Source of the DNA: a virus
Length of the DNA stretch: 43,649 bases
IMG/VR virus record: IMGVR_UViG_3300023094_000003
Location: 1-43,649 of that record
Strand: one strand, 5' to 3'
Under the pieces are notes generated by a model. That model did not search any database and had not been told where the DNA came from. It was given only the letters and a program-made list of their open reading frames with translations. This document shows positions 1 to 43,649 of this stretch, piece by piece. Each line of letters opens with the position of its first letter. Position 1 is the first letter of the stretch. The translations under genes were made by a program, and so were the position numbers.

Positions 1-127
1 GAAGAAGCTCATCAACGGTATGCAGGAACAGTCTACTGAACTCTTGAATCTGGCTAACGCTGGTAAGAAGATTAAAGGCCAAGCTGATGTTACTGATTTG
101 GGACTGTGGATTCCATCTTTTAATCCA
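1..127. repeat. Terminal overlap of a circular contig, copy 1
   Basis: These 127 bases are identical to 43523-43649. The repeat lies wholly inside one open reading frame, which continues in frame when the ends are joined. This marks a closed circle cut at an arbitrary point and not a packaged terminal repeat. A length of 127 also matches a common assembler k-mer size, which is known practice and not something the sequence proves. Confidence 0.95.
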
Positions 128-2380
128 GTTAATAAGTTCATTGCTTACGTGCATAACGCAGGGGATGATACTACCAAGATGATCTGGGCTAATGGCAAAG
201 AGCAGTTTGAAGATGCTGTTCAGAGCTATAAGAAGTATATTCAAGAGAATGGGATGGGTGATAAAGTTCGTGTCGTAACCAAGGCAGAACAAGCTGACTG
301 GAACATTCTGAATGGTCGGCTCGACCCGATCACGATGGAAGTAGCTAACATTGGAATGCAAAAGACTGGTGCTGCTACTCAGGCTATTAATCGTTCAACC
401 TTGGATGTGTTTAGTGAAATAGCAGGAGGTTATGAACATTCTATTACTTCTCATGTACGGAATCTGGCTGAGCTGAATCTTCATGAAGTTACTGGCATGC
501 TCGATAACATGTCTGTAATTAATCAAGCTTCTGTTAAGAGTCAGCCTCTTGGGGAGATTAAGAAGATCATCAATCAGCCTAAGGATGCAGCTGCTACTCT
601 GAAGAATACCCTCCTAGGGAATTCAAACATTGGAGAATATGCAGGCTGGCAGAAGATCAACCAGAGCTTTGAGACCGGGCTCACAATGGGTTTGAATGCT
701 GTTACTTCTATCTGGGATGGTACTATTGGCTCCCTTACGAAGAGAGTATTCGGTAAGAACTCTGACCTCACTCCTGAGATTATGCGAAAGGTGGACTATG
801 AACAGATGGCTGCTGAATTGAAGACTAGGGGGATTGTCAATCCGTGGGCCTCCTTCGATGATGAAGCTGCCAAAATGTATGGCCTTTCCAAACTAGAAGA
901 TCACAAGGATTCCTCTAAGCGTATCATCTATGCGTCGAATGCTCTCGCTGCTACTGTTGCTCTGCGAATTGGTGAGCTTGCTCAGCCTATTGTTAATATT
1001 CTATCTCTCCCTATCCTCACGGGATTGGCTACTGCATCTAAAATGCCTGCTGAATTCATGGGTGTAGTGAGAGGGACGATGAAAGACGTAGGGGGTGTGC
1101 AGATTATGTATGAAGGGGCCAGGGCCGCCAATTCCCCGCTCTGGAAGAAGTTTGATGACCTCTGGACCAAACAGGGACATTACACCAGTTTGGTGAGTGA
1201 GGCGTCCAACGTGTTGAGGGCTTCTAGATCCTTCGAGAAGGGCGCTATTTCCAAGGTGGAGAACGCTCTTGACTCAAGGATGGTAGAAATCATGAGCAAA
1301 CCTGCCGATTGGTCTGAGAGCTTTGTGCGCCGTCAAACGATGTTCACGGGTGCCGTTTTGGCGAAACGCCTTTACCCTGAGCTATCTGACGAGGGAATCA
1401 CAATCTTTGCACGAGACTTCATGGACAAGGCTGTAGGGAACTTCCATGCTGCGCAACGACCAGTGTTCTTCCAAGGCACATTGGGTGTTGCACTGGGTCT
1501 ATTCCAAACGTACTCGCTGACTCTGGGGCAGAGCATCTATAGGCAATTGGAGATGAAGAACTATAAGGCTCTTGGGAAAGCAGCATTAACTCAGAGTGGT
1601 ATCTTCGGTGTAGGTTCAATGCCTGGGTTTAAGCAAATCTCAGAGACAATTGGAGATCATTTCAGTGATGAAAATGTTGATCTTACCACTGGAACTTATC
1701 GTGCTATTGGCGATAAGGCTGCTGATATGTTGCTATACGGTCTGCCTTCTAATCTTGGCCCTAGCTTCTATTCCCGTGGTGATGTTAGCATTAGGCCTCC
1801 AAATGTTCTGGCGGGTTTGCAGAATACTGTGGCGGTCTCGTTCGTAAGTCAGACACTGGATATGTTTGGGCAATTGAAGAATGCAATGGCTTCAGATAAT
1901 CCTGATATGGCTAGAGCATTGGGGGAGAGCCTGAGTATGCAGAGTATGTCTAGGCCACTGGCACGAGGTAGTGAATTGCTTACAGGGTATTCGGTGACAA
2001 GGAAGGGGAATACTGTACAAACCCCAGAGGAAGTATGGACTGCTACTGGTATCATGGCTAGAGTACTGGGGACACGACCTCTAGAAGAGGGTAAGCTTAG
2101 GGAAGCAATGCACTTGAATACCTTCTACGGTAGCAAGGATAGAGAAGCCAGGAATGCAGTTACTATGAAATTGAAGACTGCTATCCGAGGTGGTGAACTT
2201 ACTCAGGAGCAGATCGATGGATTCGCTGAACAGTATATGAGGAAAGGTGGAACTCCTACTGGCTGGCAGAGTGCATTGAATACTGCTGTGGCTCAGACGG
2301 ATATCAAAGGAGATATTACTTTGGTGGATAAGATGAAGCCAAACAATCCTTTGAACTATATGATTTCTAATCTTGATTAA
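1..2380 (+). CDS. Giant internal/ejection virion protein, C-terminal part (residues 1080-1872)
   Basis: This is the 3' part of the gene that starts at 40284. Codons begin at position 2, in phase with 40284, so the first ATG here (position 20) is internal residue 1087 and not a start. This half has a hydrophobic stretch around residues 1390-1435 (nt 930-1070) and further apolar segments. Near residue 1560 it has a segment rich in F, Q and Y (key run FQGTLGVALGLFQTY) of the kind seen in large podoviral ejection proteins. The expected role is a T7 gp16-like inner-core protein that enters the cell envelope with the DNA; this is inferred from size, place and composition. It is the last large gene of the late operon, and a short gene follows after 10 bases. 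The full protein is 1,872 residues. Confidence 0.8.
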   Translation, partial: KKLINGMQEQSTELLNLANAGKKIKGQADVTDLGLWIPSFNPVNKFIAYVHNAGDDTTKMIWANGKEQFEDAVQSYKKYIQENGMGDKVRVVTKAEQADWNILNGRLDPITMEVANIGMQKTGAATQAINRSTLDVFSEIAGGYEHSITSHVRNLAELNLHEVTGMLDNMSVINQASVKSQPLGEIKKIINQPKDAAATLKNTLLGNSNIGEYAGWQKINQSFETGLTMGLNAVTSIWDGTIGSLTKRVFGKNSDLTPEIMRKVDYEQMAAELKTRGIVNPWASFDDEAAKMYGLSKLEDHKDSSKRIIYASNALAATVALRIGELAQPIVNILSLPILTGLATASKMPAEFMGVVRGTMKDVGGVQIMYEGARAANSPLWKKFDDLWTKQGHYTSLVSEASNVLRASRSFEKGAISKVENALDSRMVEIMSKPADWSESFVRRQTMFTGAVLAKRLYPELSDEGITIFARDFMDKAVGNFHAAQRPVFFQGTLGVALGLFQTYSLTLGQSIYRQLEMKNYKALGKAALTQSGIFGVGSMPGFKQISETIGDHFSDENVDLTTGTYRAIGDKAADMLLYGLPSNLGPSFYSRGDVSIRPPNVLAGLQNTVAVSFVSQTLDMFGQLKNAMASDNPDMARALGESLSMQSMSRPLARGSELLTGYSVTRKGNTVQTPEEVWTATGIMARVLGTRPLEEGKLREAMHLNTFYGSKDREARNAVTMKLKTAIRGGELTQEQIDGFAEQYMRKGGTPTGWQSALNTAVAQTDIKGDITLVDKMKPNNPLNYMISNLD

Positions 2381-2390
2381 GGAGAAGATG

Positions 2391-2675
2391 ATGGGACTTT
2401 TTAGTAGTAAGAAGTTGCAGGAAAGGAGAGAAGTAGTAGCTCAACCCGAGCACCACGAAGCTCCCCTGCTTACGTTTGAAGACGAACTAGCTAAGTTGAT
2501 TAACAAGTATAGTTTGGAAGGATTGAGTAATACTCCTGACTTCATTCTAGCTTGGTATCTTAAAGACTGTATTCTTTCTTACAATAATGCTATTCAGCGT
2601 AGGACAGAATGGTTTAAGCAGCGTAGTGCGAGAGATGAGGTAGATAGGATTAGTCAGATAGCTCCATTGAGTTAG
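2391..2675 (+). CDS. Small hypothetical late protein (94 aa)
   Basis: The function is not recognised. It starts MGLFSSKK and is mixed in charge, with a central hydrophobic helix (residues ~45-65). The ATG at 2391 is preferred because GGAG at 2381-2384 sits 6 bases upstream; ATG 2388 and TTG 2373 are poorer options. The gene follows the giant virion protein and is the last gene of the late operon, ending 14 bases before the convergent terminator. It could be a minor virion or late accessory protein, but nothing in the sequence decides this. Confidence 0.75.
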   Translation: MGLFSSKKLQERREVVAQPEHHEAPLLTFEDELAKLINKYSLEGLSNTPDFILAWYLKDCILSYNNAIQRRTEWFKQRSARDEVDRISQIAPLS

Positions 2676-2689
2676 TATTTGACGAACGT

Positions 2690-2733
2690 AAAAAAGCCCC
2701 CTTGGATGTTTAGTCCTTGGGGGCTTTTCTTTT
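2690..2733. terminator. Bidirectional terminator between late and early operons
   Basis: An AAAAAGCCCCC arm and a GGGGGCTTTT arm form a GC-rich stem. A two-base mismatch and an inner GGA/TCC stem surround a short loop. A-rich sequence on one side and T-rich sequence on the other provide a U-tract for both strands. It sits exactly where the plus-strand late block (ending 2675) meets the minus-strand early block (ending 2732). Confidence 0.92.
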
Positions 2734-2932
2734 ATCCATGTCGAGCGATAGGAGGGAACGCAGGGAATACACTTTCTAATAGCCAGTTCCTAGCCTCTGG
2801 TCTTGCTAGCTCAGCAGCTTCGTGGGCCGATTCAATAGTAAATCCTTTAAGACGCAGACCTGTGATGTTGCTACCTACTTTACGTTCAAGATCTATTACC
2901 TCACCTTTGAAATTAATAACATGTAAAATCAT
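2732..2932 (-). CDS. Small hypothetical protein (66 aa), last gene of early operon
   Basis: The function is not recognised. Its start overlaps the stop of the upstream gene as TGATG, with GGAG 8 bases before the ATG at 2932; a GTG at 2935 is the alternative. The first half looks like a small beta unit and the second half is helical (SAHEAAELARPEARNWLL). The stop codon abuts the bidirectional terminator, so this closes the minus-strand operon. Confidence 0.7.
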   Translation of the reverse strand: MILHVINFKGEVIDLERKVGSNITGLRLKGFTIESAHEAAELARPEARNWLLESVFPAFPPIARHG

Positions 2933-3198
2933 CACTCATTCTCCGGATAAAGACCAAACAACTCAGCATGTGCAAGTTGAATAGCCTTAGGGTTAATCTT
3001 AATATCTTCGCTTGTTACTAGCTTAACAATTTCGCCACCGATCCAGAATTCAGTAGCTCCTGTAATCTTCTCCTGTCGTACTCCTGACCATTCGAGAGCT
3101 TTAAGCTCAGAGGAAGTCATGAAGTCAGGATGGTTGGGGCGTTTGAATTCTTCTGTTTCAGCTTTGTTATTGTGGAGGATTAAGCTTTTCTTTTTCAT
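2932..3198 (-). CDS. Small hypothetical protein with RPNHPD motif (88 aa)
   Basis: The start MKKKSLIL at 3198 is chosen because a longer frame would overlap the upstream gene by over 120 bases; the chosen start overlaps it by 32. Residues ~20-35 (KRPNHPDFMTSSEL) resemble the CPNHPDLL segment of the neighbouring upstream gene, but the cysteine is replaced by proline, which suggests an old tandem duplication. Function unknown. The stop overlaps the next gene by one base. Confidence 0.7.
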   Translation of the reverse strand: MKKKSLILHNNKAETEEFKRPNHPDFMTSSELKALEWSGVRQEKITGATEFWIGGEIVKLVTSEDIKINPKAIQLAHAELFGLYPENE

Positions 3199-3415
3199 TA
3201 TCAAATTGCCCTTCTTCAAATTTATCATCAAGAGATTTAGAAAGAATCTTTCCGCATGATTCATCTGGGCAATACGTATATACCCCCATCCCACCTCCTG
3301 CTAATCCATAGCCAGTCTCAGCTAAAAGATCAGGATGATTGGGGCAACGATGGCCAGTAGAATACTCCGGGATACCCTCTTCCTTATCAGCCCTAGCAAT
3401 ATGAATAAAACTCAT
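3167..3415 (-). CDS. Zinc-ribbon-like small protein (82 aa)
   Basis: C24-x2-H27 and C49-x4-C54 lie either side of a glycine-rich turn (GYGLAGGGMGVY), a spacing expected of a small zinc ribbon. The C-terminal 25 residues are charged. The start overlaps the stop of the upstream ATPase gene by four bases, so the two are translationally coupled. Its place beside the ATPase and polymerase genes suggests a nucleic-acid-binding accessory role, but that is inference. No family is recognised. Confidence 0.72.
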   Translation of the reverse strand: MSFIHIARADKEEGIPEYSTGHRCPNHPDLLAETGYGLAGGGMGVYTYCPDESCGKILSKSLDDKFEEGQFDNEKEKLNPPQ

Positions 3416-4665
3416 AGCAACACAGTCCTTTCTTCTTCAGTTAACCATTCAGGAAGCAACAACTCACTAGGCCATTGCTTACCTTCAGTATGATTGATAA
3501 CGTAGCCCTGTTTACCTTTAACAGTAACTACACGAATCTTATCTGACGTCTTCAAACCTTGTAGAATATCTCCCATATCCTGCATCTTCTTCACATCATT
3601 GGCAATGATCTTATAGATAGCATTACCATCACGAGGCATGTTCTGATGACTTAGGTAATCCAAGATCTTATTCTTAACATCACTATTAGGATCCTTTCCG
3701 AAAGAACCAAGAGCTTGAGGCATCTTCCTCTCAGCTGCTACTAGCATTGTATTCGCTTTAATGAAGTGGATATCTTCTATGTTGTTACTAAGATCAACAG
3801 CAGCTAGGCACATAGCAAGTTTATTAAGATGGATGAACCTTCTTCCTGCATAGTGTTGGAACCTGCCATCATCCACTGGAATCTCAAGACCTGTCTTATA
3901 TATCAAGGCCCCAAGTTTTCGCCCCGAAGCACCTATCTTCATTTCACCTTTGATACTCTCACGCATCTCCTTTAATCTAACAGCCATCATCTCCATCTGT
4001 AGATCATCACCTGCTGATGGCCAAGCTACTTGGATGCCAGTTGGCTCACCATGAATGAGAAGGAGACGAGAAAGGAAACCAGTGCCATTTGATTCAGCAG
4101 GTATAGCAAGAGCGAAGGTCTGAGCTGTTGCTCCACCAAGTAGATTAACAGTAGGTTTGGTGACTTCGACTGACTTCCCAACGATCTTTGGATTTTTATA
4201 GATAGCCAAGTTATCCCACAAGTTAGTAAGTAGATTAGCAAACTCGATATTGTTAATGCCGATAAAGTCAACGAATTCTCCTGCCATTACATAGGTTTCT
4301 GACGGCTCATCGAGAGTCAGGGCTTCGAGGTCTTCTATCTGCTGAGAATCCTCGTACTGTTTCATGTCCATTAGGAATCTTTCCTTACTGGACTTATCGG
4401 AACCGAATCTACTGTAACCACTAGCTCTCAGAAGATTCTTCCCGATTCCCATAGCAGTACCTTTACGGCTAGCAGGAGGGCCCATAAGTAAAATATACTG
4501 GTTAGGATATATGTTAGCGTGACCAAATGGAAGCCATATCTGACGCCCCAGTAGAGCAGATATAATGGATACACAAGTCCAGCGATGGAATACAGCAGGA
4601 CTCTCACTCTCTCCATGTCCGGCATAGACCAGATAGTCTGTAAAGAAATCTTGTTCATTACTCAT
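3412..4665 (-). CDS. P-loop ATPase, DUF3987-like replicative helicase candidate (417 aa)
   Basis: A Walker A motif, GPPASRKGT, is at residues ~62-70, after an N-terminal segment with HRWTCVSIISALLGR. Downstream are an acidic/hydrophobic segment (TYVMAGEFVDFIG) that may serve as Walker B and a VNLLGGATAQT segment like a sensor region. This arrangement matches DUF3987-type phage and mobile-element ATPases, which are linked to replication. The start MSNEQDFF at 4665 has an AGAGAAGG ribosome site and lies 10 bases after the polymerase stop; the longer frame to 4725 would overlap the polymerase. With no separate primase or replicative helicase gene recognised, this is the best candidate to act with the polymerase at the fork. 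The family call is moderate. Confidence 0.72.
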   Translation of the reverse strand: MSNEQDFFTDYLVYAGHGESESPAVFHRWTCVSIISALLGRQIWLPFGHANIYPNQYILLMGPPASRKGTAMGIGKNLLRASGYSRFGSDKSSKERFLMDMKQYEDSQQIEDLEALTLDEPSETYVMAGEFVDFIGINNIEFANLLTNLWDNLAIYKNPKIVGKSVEVTKPTVNLLGGATAQTFALAIPAESNGTGFLSRLLLIHGEPTGIQVAWPSAGDDLQMEMMAVRLKEMRESIKGEMKIGASGRKLGALIYKTGLEIPVDDGRFQHYAGRRFIHLNKLAMCLAAVDLSNNIEDIHFIKANTMLVAAERKMPQALGSFGKDPNSDVKNKILDYLSHQNMPRDGNAIYKIIANDVKKMQDMGDILQGLKTSDKIRVVTVKGKQGYVINHTEGKQWPSELLLPEWLTEEERTVLL

Positions 4666-4675
4666 ACCTTCTCTT

Positions 4676-6973
4676 TTACATTTTGTACTTGACAGAATCT
4701 GCCCAGTTGTTTCCATATTTAGCATCCAATGGAATGTTAAGTTCCCTACCGTGAATAGTAACCGGGTTTCGCATTACTCTCACAAGCTCGGGAATGTAAA
4801 TGTCTCTCTTAGCTTTAGGATACTGAGCTAGAATAGAGTCATGGATTTGTGCTTTAAGTCTGAACTCTCCGTTAGAGGGGATTACGATTTCATGATACGC
4901 TCTGCGGAATCCTTTATTAAGGATGGTGACACTGAGATTCTGCGGTTGATGAGCGACTGCACCGCGAAGCATGTTATGGTTCTTTCCAATATCACCAAAG
5001 AAGACTCTCGTATGTCCGAGGGGAGAGACGAGCATCCCTGTAGTGTCGACCTCAGTGTAGATTTCTTTATACCATTCTCTAATTCGAGGGAAAGGTTTAT
5101 GATAGACATCAAGTAGCTCCTTTGCAAATTGCATTAGGGTCTTCTGCTTAGGATTGTTCTTCTTAGGAATTTCTACAATCTGAATACCAAGAGCAGCTGC
5201 AGCATCCATGAGAATCTTTACTGTAGCATTCTCAATGAAAGTCTTAGCACCCATCATGTAGTTGGTACCGTGGACGATCTTCTTTAAGACAGAGTTTCGG
5301 AAGAATGCTGTTACTTCTTCGTAAGGGATGTTAAAGAAGAGAGTTCCTAGTGTCTTATAAAAATCCCTCTCGGCATTCTCTAGTGCTGCTATGAGATTAA
5401 GTTCTTCTGCACAATAGGCAGTGCATCTGGCTTCTGATTGAGAATTATCCACCTCAACAATCTCGCATCCATCATCTGCAATAAGCATCGCTTTCGCATA
5501 GGGTGGAATATTCTGAACTTGAGTGCCGCACCAGAGTGAACTACTATTACATGCCATGCGCTCAGTTTCTGTACCGAACGGGTTGAGAGCCCAGAGTAGT
5601 CTTCCGTTCTTTTGGAGGAAATCATAGTAGGTTCCAATTGCTTTAGATGCCTCGCGGTAATCTAGGATCTGATCAGTTAATCTCAAGAGAAGCGGATGTT
5701 GCTCTCCGACTGCTTTAAGATTCTTCTCATCTGTCCCACTCTTGCTCTTGCCAATCTTAGGATGCTTCGCCCCGAAGACAGTGTAAATGTACTTCGATAC
5801 TTGTTGCCATGAACCAGGATTGAAACTCGGGTCTGCAAACATCTCCTGTAGAATACCTCTAGCTTTCTCCAACTGCGATAGCGAAGCAGCTCTCTTTGTA
5901 GCTCTTGTCTCCTGATCGATCTTAAAACCCTCAAAGTTGCAGTAGAGACTAGGATACACGAGAGGGAACTTTTCAGCATAATTCTTCCTTGCATAAGCTG
6001 GAGCTGTCTTCAATTGCTGGAGCATGATACGAAGAGTGTACCAAGTATCTTTAGCATTGTATTGCCAGTAGGCTTTGATGTCTTTCTTAGCTGCACTCTC
6101 TGAGCTCTCATCTTTCCAGAAGATATAGTCAGGAAGTGTATAAGAAGCTACAAAGTCTAAGGTCTTAGGCAGCTCACTGTACTGTGCATGCGCCATTGCC
6201 ATTGTGTCATATACGAACTCAATAGGAGGGGCATGATAGATAAGACTATGCATGCAATCGTACATTCCATTATGCATTGCCTTTGGAACAGAGAGTGCAT
6301 TCGCTCTTTTAAGGAACAGTAAAGCATTCTCATACTCCTTCTGCATCACCCAGTGGTCAACTCCAAAGTCAACGAGCGGGAGGACGTATGTGATAATTCT
6401 ACCAGTTCGTAGCATTCCACTCCATGATGCGCATGTGATGTATGTGGGCTTAACTTCGGTAGGAACGCCATCATCCCTTCCCTGCTCAGCCTCTTTACTG
6501 AGCTTAGGCGTACTTGTTTCAATGTCGTAGGCAATACAGACACACTCTGACAGATCGTGCAACGCAGTACTAAAGTCATCTTGATTCTCCAATACTTTGA
6601 AAGAGAACTTCGAAGGGAAGTTATAGTGGATTGTTTGAAGTTTCTTAATGTCTTCCTGCATCAACCACTCACCGTGAGGAACAGTGTGAATGTGGGCGAG
6701 AGAATTAAGAACGATGATAGGGACTTCCGTGTTTAAACGGGAGCCTCTCCATTTATCTAATGAAGGAGATTCACCGGGTACACAGTAGCGAAGAGTCTGT
6801 GCATTACAGAGGAGGATAGCAGTGCAGGATGCTTGCTTAGCTTTAGAGATAAGTTCGCTGATGGTAAGGTCAGCACCTGTGGACATGGCTGTATGTCCTG
6901 CGTTCTTTAGTAGATAAGCGAGCGCCCCGATGAAACGCTTGTCGTCTTTGGAATAGTTAACTAGTATGCGCAT
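4676..6973 (-). CDS. Family A DNA polymerase with 3'-5' exonuclease domain (765 aa)
   Basis: This is the phage replicative DNA polymerase. Exonuclease motifs are all present: D150-x-E152 (AYDIET), H234-N-x3-D239 (HNGMYD) and Y305-x3-D309. Polymerase motif A is DNSQSEAR at 509-516 and retains the steric-gate Glu514. Motif B is around R559-G576 (RNSVLKK...NYMMGAK), and the TETERM...QNIP segment precedes motif A. Motif C reads IHDSI (711-713) where the family norm is HDE. Residues 1-115 are an extra N-terminal alpha/beta domain of unknown role. The start overlaps the upstream small gene by 17 bases with an AGAGG site. The gene is about the size of T7-type or Pol I Klenow-like phage enzymes. Confidence 0.95.
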   Translation of the reverse strand: MRILVNYSKDDKRFIGALAYLLKNAGHTAMSTGADLTISELISKAKQASCTAILLCNAQTLRYCVPGESPSLDKWRGSRLNTEVPIIVLNSLAHIHTVPHGEWLMQEDIKKLQTIHYNFPSKFSFKVLENQDDFSTALHDLSECVCIAYDIETSTPKLSKEAEQGRDDGVPTEVKPTYITCASWSGMLRTGRIITYVLPLVDFGVDHWVMQKEYENALLFLKRANALSVPKAMHNGMYDCMHSLIYHAPPIEFVYDTMAMAHAQYSELPKTLDFVASYTLPDYIFWKDESSESAAKKDIKAYWQYNAKDTWYTLRIMLQQLKTAPAYARKNYAEKFPLVYPSLYCNFEGFKIDQETRATKRAASLSQLEKARGILQEMFADPSFNPGSWQQVSKYIYTVFGAKHPKIGKSKSGTDEKNLKAVGEQHPLLLRLTDQILDYREASKAIGTYYDFLQKNGRLLWALNPFGTETERMACNSSSLWCGTQVQNIPPYAKAMLIADDGCEIVEVDNSQSEARCTAYCAEELNLIAALENAERDFYKTLGTLFFNIPYEEVTAFFRNSVLKKIVHGTNYMMGAKTFIENATVKILMDAAAALGIQIVEIPKKNNPKQKTLMQFAKELLDVYHKPFPRIREWYKEIYTEVDTTGMLVSPLGHTRVFFGDIGKNHNMLRGAVAHQPQNLSVTILNKGFRRAYHEIVIPSNGEFRLKAQIHDSILAQYPKAKRDIYIPELVRVMRNPVTIHGRELNIPLDAKYGNNWADSVKYKM

Positions 6974-7139
6974 CTACTGCCTCTTTCCATTGTTCATAAG
7001 CCTGCTTCGGGGTGTCACCTTTACCGTAGCACATTTGACCTACACAAAGATAACCTTGACAAAAGAATTTACCAATGAAAGGTTTAATCTTATGCCGATG
7101 CTTAGCACAAAATTCATACCATTCTTTATTTGTATACAT
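6957..7139 (-). CDS. Small hypothetical protein (60 aa)
   Basis: The function is not recognised. The protein is basic in its first half, has three cysteines, and ends in a helix (TPKQAYEQWKEAV). AGGAG lies 7 bases before the ATG. It overlaps the polymerase start by 17 bases, so the two are probably translationally coupled. It is the first gene after a hairpin at 7171-7197. Confidence 0.72.
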   Translation of the reverse strand: MYTNKEWYEFCAKHRHKIKPFIGKFFCQGYLCVGQMCYGKGDTPKQAYEQWKEAVDAHTS

Positions 7140-7170
7140 GATATTCTCCTATTGGAAATAGTAATCAAAG

Positions 7171-7197
7171 AAACCCCTCTCTTGTGAAGAAGGGCTT
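7171..7197 (-). terminator. Intra-operon hairpin, probable leaky terminator
   Basis: Read on the minus strand, AAGCCCTTCTT and AAGAGAGGGGTTT pair through about ten base pairs (some G-U, one bulge) around a CACA loop, followed by a CTTTG run. It lies in the 66-base gap between two small genes just upstream of the polymerase, so it could lower or process the transcript there. Confidence 0.5.
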
Positions 7198-7205
7198 CGA
7201 GTCTA

Positions 7206-7403
7206 CTACTTAGTTCGATCAAACTTTTCGTGGAAGGATGCAATGTCTCGCGTCCAATCTTGGTTATTGCCCTCTACTTGATAAGTATAGCAGTTCACCC
7301 AATGACTGTCACTCAACATCTTGCCATATGCTGTGATAGTAGCAAGCTTGCCAGTCTCTTTATGTTTCCATCGAGTACCGACTGCTGGTTCAGACACAGA
7401 CAT
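7206..7403 (-). CDS. Small hypothetical protein (65 aa)
   Basis: The function is not recognised. The pattern GTRWKHKETGKLATITAYG followed by WVNCYTYQVEG looks like a small SH3-like beta barrel of the kind found in many phage accessory proteins. It starts 2 bases after the stop of the SSB-like gene. It has no membrane segment or catalytic motif. Confidence 0.7.
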   Translation of the reverse strand: MSVSEPAVGTRWKHKETGKLATITAYGKMLSDSHWVNCYTYQVEGNNQDWTRDIASFHEKFDRTK

Positions 7404-7405
7404 AC

Positions 7406-7876
7406 TTACTCTGCCGGAGTTTCATGCACAGGACGAACAGAGACATTCTCATACTCGCCAGTCTTGCGCACAGTGATAGCCGCTTTGAACTCTTGACCAA
7501 CCAAGCTCTCCAGAATATCACGAATCTTAGCATCGCCAAGGTCTTTGACATTGAAGATCTTCTTAGCTTGGTTCTTGAAGTAGCCAAGGCCATCTTCTGT
7601 AGCCATGAAGCTCTCAGAGAACAAGCTGCCATCAGACACTGGCATTTCCTTCGTCTCATGCGTGGTCAGAATCTCGTAGCTGATACGGAGACGCAGTGCC
7701 TTAGAAGTCTTGGTCTTGTCGTCCTTATCCTTCTTGTCATACTGTTCGCTCTTAGCGCTCTGCACTTTGAGCTGATAGATACCAGCAGGAGGTTGAACAA
7801 AATCAGGAACGTCCTTGACAGTATTGAGCGAAGAGTCCAAGAGCGAGTCGAGATCGAGAATGGTATCGTTAGACAT
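7406..7876 (-). CDS. DUF669/SSB-like DNA-binding protein (156 aa)
   Basis: After an acidic N-terminus (DLDSLLDSSL) comes PPAGIYQLKV, then a beta-rich region (LRLRISYEIL), FSESFMATEDGLGYFKNQAKKIF, and a final VGQEFKAAITVRKTGEYENVSV strand pair. This layout matches DUF669-type phage proteins, which sit beside RecA-like annealing ATPases and are thought to bind single-stranded DNA. The RecA-like ATPase is indeed the gene immediately upstream. No other SSB is apparent, so this is the best candidate. The identification rests on pattern and context. Confidence 0.7.
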   Translation of the reverse strand: MSNDTILDLDSLLDSSLNTVKDVPDFVQPPAGIYQLKVQSAKSEQYDKKDKDDKTKTSKALRLRISYEILTTHETKEMPVSDGSLFSESFMATEDGLGYFKNQAKKIFNVKDLGDAKIRDILESLVGQEFKAAITVRKTGEYENVSVRPVHETPAE

Positions 7877-7938
7877 GATAATGTTTCCTAATTAAAAATT
7901 AAACTAAATGAAATGCGTTTATGAAATTGACATGCGTG

Positions 7939-8904
7939 TTATTTACTTTGAGCTTTTAGTTTGAGCCTTTCTGCTATGGTTAGGGTTGGGGAAGGGGGAG
8001 AAGATTCTACTGTGGCAGAAGGAGTAGCGGCAACTACTATATCCTTTGGGGCCTCAATAGAGCCTTCTCGAATAATACCACCATCAATTAAGATACCTCT
8101 CAAGTCAGGCTCTTTCATCTTTTCCATTTCAGCACCAACACGAGAGCCAGTAATAACATCACCTCTGAATGTACTTGTAGAAGCAGCAGCATGCTTACCC
8201 ATCTTCTTGTACATATAAACTACAGTACCGAAATACTTAGCTACTTTCATGCAGAAGTTCTTTGTCCCAATGAGAGGATAAATAACATCCTTCTTCACAT
8301 CATTGAGATCTTCTTCGATTACTAGTTCATGAGTTAAGACTACAAAGTTGGTATGCTTAGCCTGCTGAATGACAGAGCAGATATCACCAAGCCACTTGAC
8401 TTGAATACCATACTCATCCCATCCCGGCTTAGCCATAGCATCTTTGCCTAGCATACAAGCATTAAGAGCACTATCTCCTAGCTGGGAACCAGAATCAATG
8501 ATAACTAGATCATTATGAGTGCATTCATGAAGAGCAAACCTTGTAGTAGGACTGTTACTTTTCTTACAATCAACGCATGACACCTTACCATGAGCATCAC
8601 AAATATCTACTACTGCATTCTTCGAGAAGGCTTTCAGCATTGTTTCAATGAAGACAGGATTTTCTCTAGTGTCTGGCATCTTGTAGAGAGTAATCTTTTC
8701 CATCTCTTCATCTGTCAGGTTCATATGAAGAAGAGTCTCTGCTCCATTCTCCCCATCAAACCAGTAGATCTTACGAATCTCTGGAATCTTTGCAGCCGTA
8801 CCAGCTAGGCGAGTCTTGCCAAACTTAGGACGGGAGTAGATAAGAATTGAATGGTTGGTTTGGACAGCTAGTTTAGTAGCTTTAGCTAGGTCTTTGAGGT
8901 TCAT
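7939..8904 (-). CDS. RecA-like AAA ATPase (Sak4-type) with zinc-knuckle insert (321 aa)
   Basis: Walker A is RPKFGKT (residues ~25-31, lacking the first Gly of the consensus), Walker B is LVIIDSG (133-139), and a later segment FVVLTHE resembles the RecA-fold sensor strand. This is the AAA_24/Sak4 architecture used by phages for single-strand annealing or recombination. Between Walker A and B are C102, C110-x2-C113, H126-x-C128-x-H130, a probable zinc site. The last 40 residues are Pro/Ser-rich and disordered. It starts 1 base after the preceding stop with an AGGA site. It probably works with the SSB-like protein downstream and the Cas4-like nuclease upstream. Confidence 0.82.
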   Translation of the reverse strand: MNLKDLAKATKLAVQTNHSILIYSRPKFGKTRLAGTAAKIPEIRKIYWFDGENGAETLLHMNLTDEEMEKITLYKMPDTRENPVFIETMLKAFSKNAVVDICDAHGKVSCVDCKKSNSPTTRFALHECTHNDLVIIDSGSQLGDSALNACMLGKDAMAKPGWDEYGIQVKWLGDICSVIQQAKHTNFVVLTHELVIEEDLNDVKKDVIYPLIGTKNFCMKVAKYFGTVVYMYKKMGKHAAASTSTFRGDVITGSRVGAEMEKMKEPDLRGILIDGGIIREGSIEAPKDIVVAATPSATVESSPPSPTLTIAERLKLKAQSK

Positions 8905-8905
8905 G

Positions 8906-9154
8906 TTAACATCCTACGAGCTTAACTTCTCGTTCAATCTTTTCTAGTTTAGATTCATCTGGTTTAAGATTAATAACCATTACCCCCGTGTGACATACGA
9001 ATGTACCATCCTCACTTTTAGTAAGATAATCGTCGTCATACAAAGTCCAAGTGCGTTCATTGTCTGAGCCATCTTTCATTGGCCAAGGACATTCATACTC
9101 TTCTTTGCACTTATAGACATTGTCACCACTTAATACATAACCTCGCATTGCCAT
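8906..9154 (-). CDS. Small hypothetical protein with four cysteines (82 aa)
   Basis: The ATG at 9154 is chosen because GGAG lies 7 bases upstream; the longer frame to 9292 runs into the neighbouring gene. Cysteines occur at residues ~17, 22, 54 and 82. The central region (WTLYDDDYLTKSEDGTF) is acidic. The function is not recognised. It ends 1 base before the RecA-like ATPase start. Confidence 0.7.
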   Translation of the reverse strand: MAMRGYVLSGDNVYKCKEEYECPWPMKDGSDNERTWTLYDDDYLTKSEDGTFVCHTGVMVINLKPDESKLEKIEREVKLVGC

Positions 9155-9187
9155 AACATTTCTCCTTGTTGAAAAGTAATAATGAAA

Positions 9188-9208
9188 GAGGCTGCTCATA
9201 ACAACCTC
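9188..9208 (-). terminator. Intra-operon hairpin after the secreted-protein gene
   Basis: On the minus strand, GAGGTTG pairs with CAGCCTC (7 bp, one G-U) around a 7-base loop, followed by T-rich sequence (TTTCATTATTACTTTT). It lies in the 61-base gap after the stop of the signal-peptide gene and is a plausible weak terminator or RNA-processing element. Confidence 0.5.
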
Positions 9209-9215
9209 GACTCTA

Positions 9216-9803
9216 TCACTTCTTTTTAAAAGTCTGACAAGTAGCAGTCTCTTCCATACCCTCAATGCCGCAAGCAACTGTGAGCTTGTCATCCATAGTA
9301 AAGATACGCATGGACTCCATGACTTCTAGCTTCGTAACTGCCAAGCAAGTCTGATCATTGCCAATAGGAATCCCACCAGCACCAGCACCTGAAGATACGC
9401 TACCGGCAATACTAAGATAAAGGCGACAGGATTTAGCGTTGAGAGGTACATTGGGAGCAATGGCTGGAGGAACGTTGCGCTCATACTTAGCTCCTTCTAC
9501 ATTGATGTTATTCTTTACAGCATCGGCAGCTACGCCAGTGACATTACCTACTGAACCACCTGCACCCGCGGCTCCACCGTAAGCTACTCCACCAGTACCA
9601 CCGGATACTCCGGAAACATTCCCTCCAGTACCACCCAATGCAGTAGCTTTAGAGCTAGAGATAGCAGCAGCACCTGCAAGGGCAAGTGAAGCAGCACTAG
9701 GATTGACATTGTATGTATTGTATTCATTCTGGTTCCCATAATTGGTAGCAGATGCTGCAAATGCGAAGGCAGAAAGACTCAGAAACAAAATACTCTTCTT
9801 CAT
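9216..9803 (-). CDS. Secreted glycine-rich protein with Sec signal peptide (195 aa)
   Basis: MKKSILFLSLSAFAFAASA is a textbook Sec signal peptide with AxA-type cleavage before TNY. A glycine/alanine/serine-rich low-complexity region follows (~residues 40-95, runs such as GGTGGNVSGVSGGTGG). The C-terminal domain (~105-195) has four cysteines, suited to periplasmic disulfides. AGGAG lies 8 bases before ATG 9803, which fixes the start over GTG 9812. An exported protein from the early operon could alter the envelope, for example in superinfection exclusion; the role is not known. It is flanked by short gaps and a hairpin, unlike the tightly packed genes around it, which suggests later acquisition. 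Confidence 0.8.
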   Translation of the reverse strand: MKKSILFLSLSAFAFAASATNYGNQNEYNTYNVNPSAASLALAGAAAISSSKATALGGTGGNVSGVSGGTGGVAYGGAAGAGGSVGNVTGVAADAVKNNINVEGAKYERNVPPAIAPNVPLNAKSCRLYLSIAGSVSSGAGAGGIPIGNDQTCLAVTKLEVMESMRIFTMDDKLTVACGIEGMEETATCQTFKKK

Positions 9804-9857
9804 GATAAACACTCCTGTTTAAGGTTAGAACAATTAACTCTTCTTACTTACTCTTAT

Positions 9858-10076
9858 TTACTTACGATTCTCACCAGACTTATTCTCATAGTCCTGCATT
9901 ACTTTCCCTGTCGTAAGCAAGTCTGCTGCCCTCTTAATATAATCTGGGGCGTCGGGCCAAAGATTAGCCCCTCTTTGAATAAGCTCTTGGAACTTTACAT
10001 ACTCCTTTGCATCAATGGAAATATTAACCCGTTTAAGATTATCACCTGCATCGTACTCGGGGCTTACGTAGATCAT
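9858..10076 (-). CDS. Small hypothetical protein (72 aa)
   Basis: The function is not recognised. The N-terminal 30 residues look like a short beta pair (LKRVNISIDAKEYVKFQEL) resembling a ribbon-helix-helix-like start, followed by helices and a charged tail. The start overlaps the upstream stop by four bases. Downstream is a 54-base gap containing repeated TTACTTA words before the secreted-protein gene. Confidence 0.7.
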   Translation of the reverse strand: MIYVSPEYDAGDNLKRVNISIDAKEYVKFQELIQRGANLWPDAPDYIKRAADLLTTGKVMQDYENKSGENRK

Positions 10077-10444
10077 GCTTGATACTCTCGTTGTTTATTC
10101 TGAAGCATACGAATGTCAGTATCAATCTCCTTCACAAGCTTCTCGCATTTAACATACATAGCCTCTTCCTCTTCCGGAGTTTTAGGTTCAAAGCCACTAG
10201 TCTGCCAGAGTGAGATCATCAAAGCCACGTTAGTACCAATGATATTGTCAGCGATAATGAAGACTTCCCGTGCATTCTCTTTCTGCTGCTCAGAGGCAAA
10301 GTTAGAGAAAGCAATAGTAACGTTGATAAGATTCATTGCTGACTCTACAATACTAGCGTAGTGAAGACCTTTCACCTTAGCAATGGTAGTCAGTTGGTCT
10401 CGAATCTCATTACCCAAATCGTGGGGATTATTTTTTGTACTCAT
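10073..10444 (-). CDS. Hypothetical helical protein (123 aa)
   Basis: The start MSTKNNPHDLG at 10444 has GGAG 7 bases upstream and overlaps the MazG-like gene by 17 bases; the longer frame lies inside that gene. The protein is largely alpha-helical, with an apolar central stretch (NVTIAFSNFA and IIGTNVALMISLW) and an acidic C-terminus (TPEEEEAMYVKCEKLV). It is not a clear membrane protein. The function is not recognised. Confidence 0.7.
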   Translation of the reverse strand: MSTKNNPHDLGNEIRDQLTTIAKVKGLHYASIVESAMNLINVTIAFSNFASEQQKENAREVFIIADNIIGTNVALMISLWQTSGFEPKTPEEEEAMYVKCEKLVKEIDTDIRMLQNKQREYQA

Positions 10445-10919
10445 TGATTCGCTCCAGTAGAAGTTCTTTGATCTTAGGTTCAGGTTTCCAGTAGAATGGA
10501 CCCTTCTGAACTTTGCCCCGATCATCGTAGATAGGTTGACCATCAGAGCCAAGCTTAGAGAAATTACTATCCATGATGATAGAGAGGACTTCTGAAAGAG
10601 GGATGCCAAACTTAGCAGCTTCGCTGTAGCAGTAGACTACGATGTCTCCGAGGGGGTCAGCTAGGTTAGTGAGTCCCTCAATGGCTTCATCATTTTGAAC
10701 AGACTGCATTACTTCTACAATCTCTTTGCATTCTTCCTCAAGCACATCAGTGAACTTACTAAGTCGCTGAGAAGCAGGCTCACCGCAATGCTCAAGAGAA
10801 GGATAAGGAGCAATAGGCAGCTTATACATTCCATTCATGTACAGAATCTTACTGTCGAAAGAACGTAGTTTAATTTGCATAGGGGTTTCAATAGTCATTG
10901 CTACTTGTTTGTTACTCAT
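10428..10919 (-). CDS. MazG-like nucleoside triphosphate pyrophosphohydrolase (163 aa)
   Basis: LEEECKEIVE supplies the EExxE metal-binding helix and LADPLGDIVVYCYSEA the second acidic helix of the all-alpha NTP-PPase fold. The tail NFSKLGSDGQPIYDDRGKV followed by KGPFYWKP is typical of phage MazG/HisE-like enzymes. Such enzymes hydrolyse (d)NTPs to monophosphates, and in phages they are thought to tune nucleotide pools or alarmones. Start 10919 has GGAG 8 bases upstream; the longer frame to 10958 has no ribosome site. Confidence 0.82.
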   Translation of the reverse strand: MSNKQVAMTIETPMQIKLRSFDSKILYMNGMYKLPIAPYPSLEHCGEPASQRLSKFTDVLEEECKEIVEVMQSVQNDEAIEGLTNLADPLGDIVVYCYSEAAKFGIPLSEVLSIIMDSNFSKLGSDGQPIYDDRGKVQKGPFYWKPEPKIKELLLERINEYKK

Positions 10920-10954
10920 AATCTTTACTCCATATACTGATTGTAAATAGAAAC

Positions 10955-11887
10955 TCATAGAATAGTTTCCAAGTTAGTAACCCTCTTAATGTGATCTGTA
11001 ATAAGATCATCCATCTTAAAGGTCAAGTGATATACTTCAGGCTTACCGTCATACCCTAGATCATCTGTCCGAGTCTTCCTTACGTCCGCACTGTGGAGCC
11101 CACAAGTCCCAAAGTATTTACAGGGCCGCATGAACTGAAGACAAGAACTCCCTCGCTTAGGGTAGACTCCCATCTCTTCCATCTGCTTGAGTCTATTAAC
11201 ATCCATACCCAATGTCAAAAACCAGTTCAGTCTATCCAGAATAGTCTTCTCAAAAGCAAGGATATGTACTTTGGACTCTCCTTTAGTTTTACCAAGCTGG
11301 AGAACAAAATACAATACACCGTAGGCGGCTTGCTTCTCTCCAACCAAAGCGTCGATCCCAATGCTATATCCCAATGTCTGCCCACTGTTCTCATACAAGG
11401 GGGATAGATCAAACAACTGCAACCCTGTAGTCTTAACATCCATGACGTAGTACATTCCTGTCCACCTGTTCTTAAGCACCACGTCAATAGCACCTTTGAA
11501 AAAGTATTCGTCATCAATTAAGATCCTAAAGGTTAGTTCAGTAGCAGGCTTGCCATCGACTTCCACTACCTCGTAGTCTTGCAGAAGATCATCTAGCTTA
11601 GAGAAGGAATTCAAAAGCCCCGCGATCATTAGCTCTTCATTCTTCCTGTCACTCTCTATCAGCGGCCAGTATCCCATGTATGCTTCCCAGATTGCTCTGT
11701 CCTGGTCTTGATGTACCAAGTAGGATGCGATACCAATACCGTATGCTGTACCGAAGGAGAGATGCTCAGACTCTTCTCTTACTGCGCTACCTTCTAGTAG
11801 ATGATCTAGCTGGAACTTGCGTTCGCAAGTATTAAGAGTTTCGAGGTTGCTGTGACTGAGTTTGAGGGGGATTACTTTCTGTTCCAT
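10955..11887 (-). CDS. PD-(D/E)XK nuclease, Cas4/RecB-like with Fe-S cysteines (310 aa)
   Basis: LSHSNLETLNTCERKFQLDHL at the N-terminus, GAIDVVLK (D135), MDVKT (D150-x-K152) and a Gln helix (Q170, GQTLGYS) make a full PD-(D/E)XK active site. C21 together with C249, C256 and C262 has the one-plus-three spacing of the 4Fe-4S cluster in Cas4 and AddB nucleases. Expected role: 5'-3' or bidirectional single-strand exonuclease in recombination or replication, partner of the RecA-like ATPase. Start 11887 has GGAG 7 bases upstream. It overlaps the DUF3310 gene by 56 bases, the longest overlap in the operon. Confidence 0.88.
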   Translation of the reverse strand: MEQKVIPLKLSHSNLETLNTCERKFQLDHLLEGSAVREESEHLSFGTAYGIGIASYLVHQDQDRAIWEAYMGYWPLIESDRKNEELMIAGLLNSFSKLDDLLQDYEVVEVDGKPATELTFRILIDDEYFFKGAIDVVLKNRWTGMYYVMDVKTTGLQLFDLSPLYENSGQTLGYSIGIDALVGEKQAAYGVLYFVLQLGKTKGESKVHILAFEKTILDRLNWFLTLGMDVNRLKQMEEMGVYPKRGSSCLQFMRPCKYFGTCGLHSADVRKTRTDDLGYDGKPEVYHLTFKMDDLITDHIKRVTNLETIL

Positions 11888-12245
11888 ACCGTTTCTCCAT
11901 CTCAATTAGAAGATCAACCTCATGTTTAATCTTTTGCAAGTCCTCGATACCATTCTTATCTCGCCAGCGAGTAATGCGTTTTACAATACAACCTTCGAGG
12001 AAATTAAGATTGTTCGCAGCAATATATTCTACTGGCTGGATGCGCTTTTGTTTGTAGTGGCCTCCGCCTACTTGAACATTTAGGGGACTAGCAGGAACTT
12101 TATCTTGATAATCAGGTCGCATCTGAGGACATTGATGCTGTTGCAATGAAGCGTAAGTCATCTTCTGTTGACACATTCTGCAGATAACGATATTGTTTTT
12201 TATCGCATCCTCCATCTCTTTAGAATTCAAATCAGTGGATGCCAT
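11832..12245 (-). CDS. DUF3310 family protein (137 aa)
   Basis: The core GGGHYKQKRIQPVEYI...LNFLEGCIVKRITRWRDKNGIEDLQKIKHEVDLLI is diagnostic of the DUF3310 family (core quoted only by its ends here: GGGHYKQK and GIEDLQKIKHEV), common in phage replication regions and of unknown biochemical role. The N-terminal ~50 residues carry C-x2-C and H-x-C (CRMCQQ, HQCPQ), a small zinc finger fused ahead of the DUF3310 core. Start 12245 has GGAG 6 bases upstream. The C-terminal tail is Gln/Pro-rich and is encoded in the overlap with the nuclease gene. Confidence 0.85.
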   Translation of the reverse strand: MASTDLNSKEMEDAIKNNIVICRMCQQKMTYASLQQHQCPQMRPDYQDKVPASPLNVQVGGGHYKQKRIQPVEYIAANNLNFLEGCIVKRITRWRDKNGIEDLQKIKHEVDLLIEMEKRYGTESNPPQTQSQQPRNS

Positions 12246-12411
12246 TAATATCTCCTTCTTCCACATCAACCTCGTTGATAACAGCTACTCCACCCCAGAG
12301 TTCTACAGTAGCAGCGAATTTCCTAGCAGCATCAGGGGTATAGCAAATCTCCTCTGCTTGCTCTTCTCCTGCGTTGTACTTGTAGGTTACAATGTATTGA
12401 ATGATACGCAT
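12232..12411 (-). CDS. Small hypothetical protein (59 aa)
   Basis: This short gene fills the gap between its neighbours exactly. Its ATG is one base after the upstream TGA, GGAG lies 7 bases upstream, and its end overlaps the DUF3310 gene by 14 bases. The protein (MRIIQYIVTYKYNAGEEQAE...) has the pattern of a small beta-alpha-beta domain: strand, acidic helix start, then ARKFAATVELWGGVAVINEV. Function unknown. Its single cysteine and lack of a membrane segment say little more. Confidence 0.75.
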   Translation of the reverse strand: MRIIQYIVTYKYNAGEEQAEEICYTPDAARKFAATVELWGGVAVINEVDVEEGDINGIH

Positions 12412-12412
12412 A

Positions 12413-13270
12413 TCAAAGCTCCTGCCATGCTGCTTCTAGTTGTTCGGAGGAGAGAATAGCTTCTTTCTTCTTACCAGTCTTAGCCTTCGTAGCACTAGAC
12501 TTAGCTGCTTCAAGCTCAACACCTGTCATCTTCCTCAATGCAATAACCATCTGACCAATATCAGAAGGCAGCATCAAAGAGACTGCACTAGGATTCTGCA
12601 TCAGAGCACGCTTCAAGTCTTGCATTGCCGTCTTGAGATTGTCTTCCGACATAGAGACAAGAGAATCAATGCGAGTCTTTAGGTCTGCGTAGGCTTGCTC
12701 TGCTTCAGGGGTGGAGGTAGGAGTCTCTGTGGATTGTACCGTAGATTGAACAGTATCGACCACCGCAGCAACATTAGACTGCGATTCCAGTTTAGCATCA
12801 TTCGCCACTGTGCTTGTCGACTGTGGAGATGCAATAGCTTTGCTTCCTTCTGTCGTTTGCGGCTGCTCGACATTCTTAACCTCTTCCTTCAGACTCTGTG
12901 CACTAAATACATCAGCAGGAATGCCTGCCAGCTTCTCTTTATAAGCAGCTTCTTCGATAGCAAAGAGACTGTCTACCTTCTTCCTAGCCTGAATCAAATG
13001 GAATCCACTGAGTGGCTTACCGTTAGCATCCACAGTAGGATATCCAGGATGCTTCGGGGGCTCGGGAATAATGTTTGTATTAGGCTGAACAGGAGTAGGG
13101 CCAACAGAAGGTTTAGTGTCTGTGAGTGGAGCCCCCGGATTGGCAGGATTATTTTGTTCAACTGCTGTTGGCTTAGTCTCTGCTTCTGTATGCACTACAA
13201 CAGCCGGTTGCTGCATTGCCTCTGCTGCCAGCTTAGCTTTCTTAGCTGCTAGAATTTCTGCGATTCCCAT
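12413..13270 (-). CDS. Hypothetical acidic, partly disordered protein (285 aa)
   Basis: No family is recognised. An N-terminal helix (GIAEILAAKKAKLAAEAM) is followed by a Pro/Thr/Asn-rich linker. Next comes a short ordered segment (GYPTVDANGKPLSGFHLIQA) and a Ser/Thr/Gln-rich region, then a helical domain from ~residue 190 (YADLKTRIDSLVSMSEDNL), and a Lys-rich patch (TKAKTGKKKEA) before the end. It begins by TAATG overlap with the upstream stop. Layout and position suggest a replication accessory or DNA-associated protein, but there is no direct evidence. Confidence 0.72.
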   Translation of the reverse strand: MGIAEILAAKKAKLAAEAMQQPAVVVHTEAETKPTAVEQNNPANPGAPLTDTKPSVGPTPVQPNTNIIPEPPKHPGYPTVDANGKPLSGFHLIQARKKVDSLFAIEEAAYKEKLAGIPADVFSAQSLKEEVKNVEQPQTTEGSKAIASPQSTSTVANDAKLESQSNVAAVVDTVQSTVQSTETPTSTPEAEQAYADLKTRIDSLVSMSEDNLKTAMQDLKRALMQNPSAVSLMLPSDIGQMVIALRKMTGVELEAAKSSATKAKTGKKKEAILSSEQLEAAWQEL

Positions 13271-13461
13271 TATTTTTCTCCATCAATTTTAGCTTCGATC
13301 TTCTCGATCACAGCCATTTGTTTATCAGAAAGTTCTTTACCATACTTACTCATTTGAGCTTCTACGGAACGAATGAAATTCTCTTCCCATTCTGTCATCT
13401 CGTAGATTGTATTCTCTTTAATGAGTTGGATTCTATTGACTTGATTCTCAAAGACTGTCAT
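13270..13461 (-). CDS. Small helical hypothetical protein (63 aa)
   Basis: The function is not recognised. The whole protein is predicted helical and charged (EWEENFIRSVEAQMSKYGKEL...KIEAKIDGEK). GGAG lies 7 bases before the ATG. It overlaps its upstream neighbour by 14 bases and shares TAATG with the downstream gene, so it sits within a translationally coupled set. Confidence 0.7.
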   Translation of the reverse strand: MTVFENQVNRIQLIKENTIYEMTEWEENFIRSVEAQMSKYGKELSDKQMAVIEKIEAKIDGEK

Positions 13462-13801
13462 CTGGAATCTCCATCTTTAATACATTAATACTAGTCCTTG
13501 GTCCAAGCTTAATGCGAACCTTCGTATTCTCTGTACCCTTCGTCTCTTCATTCTCATAGACAATAAACTCGAAGGCTTCTTTATTAATAGCTACACCAGC
13601 ATTCTTTAGCTTAGCGTTCTCTTTAGTCTTCTTCATAGAGAGCCCCTTCTTGAGGGCTTCTACTTGATCTTTAGGCACCGTTAAAATAAGGTCTTTAGAC
13701 TCAGAGATAGCATCATAGAGTTCATTGAAGGTATAGGATTCGCCTTCTTCGTTTAGACCGGGGATGTTTTCTTTATCTACGAGGTCAGCTGGATTAGCCA
13801 T
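13448..13801 (-). CDS. Hypothetical protein (117 aa)
   Basis: The start MANPADLV at 13801 has AAAGGA upstream and overlaps the preceding gene by 8 bases; the longer frame to 13939 lies inside that gene. There is an N-terminal acidic region, a helical middle (VEALKKGLSMKKTKENAKL) and a C-terminal beta segment (KVRIKLGPRTSINVLKMEI). The function is not recognised. Confidence 0.7.
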   Translation of the reverse strand: MANPADLVDKENIPGLNEEGESYTFNELYDAISESKDLILTVPKDQVEALKKGLSMKKTKENAKLKNAGVAINKEAFEFIVYENEETKGTENTKVRIKLGPRTSINVLKMEIPDDSL

Positions 13802-14000
13802 TGCTTTGTTCCTTTCGGAGAGTATTCCAAGATGCCTTAAGGCGCTTGAGTTTAATGTTATGCAGATTGATCTGACTCTGCCAATGTTCTTGGTTTGTAT
13901 GTGCAGTGATAAGAAGTCTTTCACTCTCATCAATTTCACGTTCGATTAGAGTAGTGACTGAGGGTTTAAAGAGGAAGTCTTTGATAATTGTAAGCCACAT
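13794..14000 (-). CDS. Small coiled-coil protein (68 aa)
   Basis: An N-terminal amphipathic stretch (MWLTIIKDFLFKPS) is followed by a long helix with heptad-like spacing (TLIEREIDESERLL and LHNIKLKRLKASW). The first gene after the candidate promoter at 14029-14037, it starts with a weak GAAAGAAA site. Function unknown; the apolar N-terminus might touch the membrane. Confidence 0.65.
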   Translation of the reverse strand: MWLTIIKDFLFKPSVTTLIEREIDESERLLITAHTNQEHWQSQINLHNIKLKRLKASWNTLRKEQSNG

Positions 14001-14028
14001 AATGTTTCTTTCTATTGCTACTAAGTAA

Positions 14029-14037
14029 ATTATACCA
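14029..14037 (-). promoter_or_regulatory. Extended -10 promoter, minus strand (TGGTATAAT)
   Basis: Read on the minus strand, a perfect TATAAT (14029-14034) is preceded by TGG, the extended -10 form of host sigma70-type promoters. No good -35 is visible. It lies in the 49-base gap before the 68-aa gene, one of the few real gaps in this operon, and would give about 30 bases of leader. Confidence 0.6.
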
Positions 14038-14049
14038 CTAATCAGGCAC

Positions 14050-14373
14050 TCATGCCGTTTTTAAATGAGGAAATTTTTCAGTCTGGAGTTCGTTAAATAG
14101 TATCTGTTGTTCTTCTAGAGTAAGAAATAAGGAGATAGAATTAATTCTACTTATACCCGCATAGATATAAGCATTAGGATAGGTTTCTATTCTTTCCCTG
14201 CTAGCCCATTTATTTATACTTCGAGTGACTATCCATTGGACTAAAGGGGGATAGCTTTTCTTAGATGAGGATGGTATTTCTTCCCATTCTATAAAGGACT
14301 TAAATGTATAAAGTTGATCTAGCGTAATAACCCCGTAAGCTAGCCAAGCTCCTAGATGTAATTTAAGTTCCAT
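14050..14373 (-). CDS. Hypothetical protein (107 aa)
   Basis: The function is not recognised. It has Trp/Tyr-rich, helical character (HLGAWLAYGVITLDQLYTF, then LVQWIVTRSINKWASRERI). Its ATG follows the upstream TAG directly. It ends before the promoter gap at 14001-14049. Confidence 0.68.
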   Translation of the reverse strand: MELKLHLGAWLAYGVITLDQLYTFKSFIEWEEIPSSSKKSYPPLVQWIVTRSINKWASRERIETYPNAYIYAGISRINSISLFLTLEEQQILFNELQTEKFPHLKTA

Positions 14374-14673
14374 CTAGACACTCGAATCCCTTTTTGTAGG
14401 GTCTAATTCAATAGAATTCCATGTGCTATCCATACCCCTATGCTGTTCTTTAAGTCGTTCATCTTTCTTTTCTTTCTCTTGGATTAGGAGAGAGAGTTCG
14501 TGACGGATAGTTTGTACAGTGGTGTCTCTGTGTCTCCTAAGATCAGCCATTGAATAACTACTTAATGCAGGATTGCGACGAAAAATAATAGAGACAGCTT
14601 GTTGAACTATATTACTTTCTTCTACCAATGCAGCCATACGATCTTCTAGAGTGTCGAGCATTTCTATGTTCAT
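14374..14673 (-). CDS. Hypothetical coiled-coil protein (99 aa)
   Basis: It has long charged helices (LEDRMAALVEESNIVQQA, LSLLIQEKEKKDERLKEQ) and a short basic segment (DLRRHRDTT). The start overlaps the preceding stop by four bases. No family is recognised. Confidence 0.68.
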   Translation of the reverse strand: MNIEMLDTLEDRMAALVEESNIVQQAVSIIFRRNPALSSYSMADLRRHRDTTVQTIRHELSLLIQEKEKKDERLKEQHRGMDSTWNSIELDPTKRDSSV

Positions 14674-14951
14674 TTTAGACTCCCATTCATGTAACCTTTA
14701 TGCAAGGCTTTGATTAATTGCATTTTATCTTTCTTATCTAGATTAGAATTCAAAAGATTATTGTGTTGATTGACTCTTACTTGAAGATTATTCTTAATGA
14801 ATAACTGTATTACTTCGAGTTTTTCTGAGAGCCGTTCTAGTTCTTTAGTAGTAAACCCATTCATAGCTTCAAAGGTCATCTGCTGAAGTCTAGTAGGTGG
14901 AGAATTTACTAAAGCATGCTTTAGAGATTTCATTATGAATTGCTGTCTCAT
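14670..14951 (-). CDS. Hypothetical helical protein (93 aa)
   Basis: The function is not recognised. It is basic and helical throughout (TTKELERLSEKLEVIQLF, NLDKKDKMQLIKALHKGY). Overlaps of four bases with both neighbours mark it as part of a coupled run of three small proteins (14374-15343). Confidence 0.68.
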   Translation of the reverse strand: MRQQFIMKSLKHALVNSPPTRLQQMTFEAMNGFTTKELERLSEKLEVIQLFIKNNLQVRVNQHNNLLNSNLDKKDKMQLIKALHKGYMNGSLK

Positions 14952-15343
14952 GATGGGATTCTTTCTTTAACTGTTGCTACCAGAGATTGATTATCCCCTA
15001 TACGAAAAATAAGATAATCAATTGCGTCTTGTAAGACTTGTTTATCAGGAGAATTTCCTTCTTCTAGAAGGCAGCTATGAAGGTTAGCTTTCGTTCTCTC
15101 CAACAATCCTCTTTGCTGCCATAGACGCTGGACTTCTTGCTGTCTTTTACTGTTCTTTCTTCCAAAAGGATAAGGATCTTTGTAGTTATCAATCTCCCAT
15201 TCTGCTTCTGCCCATAATAGCATATAAAGCCAATGACTTTCATAAGCATCAAGCTCTTCATCACTATGAAACCATTCATAAGCCAATAGCTTAGCTCTCT
15301 GAGCAGTTTGCCCTAGTTCGTATAGGTTCAGTTTCTTAGCCAT
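14948..15343 (-). CDS. Hypothetical Trp-rich helical protein (131 aa)
   Basis: It begins MAKKLNLYELGQTAQ and has an aromatic-rich acidic middle (HWLYMLLWAEAEWEIDNY) and a basic region (RKNSKRQQEVQRLWQQRG). It starts 4 bases after the helicase stop with AAGGA 7 bases upstream. It has no enzyme motif. The close link to the helicase could mean a helicase partner, which is inference only. Confidence 0.7.
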   Translation of the reverse strand: MAKKLNLYELGQTAQRAKLLAYEWFHSDEELDAYESHWLYMLLWAEAEWEIDNYKDPYPFGRKNSKRQQEVQRLWQQRGLLERTKANLHSCLLEEGNSPDKQVLQDAIDYLIFRIGDNQSLVATVKERIPS

Positions 15344-15347
15344 AATC

Positions 15348-17312
15348 CTATCCTTTCACACACTTAATATCCAGACTCTCATCAAGAGCCCCCGTATTGA
15401 AATAAGCAATCTTATCAGCGATGGTATTACCTTTGATGCGCTGGTTAGCAATTGCTTTCTTAACTACAATGTCTTTCGCAATGATGACCACCTTAGTTCG
15501 TGCTCTTGTTACTGCGGTGTAGAACAATTCACGATACAAACTCACAGCATGATCTTGATGCAAGATGATAAAGACTTTACGCCATTCACTACCCTGCGCT
15601 TTATGTACTGTCAAGCAATACCCTAGACTAAAGACATTCGGGGCAAAATCTCCTACTGCCTTAATGAACTCTAAGCCTCCAGTATCCATGCGAATAGTTA
15701 CTTGATGTGAGGCTTGCTGCATTTTCTTAGCACTTTCCTTCTCGAGTTCTTCGAGGGAGAAGTCGCTGTAATCGAGCGCAATTTCATCCAAATCATCTTT
15801 GCCTCCTTCCCCGATGATTCTAATGCCAAATCTCGTAAGATCAGAGCCCGCGATCTGAGGATCTTTTCCATGATACTGTGTATTCCTTTCAATCTTCTCA
15901 ATCACACCATCCATCTTGTTGTACATAACCTTATCTCCTTCAGCAAGATAAAGCTTCTGAAACCCCGCGATGACTTCATGGACTACTGCTTTTCTCTGCT
16001 TACCTAGGAACTGTGCAATCCACTTGTTCATATTGTCTGTACCAAGACCTTGCTTATTCCAAGGAGAGAGGATAATACAGTCTTCAGGGGAATATTCTGG
16101 CAATCCGTGGGCATCGACCTTAGTAGCTAACAATTCAAACATATGCCCAAGTGCAACGCTAGTCTTGTCCTGTCCTACCTTAGTTGCTGCCTTTCCTCGG
16201 ATCACTTCAAAGTTACTATCCTCGATAAGGTCTTTACCCTTCAAGATATTATGTGCATTCTCTAGCACAATACCTTGGTTACGATACACTTCAGTAAGCT
16301 CCACAATTGGAAGCTGAACCAAGGCGTAATTAAGTACAGAAGGACCAAATACAGGCGGGAGTTGATTAATATCCCCGATGAAAATAATCTGTACACCAAG
16401 AGGAAGAGCGTCATATAGTTTACCCCAAAGGTCTTCTGCTCCGACCATGGAAGATTCTTCAATTACTAAGTGGGTTATGCTAAGGGGGTTAGCACGGGTT
16501 CGTTTAGGTTGGAAGCGGAACTTCTCTTTGTTATCCACTGCATCCCAATATGTTTCAGGCTCGTACTCTAGTAGGGAGTGGATGGTCATGATGTTATTGG
16601 GAAGCGCTTCTGCAAGGAACGGAGACTTATGTACTGCTTTCCTAAGATTCGAAGCAGCCCTTCTGGTAAATGCTACGAAAGCAATAGAAGGAGCACTAAC
16701 ATATTCTGCCTCTCCACTTGCAATGTCTCGAACCTTGAAGTAAGTTGTCGAGAGACATTTATCTTCCAATAGCGCCTCGGCCACAGCCCTTTGAGTAGTA
16801 GTCTTTCCAGTTCCTGCTGCACCGATAAGGGCGAAGCTCTTCCCACTTTTAGCCAATTCCTTCGCTGCCAATTGCTTCGCGTTAAGGATAATGTTAAGCG
16901 AAAAGGATTCCTGCGTTCCAAGCTTCTCTTCTTCCGTAGCTTCGTGGGCAAGGTCATCATTATCTCCTGGATTGTGATTAAAGATAACTGCCTTCTCTGA
17001 GAGGTCAGCATCTGTGATATCTGTGATGTAGTCAGTGGGGTCTTCTGCTAGGTCATTATGAGCTTTAGCTTTTTCCACTATTTGCTTGAAGAAAGGAAGT
17101 TCAGAGGCTCTGTTCGCATCCGCTGCGCTCCGGGGAATCTGATTAGCCTCTTCCCACTTCTTCTCTTCTTTCTCTACATAGGCATTCAAAAGCATCTGAT
17201 GAAACTGCAACACACTAACAGCATCTTCTTTCCTACTAATAAAGAAAAAATTCTGCAGGGCGTTTTCTTCTTTTAGCCTGTGGACTAAGGAGCGCTCGAA
17301 TAGGTTAATCAT
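15348..17312 (-). CDS. SF1 DNA helicase, RecD/Dda-like (654 aa)
   Basis: Motifs in order: Q-like LNAKQLAAKEL, Walker A GAAGTGKTT (residues ~164-172), motif Ia FVAFTRRAA, DExx-type VIEESSMVG, motif III GDINQLPPV, then CLTVHKAQGSEW (motif V) and YTAVTRARTKVVI (motif VI). This is the RecD2/Dda class of 5'-3' helicases, which act in phage replication and recombination. The N-terminal ~150 residues are outside the helicase core and are unknown. Start 17312 is preferred over 17366 because the 54-aa gene upstream ends TAAGATG just there; an AGAGG lies about 10 bases upstream. Confidence 0.9.
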   Translation of the reverse strand: MINLFERSLVHRLKEENALQNFFFISRKEDAVSVLQFHQMLLNAYVEKEEKKWEEANQIPRSAADANRASELPFFKQIVEKAKAHNDLAEDPTDYITDITDADLSEKAVIFNHNPGDNDDLAHEATEEEKLGTQESFSLNIILNAKQLAAKELAKSGKSFALIGAAGTGKTTTQRAVAEALLEDKCLSTTYFKVRDIASGEAEYVSAPSIAFVAFTRRAASNLRKAVHKSPFLAEALPNNIMTIHSLLEYEPETYWDAVDNKEKFRFQPKRTRANPLSITHLVIEESSMVGAEDLWGKLYDALPLGVQIIFIGDINQLPPVFGPSVLNYALVQLPIVELTEVYRNQGIVLENAHNILKGKDLIEDSNFEVIRGKAATKVGQDKTSVALGHMFELLATKVDAHGLPEYSPEDCIILSPWNKQGLGTDNMNKWIAQFLGKQRKAVVHEVIAGFQKLYLAEGDKVMYNKMDGVIEKIERNTQYHGKDPQIAGSDLTRFGIRIIGEGGKDDLDEIALDYSDFSLEELEKESAKKMQQASHQVTIRMDTGGLEFIKAVGDFAPNVFSLGYCLTVHKAQGSEWRKVFIILHQDHAVSLYRELFYTAVTRARTKVVIIAKDIVVKKAIANQRIKGNTIADKIAYFNTGALDESLDIKCVKG

Positions 17313-17313
17313 C

Positions 17314-17478
17314 TTAGAAAGCCCTCTGTTCGCAATGGTATGTTCGCTGTCCAATATAAGCTGCATTCATTTGCCCGGATAGTTGGACACAGTGTGCAAA
17401 GTCATGCATGTAGTGGACAGGATAAGTGTTAGAGTCTCCAGTGTATTGGAAGACTAAGAGCCAGACTAGTGTTTTCAT
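17314..17478 (-). CDS. Microprotein with apolar N-terminus and two cysteines (54 aa)
   Basis: A short frame fits exactly between its neighbours. Its ATG follows the upstream TAA directly (TAAATG) with GGAG 9 bases before, and its TAA is one base before the helicase ATG. The protein starts MKTLVWLLVFQYTG, a possible export signal or membrane anchor, and has Cys30 and Cys49 that could form a disulfide. Small proteins with a hydrophobic start and two cysteines are common in phage accessory regions, and their roles are mostly unknown. Confidence 0.72.
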   Translation of the reverse strand: MKTLVWLLVFQYTGDSNTYPVHYMHDFAHCVQLSGQMNAAYIGQRTYHCEQRAF

Positions 17479-17754
17479 TTATACATACTCCTTAGGAAGT
17501 TCTTTCGTATTATTATGTTTCTTATGCATCCAGAAGTAATGAGGGTTCATTATCTTCTTTAGCTCAAAGTCAGGGAAATAGTGGCCTACGTAGGATGCTA
17601 CTTCGGATTCTTCATGAGCATGTACCTTAGTAAAGAATATGCCCTTAGGTGTCTCCAGTAGAGCATAGAAGTTCTTAAGGCGATTAGAGGTTCTGGAAGT
17701 CATAGTGGATACTTTCAGTTGAGAAGTGGGCCAGAAGAAGTTAGTAGCTGTCAT
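17479..17754 (-). CDS. Hypothetical protein (91 aa)
   Basis: The function is not recognised. A beta-alpha pattern (FYALLETPKGIFFTKVHAHE, then ESEVASYVGHYFPDFEL) is followed by an aromatic/His-rich end (HYFWMHKKHNN). The start overlaps the upstream stop by four bases. It is translationally linked to the microprotein and helicase genes. Confidence 0.68.
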   Translation of the reverse strand: MTATNFFWPTSQLKVSTMTSRTSNRLKNFYALLETPKGIFFTKVHAHEESEVASYVGHYFPDFELKKIMNPHYFWMHKKHNNTKELPKEYV

Positions 17755-17936
17755 GTAGGCATCCTGTCTTTCTTTACATGCTCAATAATACATCTCATGG
17801 CAGACTGAATGTGCTCTGATACATCAGAGAAAGAATGCTTATCTGCTAAATCTTTCTGTTGTTTAAGCAATTGAAAAAGTAGATGAGTCTCTTTAATTCT
17901 AATCTCTTTATCTGTAAGTGTATTAGATTTCATCAT
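17751..17936 (-). CDS. Small helical hypothetical protein (61 aa)
   Basis: Two charged helices (DKEIRIKETHLLFQLLKQQK and SEHIQSAMRCIIEHVKKD) make up the whole protein. GGAG lies 8 bases before the ATG at 17936; a second ATG follows at once. Function unknown. Confidence 0.65.
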   Translation of the reverse strand: MMKSNTLTDKEIRIKETHLLFQLLKQQKDLADKHSFSDVSEHIQSAMRCIIEHVKKDRMPT

Positions 17937-17939
17937 TAT

Positions 17940-18242
17940 CTAAACTCCTCGTGCTTCTTTAATAACTGCAAAATTCCCGTAGGAATGTTTCTGGAAGCTA
18001 ATAACAACAGGGAGAATCTCTGTCTTTCCTAGCTCTGCGATAGGGAGATGGATACTATCATCCCAGACTATCTCATACCTTCTAAGACCTTCTTTTGTTT
18101 TCAGTTGGAAACATTGAAGGCAGAGATAATCATCTTTAGTCATATTAGACTCTTTGATGAAACAATGTTCTAGAGTCTTTACTTTCTCGTTATTCTTAAA
18201 GACTGCGAATGTTGGGATAATTTTCTTGGGCATCTTAGACAT
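17940..18242 (-). CDS. Hypothetical protein (100 aa)
   Basis: It is beta-rich with a C-x2-C pair (LCLQCFQL), which might bind metal with other residues. It starts MSKMPKKIIPTFAVF; the end has strands (TEILPVVISF). It overlaps the upstream gene by 8 bases. No family is recognised. Confidence 0.68.
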   Translation of the reverse strand: MSKMPKKIIPTFAVFKNNEKVKTLEHCFIKESNMTKDDYLCLQCFQLKTKEGLRRYEIVWDDSIHLPIAELGKTEILPVVISFQKHSYGNFAVIKEARGV

Positions 18243-18450
18243 TCTTGCTCTCCTTAGCTTTCTTATCTTGGCGTTCTTTATACATTAGTCGCACTAGCTC
18301 TAGGCCACCTAGCTGGTCGCCTTCAGGAGATAGGACAGTGTAGAAGTGGGAGATATTCTTAACTTGATGGGACTTGTAGCAATAGTATGCTTCTGCGAGA
18401 GAGGCAAACCAATTGTGCTGAGTCTTTCTGTTGATGATGCAGACTATCAT
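18235..18450 (-). CDS. Small hypothetical protein (71 aa)
   Basis: It has a short N-terminal strand (MIVCIINRKT), then a helix (FASLAEAYYCYKSHQV), a strand (FYTVLSPEGDQLGG) and a basic C-terminus. The four-base overlap with the 466-aa gene upstream couples their translation. Function unknown. Confidence 0.68.
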   Translation of the reverse strand: MIVCIINRKTQHNWFASLAEAYYCYKSHQVKNISHFYTVLSPEGDQLGGLELVRLMYKERQDKKAKESKNV

Positions 18451-19847
18451 GATTGCGACCCCCCGGATTGATTAGACAAAAGCATCTTCTTCTTCCACAG
18501 AATTTTCTCTACCATAGACAAACCTTCTGGCATCTTGCTAGTGTCTACATTCTCTGTAGTAACAGTGGCAGTAAAGACTTCTTCTACAGTAGCTTCTTTC
18601 TGTTCGACAAGGGTGTAGTCTCCGTCCGCCTTCGGCTCCGAGGGAGTGTAGAGAATGTCTTCCAGGTCATCAATACTATTAGCCTTGCGCAGAGCAGAGT
18701 AGTCATTCTTTAGAATCTCTGTGAGACGCTTAGCAGACTTACCTTCTAGCTCTTCTACTTTGCTAATCACCTGAGATAACATGAAAGAATCCACTGTAAG
18801 AAACACACTCTCATTAACCAAGTTACCCAGAAAGCCAATGAGCTTCTTACTAGCTTCTATTCCCTTCAACAAACCCTTAGCTTCAATCATATCCTTACGG
18901 AACTGGGTTTTCTCTTTCTTTAGGGGATCAATCTTAGCTGCTACCTTAGCTAGTCTGTTCTCTTTTGCATGCTCTCTTCGTAGTTCCTTCAAACCCTTCA
19001 TGGGCTTATCTAGAAGTGCATTCTCGTCATAGAATTCAGTATCAGGTTCTTCTAATGCACTCTGAACTAGCTTCATCCACTCTGTAAAGCGTGCTTCTAT
19101 TCCAGATTCTTTTAAGACACTATCGTATATGAGAGAGAGTTTAGGGATGAATGTGCAGTTACCGGTGTTGAGATAAGACTCAATAAGCAAGATACCCTGA
19201 ATCAACTTCTCTTTAGAAGCAGTCCTAAGGATAGCGTTGTTTTCAGCTCCAGTAGCACTAGGCGTTGTCCTGATAAGCTCATACTCATTAGCTAGGACAA
19301 TGAAAACACCAGAGAGAATCTGTGTGTCTAGGCTGTTAAGATAATCATAGCCTTCTTGCGCTATCCCTCTACAGTTCCCATAGTCAGCAATAGGAGAAAC
19401 GAATTCTAAGACCTTGCCCGGAATAGCAGGAATATTCAGGATACTAACAACACCAGTAACTTCGCACACTACGGTTGCATGCGTATTTCTAAGACTCAAC
19501 AACAAGTTCCTAGAGACTTTCTTATGAATTCCATCAGGGCTAGTATTAACAACGGCCCCCCGAATCTTCTTAGAATTCTTAACAGTCTCTATCCTAGCTA
19601 GCTTTTTCTGAGCATACTTGCTGATCTTAGCTTCTATGTTCATTGTTTCTTCCATAGAGGTTCTAGTATCCTTAGATTCTACTTCTACCAATTTTGTAGA
19701 AACCATAGTGTCTTTTCCGAATACTTCTTCAATGGTCTTTCCTTCTTCTGCTAGATCACTAGCTAGAATACCAAAAGGATCATCAATCCTCAATTCAGGC
19801 ATTTTATTCTCTTTAAATGCTTTAACCAATCTTTCGATTGTGTCCAT
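18447..19847 (-). CDS. Large hypothetical early protein (466 aa)
   Basis: No family is recognised, although this is one of the largest early genes. The first ~90 residues are charged and probably flexible. A mid region (~90-250) looks like an alpha/beta domain with a basic entry (KKIRGAVVNTSPDGIHKKV), CEVTGVVSILNIPAIPGKV and GNCRGIAQEGYDYLN. A helical, Lys-rich part follows (~290-390: KGLKELRREHAKENRLAK), and the tail is acidic. GGAG lies 9 bases before the ATG. It follows a terminator and a 97-base gap, so it may head its own transcript. A nucleic-acid-binding role is possible from the basic helices but unproven. Confidence 0.78.
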   Translation of the reverse strand: MDTIERLVKAFKENKMPELRIDDPFGILASDLAEEGKTIEEVFGKDTMVSTKLVEVESKDTRTSMEETMNIEAKISKYAQKKLARIETVKNSKKIRGAVVNTSPDGIHKKVSRNLLLSLRNTHATVVCEVTGVVSILNIPAIPGKVLEFVSPIADYGNCRGIAQEGYDYLNSLDTQILSGVFIVLANEYELIRTTPSATGAENNAILRTASKEKLIQGILLIESYLNTGNCTFIPKLSLIYDSVLKESGIEARFTEWMKLVQSALEEPDTEFYDENALLDKPMKGLKELRREHAKENRLAKVAAKIDPLKKEKTQFRKDMIEAKGLLKGIEASKKLIGFLGNLVNESVFLTVDSFMLSQVISKVEELEGKSAKRLTEILKNDYSALRKANSIDDLEDILYTPSEPKADGDYTLVEQKEATVEEVFTATVTTENVDTSKMPEGLSMVEKILWKKKMLLSNQSGGSQS

Positions 19848-19907
19848 AGTCTTATACTCCTATTGTTAGACTACATTGTTTCTAGTATTAACCATTAACA
19901 CTAGCAG

Positions 19908-19927
19908 AAAAACCCTCATAGAGAGGG
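19908..19927 (-). terminator. Short stem with U-tract, minus strand
   Basis: On the minus strand, CCCTC and GAGGG form a 5-bp stem with loop TCTAT, followed by TTTTT. It sits in the 97-base gap between the 76-aa gene and the 466-aa gene. The stem is short, so termination is likely partial. Confidence 0.55.
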
Positions 19928-19944
19928 CTTGACTGTTAGGGCTA

Positions 19945-20175
19945 TCAGATAAGATAGTCTGAGTTTTCTCGAATATCTGCTTCTATGTCTGCTTTATATT
20001 TACTCTGAATATCTTTATCTAGAAACGTCTGATATCTCCAATCAGAGGTAAGGATTACATACCCCTTCTCATAATCGAATTGTGTTTCCCATTTCCCAGT
20101 ATCCACTTTATCTTGATTCGACCCCACGAATTGCCCCAGTTCGCTATTAGCTAGGGGATGATTTTGAATAGCCAT
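19945..20175 (-). CDS. Hypothetical protein (76 aa)
   Basis: The function is not recognised. A central strand-rich segment (DYEKGYVILTSDWRYQTFL) is followed by an acidic helix (KYKADIEADIRENS). AGAGGG precedes the ATG. It ends just before a terminator-like hairpin, so it closes a sub-operon running from about 21362 to 19945. Confidence 0.68.
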   Translation of the reverse strand: MAIQNHPLANSELGQFVGSNQDKVDTGKWETQFDYEKGYVILTSDWRYQTFLDKDIQSKYKADIEADIRENSDYLI

Positions 20176-20176
20176 T

Positions 20177-20401
20177 TTAGTTACCCTCTTTCTCTTTTGT
20201 CTTTACACTAAAGAACTTACCATTATAAACATAACCATCTTCTGCGTTGTCAGGAGTGAATCCTATCTTGAACCGTTCTACTGCATAATATGCTGTTACA
20301 TCCTCTAGATCACATTTAATATAGAGTTTGCAATCCATTAGTTGTTTTGTAGATTGCTTTTTAGCTGCATCTAAAGCATCTTCATATGTTCGGAAATACA
20401 T
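20177..20401 (-). CDS. Hypothetical protein (74 aa)
   Basis: It starts with a helix (YFRTYEDALDAAKKQSTKQL), then strands (CKLYIKCDLEDVTAYYAVERF) and a Lys-rich end. AAGGA lies 8 bases upstream. Two cysteines are too close to the core to judge. Function unknown. Confidence 0.68.
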   Translation of the reverse strand: MYFRTYEDALDAAKKQSTKQLMDCKLYIKCDLEDVTAYYAVERFKIGFTPDNAEDGYVYNGKFFSVKTKEKEGN

Positions 20402-20403
20402 TT

Positions 20404-20910
20404 TTATAATCCTTCAAAGTTAAATTGTGAATGATGCAAGTTACTAATAATTCCGTTAGAGGTGCTTACAATCCGCCTGCCTCCCTCTGGTCGGCTCATA
20501 TCTCTAATCCCTGCTGCACTAGCTGCCCTTGGTTTGTAGTCTAGTTCAAAGTGGATACAATCTATAGGACAGATAATCTTTAGTTCTTCCATGAAATGTT
20601 CTCCATGATCTGAATACCCTCGTGTTAACGCATCATATGCATGCGCTAATTCATGGCTCAAATACCATGTCTTATACTTTTCCCCTTTCTGCAATGCATG
20701 TAGCGGGATAGTAATTACTCTATCCTGCCAGTAGCACCTACCTCTCATTTGATCCACTACGAATATCCGGTAATCTTCTTTTCCTATCAACTCCTTAGCC
20801 CATTCTCTCACTGTTCCAGGAAGGCCCATTATCAATTCTGCTTTCTTATCCCTTAGAACGTTCTTAGGAATGAAAGCAGAATGTCCGTCAATGTGCTGGT
20901 TAGAATTCAT
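20404..20910 (-). CDS. SprT-like zinc metallopeptidase (168 aa)
   Basis: HELAH at residues 86-90 gives the HExxH zinc site with catalytic Glu87, and H102 in DHGEHF is the expected third ligand, the pattern of SprT/WLM-type zincins. A strand pair before the helix (RIFVVDQMRGRCYWQDRVI) matches the minigluzincin edge. The protein is short for a peptidase, close to the minimal catalytic domain, with a ~60-residue tail of unknown role. SprT-like proteins in eukaryotes cut DNA-protein crosslinks, but phage members are uncharacterised, so a role in clearing or remodelling host proteins is inference. The four-base overlap with the upstream gene couples them. Confidence 0.82.
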   Translation of the reverse strand: MNSNQHIDGHSAFIPKNVLRDKKAELIMGLPGTVREWAKELIGKEDYRIFVVDQMRGRCYWQDRVITIPLHALQKGEKYKTWYLSHELAHAYDALTRGYSDHGEHFMEELKIICPIDCIHFELDYKPRAASAAGIRDMSRPEGGRRIVSTSNGIISNLHHSQFNFEGL

Positions 20911-21158
20911 GATGCATTAAAGCAAATACGATTCTGAATAAGCCAGTGCAGCATACTGATTCCCTGCGGGCTAAGTTGACCAATATCAAACCATGCCTGC
21001 TTTTGTTTTGAATCAGTGCTGAAATAGTAGCTTGCGGGATCAACTACAATGTAGTAGTCCGTCCAAGTACCATCAAACTCTTCTTTAATGTCTGCATGTT
21101 TGTGGACTTTGAATTCTTTCGGAATATCTGCCACTTCAAAATGAATCTGCATACCCAT
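20907..21158 (-). CDS. Hypothetical protein (83 aa)
   Basis: A beta-rich N-terminal half (MQIHFEVADIPKEFKV, TDYYIVVDPASYYFS) is followed by a helix (GISMLHWLIQNRI). AGGAG lies 9 bases before the ATG at 21158. Its tight link to the metallopeptidase could mean an inhibitor, substrate adaptor or unrelated protein; the sequence does not tell. Confidence 0.7.
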   Translation of the reverse strand: MGMQIHFEVADIPKEFKVHKHADIKEEFDGTWTDYYIVVDPASYYFSTDSKQKQAWFDIGQLSPQGISMLHWLIQNRICFNAS

Positions 21159-21182
21159 GATTATCTACTCCTATGTAAATTT

Positions 21183-21362
21183 CTATGATGCCAATTTATA
21201 CTGCGGATATTTCTCTTCCAACTCCTTCATCCTATCAGTAGCATATTTATTCATCCTGCTGCCTTCAGGACAATCTCTCAAATAACCTTGCATTCTTGCA
21301 TATTCATTAGCTGTCATCTTATACAGTTTGAATTTATAATCTTCTGCCATATCCTTAGCCAT
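21183..21362 (-). CDS. Small helical hypothetical protein (59 aa)
   Basis: This short gene is the first of the long early operon. AGGAG lies 8 bases before the ATG, and a candidate promoter lies 40 bases upstream. The protein (MAKDMAEDYKFKLYKM...) is charged, Met- and Tyr-rich and helical, ending EEKYPQYKLAS. Function unknown; its lead position suggests strong, early expression. Confidence 0.75.
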   Translation of the reverse strand: MAKDMAEDYKFKLYKMTANEYARMQGYLRDCPEGSRMNKYATDRMKELEEKYPQYKLAS

Positions 21363-21400
21363 TAGATAATCTCCTACTTAGGTTATGTCTACTAACAAAC

Positions 21401-21409
21401 ATCTTACCA
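21401..21409 (-). promoter_or_regulatory. Extended -10 promoter for the long early operon (TGGTAAGAT)
   Basis: On the minus strand TAAGAT (21401-21406) is preceded by TGG, matching the TGG-extended form of the 14029 promoter. It lies about 40 bases before the first gene of the long operon. There is no clear -35; the 16-base palindrome at 21419-21434 covers that position, so it may be an operator. Confidence 0.6.
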
Positions 21410-21418
21410 TAAAAATCC

Positions 21419-21434
21419 GTTGCAAAACTGCAAC
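21419..21434. promoter_or_regulatory. Perfect palindrome GTTGCA-N4-TGCAAC overlapping the -35 region
   Basis: Two exact 6-base arms with a 4-base spacer lie 13 bases upstream of the -10 hexamer of the operon promoter. This placement suits a dimeric repressor or activator site. No candidate regulator is identified in the window. Confidence 0.5.
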
Positions 21435-21790
21435 ATTGACAAATTTCTTTGTAACCAAAACCCTCCAGAATGCCGTTATTTTCGAAGGGGGTGTCCCATG
21501 CACCTCTATCTTTCATTGCATGCATGGGAGCTAATAGAAGGCCTGGAGATTAAGTCTATCCTATCTACCTTGGTATATGTGTCTATTCAAAAAATTTAGT
21601 AAAAATTTAATCTTTAGAATTTTTTATATACCTATGAATATCTAATTACTAGGCTCAGCTACTACCTGCGTTAGAGCTACTAGCTATCTACCTATTATCT
21701 CCCTTGTGTGCGTAAACCGAAAGATAGGGGTCACTGGTACACCCCCCAAAGAAAAAATCGCATTCCCGGAGAAATTGGTAATTTGTCAAT
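21435..21790. repeat. Inverted pair of ATTGACAAATT spanning the noncoding island
   Basis: ATTGACAAATT at 21435-21445 recurs as its exact reverse complement at 21780-21790. Each contains TTGACA, the -35 consensus, but no matching -10 follows at normal spacing on either strand. The pair brackets the AT-rich core, so they may be protein-binding sites. Confidence 0.5.
21494..21529. repeat. Inverted repeat TCCCATGCA / TGCATGGGA
   Basis: Perfect 9-base arms at 21494-21502 and 21521-21529 are separated by 18 bases. The right arm overlaps a TGCATGCA palindrome. No U-tract follows on either strand, so it is more likely a binding site or structured element than a terminator. Confidence 0.55.
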
Positions 21791-21797
21791 CTATTCT

Positions 21798-21824
21798 TAT
21801 TATCTCTCTATCACAAAGATAATA
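21798..21824. repeat. Inverted repeat TATTATCT / AGATAATA
   Basis: Perfect 8-base AT-rich arms at 21798-21805 and 21817-21824 lie beside the right ATTGACAAATT copy and about 20 bases from the strong terminator. It is probably part of the same control or origin region. Confidence 0.45.
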
Positions 21825-21842
21825 GCAATAAACAAACAGACG

Positions 21843-21881
21843 AAAAAATAGCCCAGATAATCCGAAGACTACCTAGGCTAT
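21843..21881 (-). terminator. Strong terminator with UUCG-capped stem, minus strand
   Basis: On the minus strand ATAGCC...GGCTAT forms the base, an inner stem AGGTAGTC/GATTATCT (two G-U pairs) closes on a C(TTCG)G tetraloop, and TTTTTT follows. UUCG is an unusually stable RNA tetraloop. It lies 31 bases after the stop of the 191-aa early gene and should end the short early transcript before the noncoding island. Confidence 0.88.
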
Positions 21882-21912
21882 CGCTGCTAATTAGCTACCA
21901 TCACATCCCATT

Positions 21913-22488
21913 TTAGAACTCTGCCTCATCCGCATCACAAGCATCGCTCACTGCTTGGATAGGCTTTGCGAAGCGTTCCAGTGCTGCCTCATCCAGACTT
22001 TCTGCGAACTGCTCAACATAAGCCTTGACCTTCTCCTTATTGCCCTTGCTTTGCAGCGTGAGTGCAGCACGATTACTGAACAAGGTCACAACCGTATTAG
22101 TTGCGTTCTCGCTCTTACCTTGCTTGCCCATCCATTCCTTGAATGCATCCTTAGCTTCCCGTGCGATAGCCAGTGCTTCACCACCACCGCGCACGCCTTC
22201 TGCCAGAATCTCTTCCCACGTAGTAGGAATAGACAAGCCTTCCTTCAACTGCGCAGTACCAGACACCAGCTTATTGCGAGCTTGCGCCTTGATAGCGGCC
22301 ATCATAGCGCCTTGCAGCCAATTAGCCTTATCGCTCTCATAGACTGGCAGGCCATCCTCTTCTCCGGTCACTGGACTAGCAACGAATTCCAGAACATCAG
22401 CCAGAACCGGAACAGTGATAGTAACCTCACCTTGCTTGACGAACTTGCCATTGACCTTCTTAGACACATCAATTTGAATTTGCTTCAT
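21913..22488 (-). CDS. Abundant early protein candidate, unknown function (191 aa)
   Basis: It starts at ATG 22488 with GGAG about 10 bases upstream; the longer frame to 22545 runs into the terminator hairpin. The N-terminus is beta-like (MKQIQIDVSKKVNGKFVKQG and VTITVPVLADVLEF). The rest is helical and Ala-rich (NWLQGAMMAAIKAQARNK, KAYVEQFAESLDEAALERF), with an acidic end (DACDADEAEF). By eye it uses more G/C-ending codons (such as CTG, CGC, ACC, GCC) than its neighbours, as the capsid gene does, which suggests high expression. It lies between two terminators in its own two-gene unit. The acidic tail would suit an SSB-like or DNA-mimic role, but no family is recognised. Confidence 0.82.
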   Translation of the reverse strand: MKQIQIDVSKKVNGKFVKQGEVTITVPVLADVLEFVASPVTGEEDGLPVYESDKANWLQGAMMAAIKAQARNKLVSGTAQLKEGLSIPTTWEEILAEGVRGGGEALAIAREAKDAFKEWMGKQGKSENATNTVVTLFSNRAALTLQSKGNKEKVKAYVEQFAESLDEAALERFAKPIQAVSDACDADEAEF

Positions 22489-22524
22489 GATAGATAAACT
22501 CCGAAAAATACCATTTTTAAAAAT

Positions 22525-22550
22525 AGACCCTGATGGAATTACCAAGGTCT
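22525..22550 (-). terminator. Hairpin plus U-tract, probable attenuator
   Basis: On the minus strand AGACC pairs with GGTCT, with an inner TGG/CCA stem, followed by ATTTTT. It lies between the 65-aa and 191-aa genes of the short early unit and could tune the ratio of the two. Confidence 0.5.
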
Positions 22551-22558
22551 GATTGAGA

Positions 22559-22756
22559 TTATACGCGCGGATTCTGGTTTGTCAAGCCCTTTCTGGAAGT
22601 TGATTGTAAAGTATTGTAAACATTATCTCGCTCAGTGGGAACGATTGCCAGATTGCTATCGATGCTAACGTGAGCCTTGACCAATGCATTGATAAGCTTC
22701 ATACGCACGGCATAGTCAGGGCAGACTTGATGGAAAGAGCGAACTTGAAGAGACAT
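22559..22756 (-). CDS. First early protein, hypothetical (65 aa)
   Basis: This is the leading gene of the minus strand, with AGGAG 7 bases before its ATG. It is basic, with a helix (DYAVRMKLINALVKAHVSI) followed by strand-like LAIVPTERDNVYNTL and a basic end. The first-expressed small protein of a lytic phage is often a host-takeover factor; here that is inference from position only. Confidence 0.72.
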   Translation of the reverse strand: MSLQVRSFHQVCPDYAVRMKLINALVKAHVSIDSNLAIVPTERDNVYNTLQSTSRKGLTNQNPRV

Positions 22757-22815
22757 TATATAGCTCCTGAAAATGATTAAGGGCTGAGAGGATCGAGATA
22801 ATCTCTCCTGACACT

Positions 22816-22821
22816 AATATA
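22816..22821 (-). promoter_or_regulatory. Candidate early promoter -10 (TATATT)
   Basis: TATATT on the minus strand matches TATAAT at five of six positions and lies 60 bases before the first early ATG. A -35 box is not convincing, so the site may need an activator, possibly through the repeats at 22880-22930. Confidence 0.4.
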
Positions 22822-22879
22822 CATGCAAGCCTTATGCCAGCCCTAAACACCTACTATTCCGTTGCTTCTATGCTGAATA

Positions 22880-22930
22880 TGACATTCCTTGGCACACTCA
22901 TCTGACATTCTACGCCCATATCTGACAATC
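22880..22930. repeat. Three direct repeats TGACATTC / TGACATTC / TGACAATC
   Basis: Plus-strand copies begin at 22880, 22903 and 22923, with extra matches in the flanks (TCTGACA in two; TCCTTG after two). Starts are 23 and 20 bases apart, about two helical turns each, as expected for an iteron array bound on one face. A related CTGACACT is at 22808. They lie upstream of the early promoter candidate. Confidence 0.55.
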
Positions 22931-22993
22931 CTTGCACTAAAAATGATTCTCATTTACCTACATCTGAAGTAAGCATTCACTAACATAATCTTA

Positions 22994-23031
22994 GGGAGGG
23001 GGGTAGGGGACTTTTTTGAGCGCGCGCGGGG
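22994..23031 (+). other. G-run and alternating GC tract
   Basis: A GGG-A-GGGGGG-TA-GGGG run at 22994-23009 is followed, after six T residues, by an alternating CGCGCGCG-type tract and GGGG (23018-23031). Both are highly unusual for this moderately AT-rich genome. They could form a non-B DNA structure or block a polymerase. Confidence 0.6.
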
Positions 23032-23153
23032 TCTCTTTCTTAATAGTCTCTCTACAATTTTTCTAAACTTTTCAAATCTGGGCCAAGTCATTCTACTGTG
23101 TGTAGGTTTAGTATGAGGATGTACAGAGGAAAAATGCGAGGTTGATAGTATGT

Positions 23154-23186
23154 GGGTACGGGAAAAGGGAGGGGAGGGCCAGAGGG
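23154..23186 (+). other. Canonical G-quadruplex motif (six G-tracts)
   Basis: G-tracts of three or four at 23154, 23160, 23167, 23171, 23176 and 23184 are separated by loops of 1-5 bases, satisfying the G3+N1-7 rule with two spare tracts. It lies on the late coding strand about 80 bases before the first late gene, so it would be in the late leader RNA or near its promoter. Confidence 0.7.
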
Positions 23187-23221
23187 AAAGATGGTAGTAT
23201 GTGAACAAGATTATAGGTTTG

Positions 23222-23240
23222 GCCTTTTGTCGCGAAAGGC
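23222..23240 (+). other. Leader hairpin before the late operon (GCCTTT/AAAGGC)
   Basis: Six-base perfect arms surround loop TGTCGCG, ending 24 bases before the first late ATG. No U-tract follows. It may affect access to the AAGGA ribosome site at 23250. Confidence 0.45.
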
Positions 23241-23264
23241 ATTTCCTGAAAGGATTAGAATATT

Positions 23265-23822
23265 ATGAACAAAGAACGAGCTGCTACTTACCTTGGCAAT
23301 GGTGTGAAGCCTGGAGAAGTAGCTAGGATTATGGGATGCTCTCCAGGGTATCTTAGTCAGCTTATTAATGGGGATGAAGAGTTTCAGTTGCTTGTAAAGA
23401 AGCATCAAACTGCCCTAGATGGAGATGAAGCTGCTGAAGAGAAGAGTATTCATCTTAAGTACGTAGGTTTGGAGCATAGGTTGATAGACGCGATAGGGGA
23501 TTCTATTGCGAATGCTGAGCTCAGGGATCAGATTGTAGCTCTTAAGGTAGTGGCAGATAGACAAGATAAAGTAGCTACTAGGAAGATGCCTAGGACGGAA
23601 CCGGGGGGCGGGAATGGGATGAGTGTTACTGTCCAACTTATGCTTCCTCAGCACGCTATCCCTCAGCAGCCAGTGGTTGTTCTTAATAGCAAGTCTGAAG
23701 TAGTCTCAATTGACGACAAACCTATGGCTCCTATGTCCTCAGACGGCGTGGCTAAGATGTTTAAAGCCAATAAGGCAGCTGTAGAAGTAGCAAAGATTAA
23801 AAGCTTGGAACAGGAGATCTAA
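23265..23822 (+). CDS. Terminase small subunit candidate with N-terminal HTH (185 aa)
   Basis: Residues 3-40 (RAATYLGNGVKPGEVARIMG, then SPGYLSQLINGDEEF) form a clear helix-turn-helix. A helical region (residues ~60-105) follows, then a beta/low-complexity C-terminus and a terminal helix. As the first gene before the terminase large subunit and a DNA-binding protein, it is most likely the small terminase that recognises the packaging site. AAGGA lies about 10 bases before the ATG. A transcriptional regulator is the alternative. Confidence 0.7.
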   Translation: MNKERAATYLGNGVKPGEVARIMGCSPGYLSQLINGDEEFQLLVKKHQTALDGDEAAEEKSIHLKYVGLEHRLIDAIGDSIANAELRDQIVALKVVADRQDKVATRKMPRTEPGGGNGMSVTVQLMLPQHAIPQQPVVVLNSKSEVVSIDDKPMAPMSSDGVAKMFKANKAAVEVAKIKSLEQEI

Positions 23823-23823
23823 A

Positions 23824-24051
23824 ATGATCAATCCCTTGGATAATATGAAGGTAGATTCCCCTCTTTACAGGACTCTGTCGGACTCTGGAAGGGCAGAAGC
23901 TAAGAAAGCTGCTAGGTTGCTGCAGGGTTTCCTGGATATGCAGAAGGTTCCTGCTAATGTGGGTGGATGTAGTCAGTGTAAGGCTCGGCTGGAGAATCCT
24001 CATGCAGATTATGTCATTCCGGCCCCACAGATTGACAGTTCTAAGTTCTGA
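23824..24051 (+). CDS. Small hypothetical protein with CxxC (75 aa)
   Basis: It starts one base after the upstream stop with GGAG nearby. A helix (RAEAKKAARLLQGFLDM) is followed by CSQCKARL, a single C-x2-C that could bind metal in a dimer. It lies between the terminase subunit genes; small proteins here may be packaging accessories. Function unknown. Confidence 0.7.
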   Translation: MINPLDNMKVDSPLYRTLSDSGRAEAKKAARLLQGFLDMQKVPANVGGCSQCKARLENPHADYVIPAPQIDSSKF

Positions 24052-24065
24052 AAAGGCGATAAACA

Positions 24066-25586
24066 GTGGCTGAACTATCCTCTGCACCTGCTACTCTTGA
24101 GTCTTCCCCAGGTGCGGAGCTAGTAACAGGCCAATTTGACCCAGCTGAAGCTTATCTTCGGGGGCAGGTAGACATTAACTTCTATGCTGCTTTGATGCTT
24201 CCGACGGTTATGCTGTCCCAGCTGCCTAGATTCTATGTAGCTGCCTTTCAGCTCTTAGTAACACGAGGGCCAGAAGCAATAGGGAAGATTCTACGCTTTG
24301 CACTAGGCCTTCCTCGAGGTCATGCGAAGACAACGTTTATTAAAGTAGTTATTAGCTGGCTTATCGTATATGATAAGATCAGCTTTGCTTTGATTATCTG
24401 TGCGAATGAGGGACTTGCTGAAGAGCTTCTTTCTGACATTAACGACATTCTTAGGAGTCCTAATGCAGAACTAGTCTATGGACAGTGGGATGCTGTCCTG
24501 ACCACAGACTCAAAGGAGCTTAAAAAGGCATTCTATCATGATCGACCGGTAATCTTAGCAGCACGCGGGGCGGGGAGCAGCGTTCGAGGTTTGAACATTA
24601 AACATACTCGGCCAGACTTAATCTTCTGTGACGATATGCAGACCCGTGAGAACGATGAATCAGTAGCGGAACGCGGAAAACTCCGTCGTTGGATGGTAGC
24701 TACTCTTTTCAAGCTCCTCGCTCCACGGGGGGATCGACTTATTATCTACGTAGGTAATATGTATTCTACGGAATGCATTCTTTACCAGCTGCAACAGAAC
24801 CCTTCATGGGTTTCTCTCATTACAGGAGCTATTCTAGAGAATGGTGAACCTCTCTGGCCTGAGTTGCACTCTATGGAGTCTCTTATGGAGAGCTATTTCC
24901 ATGATGAGAGTCTAAACGAAGCTGATGTATGGTTCGCTGAGGTGATGAATGATCCTACCAGTAAAGCTACTAGCTTGCTTGGAGATCCTTTACCTCTTAT
25001 TCCTTACAGGGTAGAGCAAGTTATCTTCGATGGCGTCTACATTACCATTGACCCTGCTGGCTTCAGAGATGTTAGTGATGATAATGTCATTGTAGTCCAC
25101 GGTGTTCGTGATGGTAAGGGTGCTGTTATCAAAGCAAGCGCAGGAATTAAAGATCCTAAGCAGCTTATCGTTGAAACACTAGCTCTAGCTATAGAACATG
25201 GGGCATCTGTAATAGGAGTTGAAGCTAATGGATACCAACAAACTCTTGGATTCTGGTTCAAAGAGCTCATGGGGCCCCTCGGATTGTCTGCAATTGAGGT
25301 TGTTGAGCTTGGATCCCATGGACGATCTAAAGAGGCGCGTATTAGACAGTTTATTGCCGAACTCTACAGTGAATCTTACTACCTTAGCGACGAAGTCCGT
25401 GCTGCCTTTATATGGCAAGCAATGAAATATAAGCTCGGACAGAAGAAAAACAAGGACGACTTACTAGATGGCTGCGCTTATGGCCTAGATATGAGAAACC
25501 AATACTGGCATTTGATCAAGAACATGAATGCTACTCAGAAATATCTTACTGCAGCTGGTGTGCAGAATGATAATACCCCCTTTTAG
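24066..25586 (+). CDS. terL: Terminase large subunit (506 aa)
   Basis: Packages DNA into the prohead. Walker A is GLPRGHAKTT (81-90) and Walker B is LIFCDD (185-190). The C-terminal RNase H-like nuclease has D329 (YITIDPAG), E386 (GVEANG) and D464/D468 (KDDLLDG). The start is GTG 24066, with AAAAGG upstream, 14 bases after the preceding stop. Its length and motif spacing fit the family of podovirus-type terminases. Confidence 0.95.
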   Translation: MAELSSAPATLESSPGAELVTGQFDPAEAYLRGQVDINFYAALMLPTVMLSQLPRFYVAAFQLLVTRGPEAIGKILRFALGLPRGHAKTTFIKVVISWLIVYDKISFALIICANEGLAEELLSDINDILRSPNAELVYGQWDAVLTTDSKELKKAFYHDRPVILAARGAGSSVRGLNIKHTRPDLIFCDDMQTRENDESVAERGKLRRWMVATLFKLLAPRGDRLIIYVGNMYSTECILYQLQQNPSWVSLITGAILENGEPLWPELHSMESLMESYFHDESLNEADVWFAEVMNDPTSKATSLLGDPLPLIPYRVEQVIFDGVYITIDPAGFRDVSDDNVIVVHGVRDGKGAVIKASAGIKDPKQLIVETLALAIEHGASVIGVEANGYQQTLGFWFKELMGPLGLSAIEVVELGSHGRSKEARIRQFIAELYSESYYLSDEVRAAFIWQAMKYKLGQKKNKDDLLDGCAYGLDMRNQYWHLIKNMNATQKYLTAAGVQNDNTPF

Positions 25587-25606
25587 ATATTCTAAGGATA
25601 TAAACA

Positions 25607-27610
25607 ATGGCTACTCAATCAGCAGAACAGGGACTTCCGGGCTTTAATGTAGCTCAGAATGCTAGATTCAAGACAGCTACTAAGCTCAACAGAGTGCAAC
25701 AGCAACTGATTATTGAATTCTCTAGGAAGATTCTAGAAGTTCACAATCAAAATACCGAAATCTTCAATAAGATGGAAGTCATTGACCAAGCTTATGCACG
25801 CTATAAGGCTAAGAAACAAGAAGGTGCAGACGGGGTTGATGGTGCAGTAGTTTGTGATGTTTTTGATAAAGATAGGGTAACTCCTCCTATTGTTGTCTCT
25901 CAGGTGGATTCTGCTGTTGCTTATCTTTCTGAAGTCTTCCTCTCTGGAAGTCCCCTCTTTCCAGTAGTTTCTACACCTAAGAATAAGAAGTGGGCAGAGC
26001 AACTAGAAGTTCTAATGGACGATCATGCTCGTCTAGGAGGTTACGCACGTCAGATGCTTATCTTCCTTCGGGATGCTGTTAAGTATAACTACTCTGCACT
26101 TCATTGCTCATGGGAAGTCATGGAACAGTTTGAGGTTCTTTCTGATTTTACTAATGAGAGAAATGCTCAAGGTCGTAAAGTAAAGAAGAATAAATCCTTC
26201 CTAAATGAAGTAGAGCGTCTTGACCCCTATAATGTAGTCCGAGATCCTGATGTTGCTCCGGGTGATATTAGTAAGAAGGGAGACTACGCGGGTTGGATTA
26301 AGAGCTATAGCTACATTAAATGCAAGCGTATGCTTGAGAAGATGGCAGCTACAGACTTTGGTTATAACAAGGATGTCATTCTTTCCACTAACTATCAACA
26401 AGGACCTGTAGGAGATACTGGTGCAGTAGCTTGGCGTACACCTCCACAGATTAGTGATTATGTTACAGCTAAAAGAGAAGGTGGAACTAATTGGGATGCT
26501 TACATTCGAGGTGGTGATAAAAACGCTGCTCGTACTAGTGTTGGTAATGGTTATAATTTCTTCACTTTCTATGCTCGTATTGTACCTACCGATTTCGGTA
26601 TGTCTGTACCTCAGAAGGGAACTCCGCAGATTTGGAAATTCACGGTCGTTAATAATACCCATCTGGCTTATGCCGAGCGTATTGTTAGTGCTTATGATTG
26701 CATTCCTATCTTTTTTGGTCAACCACTAGAAGACGGTCTGGGGTATCAGACGCAGAGTATTGCAGAAGGGGAGATTCCTTTCCAAGAAGCTGCAAGTACC
26801 CTATTTAATATTAGGTTCTCAGCGGCGAGACGGGCAGTAGCAGATAGGGCATTGTTCATAGCTGACATGATTAAACCCTCTGATGTTAATAGCAAGAATC
26901 CTGCAGCTAAGATTCCTGTTAATATCAGTGCTATGTCCACGAAGACTCTGGATCAAGCGTATAAGCAGATCCCCTTCGATATGAGAGGAACTGAGACTAC
27001 TATTAGTGACGCACGAGAGATTGTACAGTTCTCTCAGCAGCTCCACGGATTGAACGGGCCAAGACAAGGACAGTTCCAGAAGGGAAATAAAAGCGTTACG
27101 GAATGGCAGGATACTATGGGGTCTTCAGATGGTAGAAGCAGGCTGCCTGCTCTTACTCTGGAGTACCAAGTATTCGTTCCTATGAGAGAATTCATGCTAT
27201 TGAACATCTTCCAATATGGGGAGAATGTAGCAGTAGTGTCTCAGAGGACAGGAGAGCAGATTGATATTAACGTAGATGAGTTGCGGAAGCAGGTACTGGC
27301 ATTTAGACTAGCAGATGGGTTCACCCCGAAGTCTAAACTTGCGAGTACAGAGGCTATTCAAGGTGGTTTGCAGCTTATCTCAACAAGTCCAATACTGCAA
27401 CAAGTTTATGGTCAAATGCTTCCTGCTATGTTCGCTCACTTGATGGCACTTCAGGGCGTCCGAGGCTTAGAAGAATACAATCCAGTGCAGCCTAGTGCGC
27501 AAGAAGGTACTATGCCGGGTCAGACTGGTGTAATTCCTCCTAATCCTGCTATCCCTATGGTTCCTGGTATGCCTGACCCTGCTAGTGGTCCTAATGGAGT
27601 TACACAATAA
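25607..27610 (+). CDS. Portal / head-tail connector protein (667 aa)
   Basis: It follows the terminase with AAGGA 8 bases before the ATG. Typical portal features: helical N-terminus, TPPIVVSQVDSAVAYLSEVFL, long stem helices (GEIPFQEAASTLFNIRFSAA), a basic helix and a Pro/Gly-rich C-terminal tail (~620-667). The length is in the range of podovirus portals with a barrel extension. It forms the twelve-subunit DNA gate at the capsid vertex. The assignment rests on order, length and pattern. Confidence 0.85.
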   Translation: MATQSAEQGLPGFNVAQNARFKTATKLNRVQQQLIIEFSRKILEVHNQNTEIFNKMEVIDQAYARYKAKKQEGADGVDGAVVCDVFDKDRVTPPIVVSQVDSAVAYLSEVFLSGSPLFPVVSTPKNKKWAEQLEVLMDDHARLGGYARQMLIFLRDAVKYNYSALHCSWEVMEQFEVLSDFTNERNAQGRKVKKNKSFLNEVERLDPYNVVRDPDVAPGDISKKGDYAGWIKSYSYIKCKRMLEKMAATDFGYNKDVILSTNYQQGPVGDTGAVAWRTPPQISDYVTAKREGGTNWDAYIRGGDKNAARTSVGNGYNFFTFYARIVPTDFGMSVPQKGTPQIWKFTVVNNTHLAYAERIVSAYDCIPIFFGQPLEDGLGYQTQSIAEGEIPFQEAASTLFNIRFSAARRAVADRALFIADMIKPSDVNSKNPAAKIPVNISAMSTKTLDQAYKQIPFDMRGTETTISDAREIVQFSQQLHGLNGPRQGQFQKGNKSVTEWQDTMGSSDGRSRLPALTLEYQVFVPMREFMLLNIFQYGENVAVVSQRTGEQIDINVDELRKQVLAFRLADGFTPKSKLASTEAIQGGLQLISTSPILQQVYGQMLPAMFAHLMALQGVRGLEEYNPVQPSAQEGTMPGQTGVIPPNPAIPMVPGMPDPASGPNGVTQ

Positions 27611-27867
27611 TGAATCTATTCCCTGAAGAAACATTTACTACTACAGAATTGAATGTATTAGCTATCCAGCTGGATCATCCTACTGTAAAGAAATACTTCC
27701 GAATGGAAGCAAGGCGTCTGCTCATCGATGTTACTATGAGCTCTCCGGGAGAAGGAGAAACAGACGCTGAATATCTTCGTAGGGCTGCAACAGTGCGTGG
27801 GCAGATTGCAGTCTTTGAAGCGCTTAGTGGCATTGAAGCTATTAAAGCAGAAAACAATGGTTCTTAA
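27610..27867 (+). CDS. Small hypothetical morphogenesis protein (85 aa)
   Basis: It is coupled to the portal by TAATG overlap. An acidic helix-rich sequence ends with GQIAVFEALSGIEAIKAEN. It lies between portal and scaffold, where phages often encode small head-assembly factors. No family is recognised. Confidence 0.72.
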   Translation: MNLFPEETFTTTELNVLAIQLDHPTVKKYFRMEARRLLIDVTMSSPGEGETDAEYLRRAATVRGQIAVFEALSGIEAIKAENNGS

Positions 27868-27904
27868 TTTTCTTTTAATTTCTTAAACAAACGGAGTTTA
27901 TATC

Positions 27905-28648
27905 ATGGCCGGTTATTTCGATCGTATCAAAGAGTCTTTCCAATCTAAGCCACCAGTGGCCCCTCCTGCCCCTCAAGGAGCTAATCCTCCGCCGCAAGAT
28001 CCTAACAATCCTAACGTACAGCAGGGCGGAAAGCCAGGTAGCAATCCTTCCAATCAACAACAACCCCAAGTAAACCCGGCTAACTGGTACGAAGACCTGT
28101 ATAGTAACACACAAGAAGATCCTGATAAGGCACCAGAGTTTAGCTTGGATGGTGAGAAGCTTAAGAGTCTCTCTAGTGGACAACAGTTCATTACTAAGGA
28201 CTCTATCACTCCTGAGATGCAAGCTAAGTTTGCACAAGGTGACTTCTCTGACATGGTTACTCTGATCAATCAGGCAGCTCAAGGTTCACACCGTGCTGCT
28301 CTTGAACATGGATCTACTCTTACTGGTAAATTTGTAGAAGCTCGAGATAGCTTCTCTGAAAAGAAATTCGGCGGCAGGGTTAAGACTACTCAAGTTGAAC
28401 AGGAACTTTCTGGTCTTCCTAATTACAATAATCCTGCTGTCAAATCCCACCTTAACGACATTGCTAATCGCTTGTCTCGCCAGCATCCTGACGCTTCACC
28501 GCGTGAGATTGCATTAGAGGCTCAGCGACTCCTTATGGAGATTGCAAATGGAGTTAATCCTGAGAATACGCCTGAAGCTAAAGCACGACTTAAAGACGGT
28601 GAGACGGACTTTATGAAGTGGCTGGGTCAGGAAACGCAACAAAGCTAA
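27905..28648 (+). CDS. Capsid scaffolding protein (247 aa)
   Basis: It lies between portal and capsid genes with GGAG 8 bases upstream. The N-terminal ~65 residues are Pro/Gln/Asn-rich and disordered. The rest is helical and acidic, with a C-terminal helix (SPREIALEAQRLLMEIANG) followed by a charged end (GETDFMKWLGQE). This composition and gene order match T7 gp9-like scaffolds, which guide capsid assembly and then leave. Confidence 0.82.
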   Translation: MAGYFDRIKESFQSKPPVAPPAPQGANPPPQDPNNPNVQQGGKPGSNPSNQQQPQVNPANWYEDLYSNTQEDPDKAPEFSLDGEKLKSLSSGQQFITKDSITPEMQAKFAQGDFSDMVTLINQAAQGSHRAALEHGSTLTGKFVEARDSFSEKKFGGRVKTTQVEQELSGLPNYNNPAVKSHLNDIANRLSRQHPDASPREIALEAQRLLMEIANGVNPENTPEAKARLKDGETDFMKWLGQETQQS

Positions 28649-28676
28649 TTTAATCTTTTAAAGAAAGGACTCTATC

Positions 28677-29882
28677 ATGGGTCTGTCTACTGGTCTCTTT
28701 AATACCAACACTGGTAATCCTGCAGAACTTAATGCCCGCAGCTTTGCTGCTACCATTCTGCGTCTGTTCCCCAATGGTTCGGCTCCTATGTTCGCCTTCT
28801 CTTCGCAGAGTGGTCGTTCTAAGGCTAAGGCTTCTACCCACGGTTACTTCAACCGTAGTATGACCTTCCAGACCATTACGATGGCTGGCACTCAGCTTAT
28901 CGGCGATGCTACTTATACTGTCCCCTCGACGGCTGGTATTGTCCCTGGTATGCTGTTCTATAATGTGCGTACGAAAGAAGTTATCCGTGTCCTGACTGTC
29001 CCGTCTGGCACTACGATGACTGTTACTCGTGCATTCGGTCGTATTGCAGCTGCTGCTGTTAATGTTGCTGATAAGCTCATTCAAGCTGGTACTGCTTATG
29101 AAGAAGGTTCTAATCGTCCGGTTGCTCGTCGACTGACCACGGTTTATGTTCCTAACTACACGCAGATCTTCCGTAATGCTTGGGCTCTGACTGACACTGC
29201 TCGTGCTAGCTACGCTGAAGCTGGTGTTAGCAATATTGCAGAGAATCGCAAAGACTGCATGCTGTTCCACAGTGTTGACATCGAAAGCGCAATCATCTGG
29301 GGTCAACCGAAGATGGATACGACTGGCACCACGCCTGTCCATGCCACCCAAGGTATTCTGGATGCACTGGCTCAGTATGCCCCTGCTAACGTGAATACTG
29401 CGGCATCTACCACTAACTACAGTCAGCTGATTACTCTGCTTGAGCCTGCTTTCCTCTACAGCACGGACCTTGGTAATCCCAATATGCGTGTTCTGTTCTG
29501 CGATAATCTTGCAATGAAGGTTATTACGGACATCGGCCGACTGAATGGTCAAGTGCAGATTATGCAGAACGCTGACCAATTCGGTGTGAAGTTCACTAGC
29601 TTCCAGTTCTATAAGGGCACGCTGAATCTTGTGAACCATCCGCTGCTTAATGGTATCGGTGCTACCGGTATGGCCATTGCAATGGATATGGGTGCTCTCA
29701 AGCTGGCTTATATGGATGGTCGTGATACCAAGCCAGAAGAGTACAACATCGGGGGCTCGCATAATCCTGATAATGGCGCTGATGCACAAGGTGGTTCGCT
29801 GACTACTGAGCTTGCAGTGGAACTTGTTAATCCTTACGCTTGCGCTGTGATTAACGGTCTTACTGCTGGTGCTGCTGGCTAA
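28677..29882 (+). CDS. Major capsid protein (401 aa)
   Basis: It follows the scaffold gene, with AAGGA 7 bases before the ATG and a strong terminator after the stop. Beta-rich and uncharged segments (TYTVPSTAGIVPGMLFYNV; GTTMTVTRAFGRIAAAAV) and the size are typical of an HK97-fold capsid subunit. By eye it uses more C-ending and optimal codons (CTG, CGT, ACC, GGT) than its neighbours, as expected for the most abundant virion protein. Confidence 0.9.
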   Translation: MGLSTGLFNTNTGNPAELNARSFAATILRLFPNGSAPMFAFSSQSGRSKAKASTHGYFNRSMTFQTITMAGTQLIGDATYTVPSTAGIVPGMLFYNVRTKEVIRVLTVPSGTTMTVTRAFGRIAAAAVNVADKLIQAGTAYEEGSNRPVARRLTTVYVPNYTQIFRNAWALTDTARASYAEAGVSNIAENRKDCMLFHSVDIESAIIWGQPKMDTTGTTPVHATQGILDALAQYAPANVNTAASTTNYSQLITLLEPAFLYSTDLGNPNMRVLFCDNLAMKVITDIGRLNGQVQIMQNADQFGVKFTSFQFYKGTLNLVNHPLLNGIGATGMAIAMDMGALKLAYMDGRDTKPEEYNIGGSHNPDNGADAQGGSLTTELAVELVNPYACAVINGLTAGAAG

Positions 29883-29900
29883 GCTCTAAAGCTACAAAGT

Positions 29901-29976
29901 CCCTCTACGGAGGGCATAATTCCTACTAGTCTGCGGCGTCACTCCGGCCGGAACAACAGGCTAGTAGGTTTTTTTT
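29901..29976 (+). terminator. Terminator after the capsid gene, with a UACG hairpin
   Basis: The main stem is CCTACTAG (29922-29929) with CTAGTAGG (29961-29968), holding an inner GC-rich stem-loop and followed by eight T residues. A small upstream hairpin (29901-29914) is CCCTC/GAGGG with a TACG loop of the stable UNCG class. The site lets capsid transcripts end here while some read through into the tail genes. Confidence 0.88.
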
Positions 29977-30004
29977 AGTCTTTTTAATTGAAAGAGGTAA
30001 TACA

Positions 30005-30787
30005 ATGTCGTCTATTACTGAGAAACTCCTTGCTAAGAAGAAAGAGCAAGAGGCAGCAGATGCATCCAAAGCTAATCAGAATTCTGGTGAAACTGGTGCT
30101 GTTGGTTCTACTGTTGGCGTTGTTGGGACTGCTGATGAAGCTGGCGCTAAGCAAGTAGCTAAAGATGCGGGTGCTACTCAGACTCCTTCTGTTGGTGCAG
30201 TAGAGAGTGGAATTATGACTAGCATTCTGGAACAGAAGGATATGCCTACGGATAGTCAGATTCAAGCTCAACGTACTGAGACTTCTACGAATGTTGATGT
30301 CCTTGAAACTCGTCTGATTGGTGGTGGAGATAATCGTGCAGGTATTCCGCATGATCCTCCTAATGGTACTCTGCCTAACAGCGGAATGGTTCTTGAGAAT
30401 CATGTGGATTCTGTTATGGGTAAAGGAGAAGCTGAGCGCCAAGCTGGCTTGAACCTTGGTCTTAATCGTCAAGTAGATGCTGATGGTAAGCCTAAGCTCT
30501 CTGATACAGAAGCTGAACGCATTGAACGCGAAGCTGCTGCTTGGGCAGATAGTGAAGGCCGTCGTCAGCGCATGCTTGCAGGTCGTCCACAAGATTCTGA
30601 TCTGTTGCATAATGAAGAAGAAGGTGCTGCTCCTGCTGGTGGTTATAAAGCAGTTAGCGTCTTCCAGATTGTTATGCCTAATGGCTCTTGGTTCAAGGCT
30701 AAGAATGGTTACTTTGTTCCTGAGACTCAGGAAGAAGAAGATCAGCTTAAGTACTACATCGACAAGGGCTACGTGGAAGAAGCTTAA
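30005..30787 (+). CDS. Virion-associated hypothetical protein (260 aa)
   Basis: It is an acidic, Ala/Gly-rich, mostly disordered protein with a compact C-terminal domain (~210-260: SVFQIVMPNGSWFKAKNGYF, then EEEDQLKYYIDKGY). This C-terminal pattern (strand, NG turn, acidic helix) is common in proteins encoded next to phage capsids. AGAGG precedes the ATG. Candidates are a capsid decoration or head-fibre protein; not proven. Confidence 0.75.
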   Translation: MSSITEKLLAKKKEQEAADASKANQNSGETGAVGSTVGVVGTADEAGAKQVAKDAGATQTPSVGAVESGIMTSILEQKDMPTDSQIQAQRTETSTNVDVLETRLIGGGDNRAGIPHDPPNGTLPNSGMVLENHVDSVMGKGEAERQAGLNLGLNRQVDADGKPKLSDTEAERIEREAAAWADSEGRRQRMLAGRPQDSDLLHNEEEGAAPAGGYKAVSVFQIVMPNGSWFKAKNGYFVPETQEEEDQLKYYIDKGYVEEA

Positions 30788-30843
30788 AGAAGCGTAGTTC
30801 CTAAAAGAGAAGATTAAAGTGTTGAAGAGTAAGAGGTAATCTA

Positions 30844-31413
30844 ATGAATTTCACCGACGTTGTTACCGAAGTCCTTGGTATTACCAAAAGGCCAGATAAG
30901 CTCCAAGACATTCGTCGGGAAGTTAATTCTGCAGTAAATCAGTTCTGCATGGATACTGAGTTTGATAGGGATATTGTAGAGCTAAATACTGCAATTGTTC
31001 CTACCGAATACACGCAGGCATTGCCTCTTACTACTTTTACCCGTTTTAGAAAGTTCTCTTACATCAAACGAGGTGGTACGAGAGCTTTTCTAAATCGTCT
31101 TACAAGAGCAGATTTGTTGCTTACAAACTGCGACTATAGGGACAAGTATTACATTGCAGGAGCGAACCTGAATGTTAGTCTTGCTTCCCTAGCTGCCACC
31201 TTGGATATTGCATACTTCCAAGCTCCCCCTCTTCTAACAGACGCTTCAGGAGATTTCTGGCTTCTAGAGCTTTCTCCTTTCATGGTAATTGATCGAGTAG
31301 CTGCTAAGATCTTTACCTCCATTGGAGACGGTGACTCTGCTACTAGGCATGAGCGTTTCGCAGTATCTGCCTACCTATCTGCTCAAAAAGATTATGGTAT
31401 CTCAACTCAATGA
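30844..31413 (+). CDS. Head-to-tail adaptor, gp11/gp4-like (189 aa)
   Basis: It starts with a helix (NFTDVVTEVLGITKRPDKLQ), has IRREVNSAVNQFCMD and a beta region. The C-terminal helices (FMVIDRVAAKIFTSIGDGDS) match the general fold of podovirus adaptors that sit under the portal. Gene order (after the capsid) and size agree. GAGG lies upstream of the ATG. The call is by pattern and position. Confidence 0.7.
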   Translation: MNFTDVVTEVLGITKRPDKLQDIRREVNSAVNQFCMDTEFDRDIVELNTAIVPTEYTQALPLTTFTRFRKFSYIKRGGTRAFLNRLTRADLLLTNCDYRDKYYIAGANLNVSLASLAATLDIAYFQAPPLLTDASGDFWLLELSPFMVIDRVAAKIFTSIGDGDSATRHERFAVSAYLSAQKDYGISTQ

Positions 31414-31726
31414 AAAATCTGAAGGGGATAGGGATAAAGCTGATTCCTTTCAGAAGATAGTAGAACTAGAGACTCAGATTACCATACAGAAAGCACAACA
31501 AGTAGCAGATGCTAAAGAGTTCAGAGAGAAGATTGAAGTACTCTCTGGCAAAATAGATGAGCTTCTAGTTCTATTGGACACACTTAAAACCTTAGGTAAG
31601 CTGGCTTCCTATGTAGAAAAGACGGGAGTTTTCTTATTTAAGTTCTCTGCGATGGCAGGTACTATGTACGCTATTTACAAGTTCGGGCTTACTGAACTGG
31701 CAGAAAAGATTAGGGGAGTAAAATAA
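31394..31726 (+). CDS. Coiled-coil protein with C-terminal membrane segment, holin-like (110 aa)
   Basis: The start MVSQLNEKSE at 31394 overlaps the adaptor gene by 20 bases; the longer frame from 31322 lies inside it. A long charged coiled coil (residues ~10-60) is followed by LASYVEKTGVFLFKFSAMAG and TMYAIYKFG, one membrane-spanning or hairpin segment, and a basic end. Such N-coil/C-membrane proteins are found among class III-like holins and membrane anchors. It may work with the endolysin gene further down. Confidence 0.65.
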   Translation: MVSQLNEKSEGDRDKADSFQKIVELETQITIQKAQQVADAKEFREKIEVLSGKIDELLVLLDTLKTLGKLASYVEKTGVFLFKFSAMAGTMYAIYKFGLTELAEKIRGVK

Positions 31727-31899
31727 TGGGAATGCCTTCATTAGACCCTGCTTATCTTAAGAGGAAAGGAGGAGTAGTAGGACACACTCTCTCCGATGCA
31801 GAATACGAAGCCCTTCTAGCTGTGATTAGTAGGGACCTAGTACTACATGAAGATGGTACTATTTACACCACCGACACCGGTGAAATTTACTACGAATAG
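31726..31899 (+). CDS. Small hypothetical protein (57 aa)
   Basis: This short gene is coupled by TAATG to the gene before it, with GGGAG 9 bases upstream. The protein (MGMPSLDPAYLKRKGG...) has a helix (LSDAEYEALLAVI) and ends in a strand-turn-strand (GTIYTTDTGEIYYE). Such a C-terminal hairpin fits a small trimeric virion or fibre-linked part. Function unknown. Confidence 0.72.
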   Translation: MGMPSLDPAYLKRKGGVVGHTLSDAEYEALLAVISRDLVLHEDGTIYTTDTGEIYYE

Positions 31900-31916
31900 C
31901 AAAGAAGAGGAATAAC

Positions 31917-32480
31917 ATGTTTCATAAATTATCTCCTCTAGGCCAACAACACTTTGTGCACAATTGGTCAGTAGCTAATGCAGCTGCTAGGACTGCTCTT
32001 GCTGTAGTTGCGGCTGACATTGGGAAGATCTGCTATCAAGTAGATACCACTGACTTCTGGATTCTGCGGAATAACGTAGGTCCTGTTTGGGCTAACATTA
32101 CTTTAGCTGCCGCTCCTGTACAAGCCATTTGCATTCCAGTAGCTCTTTCGGATGAAACCAGTGCTATCACTACTGGTGTTAAATTGGTGATGCACATTCC
32201 CTTTGCTTTTAAGCTCTTGTCAGTGGCAATGGGATTGACTACAGTGCAAGCTAGCGGCAGTTTATTCAGACTGGATGTTACAAGGAATGGAGCTACGATC
32301 TTCACTACTAAGGTGACTATTGACAATACGGAAAAGACAAGTAATACAGCTGCAACACCTAGTGTCCTAACGAGCACCCCGATCAACGTAGCAGCCTTTG
32401 ATGAATTTGCATTTAATATTGACCAGATTGGTAATGGCTCAGCTAGGGGAGCTAAAGCTTACTTAGTGGGGACTCTATGA
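31917..32480 (+). CDS. Minor virion/fibre-like beta protein (187 aa)
   Basis: The N-terminal region has GKICYQVDTTDFWILRNN and VGPVWANI, a trimerisation-type segment common in tail fibres. The C-terminal ~120 residues (VALSDETSAITTGVKLVMHI; RNGATIFTTKVTIDNTEKTS; DQIGNGSARGAKAYLVG) form a beta-sandwich often found in phage fibre and receptor-binding proteins. A role in adsorption is inferred. Confidence 0.72.
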   Translation: MFHKLSPLGQQHFVHNWSVANAAARTALAVVAADIGKICYQVDTTDFWILRNNVGPVWANITLAAAPVQAICIPVALSDETSAITTGVKLVMHIPFAFKLLSVAMGLTTVQASGSLFRLDVTRNGATIFTTKVTIDNTEKTSNTAATPSVLTSTPINVAAFDEFAFNIDQIGNGSARGAKAYLVGTL

Positions 32481-33100
32481 TCTGTCGTGATGTAAGTATT
32501 AAGAATGCATTGAGGGCTAGAAAAGGATTAAAGACCTCATTACTTAATCCTTATATCTATGCTACTGGTGGAGGTGGCGGAGGTCCTGCTACTTTCATCT
32601 GGAACTCTGCTACTAAAGGTCCTACTGTAACTCTCAGTGGGGCTAATCTAATTGCTAATACCAATACAGCTAATTCTGTAAGAGGTAGTGTAGGTAGAAG
32701 CTCAGGTACGTGGCAGTTTGAAATTACCTTAGGACCCAGTGATCCTACTAACTTCTGGATGGTAGGTATTGGTAATGCTTCAGCTCCTAATACCCTCTAT
32801 CCCGGTGGAGATGCAAATGGTATTGGATACTATGCAGCTTCAGGGGCTGCTTTTGGTTTAGGTGGTTCTACGGGTTGGGGAGTTGGGGCAGGTAATGCTC
32901 AAGTACTAACTATTCGATGGAATGCAGGAACTGGTGTTATTAGTGCTAAGATTGATGGAGTGGATCAGGGGCCTGCTTCTTATACTATCACAGGCACTTT
33001 ATTCCCTATGGTAGGTGACGGTGGAACGGGTGCTCCAGGACAGACCTTCAAAATTAATACTACCATTCTTTATCCGTATGCAGGTGCAGGTAGCTGGTAA
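32477..33100 (+). CDS. SPRY-like beta-sandwich virion protein (207 aa)
   Basis: It overlaps the preceding gene by four bases. After a basic N-terminus (ALRARKGLK) and a poly-Gly hinge (GGGGGG), the domain runs GTWQFEITLG, NFWMVGIGNAS, GIGYYAASGAAFG, LTIRWNAGTGVISAKIDG, LFPMVGD, the repeated strand order of SPRY/B30.2 folds found in phage tail proteins. Possible surface-binding or receptor-recognition module attached by the Gly hinge. Confidence 0.75.
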   Translation: MICRDVSIKNALRARKGLKTSLLNPYIYATGGGGGGPATFIWNSATKGPTVTLSGANLIANTNTANSVRGSVGRSSGTWQFEITLGPSDPTNFWMVGIGNASAPNTLYPGGDANGIGYYAASGAAFGLGGSTGWGVGAGNAQVLTIRWNAGTGVISAKIDGVDQGPASYTITGTLFPMVGDGGTGAPGQTFKINTTILYPYAGAGSW

Positions 33101-33132
33101 GAGTTAACGGAGTAAACAAACAGGAGTGTATC

Positions 33133-33627
33133 ATGGCAGATAAGAAACTAACATTCGACCAAGCCTTCGACAGGCTTATTGGACATGAAGGAGGTTATGT
33201 AAATAATCCCAATGATCCAGGCGGTGAAACTAATTGGGGTATTAGCAAAAGAAGCTATCCTCATATCAACATCAAGGCTCTTACCAGAGAAGGAGCTAAG
33301 AAGATTTATAAAGATGATTTCTGGGATGCTCTAAATGCTGATCGCTTGCCTTCTAGTGTTATTTATCAACTGTTTGATTTTGCTATTAATAGCGGGATAC
33401 AAACTGCTATTCGGTATCTACAAAGAGCGATCGGGGTGGCGGATGACGGACATTGGGGGCCTATGAGCCAAGGAGCTGCAGATACTACAGGTGAGCAAGA
33501 TATGCTTTTCCTCTTGAATGCAGAGCGTCTTGAGTTCATGACTAAGCTTAAGAACTGGCCAGATGCTTCTAGAGGATGGGCTCGTAGAATTGCAGGTAAT
33601 CTTCGTTATGCAGCAAAGGATAATTAA
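33133..33627 (+). CDS. Endolysin, glycoside hydrolase family 108-type (164 aa)
   Basis: The signature HEGGYVNNPNDPGGETNWGI has catalytic Glu19, and the C-terminal part (IRYLQRAIGVADDGHWGPMS) matches the peptidoglycan-binding PG_binding_3 unit of this family. These enzymes cleave the glycan of Gram-negative peptidoglycan. It has no signal peptide, so it needs a holin, probably the next gene. GGAG precedes the ATG. Confidence 0.93.
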   Translation: MADKKLTFDQAFDRLIGHEGGYVNNPNDPGGETNWGISKRSYPHINIKALTREGAKKIYKDDFWDALNADRLPSSVIYQLFDFAINSGIQTAIRYLQRAIGVADDGHWGPMSQGAADTTGEQDMLFLLNAERLEFMTKLKNWPDASRGWARRIAGNLRYAAKDN

Positions 33628-33638
33628 GGAGTAAGAAC

Positions 33639-34160
33639 ATGGATCCAATCTCAATCATTACAATGCTTTCAGCAGTTGCTCCTACTCTCATCAAGTGGGC
33701 TACTGGAAGTGACACAGCAAGTACCGTAGCTCAGATTGCTCTTGATACTGCAAAGGGTATTACGGGCTCTGAGAATCTTGATGACTCTGTAGCAGCTCTT
33801 AAGCAGAATCCTGAATTGGCTTTGCAATTTCAGACTGCCATGCTTAACAGAGAGAGTGAATTTGAAAAGCTCTACATGGACGATAAGGCTAATGCTAGGA
33901 ACAGGGATATAGCATTGGCAGCGACCCCCCGAGGTAATATCAGAGCTAACTATCTCGTAGGTTTTGCTCTTGCTATCATCTCTGTAATTCTTTTCATCAT
34001 CATTATGCAGACGCCTAGTGATGAATATGTAAAGAGTACCATCTCTCTGCTTCTCGGTATGTTTCTGAATGAACTGAAGAATATCTATTCCTTCGAATTC
34101 GGTTCTACTCGTGTACGCCAGCAAGAAGTTGATTCTAAACTCAACGAACTAGGAAAATAA
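33639..34160 (+). CDS. Holin-like membrane protein (173 aa)
   Basis: It follows the endolysin by 11 bases with AAGGAG. A helical N-terminal part (residues 1-100) precedes a strong membrane helix (NYLVGFALAIISVILFIIIM, ~104-123) and a second weaker one (KSTISLLLGMFLNELKNIY), then a polar tail. This matches the phage holin family placed beside GH108 endolysins. It would permeabilise the inner membrane. It is not a classic small holin, so the role is inferred. Confidence 0.75.
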   Translation: MDPISIITMLSAVAPTLIKWATGSDTASTVAQIALDTAKGITGSENLDDSVAALKQNPELALQFQTAMLNRESEFEKLYMDDKANARNRDIALAATPRGNIRANYLVGFALAIISVILFIIIMQTPSDEYVKSTISLLLGMFLNELKNIYSFEFGSTRVRQQEVDSKLNELGK

Positions 34161-34161
34161 A

Positions 34162-34569
34162 ATGGCCACTAATCCGGCAGTACAAGAACTTTATCCATTC
34201 TCTACGTCGGATGGCCAGAGTATTCCACTAGATGTTATCTCCCCTATAGGTTTGATTAAAAAGAACTTTACAGGAGTAGGAGTTAGCACTCTAGTGGTAG
34301 CGGATTCTTTCAAGATTGCATCCTTCTATTCTTTTGAGGGATGCATTCTTCAAATGGCTGGAAGCTCTCTAGCTAATCCTCCAGTTGATGGCTCAGACAA
34401 TGCAGATACACTTCTGATTCTCCCTGACACTACAGTAGTATCCGCTATCGTAGCAGGTACTTGGAATATTGTTCCTTATGTCTCTGGGGTAGCTGGAGTT
34501 CTCTGGGTACAGAAGATTAGGAAATGGGCTGGTCTTGCCTTGGAAAGACAGCTGATTAACAAGAATTAG
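34162..34569 (+). CDS. Hypothetical beta-rich virion protein (135 aa)
   Basis: The ATG lies one base after the holin-like stop, with AGGA upstream. Strand-rich, apolar sequence (LIKKNFTGVGVSTLVVADSF, TWNIVPYVSGVAGVLWV). No family is recognised. It lies next to the tail nozzle gene, so it is possibly a tail or collar part. Confidence 0.7.
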   Translation: MATNPAVQELYPFSTSDGQSIPLDVISPIGLIKKNFTGVGVSTLVVADSFKIASFYSFEGCILQMAGSSLANPPVDGSDNADTLLILPDTTVVSAIVAGTWNIVPYVSGVAGVLWVQKIRKWAGLALERQLINKN

Positions 34570-34586
34570 TAAAGAAAGAGGAAATA

Positions 34587-37517
34587 ATGGCAACTCAAAA
34601 TGCTAAGTTCATTGACGTAACCAAGAGCTTTCTTCCTATTGATCCTCAGGCTTTTCCTGAGAGTATGCATGGTACTGCTAGGGAAGATGCCCCTGAGCAA
34701 AGAATCCCAGCTGCTGCGTATCAAGGTTACAATTTCCTTCCTACTAGTTATGGATATAAGAGCTACTTCGGTACTAATCAGCATTTGGATATTGATGCTC
34801 TTGGCACTAGAGTAGATTACATTTTCACTTTCCAGAATGAAGTCTTTGAGAATTTCCTCATTGCTTTGACTGAGAGTGGGATTTGGATTAAAGCTGGTTC
34901 TGTCAGTGGGGCATGGGTCCAGATCGTAGCTGACCTTGTTCCAGTAGATCCTGATACACACTTTGATTGGTCCTATTGCATTATCTCTGATGTTCTTTAC
35001 TGCTATAAGCAAGGGGCTGCTCAGTTTCATAAGATTACCTCGCAAGCAACTGCTCCGGGGTATCTTGTCACGTCTGTAACTCCTACCTTCCTTAATATGG
35101 CAGGGCAGTCTGGTATCTTCCGAGCAGGTGGCCGACTGGGATTCTGGGATAGTGCGGATTCAGTAGCTTGGAGCAACTTGGATGATACAGGAGATTTCAC
35201 CCCGAGTTTGGAGACTCTTGCAGGGAATAGTATTTTCTCTGATGTGAATGGTAGAATTGTGATGATTCGTCCTCATGGCGAAGGCTTCATGATCTATGCT
35301 TCTAAGAGCATTGTCTATATCGCACAGGACACTGCAGGTACTTTCCAATGGAATCCTCTTGTTGTTCTTTCAAATTCAGGTATTGCTTACAGGGATGAGT
35401 GCACTGTAGCTCAACCTGACACTGTACACTTCGCTTACACGAATACAGGTCTGTTCAAGATTGATAAGGCTAAGGGAGAGATCATTGTCCCGGAGGTTAC
35501 AGACTATCTTAAAGAAGCTAAGGGTCCTATTTATCCTAAGGTTCTAGAAGGTAGATATCTTTTCCTTCAAGTACTAGACCCTGACTACCTCAATGGTCTT
35601 GTCCAGTTCTCAGATGAGATTGTTCCTGAAGTAGACTATGTCTTCCCTGCGAATAATCAGACACTGGATGAAGCAATTGAAGATATTACTGTCAGAGGTA
35701 TTGGACTCTGTTCTACCTTCAATGGTATTAATAATGGTGGCTTTGATGAACAGCAACCCGGGGGCTCGGGTGGGGTTCCAGCTATCCTAGACAAGAAGCC
35801 AGGCACTAGTGCTAAGCCTATTTGGAAGTGCTGGATTAGTAATAATAGTGTCCTTGATCCTGGTGATCTGACCTTTGGTAATGTTCCTTGTTCTGTAACA
35901 GATCCCAATGGTGTTACTACAGGTATGAGTCCAGTAGGAGATTCTGGTCGCCTCGATGCTATGACTCAGGATTCTACTAAGAAGCAAGGACTTCTGGGAT
36001 CTGATGTCTACGTAGATGGTATCTGGACTATTGAGAGATTCATTGCTGTACAGACTGCTATCTGGGATAAGCAAAAAGAGAATCAGAAAGCTCTCGTAGC
36101 TAAGATTCTTAACAGAGCTGCAATCGGAGAGAAGGTTACTAATAATCTTCCTACTTGCACAGCTGTTCCTAGAGGGAAGACAGACTGTTATCTTGGTCGA
36201 TATGTTACAGACTACAGTGAGCCTGTCTTTGGTCTTTCTAGTTGCCAGTTCTGGCTGACTCGCTATGCTCTTAGTGCTATTGATATTCAAGCTAGAAAGT
36301 CATTTCAAACCGTTTGCTTACTGACTCCTGAAGAACAATATACAGCACCTATCTCTGGCTGGAGGTATAACGGTCCTACTACTAGTGGCTATGCCTATCC
36401 CAGTGCAGATGCTGCCTGTGCCGCCGCTTATCTAATTGGTAATGTTCCTCCAGGTTCATGGGGCGGAGATACTGTTCCTAGCCCTCAGTATTCAGTTGCT
36501 TGTAAAGCTATTGCACCTGCTGGAGGTACTCCCACGTATGGTTCAGACGCTCAAGGTGTTTGCCCCGGAGGTTATAGTCTTGTTCTGAATACTTCAGGAG
36601 GTGTAGTTAACTACAGATGGGATTGTTTCAAAGCTGCGTATTACACGAAGACTGAGTACATGTATGCGTATAACGTAGGAGAATATGCAGATATCAGTCC
36701 TACTCCAGAGACAGCATTCTGTGAGATTGTAGGATGGGAATATACAGCAAACGATAATACTACGAAGACCGTAGCTGCTGCTTCTTGCACTGCTCCTAAG
36801 AAGCTTCCTAAAGATGGGGATTTGACGCCGCTTAATAATAAACTGCAAGATAATCCTGAAGACCAATCAGGTAATCCTTTCAATCAAGCAGGTGGTACAG
36901 TTTGCAGTAAGCCCTTTGAACCAGTAACCCTTCCCGGTATTCCTCCCTCTTTCATTGACTGGGAAGATCAAGTAGTTACTATTCCTGCTGGTAACTTTCT
37001 CCTGCAGAAAGGTAGTATTGCACCTGTATATCCGGATATGTATGGAGCTCTTGTATATGATATGTACCTTAAGAAATGGGGTAAGTATCGTGGCCAATAC
37101 AAGACATTGCTAGATTACCAACCACTGAACGACCAATCAGGGGGCGGGATTCCATACAATAGATTTGGTATCCTAGGCGGTGTGCTTAAGAGTAATGGGT
37201 TTGTCTATGTATTCGATCCATTCCCATCATTCAGTTCTATCACATATGGCAAGATCGGCTATTATAGAATGGGCAAGACAAGTGTAGAAGAATGCCATGT
37301 GCATTTTAGAACACTATCGAAAGGCTCTATGGTAGTAGATACTAGCCTAGATGGTAGAGGAGTTTCTGCAGGTTTGAGTAAGACTGTAGAATATGACTCT
37401 GTGCTGAGTGCTGATATCTTCGGAGGGTTCCCGGGGTCGTGGCAGAACATTACAATCAATGGTATTTTTGATATCCAGTACCTAGAGTACCGGGGCTTTA
37501 TTCAAGGAAAGAGGTAA
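34587..37517 (+). CDS. Tail nozzle/tubular protein B-like with cysteine-rich insertion (976 aa)
   Basis: Beta-propeller-like repeats in the N-terminal 370 residues (VDYIFTFQNEVFENFLIAL, MAGQSGIFRAGGRLGFW, VNGRIVMIRPHGEGFMIYAS) and a C-terminal part (ALVYDMYLKKWGKYRG; ITINGIFDIQYLEYRG) match the P22 gp10/T7 gp12 class of nozzle proteins, which close the tail tube. Residues ~370-780 are an insertion holding 14 of the 18 cysteines, including SADAACAAAYLIG and GVCPGGYS. Such density of cysteines is odd for a cytoplasmically assembled virion protein. The insert may be an external receptor-binding or stabilising domain. Confidence 0.8.
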   Translation: MATQNAKFIDVTKSFLPIDPQAFPESMHGTAREDAPEQRIPAAAYQGYNFLPTSYGYKSYFGTNQHLDIDALGTRVDYIFTFQNEVFENFLIALTESGIWIKAGSVSGAWVQIVADLVPVDPDTHFDWSYCIISDVLYCYKQGAAQFHKITSQATAPGYLVTSVTPTFLNMAGQSGIFRAGGRLGFWDSADSVAWSNLDDTGDFTPSLETLAGNSIFSDVNGRIVMIRPHGEGFMIYASKSIVYIAQDTAGTFQWNPLVVLSNSGIAYRDECTVAQPDTVHFAYTNTGLFKIDKAKGEIIVPEVTDYLKEAKGPIYPKVLEGRYLFLQVLDPDYLNGLVQFSDEIVPEVDYVFPANNQTLDEAIEDITVRGIGLCSTFNGINNGGFDEQQPGGSGGVPAILDKKPGTSAKPIWKCWISNNSVLDPGDLTFGNVPCSVTDPNGVTTGMSPVGDSGRLDAMTQDSTKKQGLLGSDVYVDGIWTIERFIAVQTAIWDKQKENQKALVAKILNRAAIGEKVTNNLPTCTAVPRGKTDCYLGRYVTDYSEPVFGLSSCQFWLTRYALSAIDIQARKSFQTVCLLTPEEQYTAPISGWRYNGPTTSGYAYPSADAACAAAYLIGNVPPGSWGGDTVPSPQYSVACKAIAPAGGTPTYGSDAQGVCPGGYSLVLNTSGGVVNYRWDCFKAAYYTKTEYMYAYNVGEYADISPTPETAFCEIVGWEYTANDNTTKTVAAASCTAPKKLPKDGDLTPLNNKLQDNPEDQSGNPFNQAGGTVCSKPFEPVTLPGIPPSFIDWEDQVVTIPAGNFLLQKGSIAPVYPDMYGALVYDMYLKKWGKYRGQYKTLLDYQPLNDQSGGGIPYNRFGILGGVLKSNGFVYVFDPFPSFSSITYGKIGYYRMGKTSVEECHVHFRTLSKGSMVVDTSLDGRGVSAGLSKTVEYDSVLSADIFGGFPGSWQNITINGIFDIQYLEYRGFIQGKR

Positions 37518-37521
37518 TAGT

Positions 37522-38454
37522 ATGGCTACTTCACGTTACGATACTGGTGCTGGGGCAGGTCCTGCAGGTGGTGGGACTACTGGAGGAGGGCGCACTACTA
37601 GTGGTAGCTCGGACTCTAGTACTCAAGGTAATAGTAATACCACTGGACAATCTAACACTAGTGGTTCCAGTCGTACTACTCAGAATGCCAATTCTTCTAG
37701 CACTGTTCAGAATATGACAGGTTCCAGCCTAGCGGCTTTGGAGCTTCTTATTCAACAAATGCTAGGAGGTGGTACGCAGGAACAGGCTGTTAGTAGGGCA
37801 CAGCGGCAACAGGAGATTCAACGGAATCAAGCTCAAGCTGCTGGCTATACTAGAGAGACTGCCTTCAGTGATGCTCAAGGACTCATGGCACAGACTATGC
37901 GTCAGACTCTTGAGAAGCTTCTTCCTAGTATTACTAGGGGATCAGAAGGAGCTGGTACTAGTCAAGGCAGTATGAGAGCTCTTCTAACACAGAAAGCTGC
38001 TGAGAATGCTGCAGAAGCTGCTAGTGCTCAAGGTCTCCAAGCTGCGGTTAACTATGGACAAGTTAATGCAGGATTCGGGGGGATTTTGGAGAGACTAACT
38101 CAGCCTGACAACAGTAACACGAATGCCCTATTGCAAGCTCTGCAAATTGCTCGAGGTGCTGTGACGAATACCCAGAGCAATAGTTCGCAAGTTAGTCAGA
38201 CGAATAGTGACCAGACTACGAATAGTAATTCAAATACGAATACTAATCAGAACACTCAACAGAATACTAATCAAACGGATAAGCCAGTATCGGGGGGCCG
38301 GATTGGAGCTTCTAGCCCTGTAGATCAACTAGCTTACTTTGGCCCTCAGCAAACTGCACCGGGTAATACAGCTGGTTCTTCTATTGATTTTATTAGAGAA
38401 CTTAATGATATCGCAGGCAATCAGTCTGGCTGGTCTAGTGGCTTTAGTTTTTGA
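37522..38454 (+). CDS. Internal virion protein, small, low-complexity (310 aa)
   Basis: AGAGG precedes the ATG, and the gene follows the nozzle gene directly. Both ends are low-complexity (Gly/Ser/Thr/Asn, later Asn/Gln/Thr). The middle (~65-190) is an Ala/Gln-rich helical domain (LELLIQQMLGGGTQEQAV; AENAAEAASAQGLQAAV). Size, place and composition match the first of three ejection proteins in T7-like or P22-like phages. Confidence 0.72.
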   Translation: MATSRYDTGAGAGPAGGGTTGGGRTTSGSSDSSTQGNSNTTGQSNTSGSSRTTQNANSSSTVQNMTGSSLAALELLIQQMLGGGTQEQAVSRAQRQQEIQRNQAQAAGYTRETAFSDAQGLMAQTMRQTLEKLLPSITRGSEGAGTSQGSMRALLTQKAAENAAEAASAQGLQAAVNYGQVNAGFGGILERLTQPDNSNTNALLQALQIARGAVTNTQSNSSQVSQTNSDQTTNSNSNTNTNQNTQQNTNQTDKPVSGGRIGASSPVDQLAYFGPQQTAPGNTAGSSIDFIRELNDIAGNQSGWSSGFSF

Positions 38455-38475
38455 TTAAGTAGAAAAGGAATTAAC

Positions 38476-40254
38476 ATGGCTGATCTTGAAGAACTCTTCC
38501 TGCAACAAACACAAGGAGCAGCTGATGCTGGAGTAGATATTGCTTCAGTATTCAGTCAGGCTCGTACGACTGCTCCTGCTGTGGCTGATGTACTAGCTCC
38601 TAAAAACGCCCCGAAGTCTTCTGACACTGGCATTATCAATGGTTTTCCTGCTACCCGCTCTGGTACTCCACCGAGTGAAAGCGTAGCAGATGCTAATGCT
38701 TTTATCAGGAAGAATAGAGAAGGTGGAGGTGATAAAGTAGCTGCTTTGTTCAAAGGTAATGCTTTGGCAGAGCAGGCAGGAGTGCGAGCTGAGATTGGCC
38801 CTAATGGAGAGATTAGCCTTACCAATGTTCCTCAGCAACCTGTAGCTCTAGGAGGTCAAGGTCCTGGTAAAGGGGCTATTGCTCCTAATACTCCTCTCAG
38901 TGTTGGCTCTCTCTTTAATCAGCTTAAGACCACTAGTGACGTAGATACGGCTCGTGGTATTGGCGCATCTCTCAGAGAAGCTGGTGCTATTGAAGCTGCT
39001 AAGTTTGAAACACAGGCTCAGACCTTTGCAGCTACTAAACTTGGTTTGCCCCGACTGCAAGCTGAACTCAATGCTGCTATGGCTGCGGATCAGAGTGATC
39101 CTAAGTATCTTCCAGGTATGGGGGATAGTCCTATTACAGCTAAGATTCGTACGAATATTGAGCAGATCACTTCGCTTGCTGGTACAGAAGCTGCTCGGTT
39201 CTTGGCTGGTAATGCACAGTATGCTGTATTGAAGGCTACTCTTTCTAATGCAGACAGTGAGCTTGCTCGGATTACGAGACTTGGAGATAGGAAAGCAGCT
39301 ATCGAAGACAATGCAGCTTTGCGCTCTGCAATGAAAAGAGAAGACAAAGAAGCTACTCTTGAAGATGCAGCACGTGGCTTGAGTGGGGTTCAGAGACAAC
39401 GTTTGATTATGCTGAATCCTGAACTTGGCTCATCGACGCCTGATAAGATTGATGCAGATATGATGCGCACTATTCAGGTTAGAAGCAAAGACAAAGCTTG
39501 GCAACAAGTTTTCGATGCTCCTGAAGAAGCTATGCCTGTACTGGCTGTCATGGGTAATGCTTATGCAGCAGGTCTTATTCAGGCTAAAGAGCAAGCTAAT
39601 GCTGGAGTCGACCCCGCGATTACCTCCCAGAGAATTCAGAATGTTCAGAAGCTCATGGGTAATCCTACCTTCATGAAGCAGGCTCTTGAACAACAGTACA
39701 TGGGACAGAAGGATGCTAAGAAGCTCATTGCAGATGAACTAGCTGCATTCAATGCCAAGGGTCTTAGTGCAGAAGGTAAGCAACAGCAACAAGCTCAGAA
39801 GGCTGCTCTTGCTCTGTCTCTGGTTAAACAGTCTATTACTGCTGAATTCGCAGGTAATGCTGGTTCCTGGAAGATTGCTGACCCTCTGTTCCAAGGTGCG
39901 GTACAGCAAGCTAGACAAGTTACTAACGGTACTAAGATGATGGACGTCTACGCTGCTTATACGAAGGATGTTACTGGTCCTGCTTTGGTTCAGAAGACTC
40001 AAGCATTTGCTGATCTTATGACTCAAGAAGCTTTGAAGAATTCTAAGAGTATCTTTGGTGCGCCGAATTACCTTGCTTTGAGAAGCCAGCTTGCACGACA
40101 GACTGCTACTTCTTACATGCAACTTCTTGGCAATGCAGGTAAGGCTGTCTTCGGTGTTTCCTATGATAAGCCTGAAGATAGTGAGTGGAAAGATCCTATG
40201 ACTCAACAGGATTTTACTACGCAGGCTACTGGTAGAATGCCAGGGCAGAGTTAA
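38476..40254 (+). CDS. Internal virion/ejection protein, medium (592 aa)
   Basis: AAGGA lies 6 bases before the ATG. It is Ala/Gln-rich and nearly all helical (LRSAMKREDKEATLEDAARG; QVRQVTNGTK-type helices later). It is the second of three consecutive internal proteins, corresponding in order and size to T7 gp15-like ejection proteins. No enzyme motif is visible. Confidence 0.75.
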   Translation: MADLEELFLQQTQGAADAGVDIASVFSQARTTAPAVADVLAPKNAPKSSDTGIINGFPATRSGTPPSESVADANAFIRKNREGGGDKVAALFKGNALAEQAGVRAEIGPNGEISLTNVPQQPVALGGQGPGKGAIAPNTPLSVGSLFNQLKTTSDVDTARGIGASLREAGAIEAAKFETQAQTFAATKLGLPRLQAELNAAMAADQSDPKYLPGMGDSPITAKIRTNIEQITSLAGTEAARFLAGNAQYAVLKATLSNADSELARITRLGDRKAAIEDNAALRSAMKREDKEATLEDAARGLSGVQRQRLIMLNPELGSSTPDKIDADMMRTIQVRSKDKAWQQVFDAPEEAMPVLAVMGNAYAAGLIQAKEQANAGVDPAITSQRIQNVQKLMGNPTFMKQALEQQYMGQKDAKKLIADELAAFNAKGLSAEGKQQQQAQKAALALSLVKQSITAEFAGNAGSWKIADPLFQGAVQQARQVTNGTKMMDVYAAYTKDVTGPALVQKTQAFADLMTQEALKNSKSIFGAPNYLALRSQLARQTATSYMQLLGNAGKAVFGVSYDKPEDSEWKDPMTQQDFTTQATGRMPGQS

Positions 40255-40283
40255 ATAGCTAGTAATAAAGAAAGAGAAACAAA

Positions 40284-43200
40284 ATGGCTGAAGAGAATAC
40301 CTTTGACAATGTCATTAACACTGACTTCCATAACTCGAACTATCAGACTCAGCTTGATCTGACTCGGACTATTACAGGTGGGGCTGTAGCTACTGTGACA
40401 GATGCAGCAGCTTCTATCTGGAATAGTCTTCCTATAACTCCAGAAGTGGAGACTAGAGACTTGCTGGGAAGAATCAGTAATGATGCTCTGCAAGTTTACA
40501 ATGAGAATCCTGAAGCTATTGAAACTGCCTCTTTTGTGGCAGGTAGTCTGCTGCCTATTGGTATCGCAACTAAGAGCATGGGAGCTGCTAGAGCTGGTGT
40601 CAAGGGTATGAATTGGTTCTCTAAGGCAGGAAAAGAAGCTGACCTTAGTGTGATTAATACTCTTTTCTCTGAAGGTAAAGCAGCTACTAGTGAGTATAAG
40701 AGTCTTCTCAGGCAAACTTATGCTAAGGGTGCAGTCAATCAAGCCATTGATGCACTAGCTGCTGAAGTAGCTATTGTCGGCATGATGAATGCTCATCCTT
40801 TGATGGAAGACTATCTAGAAGATCCAGTTAAGAACTTCGCCATTTCTGCTGCCTTTGGCGGCGTGATTGGCGGAGCTATTGGTCATATCGGTGACAGATA
40901 TGCTGTTAGAAGTTTGACTGGAGCTACTGAAGCTAAGGCTATTCAGGAGACTCTTGGACAACTTAGGGATATTGCACCAGATATGACTTCTGCTGTTAAG
41001 CTCCAGAGCTATGCACTGAATGTTAAGAACCTTGATAACATGCTGGAAATGGGTAAGGTAGAAGGAAAACTGCCCACTAATAATCTTGCTATGTCCTTTG
41101 CTGAGAAGATGAAGGAAACTCAGAGTGCGATGCAAGCTACTCTATTTGATGACATTGCTTCTCCCATGATTAAGAATCTTCCAAAAGAGGAAAGAGACTT
41201 CTTCATGCGTGCAGTAGTGGAAATGCCAGAGATGTTTGGTGTTGAGAAGGTGTCTTTGTTTACGGAAAAGCAAGCTACGGGTAAGGCGGGATTGAAAGGT
41301 CCTAAGGAGGTACTGACTGCTAAACCGGAACTGGCTAAGATTGAAGGAGCTACTGTAGGTGGCTGGCCCTCGATCGCCCCTATGGAATTCAATAATCTTA
41401 AGAATAAACTTACTAATGAGTGGCTTTCAGCTCATCCTAATAGTGAGATTTATAAAGCTTATGATACTGCACTTGATGCAGCTAGCTTGCCCAATGATTG
41501 GATTGAAGCACTTAAAGTAGCACAGAAAGAAAAGAATGTTGAGCTTGAGAACTTCGTAGGTTATAAGCTTGAACGCTTTCTTGAAGATACTCAGAAGAAC
41601 TCTCCTTCGGATGCTGTGAAGCTGGAAGCTAAACTTAGTGCGTTTCGTCCTAAGGGTACTCCAGGAGTTCTGAAAGAAGTTAAGAGTGTCTACTACCCCG
41701 AGCATAAGCTCTTCGGTCTTGAGAGTGATGTTACCAACTATGGTAATGCTGCCTCTTTGGGAAAGACTCTTCCTGATCTAGAGAAGACATACGCAGGTGC
41801 TTACAATTTCGGTAAGGTACCTAATCTTGACTCGGCCCTCGAATTGGCCGGGAAGAGTAGCGCGGAAATTGATGGTCTATTCGCTGCTTATAAGAGTCGT
41901 GTCTCTAAGATGGATGAGACTGCCCTTAAGAATCTTACTATCGGGCAAGATGATCTCCCTCTTCTCAGTGCAGTAATCACCAAGATCAAAGAAGATCCTG
42001 CTATGGTTATGAAACTTCAGATGAAAGTTTCTGATCGTAGTCCTGTCTTTGAGGCTATTCTGAAGAGTAATGCAGGTAAGACTGGCGCAGGTATGCCTCA
42101 GGATTATGCACAGGAAGTAGGTAAGTTCACAGCTCCGGGTAAGATTAATCAATATAAGCCCGGTGCTCTGAGTACTCTCGATGGTGATGCTGAGAAGTTC
42201 ATTAGTGCATGGCTTGCGGGGGATCAGAAGTATCTCAATAGAGCTGCTCTCTCTTGGTCTGCTAAAGGCTTTAGTGCTGCTAGTCCTGATCCTCAGATGG
42301 TGACTGGTAAGAGAATCTTTGATGCAATTTACAATAGTCAAGAGTCTACTGCTCTGAGGGATCAATTCCGTAGAGTAGCGGATATCAATGGCGATGTTTA
42401 TCTCTATCGGGGTAGTAGGGCCAGCAAGATTACACAACAAAACATTCTGGAATCTTACTCGACAGACCCTAAGAAGGCAGCAGAGTTCGGTACTGTTCGT
42501 ATGTACAAGGTGCATGTGGATAATATTGCTGCAGGATGGGATGATCTTAAAAGCTCAGATGGCCTGAGGAAGAATGAGATTCTTGTCCTCTCTGGAGCTC
42601 GTCCTGAAGAAGCTGTCTTGGATGCTAACTTGAAGCCTGTCTTTAAGAATCAACAACAACAAGGTGCAATTGTTGTCAGTGATAAGAACAGTAAGTCTGT
42701 TTACGTCTCTGATCTTGAAGACCTTCTTGTCTCAGGAAAAGAACAGCAGATTGATTCTCTTCTCTCTCAAGGTATTCCAATGCAGTCTATCGCATTGAAG
42801 ACGAATACACCAGTCAATATCGTGGAAGCTTATGCTTTTGCTAAGCCTTCAGGTACTGGCTTGCGTGAGCTTGTCCAAGATGTTAATGAGCTTATTACTA
42901 CGAAGACTCTTGCTGTTGCAGAAGAAAGGACTAAGATTCAGAATGCACCTCTCCGTCTGGAAGGGAATATCAAGAAGAATCCTTATACTGAAGCTCATGC
43001 TAGTCTGAACAACAAGCAGATGAAAGATATGTCAGATACCATCATGATGGCGTCTATGTATTCTTCGCAATCAGGAGCTGTCAGAGAGATGGCTGATTTC
43101 TTCTACAAGGAGATGAAACAACCTCTGGATATCCTGAAGACTGAATTGGCTAGAGTTAACAATGAGTATGCAGGGAATAAGTTCCTAAATAGTACGGATT

Positions 43201-43649
43201 TCTGGGCTAGGAATATGGGCTCCGTGGGGCCGATTGCTTCTGCTATTGGTAAGCAAGTAGAGCGCATTGGAAATGATCTGAAGAAACGAGTGATCACTCC
43301 TATCTCTGATGCAATGGCTACTGTTGCTAAGGACGCCCCGAGTACCATCGAGTTCAATACATTCGTTAACTTGAATGCTTCTCTTAAAGGATGGAGACAA
43401 TTTACCCCTGACGGTACTCTTGTTCAACGTGTAGAGAAGATGGGTATTGATGGTAAGATCGCAGTAGTCCTGGAGCCTGTGCAGTTTGAAGGTAAGGTTT
43501 ACAGAGTAACCCAAGAGAGCGTGAAGAAGCTCATCAACGGTATGCAGGAACAGTCTACTGAACTCTTGAATCTGGCTAACGCTGGTAAGAAGATTAAAGG
43601 CCAAGCTGATGTTACTGATTTGGGACTGTGGATTCCATCTTTTAATCCA
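40284..43649 (+). CDS. Giant internal/ejection virion protein, N-terminal part, with ADP-ribosyltransferase-like domain
   Basis: The gene starts at ATG 40284 (weak AAAGAGA site) and continues through the junction to 2380; the full product is 1,872 aa. Residues ~70-210 have apolar helices (ISAAFGGVIGGAIGHIG). At ~640-790 is an R-S-E type ADP-ribosyltransferase signature: LYRG with Arg709, SYSTDPKKAAEFG with Ser726-Thr727, and KNEILVLSG with Glu765, preceded by a helical region (GDAEKFISAWLAGDQ). Such enzymes move ADP-ribose from NAD to protein; T4 Alt is an injected example. The rest is the long helical and apolar part of an ejection protein. So the protein may deliver an effector with the DNA; activity is not proven. 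Confidence 0.85.
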   Translation, partial: MAEENTFDNVINTDFHNSNYQTQLDLTRTITGGAVATVTDAAASIWNSLPITPEVETRDLLGRISNDALQVYNENPEAIETASFVAGSLLPIGIATKSMGAARAGVKGMNWFSKAGKEADLSVINTLFSEGKAATSEYKSLLRQTYAKGAVNQAIDALAAEVAIVGMMNAHPLMEDYLEDPVKNFAISAAFGGVIGGAIGHIGDRYAVRSLTGATEAKAIQETLGQLRDIAPDMTSAVKLQSYALNVKNLDNMLEMGKVEGKLPTNNLAMSFAEKMKETQSAMQATLFDDIASPMIKNLPKEERDFFMRAVVEMPEMFGVEKVSLFTEKQATGKAGLKGPKEVLTAKPELAKIEGATVGGWPSIAPMEFNNLKNKLTNEWLSAHPNSEIYKAYDTALDAASLPNDWIEALKVAQKEKNVELENFVGYKLERFLEDTQKNSPSDAVKLEAKLSAFRPKGTPGVLKEVKSVYYPEHKLFGLESDVTNYGNAASLGKTLPDLEKTYAGAYNFGKVPNLDSALELAGKSSAEIDGLFAAYKSRVSKMDETALKNLTIGQDDLPLLSAVITKIKEDPAMVMKLQMKVSDRSPVFEAILKSNAGKTGAGMPQDYAQEVGKFTAPGKINQYKPGALSTLDGDAEKFISAWLAGDQKYLNRAALSWSAKGFSAASPDPQMVTGKRIFDAIYNSQESTALRDQFRRVADINGDVYLYRGSRASKITQQNILESYSTDPKKAAEFGTVRMYKVHVDNIAAGWDDLKSSDGLRKNEILVLSGARPEEAVLDANLKPVFKNQQQQGAIVVSDKNSKSVYVSDLEDLLVSGKEQQIDSLLSQGIPMQSIALKTNTPVNIVEAYAFAKPSGTGLRELVQDVNELITTKTLAVAEERTKIQNAPLRLEGNIKKNPYTEAHASLNNKQMKDMSDTIMMASMYSSQSGAVREMADFFYKEMKQPLDILKTELARVNNEYAGNKFLNSTDFWARNMGSVGPIASAIGKQVERIGNDLKKRVITPISDAMATVAKDAPSTIEFNTFVNLNASLKGWRQFTPDGTLVQRVEKMGIDGKIAVVLEPVQFEGKVYRVTQESVKKLINGMQEQSTELLNLANAGKKIKGQADVTDLGLWIPSFNP
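43523..43649. repeat. Terminal overlap of a circular contig, copy 2
   Basis: Identical to bases 1-127. It lies within the giant virion gene and keeps frame when the ends are joined. The two copies should be collapsed to give a 43,522-base circle. Confidence 0.95.

Follow-up and report, generated by a model that had tools for sequence, protein, structure and literature searches.

A 127-bp repeat at the ends of a PaMx41/Tiera-like podophage record, very probably an assembler overlap, divides one virion protein gene

Introduction

The virus record IMGVR_UViG_3300023094_000003 begins and ends with the same bases, and each end lies within an open reading frame. This raises the question of whether the repeated bases are a feature of the virion DNA or a product of the assembly, and consequently whether the record should be annotated with two incomplete genes or a single large one.

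Results and Discussion

The terminal repeat and the gene it divides

The window analyzed here was the entire virus record, 43,649 bases in length. Exact comparison of its ends showed that bases 1-127 and 43523-43649 are identical at 127 of 127 positions, in full agreement with a sequence-only reading made earlier. When all end-overlap lengths were compared, 127 was the sole length of terminal overlap, with none longer, and a search of the record for this 127-mer located it twice only, at the two ends. The probability of an exact match of 127 bases arising by chance is negligible. The features discussed below are listed in Table 1.

Table 1. Features of the 43,649-base window that are relevant to its ends
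Feature	Position	Strand	Basis
First copy of the 127-bp terminal overlap (redundant; very probably an assembler k-mer)	1..127	+	Identical to 43523-43649; equal length in four relatives at unrelated positions
3' part (codons 1081-1872 + stop; first 42 codons = overlap) of the giant gene	2..2380	+	ORF, open at 5' end; alignments to relatives unbroken across the join
Stretch preceding the small terminase gene, candidate area for packaged ends	21159..23264		Gene order compared with record ends of PaP2, 119X, Ph_15 and PaMx41
Large terminase gene, map origin for comparing break points	24066..25586	+	PHROG 38, E 1e-64
Codons 1-1122 (5' part) of the gene for the 1,872-aa virion (ejection-like) protein	40284..43649	+	ORF, open at 3' end; PHROG 16165; aligned with Tiera gp22 and PaMx41 gp24
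Second copy of the 127-bp terminal overlap	43523..43649	+	Identity with 1-127

The open reading frame at the right end of the record contained 1,122 codons and had no stop at its 3' end. That at the left end was open at its 5' end, and its first ATG, at position 20 and in phase, would give a product of 786 aa. Joining the two with a single copy of the repeat (40284..43649 + 128..2380) restored a continuous gene of 1,872 aa, which was free of stops up to a single terminal stop. As 127 is not divisible by three, retention of both copies shifted the frame and resulted in a stop at codon 1135. The earlier reading had pointed to the shared frame of the two copies, and the copies do share a frame; however, identical copies necessarily do so, and the evidence therefore comes from the open frames on both flanks and the homology across the join.

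Comparisons with relatives indicated that the gene is normally intact. Its homologue in Tiera, PaMx41 and 119X is an uninterrupted CDS of 1,845-1,849 aa that closes the structural module and is located mid-record (Tiera gp22, 1,845 aa; PaMx41 gp24, 1,849 aa; 119X gp25, 1,849 aa). The alignment with Tiera gp22 had no indel at the join, and identity was 44% over the 100 residues that precede the overlap, 51% within it and 40% over the 100 residues that follow. When searched alone against IMG/VR, neither half of the gene produced a confirmed relative, and IMG/VR relatives were gathered instead via alignments of the capsid protein and terminase. In the resulting 19 IMG/VR records, one of which (G019) is the PaP2 sequence, the gene was a single open frame, uninterrupted by stops, of 1,523-1,888 aa. 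All 20 of the relative loci from these records matched the joined protein downstream of the join by blastp, and for most of them a single alignment spanned the join (residues 1081-1123). Together, the one-copy frame and the intact homologues bear out the claim that the window carries one 1,872-residue gene. The warning that the 786-residue part would be given a false start was also justified, as the alignments through the join identified the ATG at 20 as an internal methionine.

The giant protein is a putative ejection-type virion protein, based on its position, its size and the annotation in the Ph_15 record, in which the homologue is named as an ejection protein/peptidoglycan transglycosylase. 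A Pfam search provided no support for peptidoglycan transglycosylase activity. In a profile search, PHROG 16165 (profile length 1849) matched residues 19-362 of the joined protein. Elsewhere in the protein, residues ~690-770 (window 42351-42593, + strand) have a motif order like that of an R-S-E-type ADP-ribosyltransferase (VYLYRG, ESYST, NEILV), which is conserved in relatives, and the R, S and E were invariant in an alignment of six sequences. The Pfam DRAT match to the giant protein was weak (E 0.029), and the structure model, which was of poor quality, yielded no fold match. Residues ~582-797 were skipped in the alignments of the joined protein to two of the IMG/VR relatives (G003 and G005), as if, judged from these sequences, the segment were a removable cassette.

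The phage and its relatives

The record represents a new PaMx41/Tiera-like podophage. Its rightward structural module encodes the terminase, portal, capsid and virion proteins, and its leftward replication module a primase, DNA polymerase, Sak4-like protein, exonuclease and Dda-like helicase. The terminase, portal, capsid and giant genes are homologous to those of PaMx41 and follow the PaMx41 order, as in a Fredfastierviridae-like podophage. The closest isolate is Polaromonas phage Tiera (OQ067478), which is unclassified below Caudoviricetes and whose proteins have identities to those of the window of 60% (large terminase), 65% (capsid protein) and ~47% (giant protein). Tiera differs from the window in its genome of 45,327 bp and in its record starting 227 bp before the small terminase gene. 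Members of the genus Jamesmcgillvirus (PaMx41, 119X and PaP2; Fredfastierviridae) resemble the window in gene order and have homologous terminase, capsid protein and giant genes, with identities of 39%, 52% and ~33% for the large terminase, capsid protein and giant protein, respectively.

Overlaps at the ends of related records

Both ends were read in 18 near-complete IMG/VR relatives. An exact end overlap of 127 bp was present in four (G004, G005, G011 and G017), one of 123 bp in another four (G003, G009, G013 and G014) and one of 99 bp in G008; overlaps of 94, 114, 52, 28 and 4,191 bp were each found in a single record, and the remaining 4 of the 18 had none. The break points of the relatives with overlaps were scattered between 1.9 and 42.5 kb downstream of the start of the large terminase gene, that of the window being at 19.6 kb. 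Comparison of 13 overlap sequences of 52 to 127 bp, that of the window included, revealed no resemblance between any two. Equal lengths thus recurred at unrelated places in other contigs (127 bp four times, 123 bp four times), and as the lengths are common while the places and sequences differ, an assembler parameter fits these data and a packaging signal does not. No terminal repeats were found in the deposited Pseudomonas and Polaromonas phage records tested.

The record with the longest overlap, G002 (IMG/VR 3300000233_000003; L213, L214), has 47,771 bp with an exact end overlap of 4,191 bp, which implies a true unit of 43,580 bp and results in capsid-protein genes appearing at both ends.

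Origin of the repeat

We are almost certain that the 127-bp end repeat is the k-mer overlap left by an assembler when a circular assembly graph was cut at an arbitrary point. The record would then represent one full turn of the circular graph of a podophage resembling PaMx41 and Tiera. The cycle would have been opened arbitrarily, here within codons ~1081-1122 of the 1,872-aa gene, by a de Bruijn assembler with a final k of 127, which printed one 127-mer twice, once at each end; with a single copy, the true unit is 43,522 bp. The assembler and the k behind this particular record are inferred. A repeat of this length equals a k used by metaSPAdes, as k values of 33, 55, 77, 99 and 127 were employed in a published metagenome assembly (PMC7171226). 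In addition, the authors of CheckV reported that circular templates give end repeats at assembler k-mer lengths (PMC8116208). Their "DTR contigs" (Extended Data Fig. 3 of that paper) resemble the window in having an exact repeat of k length, an arbitrary position and a circular template; the example lengths in the legend are 55, 77 and 99, and the 127 of the window is not among them but is a k in PMC7171226. The proposal of the sequence-only reading that the length reflects an assembler overlap is therefore supported by the recurrence at unrelated sites, the published k-length repeats and the k = 127 setting. The overlaps of 94, 114, 52 and 28 bp in some relatives correspond to non-standard k values, which indicates that the simple rule is not universal. 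The length of 123 bp is presumably a MEGAHIT setting in use at JGI; a literature search on assembler k-mer lists did not confirm it as such.

The ends could be explained in other ways. The 127 bp could be a genuine direct terminal repeat of the short, T7-like kind on a linear virion genome; the packaged ends would then be situated within the large virion gene, which circularization or concatemer formation would restore. The repeat is indeed exact and terminal, and its length falls in the range covered by known short terminal repeats. Moreover, terminally redundant ends were reported for Shea, a member of the PaMx41 group, in a PhageTerm analysis (PMC13348215). However, a repeat here would interrupt a conserved virion gene found intact in every relative checked, rather than lie at a conserved end site that relatives share outside essential genes; none of the IMG/VR or deposited relatives examined has its break point or record ends in this gene, and relatives show the same length at unrelated sites. 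We consequently regard a true terminal repeat as very improbable. More improbable still is the idea that the virion DNA begins and ends inside the giant gene as a late-expression switch, with the full protein made only after circularization or concatemer formation. A chimeric join, in which the ends come from different genomes sharing a 127-bp segment, is also highly unlikely: our analyses produced no supporting evidence for it, the join is in frame, the alignments to Tiera and PaMx41 are collinear and of even identity on either side of it, and gene order round the circle matches that of Tiera, PaMx41 and 119X.

An assembler overlap is an ordinary artefact of a known kind, and its use is limited to correct annotation. 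The record should be handled as a 43,522-bp circle in which a single 1,872-aa gene takes the place of the two fragments and no start is annotated at the ATG at 20. The repeat is not evidence on packaging.

Form of the virion DNA and candidate packaged ends

The sequence-only reading described the window as a closed circle. This holds for the assembly graph but not as a statement on the molecule, which need not be circular because a circularly permuted virion genome, or a linear one whose terminal repeats exceed k, would be assembled into this circle too. It is possible, although we hold this only tentatively and think it somewhat unlikely, that headful packaging produces virion DNA with circular permutation and terminal redundancy, which would make the circle real at the level of the population and the break point meaningless. 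This possibility relates solely to the molecule and does not conflict with the 127 bp being an artefact. Permuted genomes yield a circular graph, and the break points were scattered among the relatives, as headful packaging would have it. However, an assembler scatters break points for any circular graph, genomes with fixed ends also yield this circle when their repeats exceed k, and four Pseudomonas phage records have a common start/end site that could mean fixed ends.

These four Jamesmcgillvirus records (PaP2, 119X, Ph_15 and PaMx41) all start and end at the same position, which is intergenic and lies upstream of the small terminase gene. This common point could reflect either a genuine genome end or a convention that was copied, and it was therefore not taken to prove where the packaged ends lie. 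The sequences of TF17, Neko and 20Aug470 read straight across this site. In the four records, which come from different depositors (record ends L002, L003, L215-L218), the site is a short AT-rich sequence, being TTAT|ATAA in PaMx41, and its sequence differs among the Pseudomonas phage strains (TATATCAG, TAGATCAG).

In the window, the candidate area for packaged ends (Table 1) was placed by gene order relative to the terminase, and its correspondence to the Pseudomonas phage site is rough. Upstream of the small terminase gene, near where the records of relatives start, there is also an imperfect inverted repeat of 47 nt (21468-21514 / 21719-21765), the arms of which are 72% complementary and 204 nt apart.

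Follow-up and report, generated by a model that had tools for sequence, protein, structure and literature searches.

A predicted R-S-E-class ADP-ribosyltransferase as an optional cassette in the giant ejection-type protein of a podovirus group

The giant late-gene protein of the virus represented by IMG/VR record IMGVR_UViG_3300023094_000003 almost certainly contains an ADP-ribosyltransferase (ART) fold, which spans residues ~626-790 of its 1872 amino acids. Taken as a whole, the observations are best explained by a virion-delivered ART of the R-S-E class, which is part of an ejection-type protein of a podovirus and would modify a host protein early in infection, an explanation that we consider likely. 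The window referred to throughout is the complete stretch of DNA that was analysed (43,649 nucleotides), and the positions of the features are collected in Table 1.

Table 1. Features of the giant gene and of its ART-like domain in the window (residue numbers are those of the 1872-aa product).
Feature	Position	Strand	Evidence
Giant late-gene protein, first 1122 codons	40284..43649	+	Translation; Tiera homologue over 100% of the length, 37% identity; phrog_16165, E 3.4e-57
Giant gene, last 750 codons and stop	128..2380	+	Continuation across the ends of the circular record; phrog_16165, E 3.6e-153
Cassette missing from ART-less relatives, residues ~590-805	42051..42698	+	L030 and L032 compared with the flanks of L031
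Predicted folded ART-like domain, residues ~626-790, four helices then strands	42159..42653	+	Model with pLDDT 82.2 and pTM 0.77; fold searches
Arg709-Gly710, first motif, strand 1	42408..42413	+	R in 23/24 and G in 23/24 carriers
Ser724-Tyr725-Ser726 motif, strand 2; the conserved serine is Ser724	42453..42461	+	S724 in 23/24 carriers; residue 726 is T in 16, S in 4, A in 4
Ala732-x-x-Phe735 after strand 2, register as in T4 ModA/ModB	42477..42488	+	A in 20/24 and F in 22/24 carriers
Lys763-Asn764-Glu765, E-x-E position	42570..42578	+	Glu765 kept; residue 763 mostly E or N in relatives, K here alone

The giant gene and its relatives

The reading frame at 40284-43649 on the plus strand runs open through the end of the record, as seen in the ORF list and the translation, and bases 1-127 of the window are the same as bases 43523-43649, forming a 127-bp direct terminal repeat. 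The repeat implies that the record is circular and was opened inside the giant gene, so that the last and the first ORF are parts of one gene. The gene is thus longer than the frame considered in the first-pass annotation of this DNA: it resumes beyond the end of the record, at window 128-2380, and encodes a product of 1872 aa in total. It closes the late cluster and is the largest gene there; the terminase, portal, and capsid genes are located upstream on the same strand, and genes for proteins of 976, 310, and 592 aa directly precede it. An endolysin-like gene (window 33133-33624, plus strand; phrog_315, E 2.6e-51) lies within the structural cluster. The Pfam and PHROGs scans that were run gave no credible match for two ORFs, at window 18450-19847 (minus strand, 466 aa) and 38476-40251 (plus strand, 592 aa). 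The first-pass annotation had held that the phage has no RNA polymerase of its own. The gene content is compatible with this view, in that none of the 11 window ORFs longer than 400 aa matched an RNA polymerase in family scans covering part of the ORF and library combinations, but 2 of these 11 ORFs had no credible match and both halves of the giant gene matched only a family of unknown function.

The giant protein was found in 18 of 50,697 phage records (tblastn, E 1e-5), namely Polaromonas phage Tiera, EBPR podovirus 3, and 16 Pseudomonas phage records of the 119X/PaP2/PaMx group; 119X is classified in the genus Jamesmcgillvirus of the Fredfastierviridae. Alignment-based scans of IMG/VR returned 20 loci in the first scan and 47 in the second. 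Of the latter, 19 were on contigs already found, 12 with an ORF of at most 1400 aa were dropped as fragments and 16 were added, bringing the homologue set to 40 proteins (24 + 16), that of the window included. When the single window protein or its domain served as the query, no related loci were found, and a scan of genome contigs with the C-terminal part of the protein recovered no relative by its patterns and hence no prophage or host.

Motifs, conservation, and fold of the ART-like domain

The three segments on which the R-S-E proposal had originally been built, LYRG with Arg709, ESYSTDPKKAAEFG, and KNEILVLSG with Glu765, are all read in the window frame 40284-43649. Counting as carriers those proteins that have R or K at position 709 plus E at position 765, the domain is present in 30 of the 40 homologues and cleanly absent from 6 (L015, L016, L017, L019, L030, and L032); the remaining 4 are distant or degenerate rows with no recognisable triad (L060, L068, L070, and L071). 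Conservation was tallied at 15 positions over 24 carriers sharing no more than 90% mutual identity. G703 and E765 are conserved in all 24, the figure for E765 arising partly by selection, because carriage was defined by R or K plus E. D700, R709, G710, and S724 are each conserved in 23 carriers, F735 in 22, and A732 in 20. Conservation of R, S, and E among homologues, which the first-pass annotation had put forward as a check, is thus observed in 23, 23, and 24 of the 24 carriers, respectively, the exceptions being K at position 709 in L035 and G at position 724 in L018. The assignment of the motif serine to Ser726 has to be corrected: this position is T in 16 carriers, S in 4, and A in 4, and the conserved serine is Ser724, in register with the serine of ModA and ModB.

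Position 763, the first residue of the E-x-E motif, is E in 12 of the 24 carriers, N in 8, T in 2, A in 1, and K in 1, the last being this phage only. Of the two residues named for this position in the earlier proposal, Glu is found in half of the family and Gln in none of the carriers; the window, with K, has neither. Transfer and the choice of acceptor depend, in R-S-E enzymes that have been characterised, on the first residue of E/Q-x-E, whereas use of NAD+ requires the second. We treat the first residue as a specificity feature and let the name of the clade rest on R, S, and the second Glu. Two rows depart from the family pattern in other ways. At L035:5378-5851, the first ART motif reads LYKAAKG, with R changed to K and with S and E kept, and may represent a naturally inactivated ART; in the 1697-aa homologue L060, the part aligned to window residues 690-770 contains a remnant-like PEGLVYLPK without the triad, possibly a decayed ART.

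The presence of an R-S-E ART-like domain in the giant late-gene protein, as originally proposed, is borne out by the triad (23/23/24 of 24 carriers), by a profile match of 71.4 bits, and by a register shared with ModA. The profile was built from 13 E-x-E homologues and leaves out the window, Tiera, and every homologue whose residue 763 is N, T, K, or A; it matched the window frame with 71.4 bits (E 2e-21, 408 sequences searched) and Tiera with 80.5 bits, its region and columns having been taken from the joint alignment that includes the window and 1 of its 13 members (L025) belonging to the wider clade of the window. In the controls, 200 shuffled copies gave at most 6.6 bits, and no other window ORF exceeded 5.8 bits. 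When the whole 1872-aa protein was shuffled 5000 times, a loose expression, R-G...S-[YF]-[ST]-x5-[AG]-x2-[FL]...E, which was composed after the family was known, turned up in 3 of the shuffles. Among the homologues, the domain is 19-40% identical to that of the window.

As regards links to known ART families, no ART call above the cut-off came from Pfam, PHROGs, or NCBIfam. In Pfam, the window domain matches DRAT alone (PF07357; E 0.012-0.031, below the curated cut-off), over the C-terminal part of the DRAT profile, and 1 of 16 members gives this match. PHROGs assigns the domain of 15 of 16 members to phrog_16165, whose function is unknown, and the weak matches include phrog_352 (minor tail protein) for 2 of 16 members, the best at 0.0014; NCBIfam yielded weak unrelated names only (best 0.018), and searches of PDB sequences by phmmer and by profile returned no ART, all E values exceeding 0.4. 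An alignment of ModA-type proteins (T4 ModA and ModB plus six relatives) was compared with the family profile using hhalign, giving a score of 27.6 and a probability of 21.6% over 53 columns. In this match, the R-G motifs coincide, S724 falls on the first Ser of S-A-S in ModA and of S-F-S/T in the others, and A and F are also aligned. Scores of 200 column-shuffled copies did not exceed 19.2 (mean 11.6). The match ends before E-x-E, and a longer version of the profile gave a score of 25.1 and a probability of 7.8%; the single T4 Alt sequence produced no meaningful match to the family profile (14 columns only). Because E-x-E was among the features tested and is absent from this phage, we do not file the domain as a member of the Alt/Mod group.

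AlphaFold modelling of residues 590-830 from 14 sequences gave a pLDDT of 71.0 and a pTM of 0.66, and modelling of residues 624-800 from 26 sequences gave a better model (mdf2e127ea8ce), with a pLDDT of 82.2 and a pTM of 0.77. In the numbering of the better model, helices 11-21, 26-36, 47-60, and 63-75 are followed by strands 81-88 (R709 at 86), 99-103 (S724 at 101), 114-121, 125-131, 140-146 (E765 at 142), 152-156, and 162-164, in agreement with the helical segment that had been noticed ahead of the motifs. A short helix, 106-110, includes A732 (109), with F735 (112) just after it. The four helices thus come first, R709 lies on strand 1, S724 on strand 2, and E765 on strand 5, and this order of helices and strands fits that of ARTs.

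Foldseek returned no PDB match at E ≤0.001 for either model; ARTs made up 5 of the top 6 rows for the better model (tankyrase 2, ART2.2 three times, and iota Ia; E 0.15-0.28). With VIA, which re-ranks Foldseek's own top 1000, the best 50 of 341 chains at Z ≥2 were all ARTs for the better model (Z 4.7-6.0), and for the first model the best 50 of 311 chains comprised 45 ARTs and 5 entries of anthrax lethal factor (Z 4.5-6.8), values that lie in the range (Z <8) in which the tool warns of common arrangements. Given this warning, we put weight on the near-exclusive ART list and on the triad, not on Z. Some of the entries counted as ARTs do not carry the name in their titles (C2-I, VIP2, ExoS/ExoT, Certhrax, and others), and anthrax lethal factor contains an ART-like domain. 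Several of the best VIA alignments fall on the N-terminal half of binary toxins, which is the non-catalytic one. Against viral models, Foldseek gave 3 matches at E ≤0.001 (two unnamed and one uncharacterised), and 6 of the best 50 rows were named as ARTs. In the fold check that the first-pass annotation had recommended, the predicted model has the ART-like strand order and nearly all of the best VIA rows are ARTs, with Z at most 6.8, but the Foldseek matches in the PDB are not significant.

The Foldseek result, together with the lack of any library match above the cut-off, is what would be expected if the likeness to ARTs were a matter of chance. We consider this very improbable, given that the triad is conserved in homologues, the ModA register outscores 200 shuffles, and both VIA lists consist almost exclusively of ARTs. 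Chance resemblance was rejected on the two comparisons with shuffled sequences (27.6 versus at most 19.2 in 200 shuffles for the ModA-type match, and 71.4 bits versus 6.6 in shuffles for the profile).

Distribution of the cassette and selection

The boundaries of the module are best seen in a comparison of L031, which carries it, with L030 and L032, which do not. Identity to L031 is 87% in the N-terminal and 85% in the C-terminal flank for L030, and 81% and 85%, respectively, for L032. Judged from these alignments, the ART module is an optional cassette, cleanly present or absent between close relatives. The domain is not essential, because it is absent from 6 of the 40 homologues, 4 others have no triad, and R is replaced by K in L035. 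On a tree of 37 C-terminal parts (30 with and 7 without the module, L060 and L068 being counted as absent), its presence or absence changed at least 6 times and residue 763 at least 7 times over the 30 carriers, the tree being one that was obtained by a quick method, has 9 of 32 inner branches open as well as long branches, and leaves out L016 (cut off), L070, and L071.

Among the near-identical phages L008, L009, L010, and L024, in which R, S, and E are invariant, the variable codons of the module are non-synonymous in 13 cases and synonymous in 4, compared with 37 and 58 elsewhere (Fisher p 0.007, for a single group of four phages chosen post hoc). Within the near-identical group, dN/dS of the module was 1.9, 0.5, and 1.3 in three pairs and undefined in a fourth, and a fifth near-identical pair, L055/L056, has no synonymous change. 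More distant pairs gave module values of 0.11, 0.32, 0.32, and 0.27, with two further pairs saturated; for the C-terminal part, dN/dS was 0.10-0.12 in the three computable distant pairs, below that of the module. Over longer distances, the module is constrained, albeit less so than the C-terminal part, and the selection result is mixed. A separate observation concerns residue 643 of the L008 ORF, which is R, I, L, and R in L008, L009, L010, and L024, respectively, in otherwise nearly identical sequences. The site belongs to a short loop absent from the window and comes two positions beyond the F of A-x-x-F; it may be a variable contact site.

Delivery, proposed role, and alternatives

We infer that the giant protein is a probable ejection protein, which would be carried inside the phage and enter the bacterium together with the DNA. 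Its homologues in the 18 phage records are annotated as structural or ejection proteins in 10 cases, as hypothetical or unnamed in 6, and not at all in 2. In all 7 proteins checked, the N-terminal part has two hydrophobic stretches, one starting near residues 78-92 and the other near 182-199, with best Kyte-Doolittle means of 1.33-1.83, mostly below the usual threshold for membrane segments of 1.6. The protein resembles T7 gp16 and N4 gp50 in being a large ejection-type protein with putative N-terminal membrane-type segments, and its enzyme-like domain lies mid-protein, as in N4 gp50; the family scans made revealed no sequence relation to either, and its cargo would be an ART instead of a transglycosylase or an RNA polymerase. 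According to two papers (PMC8954989, PMC12633501), the part of T7 gp16 beyond the first membrane region reaches the cytoplasm, and the membrane segments of N4 gp50 precede its mid-protein enzyme domain. By analogy with these two proteins, the ART would be on the cytoplasmic side, which is where NAD+ is found. A term search of the main text of the Tiera paper (PMC9959647) gave no mention of mass spectrometry, LC-MS, or SDS-PAGE, and the announcement of phage Shea reports no proteomics (PMC13348215).

The domain differs from the known virion ARTs in its carrier protein, its compact spacing, and its first E-x-E residue. T4 Alt, ModA, and ModB are R-S-E mono-ADP-ribosyltransferases, of which Alt is packaged in the virion and injected, being the classical enzyme that modifies the host ahead of the phage's own gene action. 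Apart from this known case, virion-packaged ARTs have been predicted in MuF fusions, polyvalent proteins, and N4-RNAP fusions. With the three T4 enzymes, the present family shares the register of R-G and S-x-[ST]-x5-A-x2-F and, in half of its members, E-x-E, and with Alt it shares a late virion-type gene context. Unlike them, the ART described here lies as a cassette within a podovirus ejection-type protein of 1872 aa, its motifs are separated by 15 (R to S) and 41 (S to E) residues versus 24 and 69 in ModA, and its first E-x-E residue is often N, or K in this phage. DRAT, the dinitrogenase reductase ADP-ribosyltransferase that regulates nitrogenase, is, in contrast to the present domain, not a virion protein.

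As described in PMC10468400, ModB also attaches RNA to proteins via its R-S-E-x-E site. The ARTs of polyvalent proteins and N4-RNAP fusions (Tox-ART-HYD2/N4-like) are, like the present one, embedded in very large, presumably ejected proteins, but the N4-like ARTs are assigned to the H-Y-[EDQ] clade (PMC5512222, PMC9503650), whereas the present domain is R-S-E. A survey of viral NAD+-ADPr systems puts the share of siphoviruses and podoviruses with ARTs at only 3% (PMC9503650), and an earlier paper from the same programme considers Alt/VIP2-type R-S-E ARTs to be absent from genuine polyvalent proteins (PMC5512222). A term search of these two papers found neither PaP2 nor EBPR named. Open-access titles and abstracts contained no report of an ART in phages of the PaP2/119X/PaMx/Tiera type; the supplementary tables of the 2022 survey may contain one.

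The mechanism that we propose concerns a podovirus group to which Pseudomonas phages 119X and PaP2 as well as Polaromonas phage Tiera belong, and whose largest ejection-type protein would have an R-S-E-class mono-ADP-ribosyltransferase as an optional cassette. The protein would be packaged in the phage head and leave it along with the DNA in the manner of T7 gp16 or N4 gp50, its N-terminal hydrophobic segments inserting in the inner membrane so as to expose the ART to the cytoplasm. There, the enzyme would draw on host NAD+ and, ahead of phage gene expression, ADP-ribosylate one or a few proteins of the host, either to redirect host machinery, as T4 Alt does, or to blunt a defence. A change of the first E-x-E residue, which is N in part of the family and K here, may shift the acceptor or leave mainly hydrolysis of NAD+. 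Catalytic activity is probable for most of the family and somewhat less assured, though still expected, for this phage. Because the key residues are kept in relatives and some close relatives lack the module, an early host-modifying tool is likelier than a structural part, and we lean, if only slightly, toward early host modification as the role of the domain. Considerably more speculative is the idea that small podoviruses deliver a swappable R-S-E ART inside a channel-forming ejection protein, tethered at the site of DNA entry, acting before gene expression, and retargeted among hosts by E/N/K changes at the first E-x-E residue. If true, it would be, to our knowledge, the first membrane-tethered ADP-ribosylating phage effector acting at the entry site.

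The variability of residue 763 (E 12, N 8, T 2, K 1, and A 1 of 24, with at least 7 changes on the tree) also bears on another reading, in which the ART fold is kept with a changed chemistry, so that the N-x-E and K-x-E lineages, this phage included, would mainly hydrolyse NAD+ or modify an acceptor other than arginine, be it another residue type, a nucleic acid, or a small molecule. We regard this as possible but unlikely; the E-x-E lineages, half of the set, are without the change. Going further, K763 in this phage, the change of R to K in L035 and of S to G in L018, and the existence of module-less phages could be taken to mean that the fold is catalytically dead and that the ejection protein retains it for binding or as a structural module. 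This is improbable in our view, given that R, S, and E, which a mere scaffold would have no need to keep, are among the most conserved of the 15 tallied positions in a domain otherwise 19-40% identical, and that the clean absence of the module in close relatives speaks against a structural need.

An alternative that concerns the target instead of the chemistry is counter-defence, whereby the ejected ART would inactivate a host defence protein or alarm and leave RNA polymerase untouched. The patchy presence of the module, with at least 6 changes over 37 rows, and its non-synonymous excess (13 N and 4 S versus 37 N and 58 S; p 0.007, post hoc) would both fit an arms race, but relaxed constraint would likewise raise non-synonymous change. 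A precedent is the action on CRISPR of AcrIF11, which is described as a phage ART in PMC12421852. We see counter-defence as a tentative possibility, and continue to prefer a virion-delivered ART that modifies a host protein early in infection.

An R-S-E ART in a podovirus ejection-type protein would extend the Alt-like strategy to phages of ~43 kb, some of which infect P. aeruginosa. L031 compared with L030 and L032 forms a natural with/without set, which would allow a direct test of the role of an ejected effector, and the function of the first E-x-E residue could be tested through the E/N/K split.
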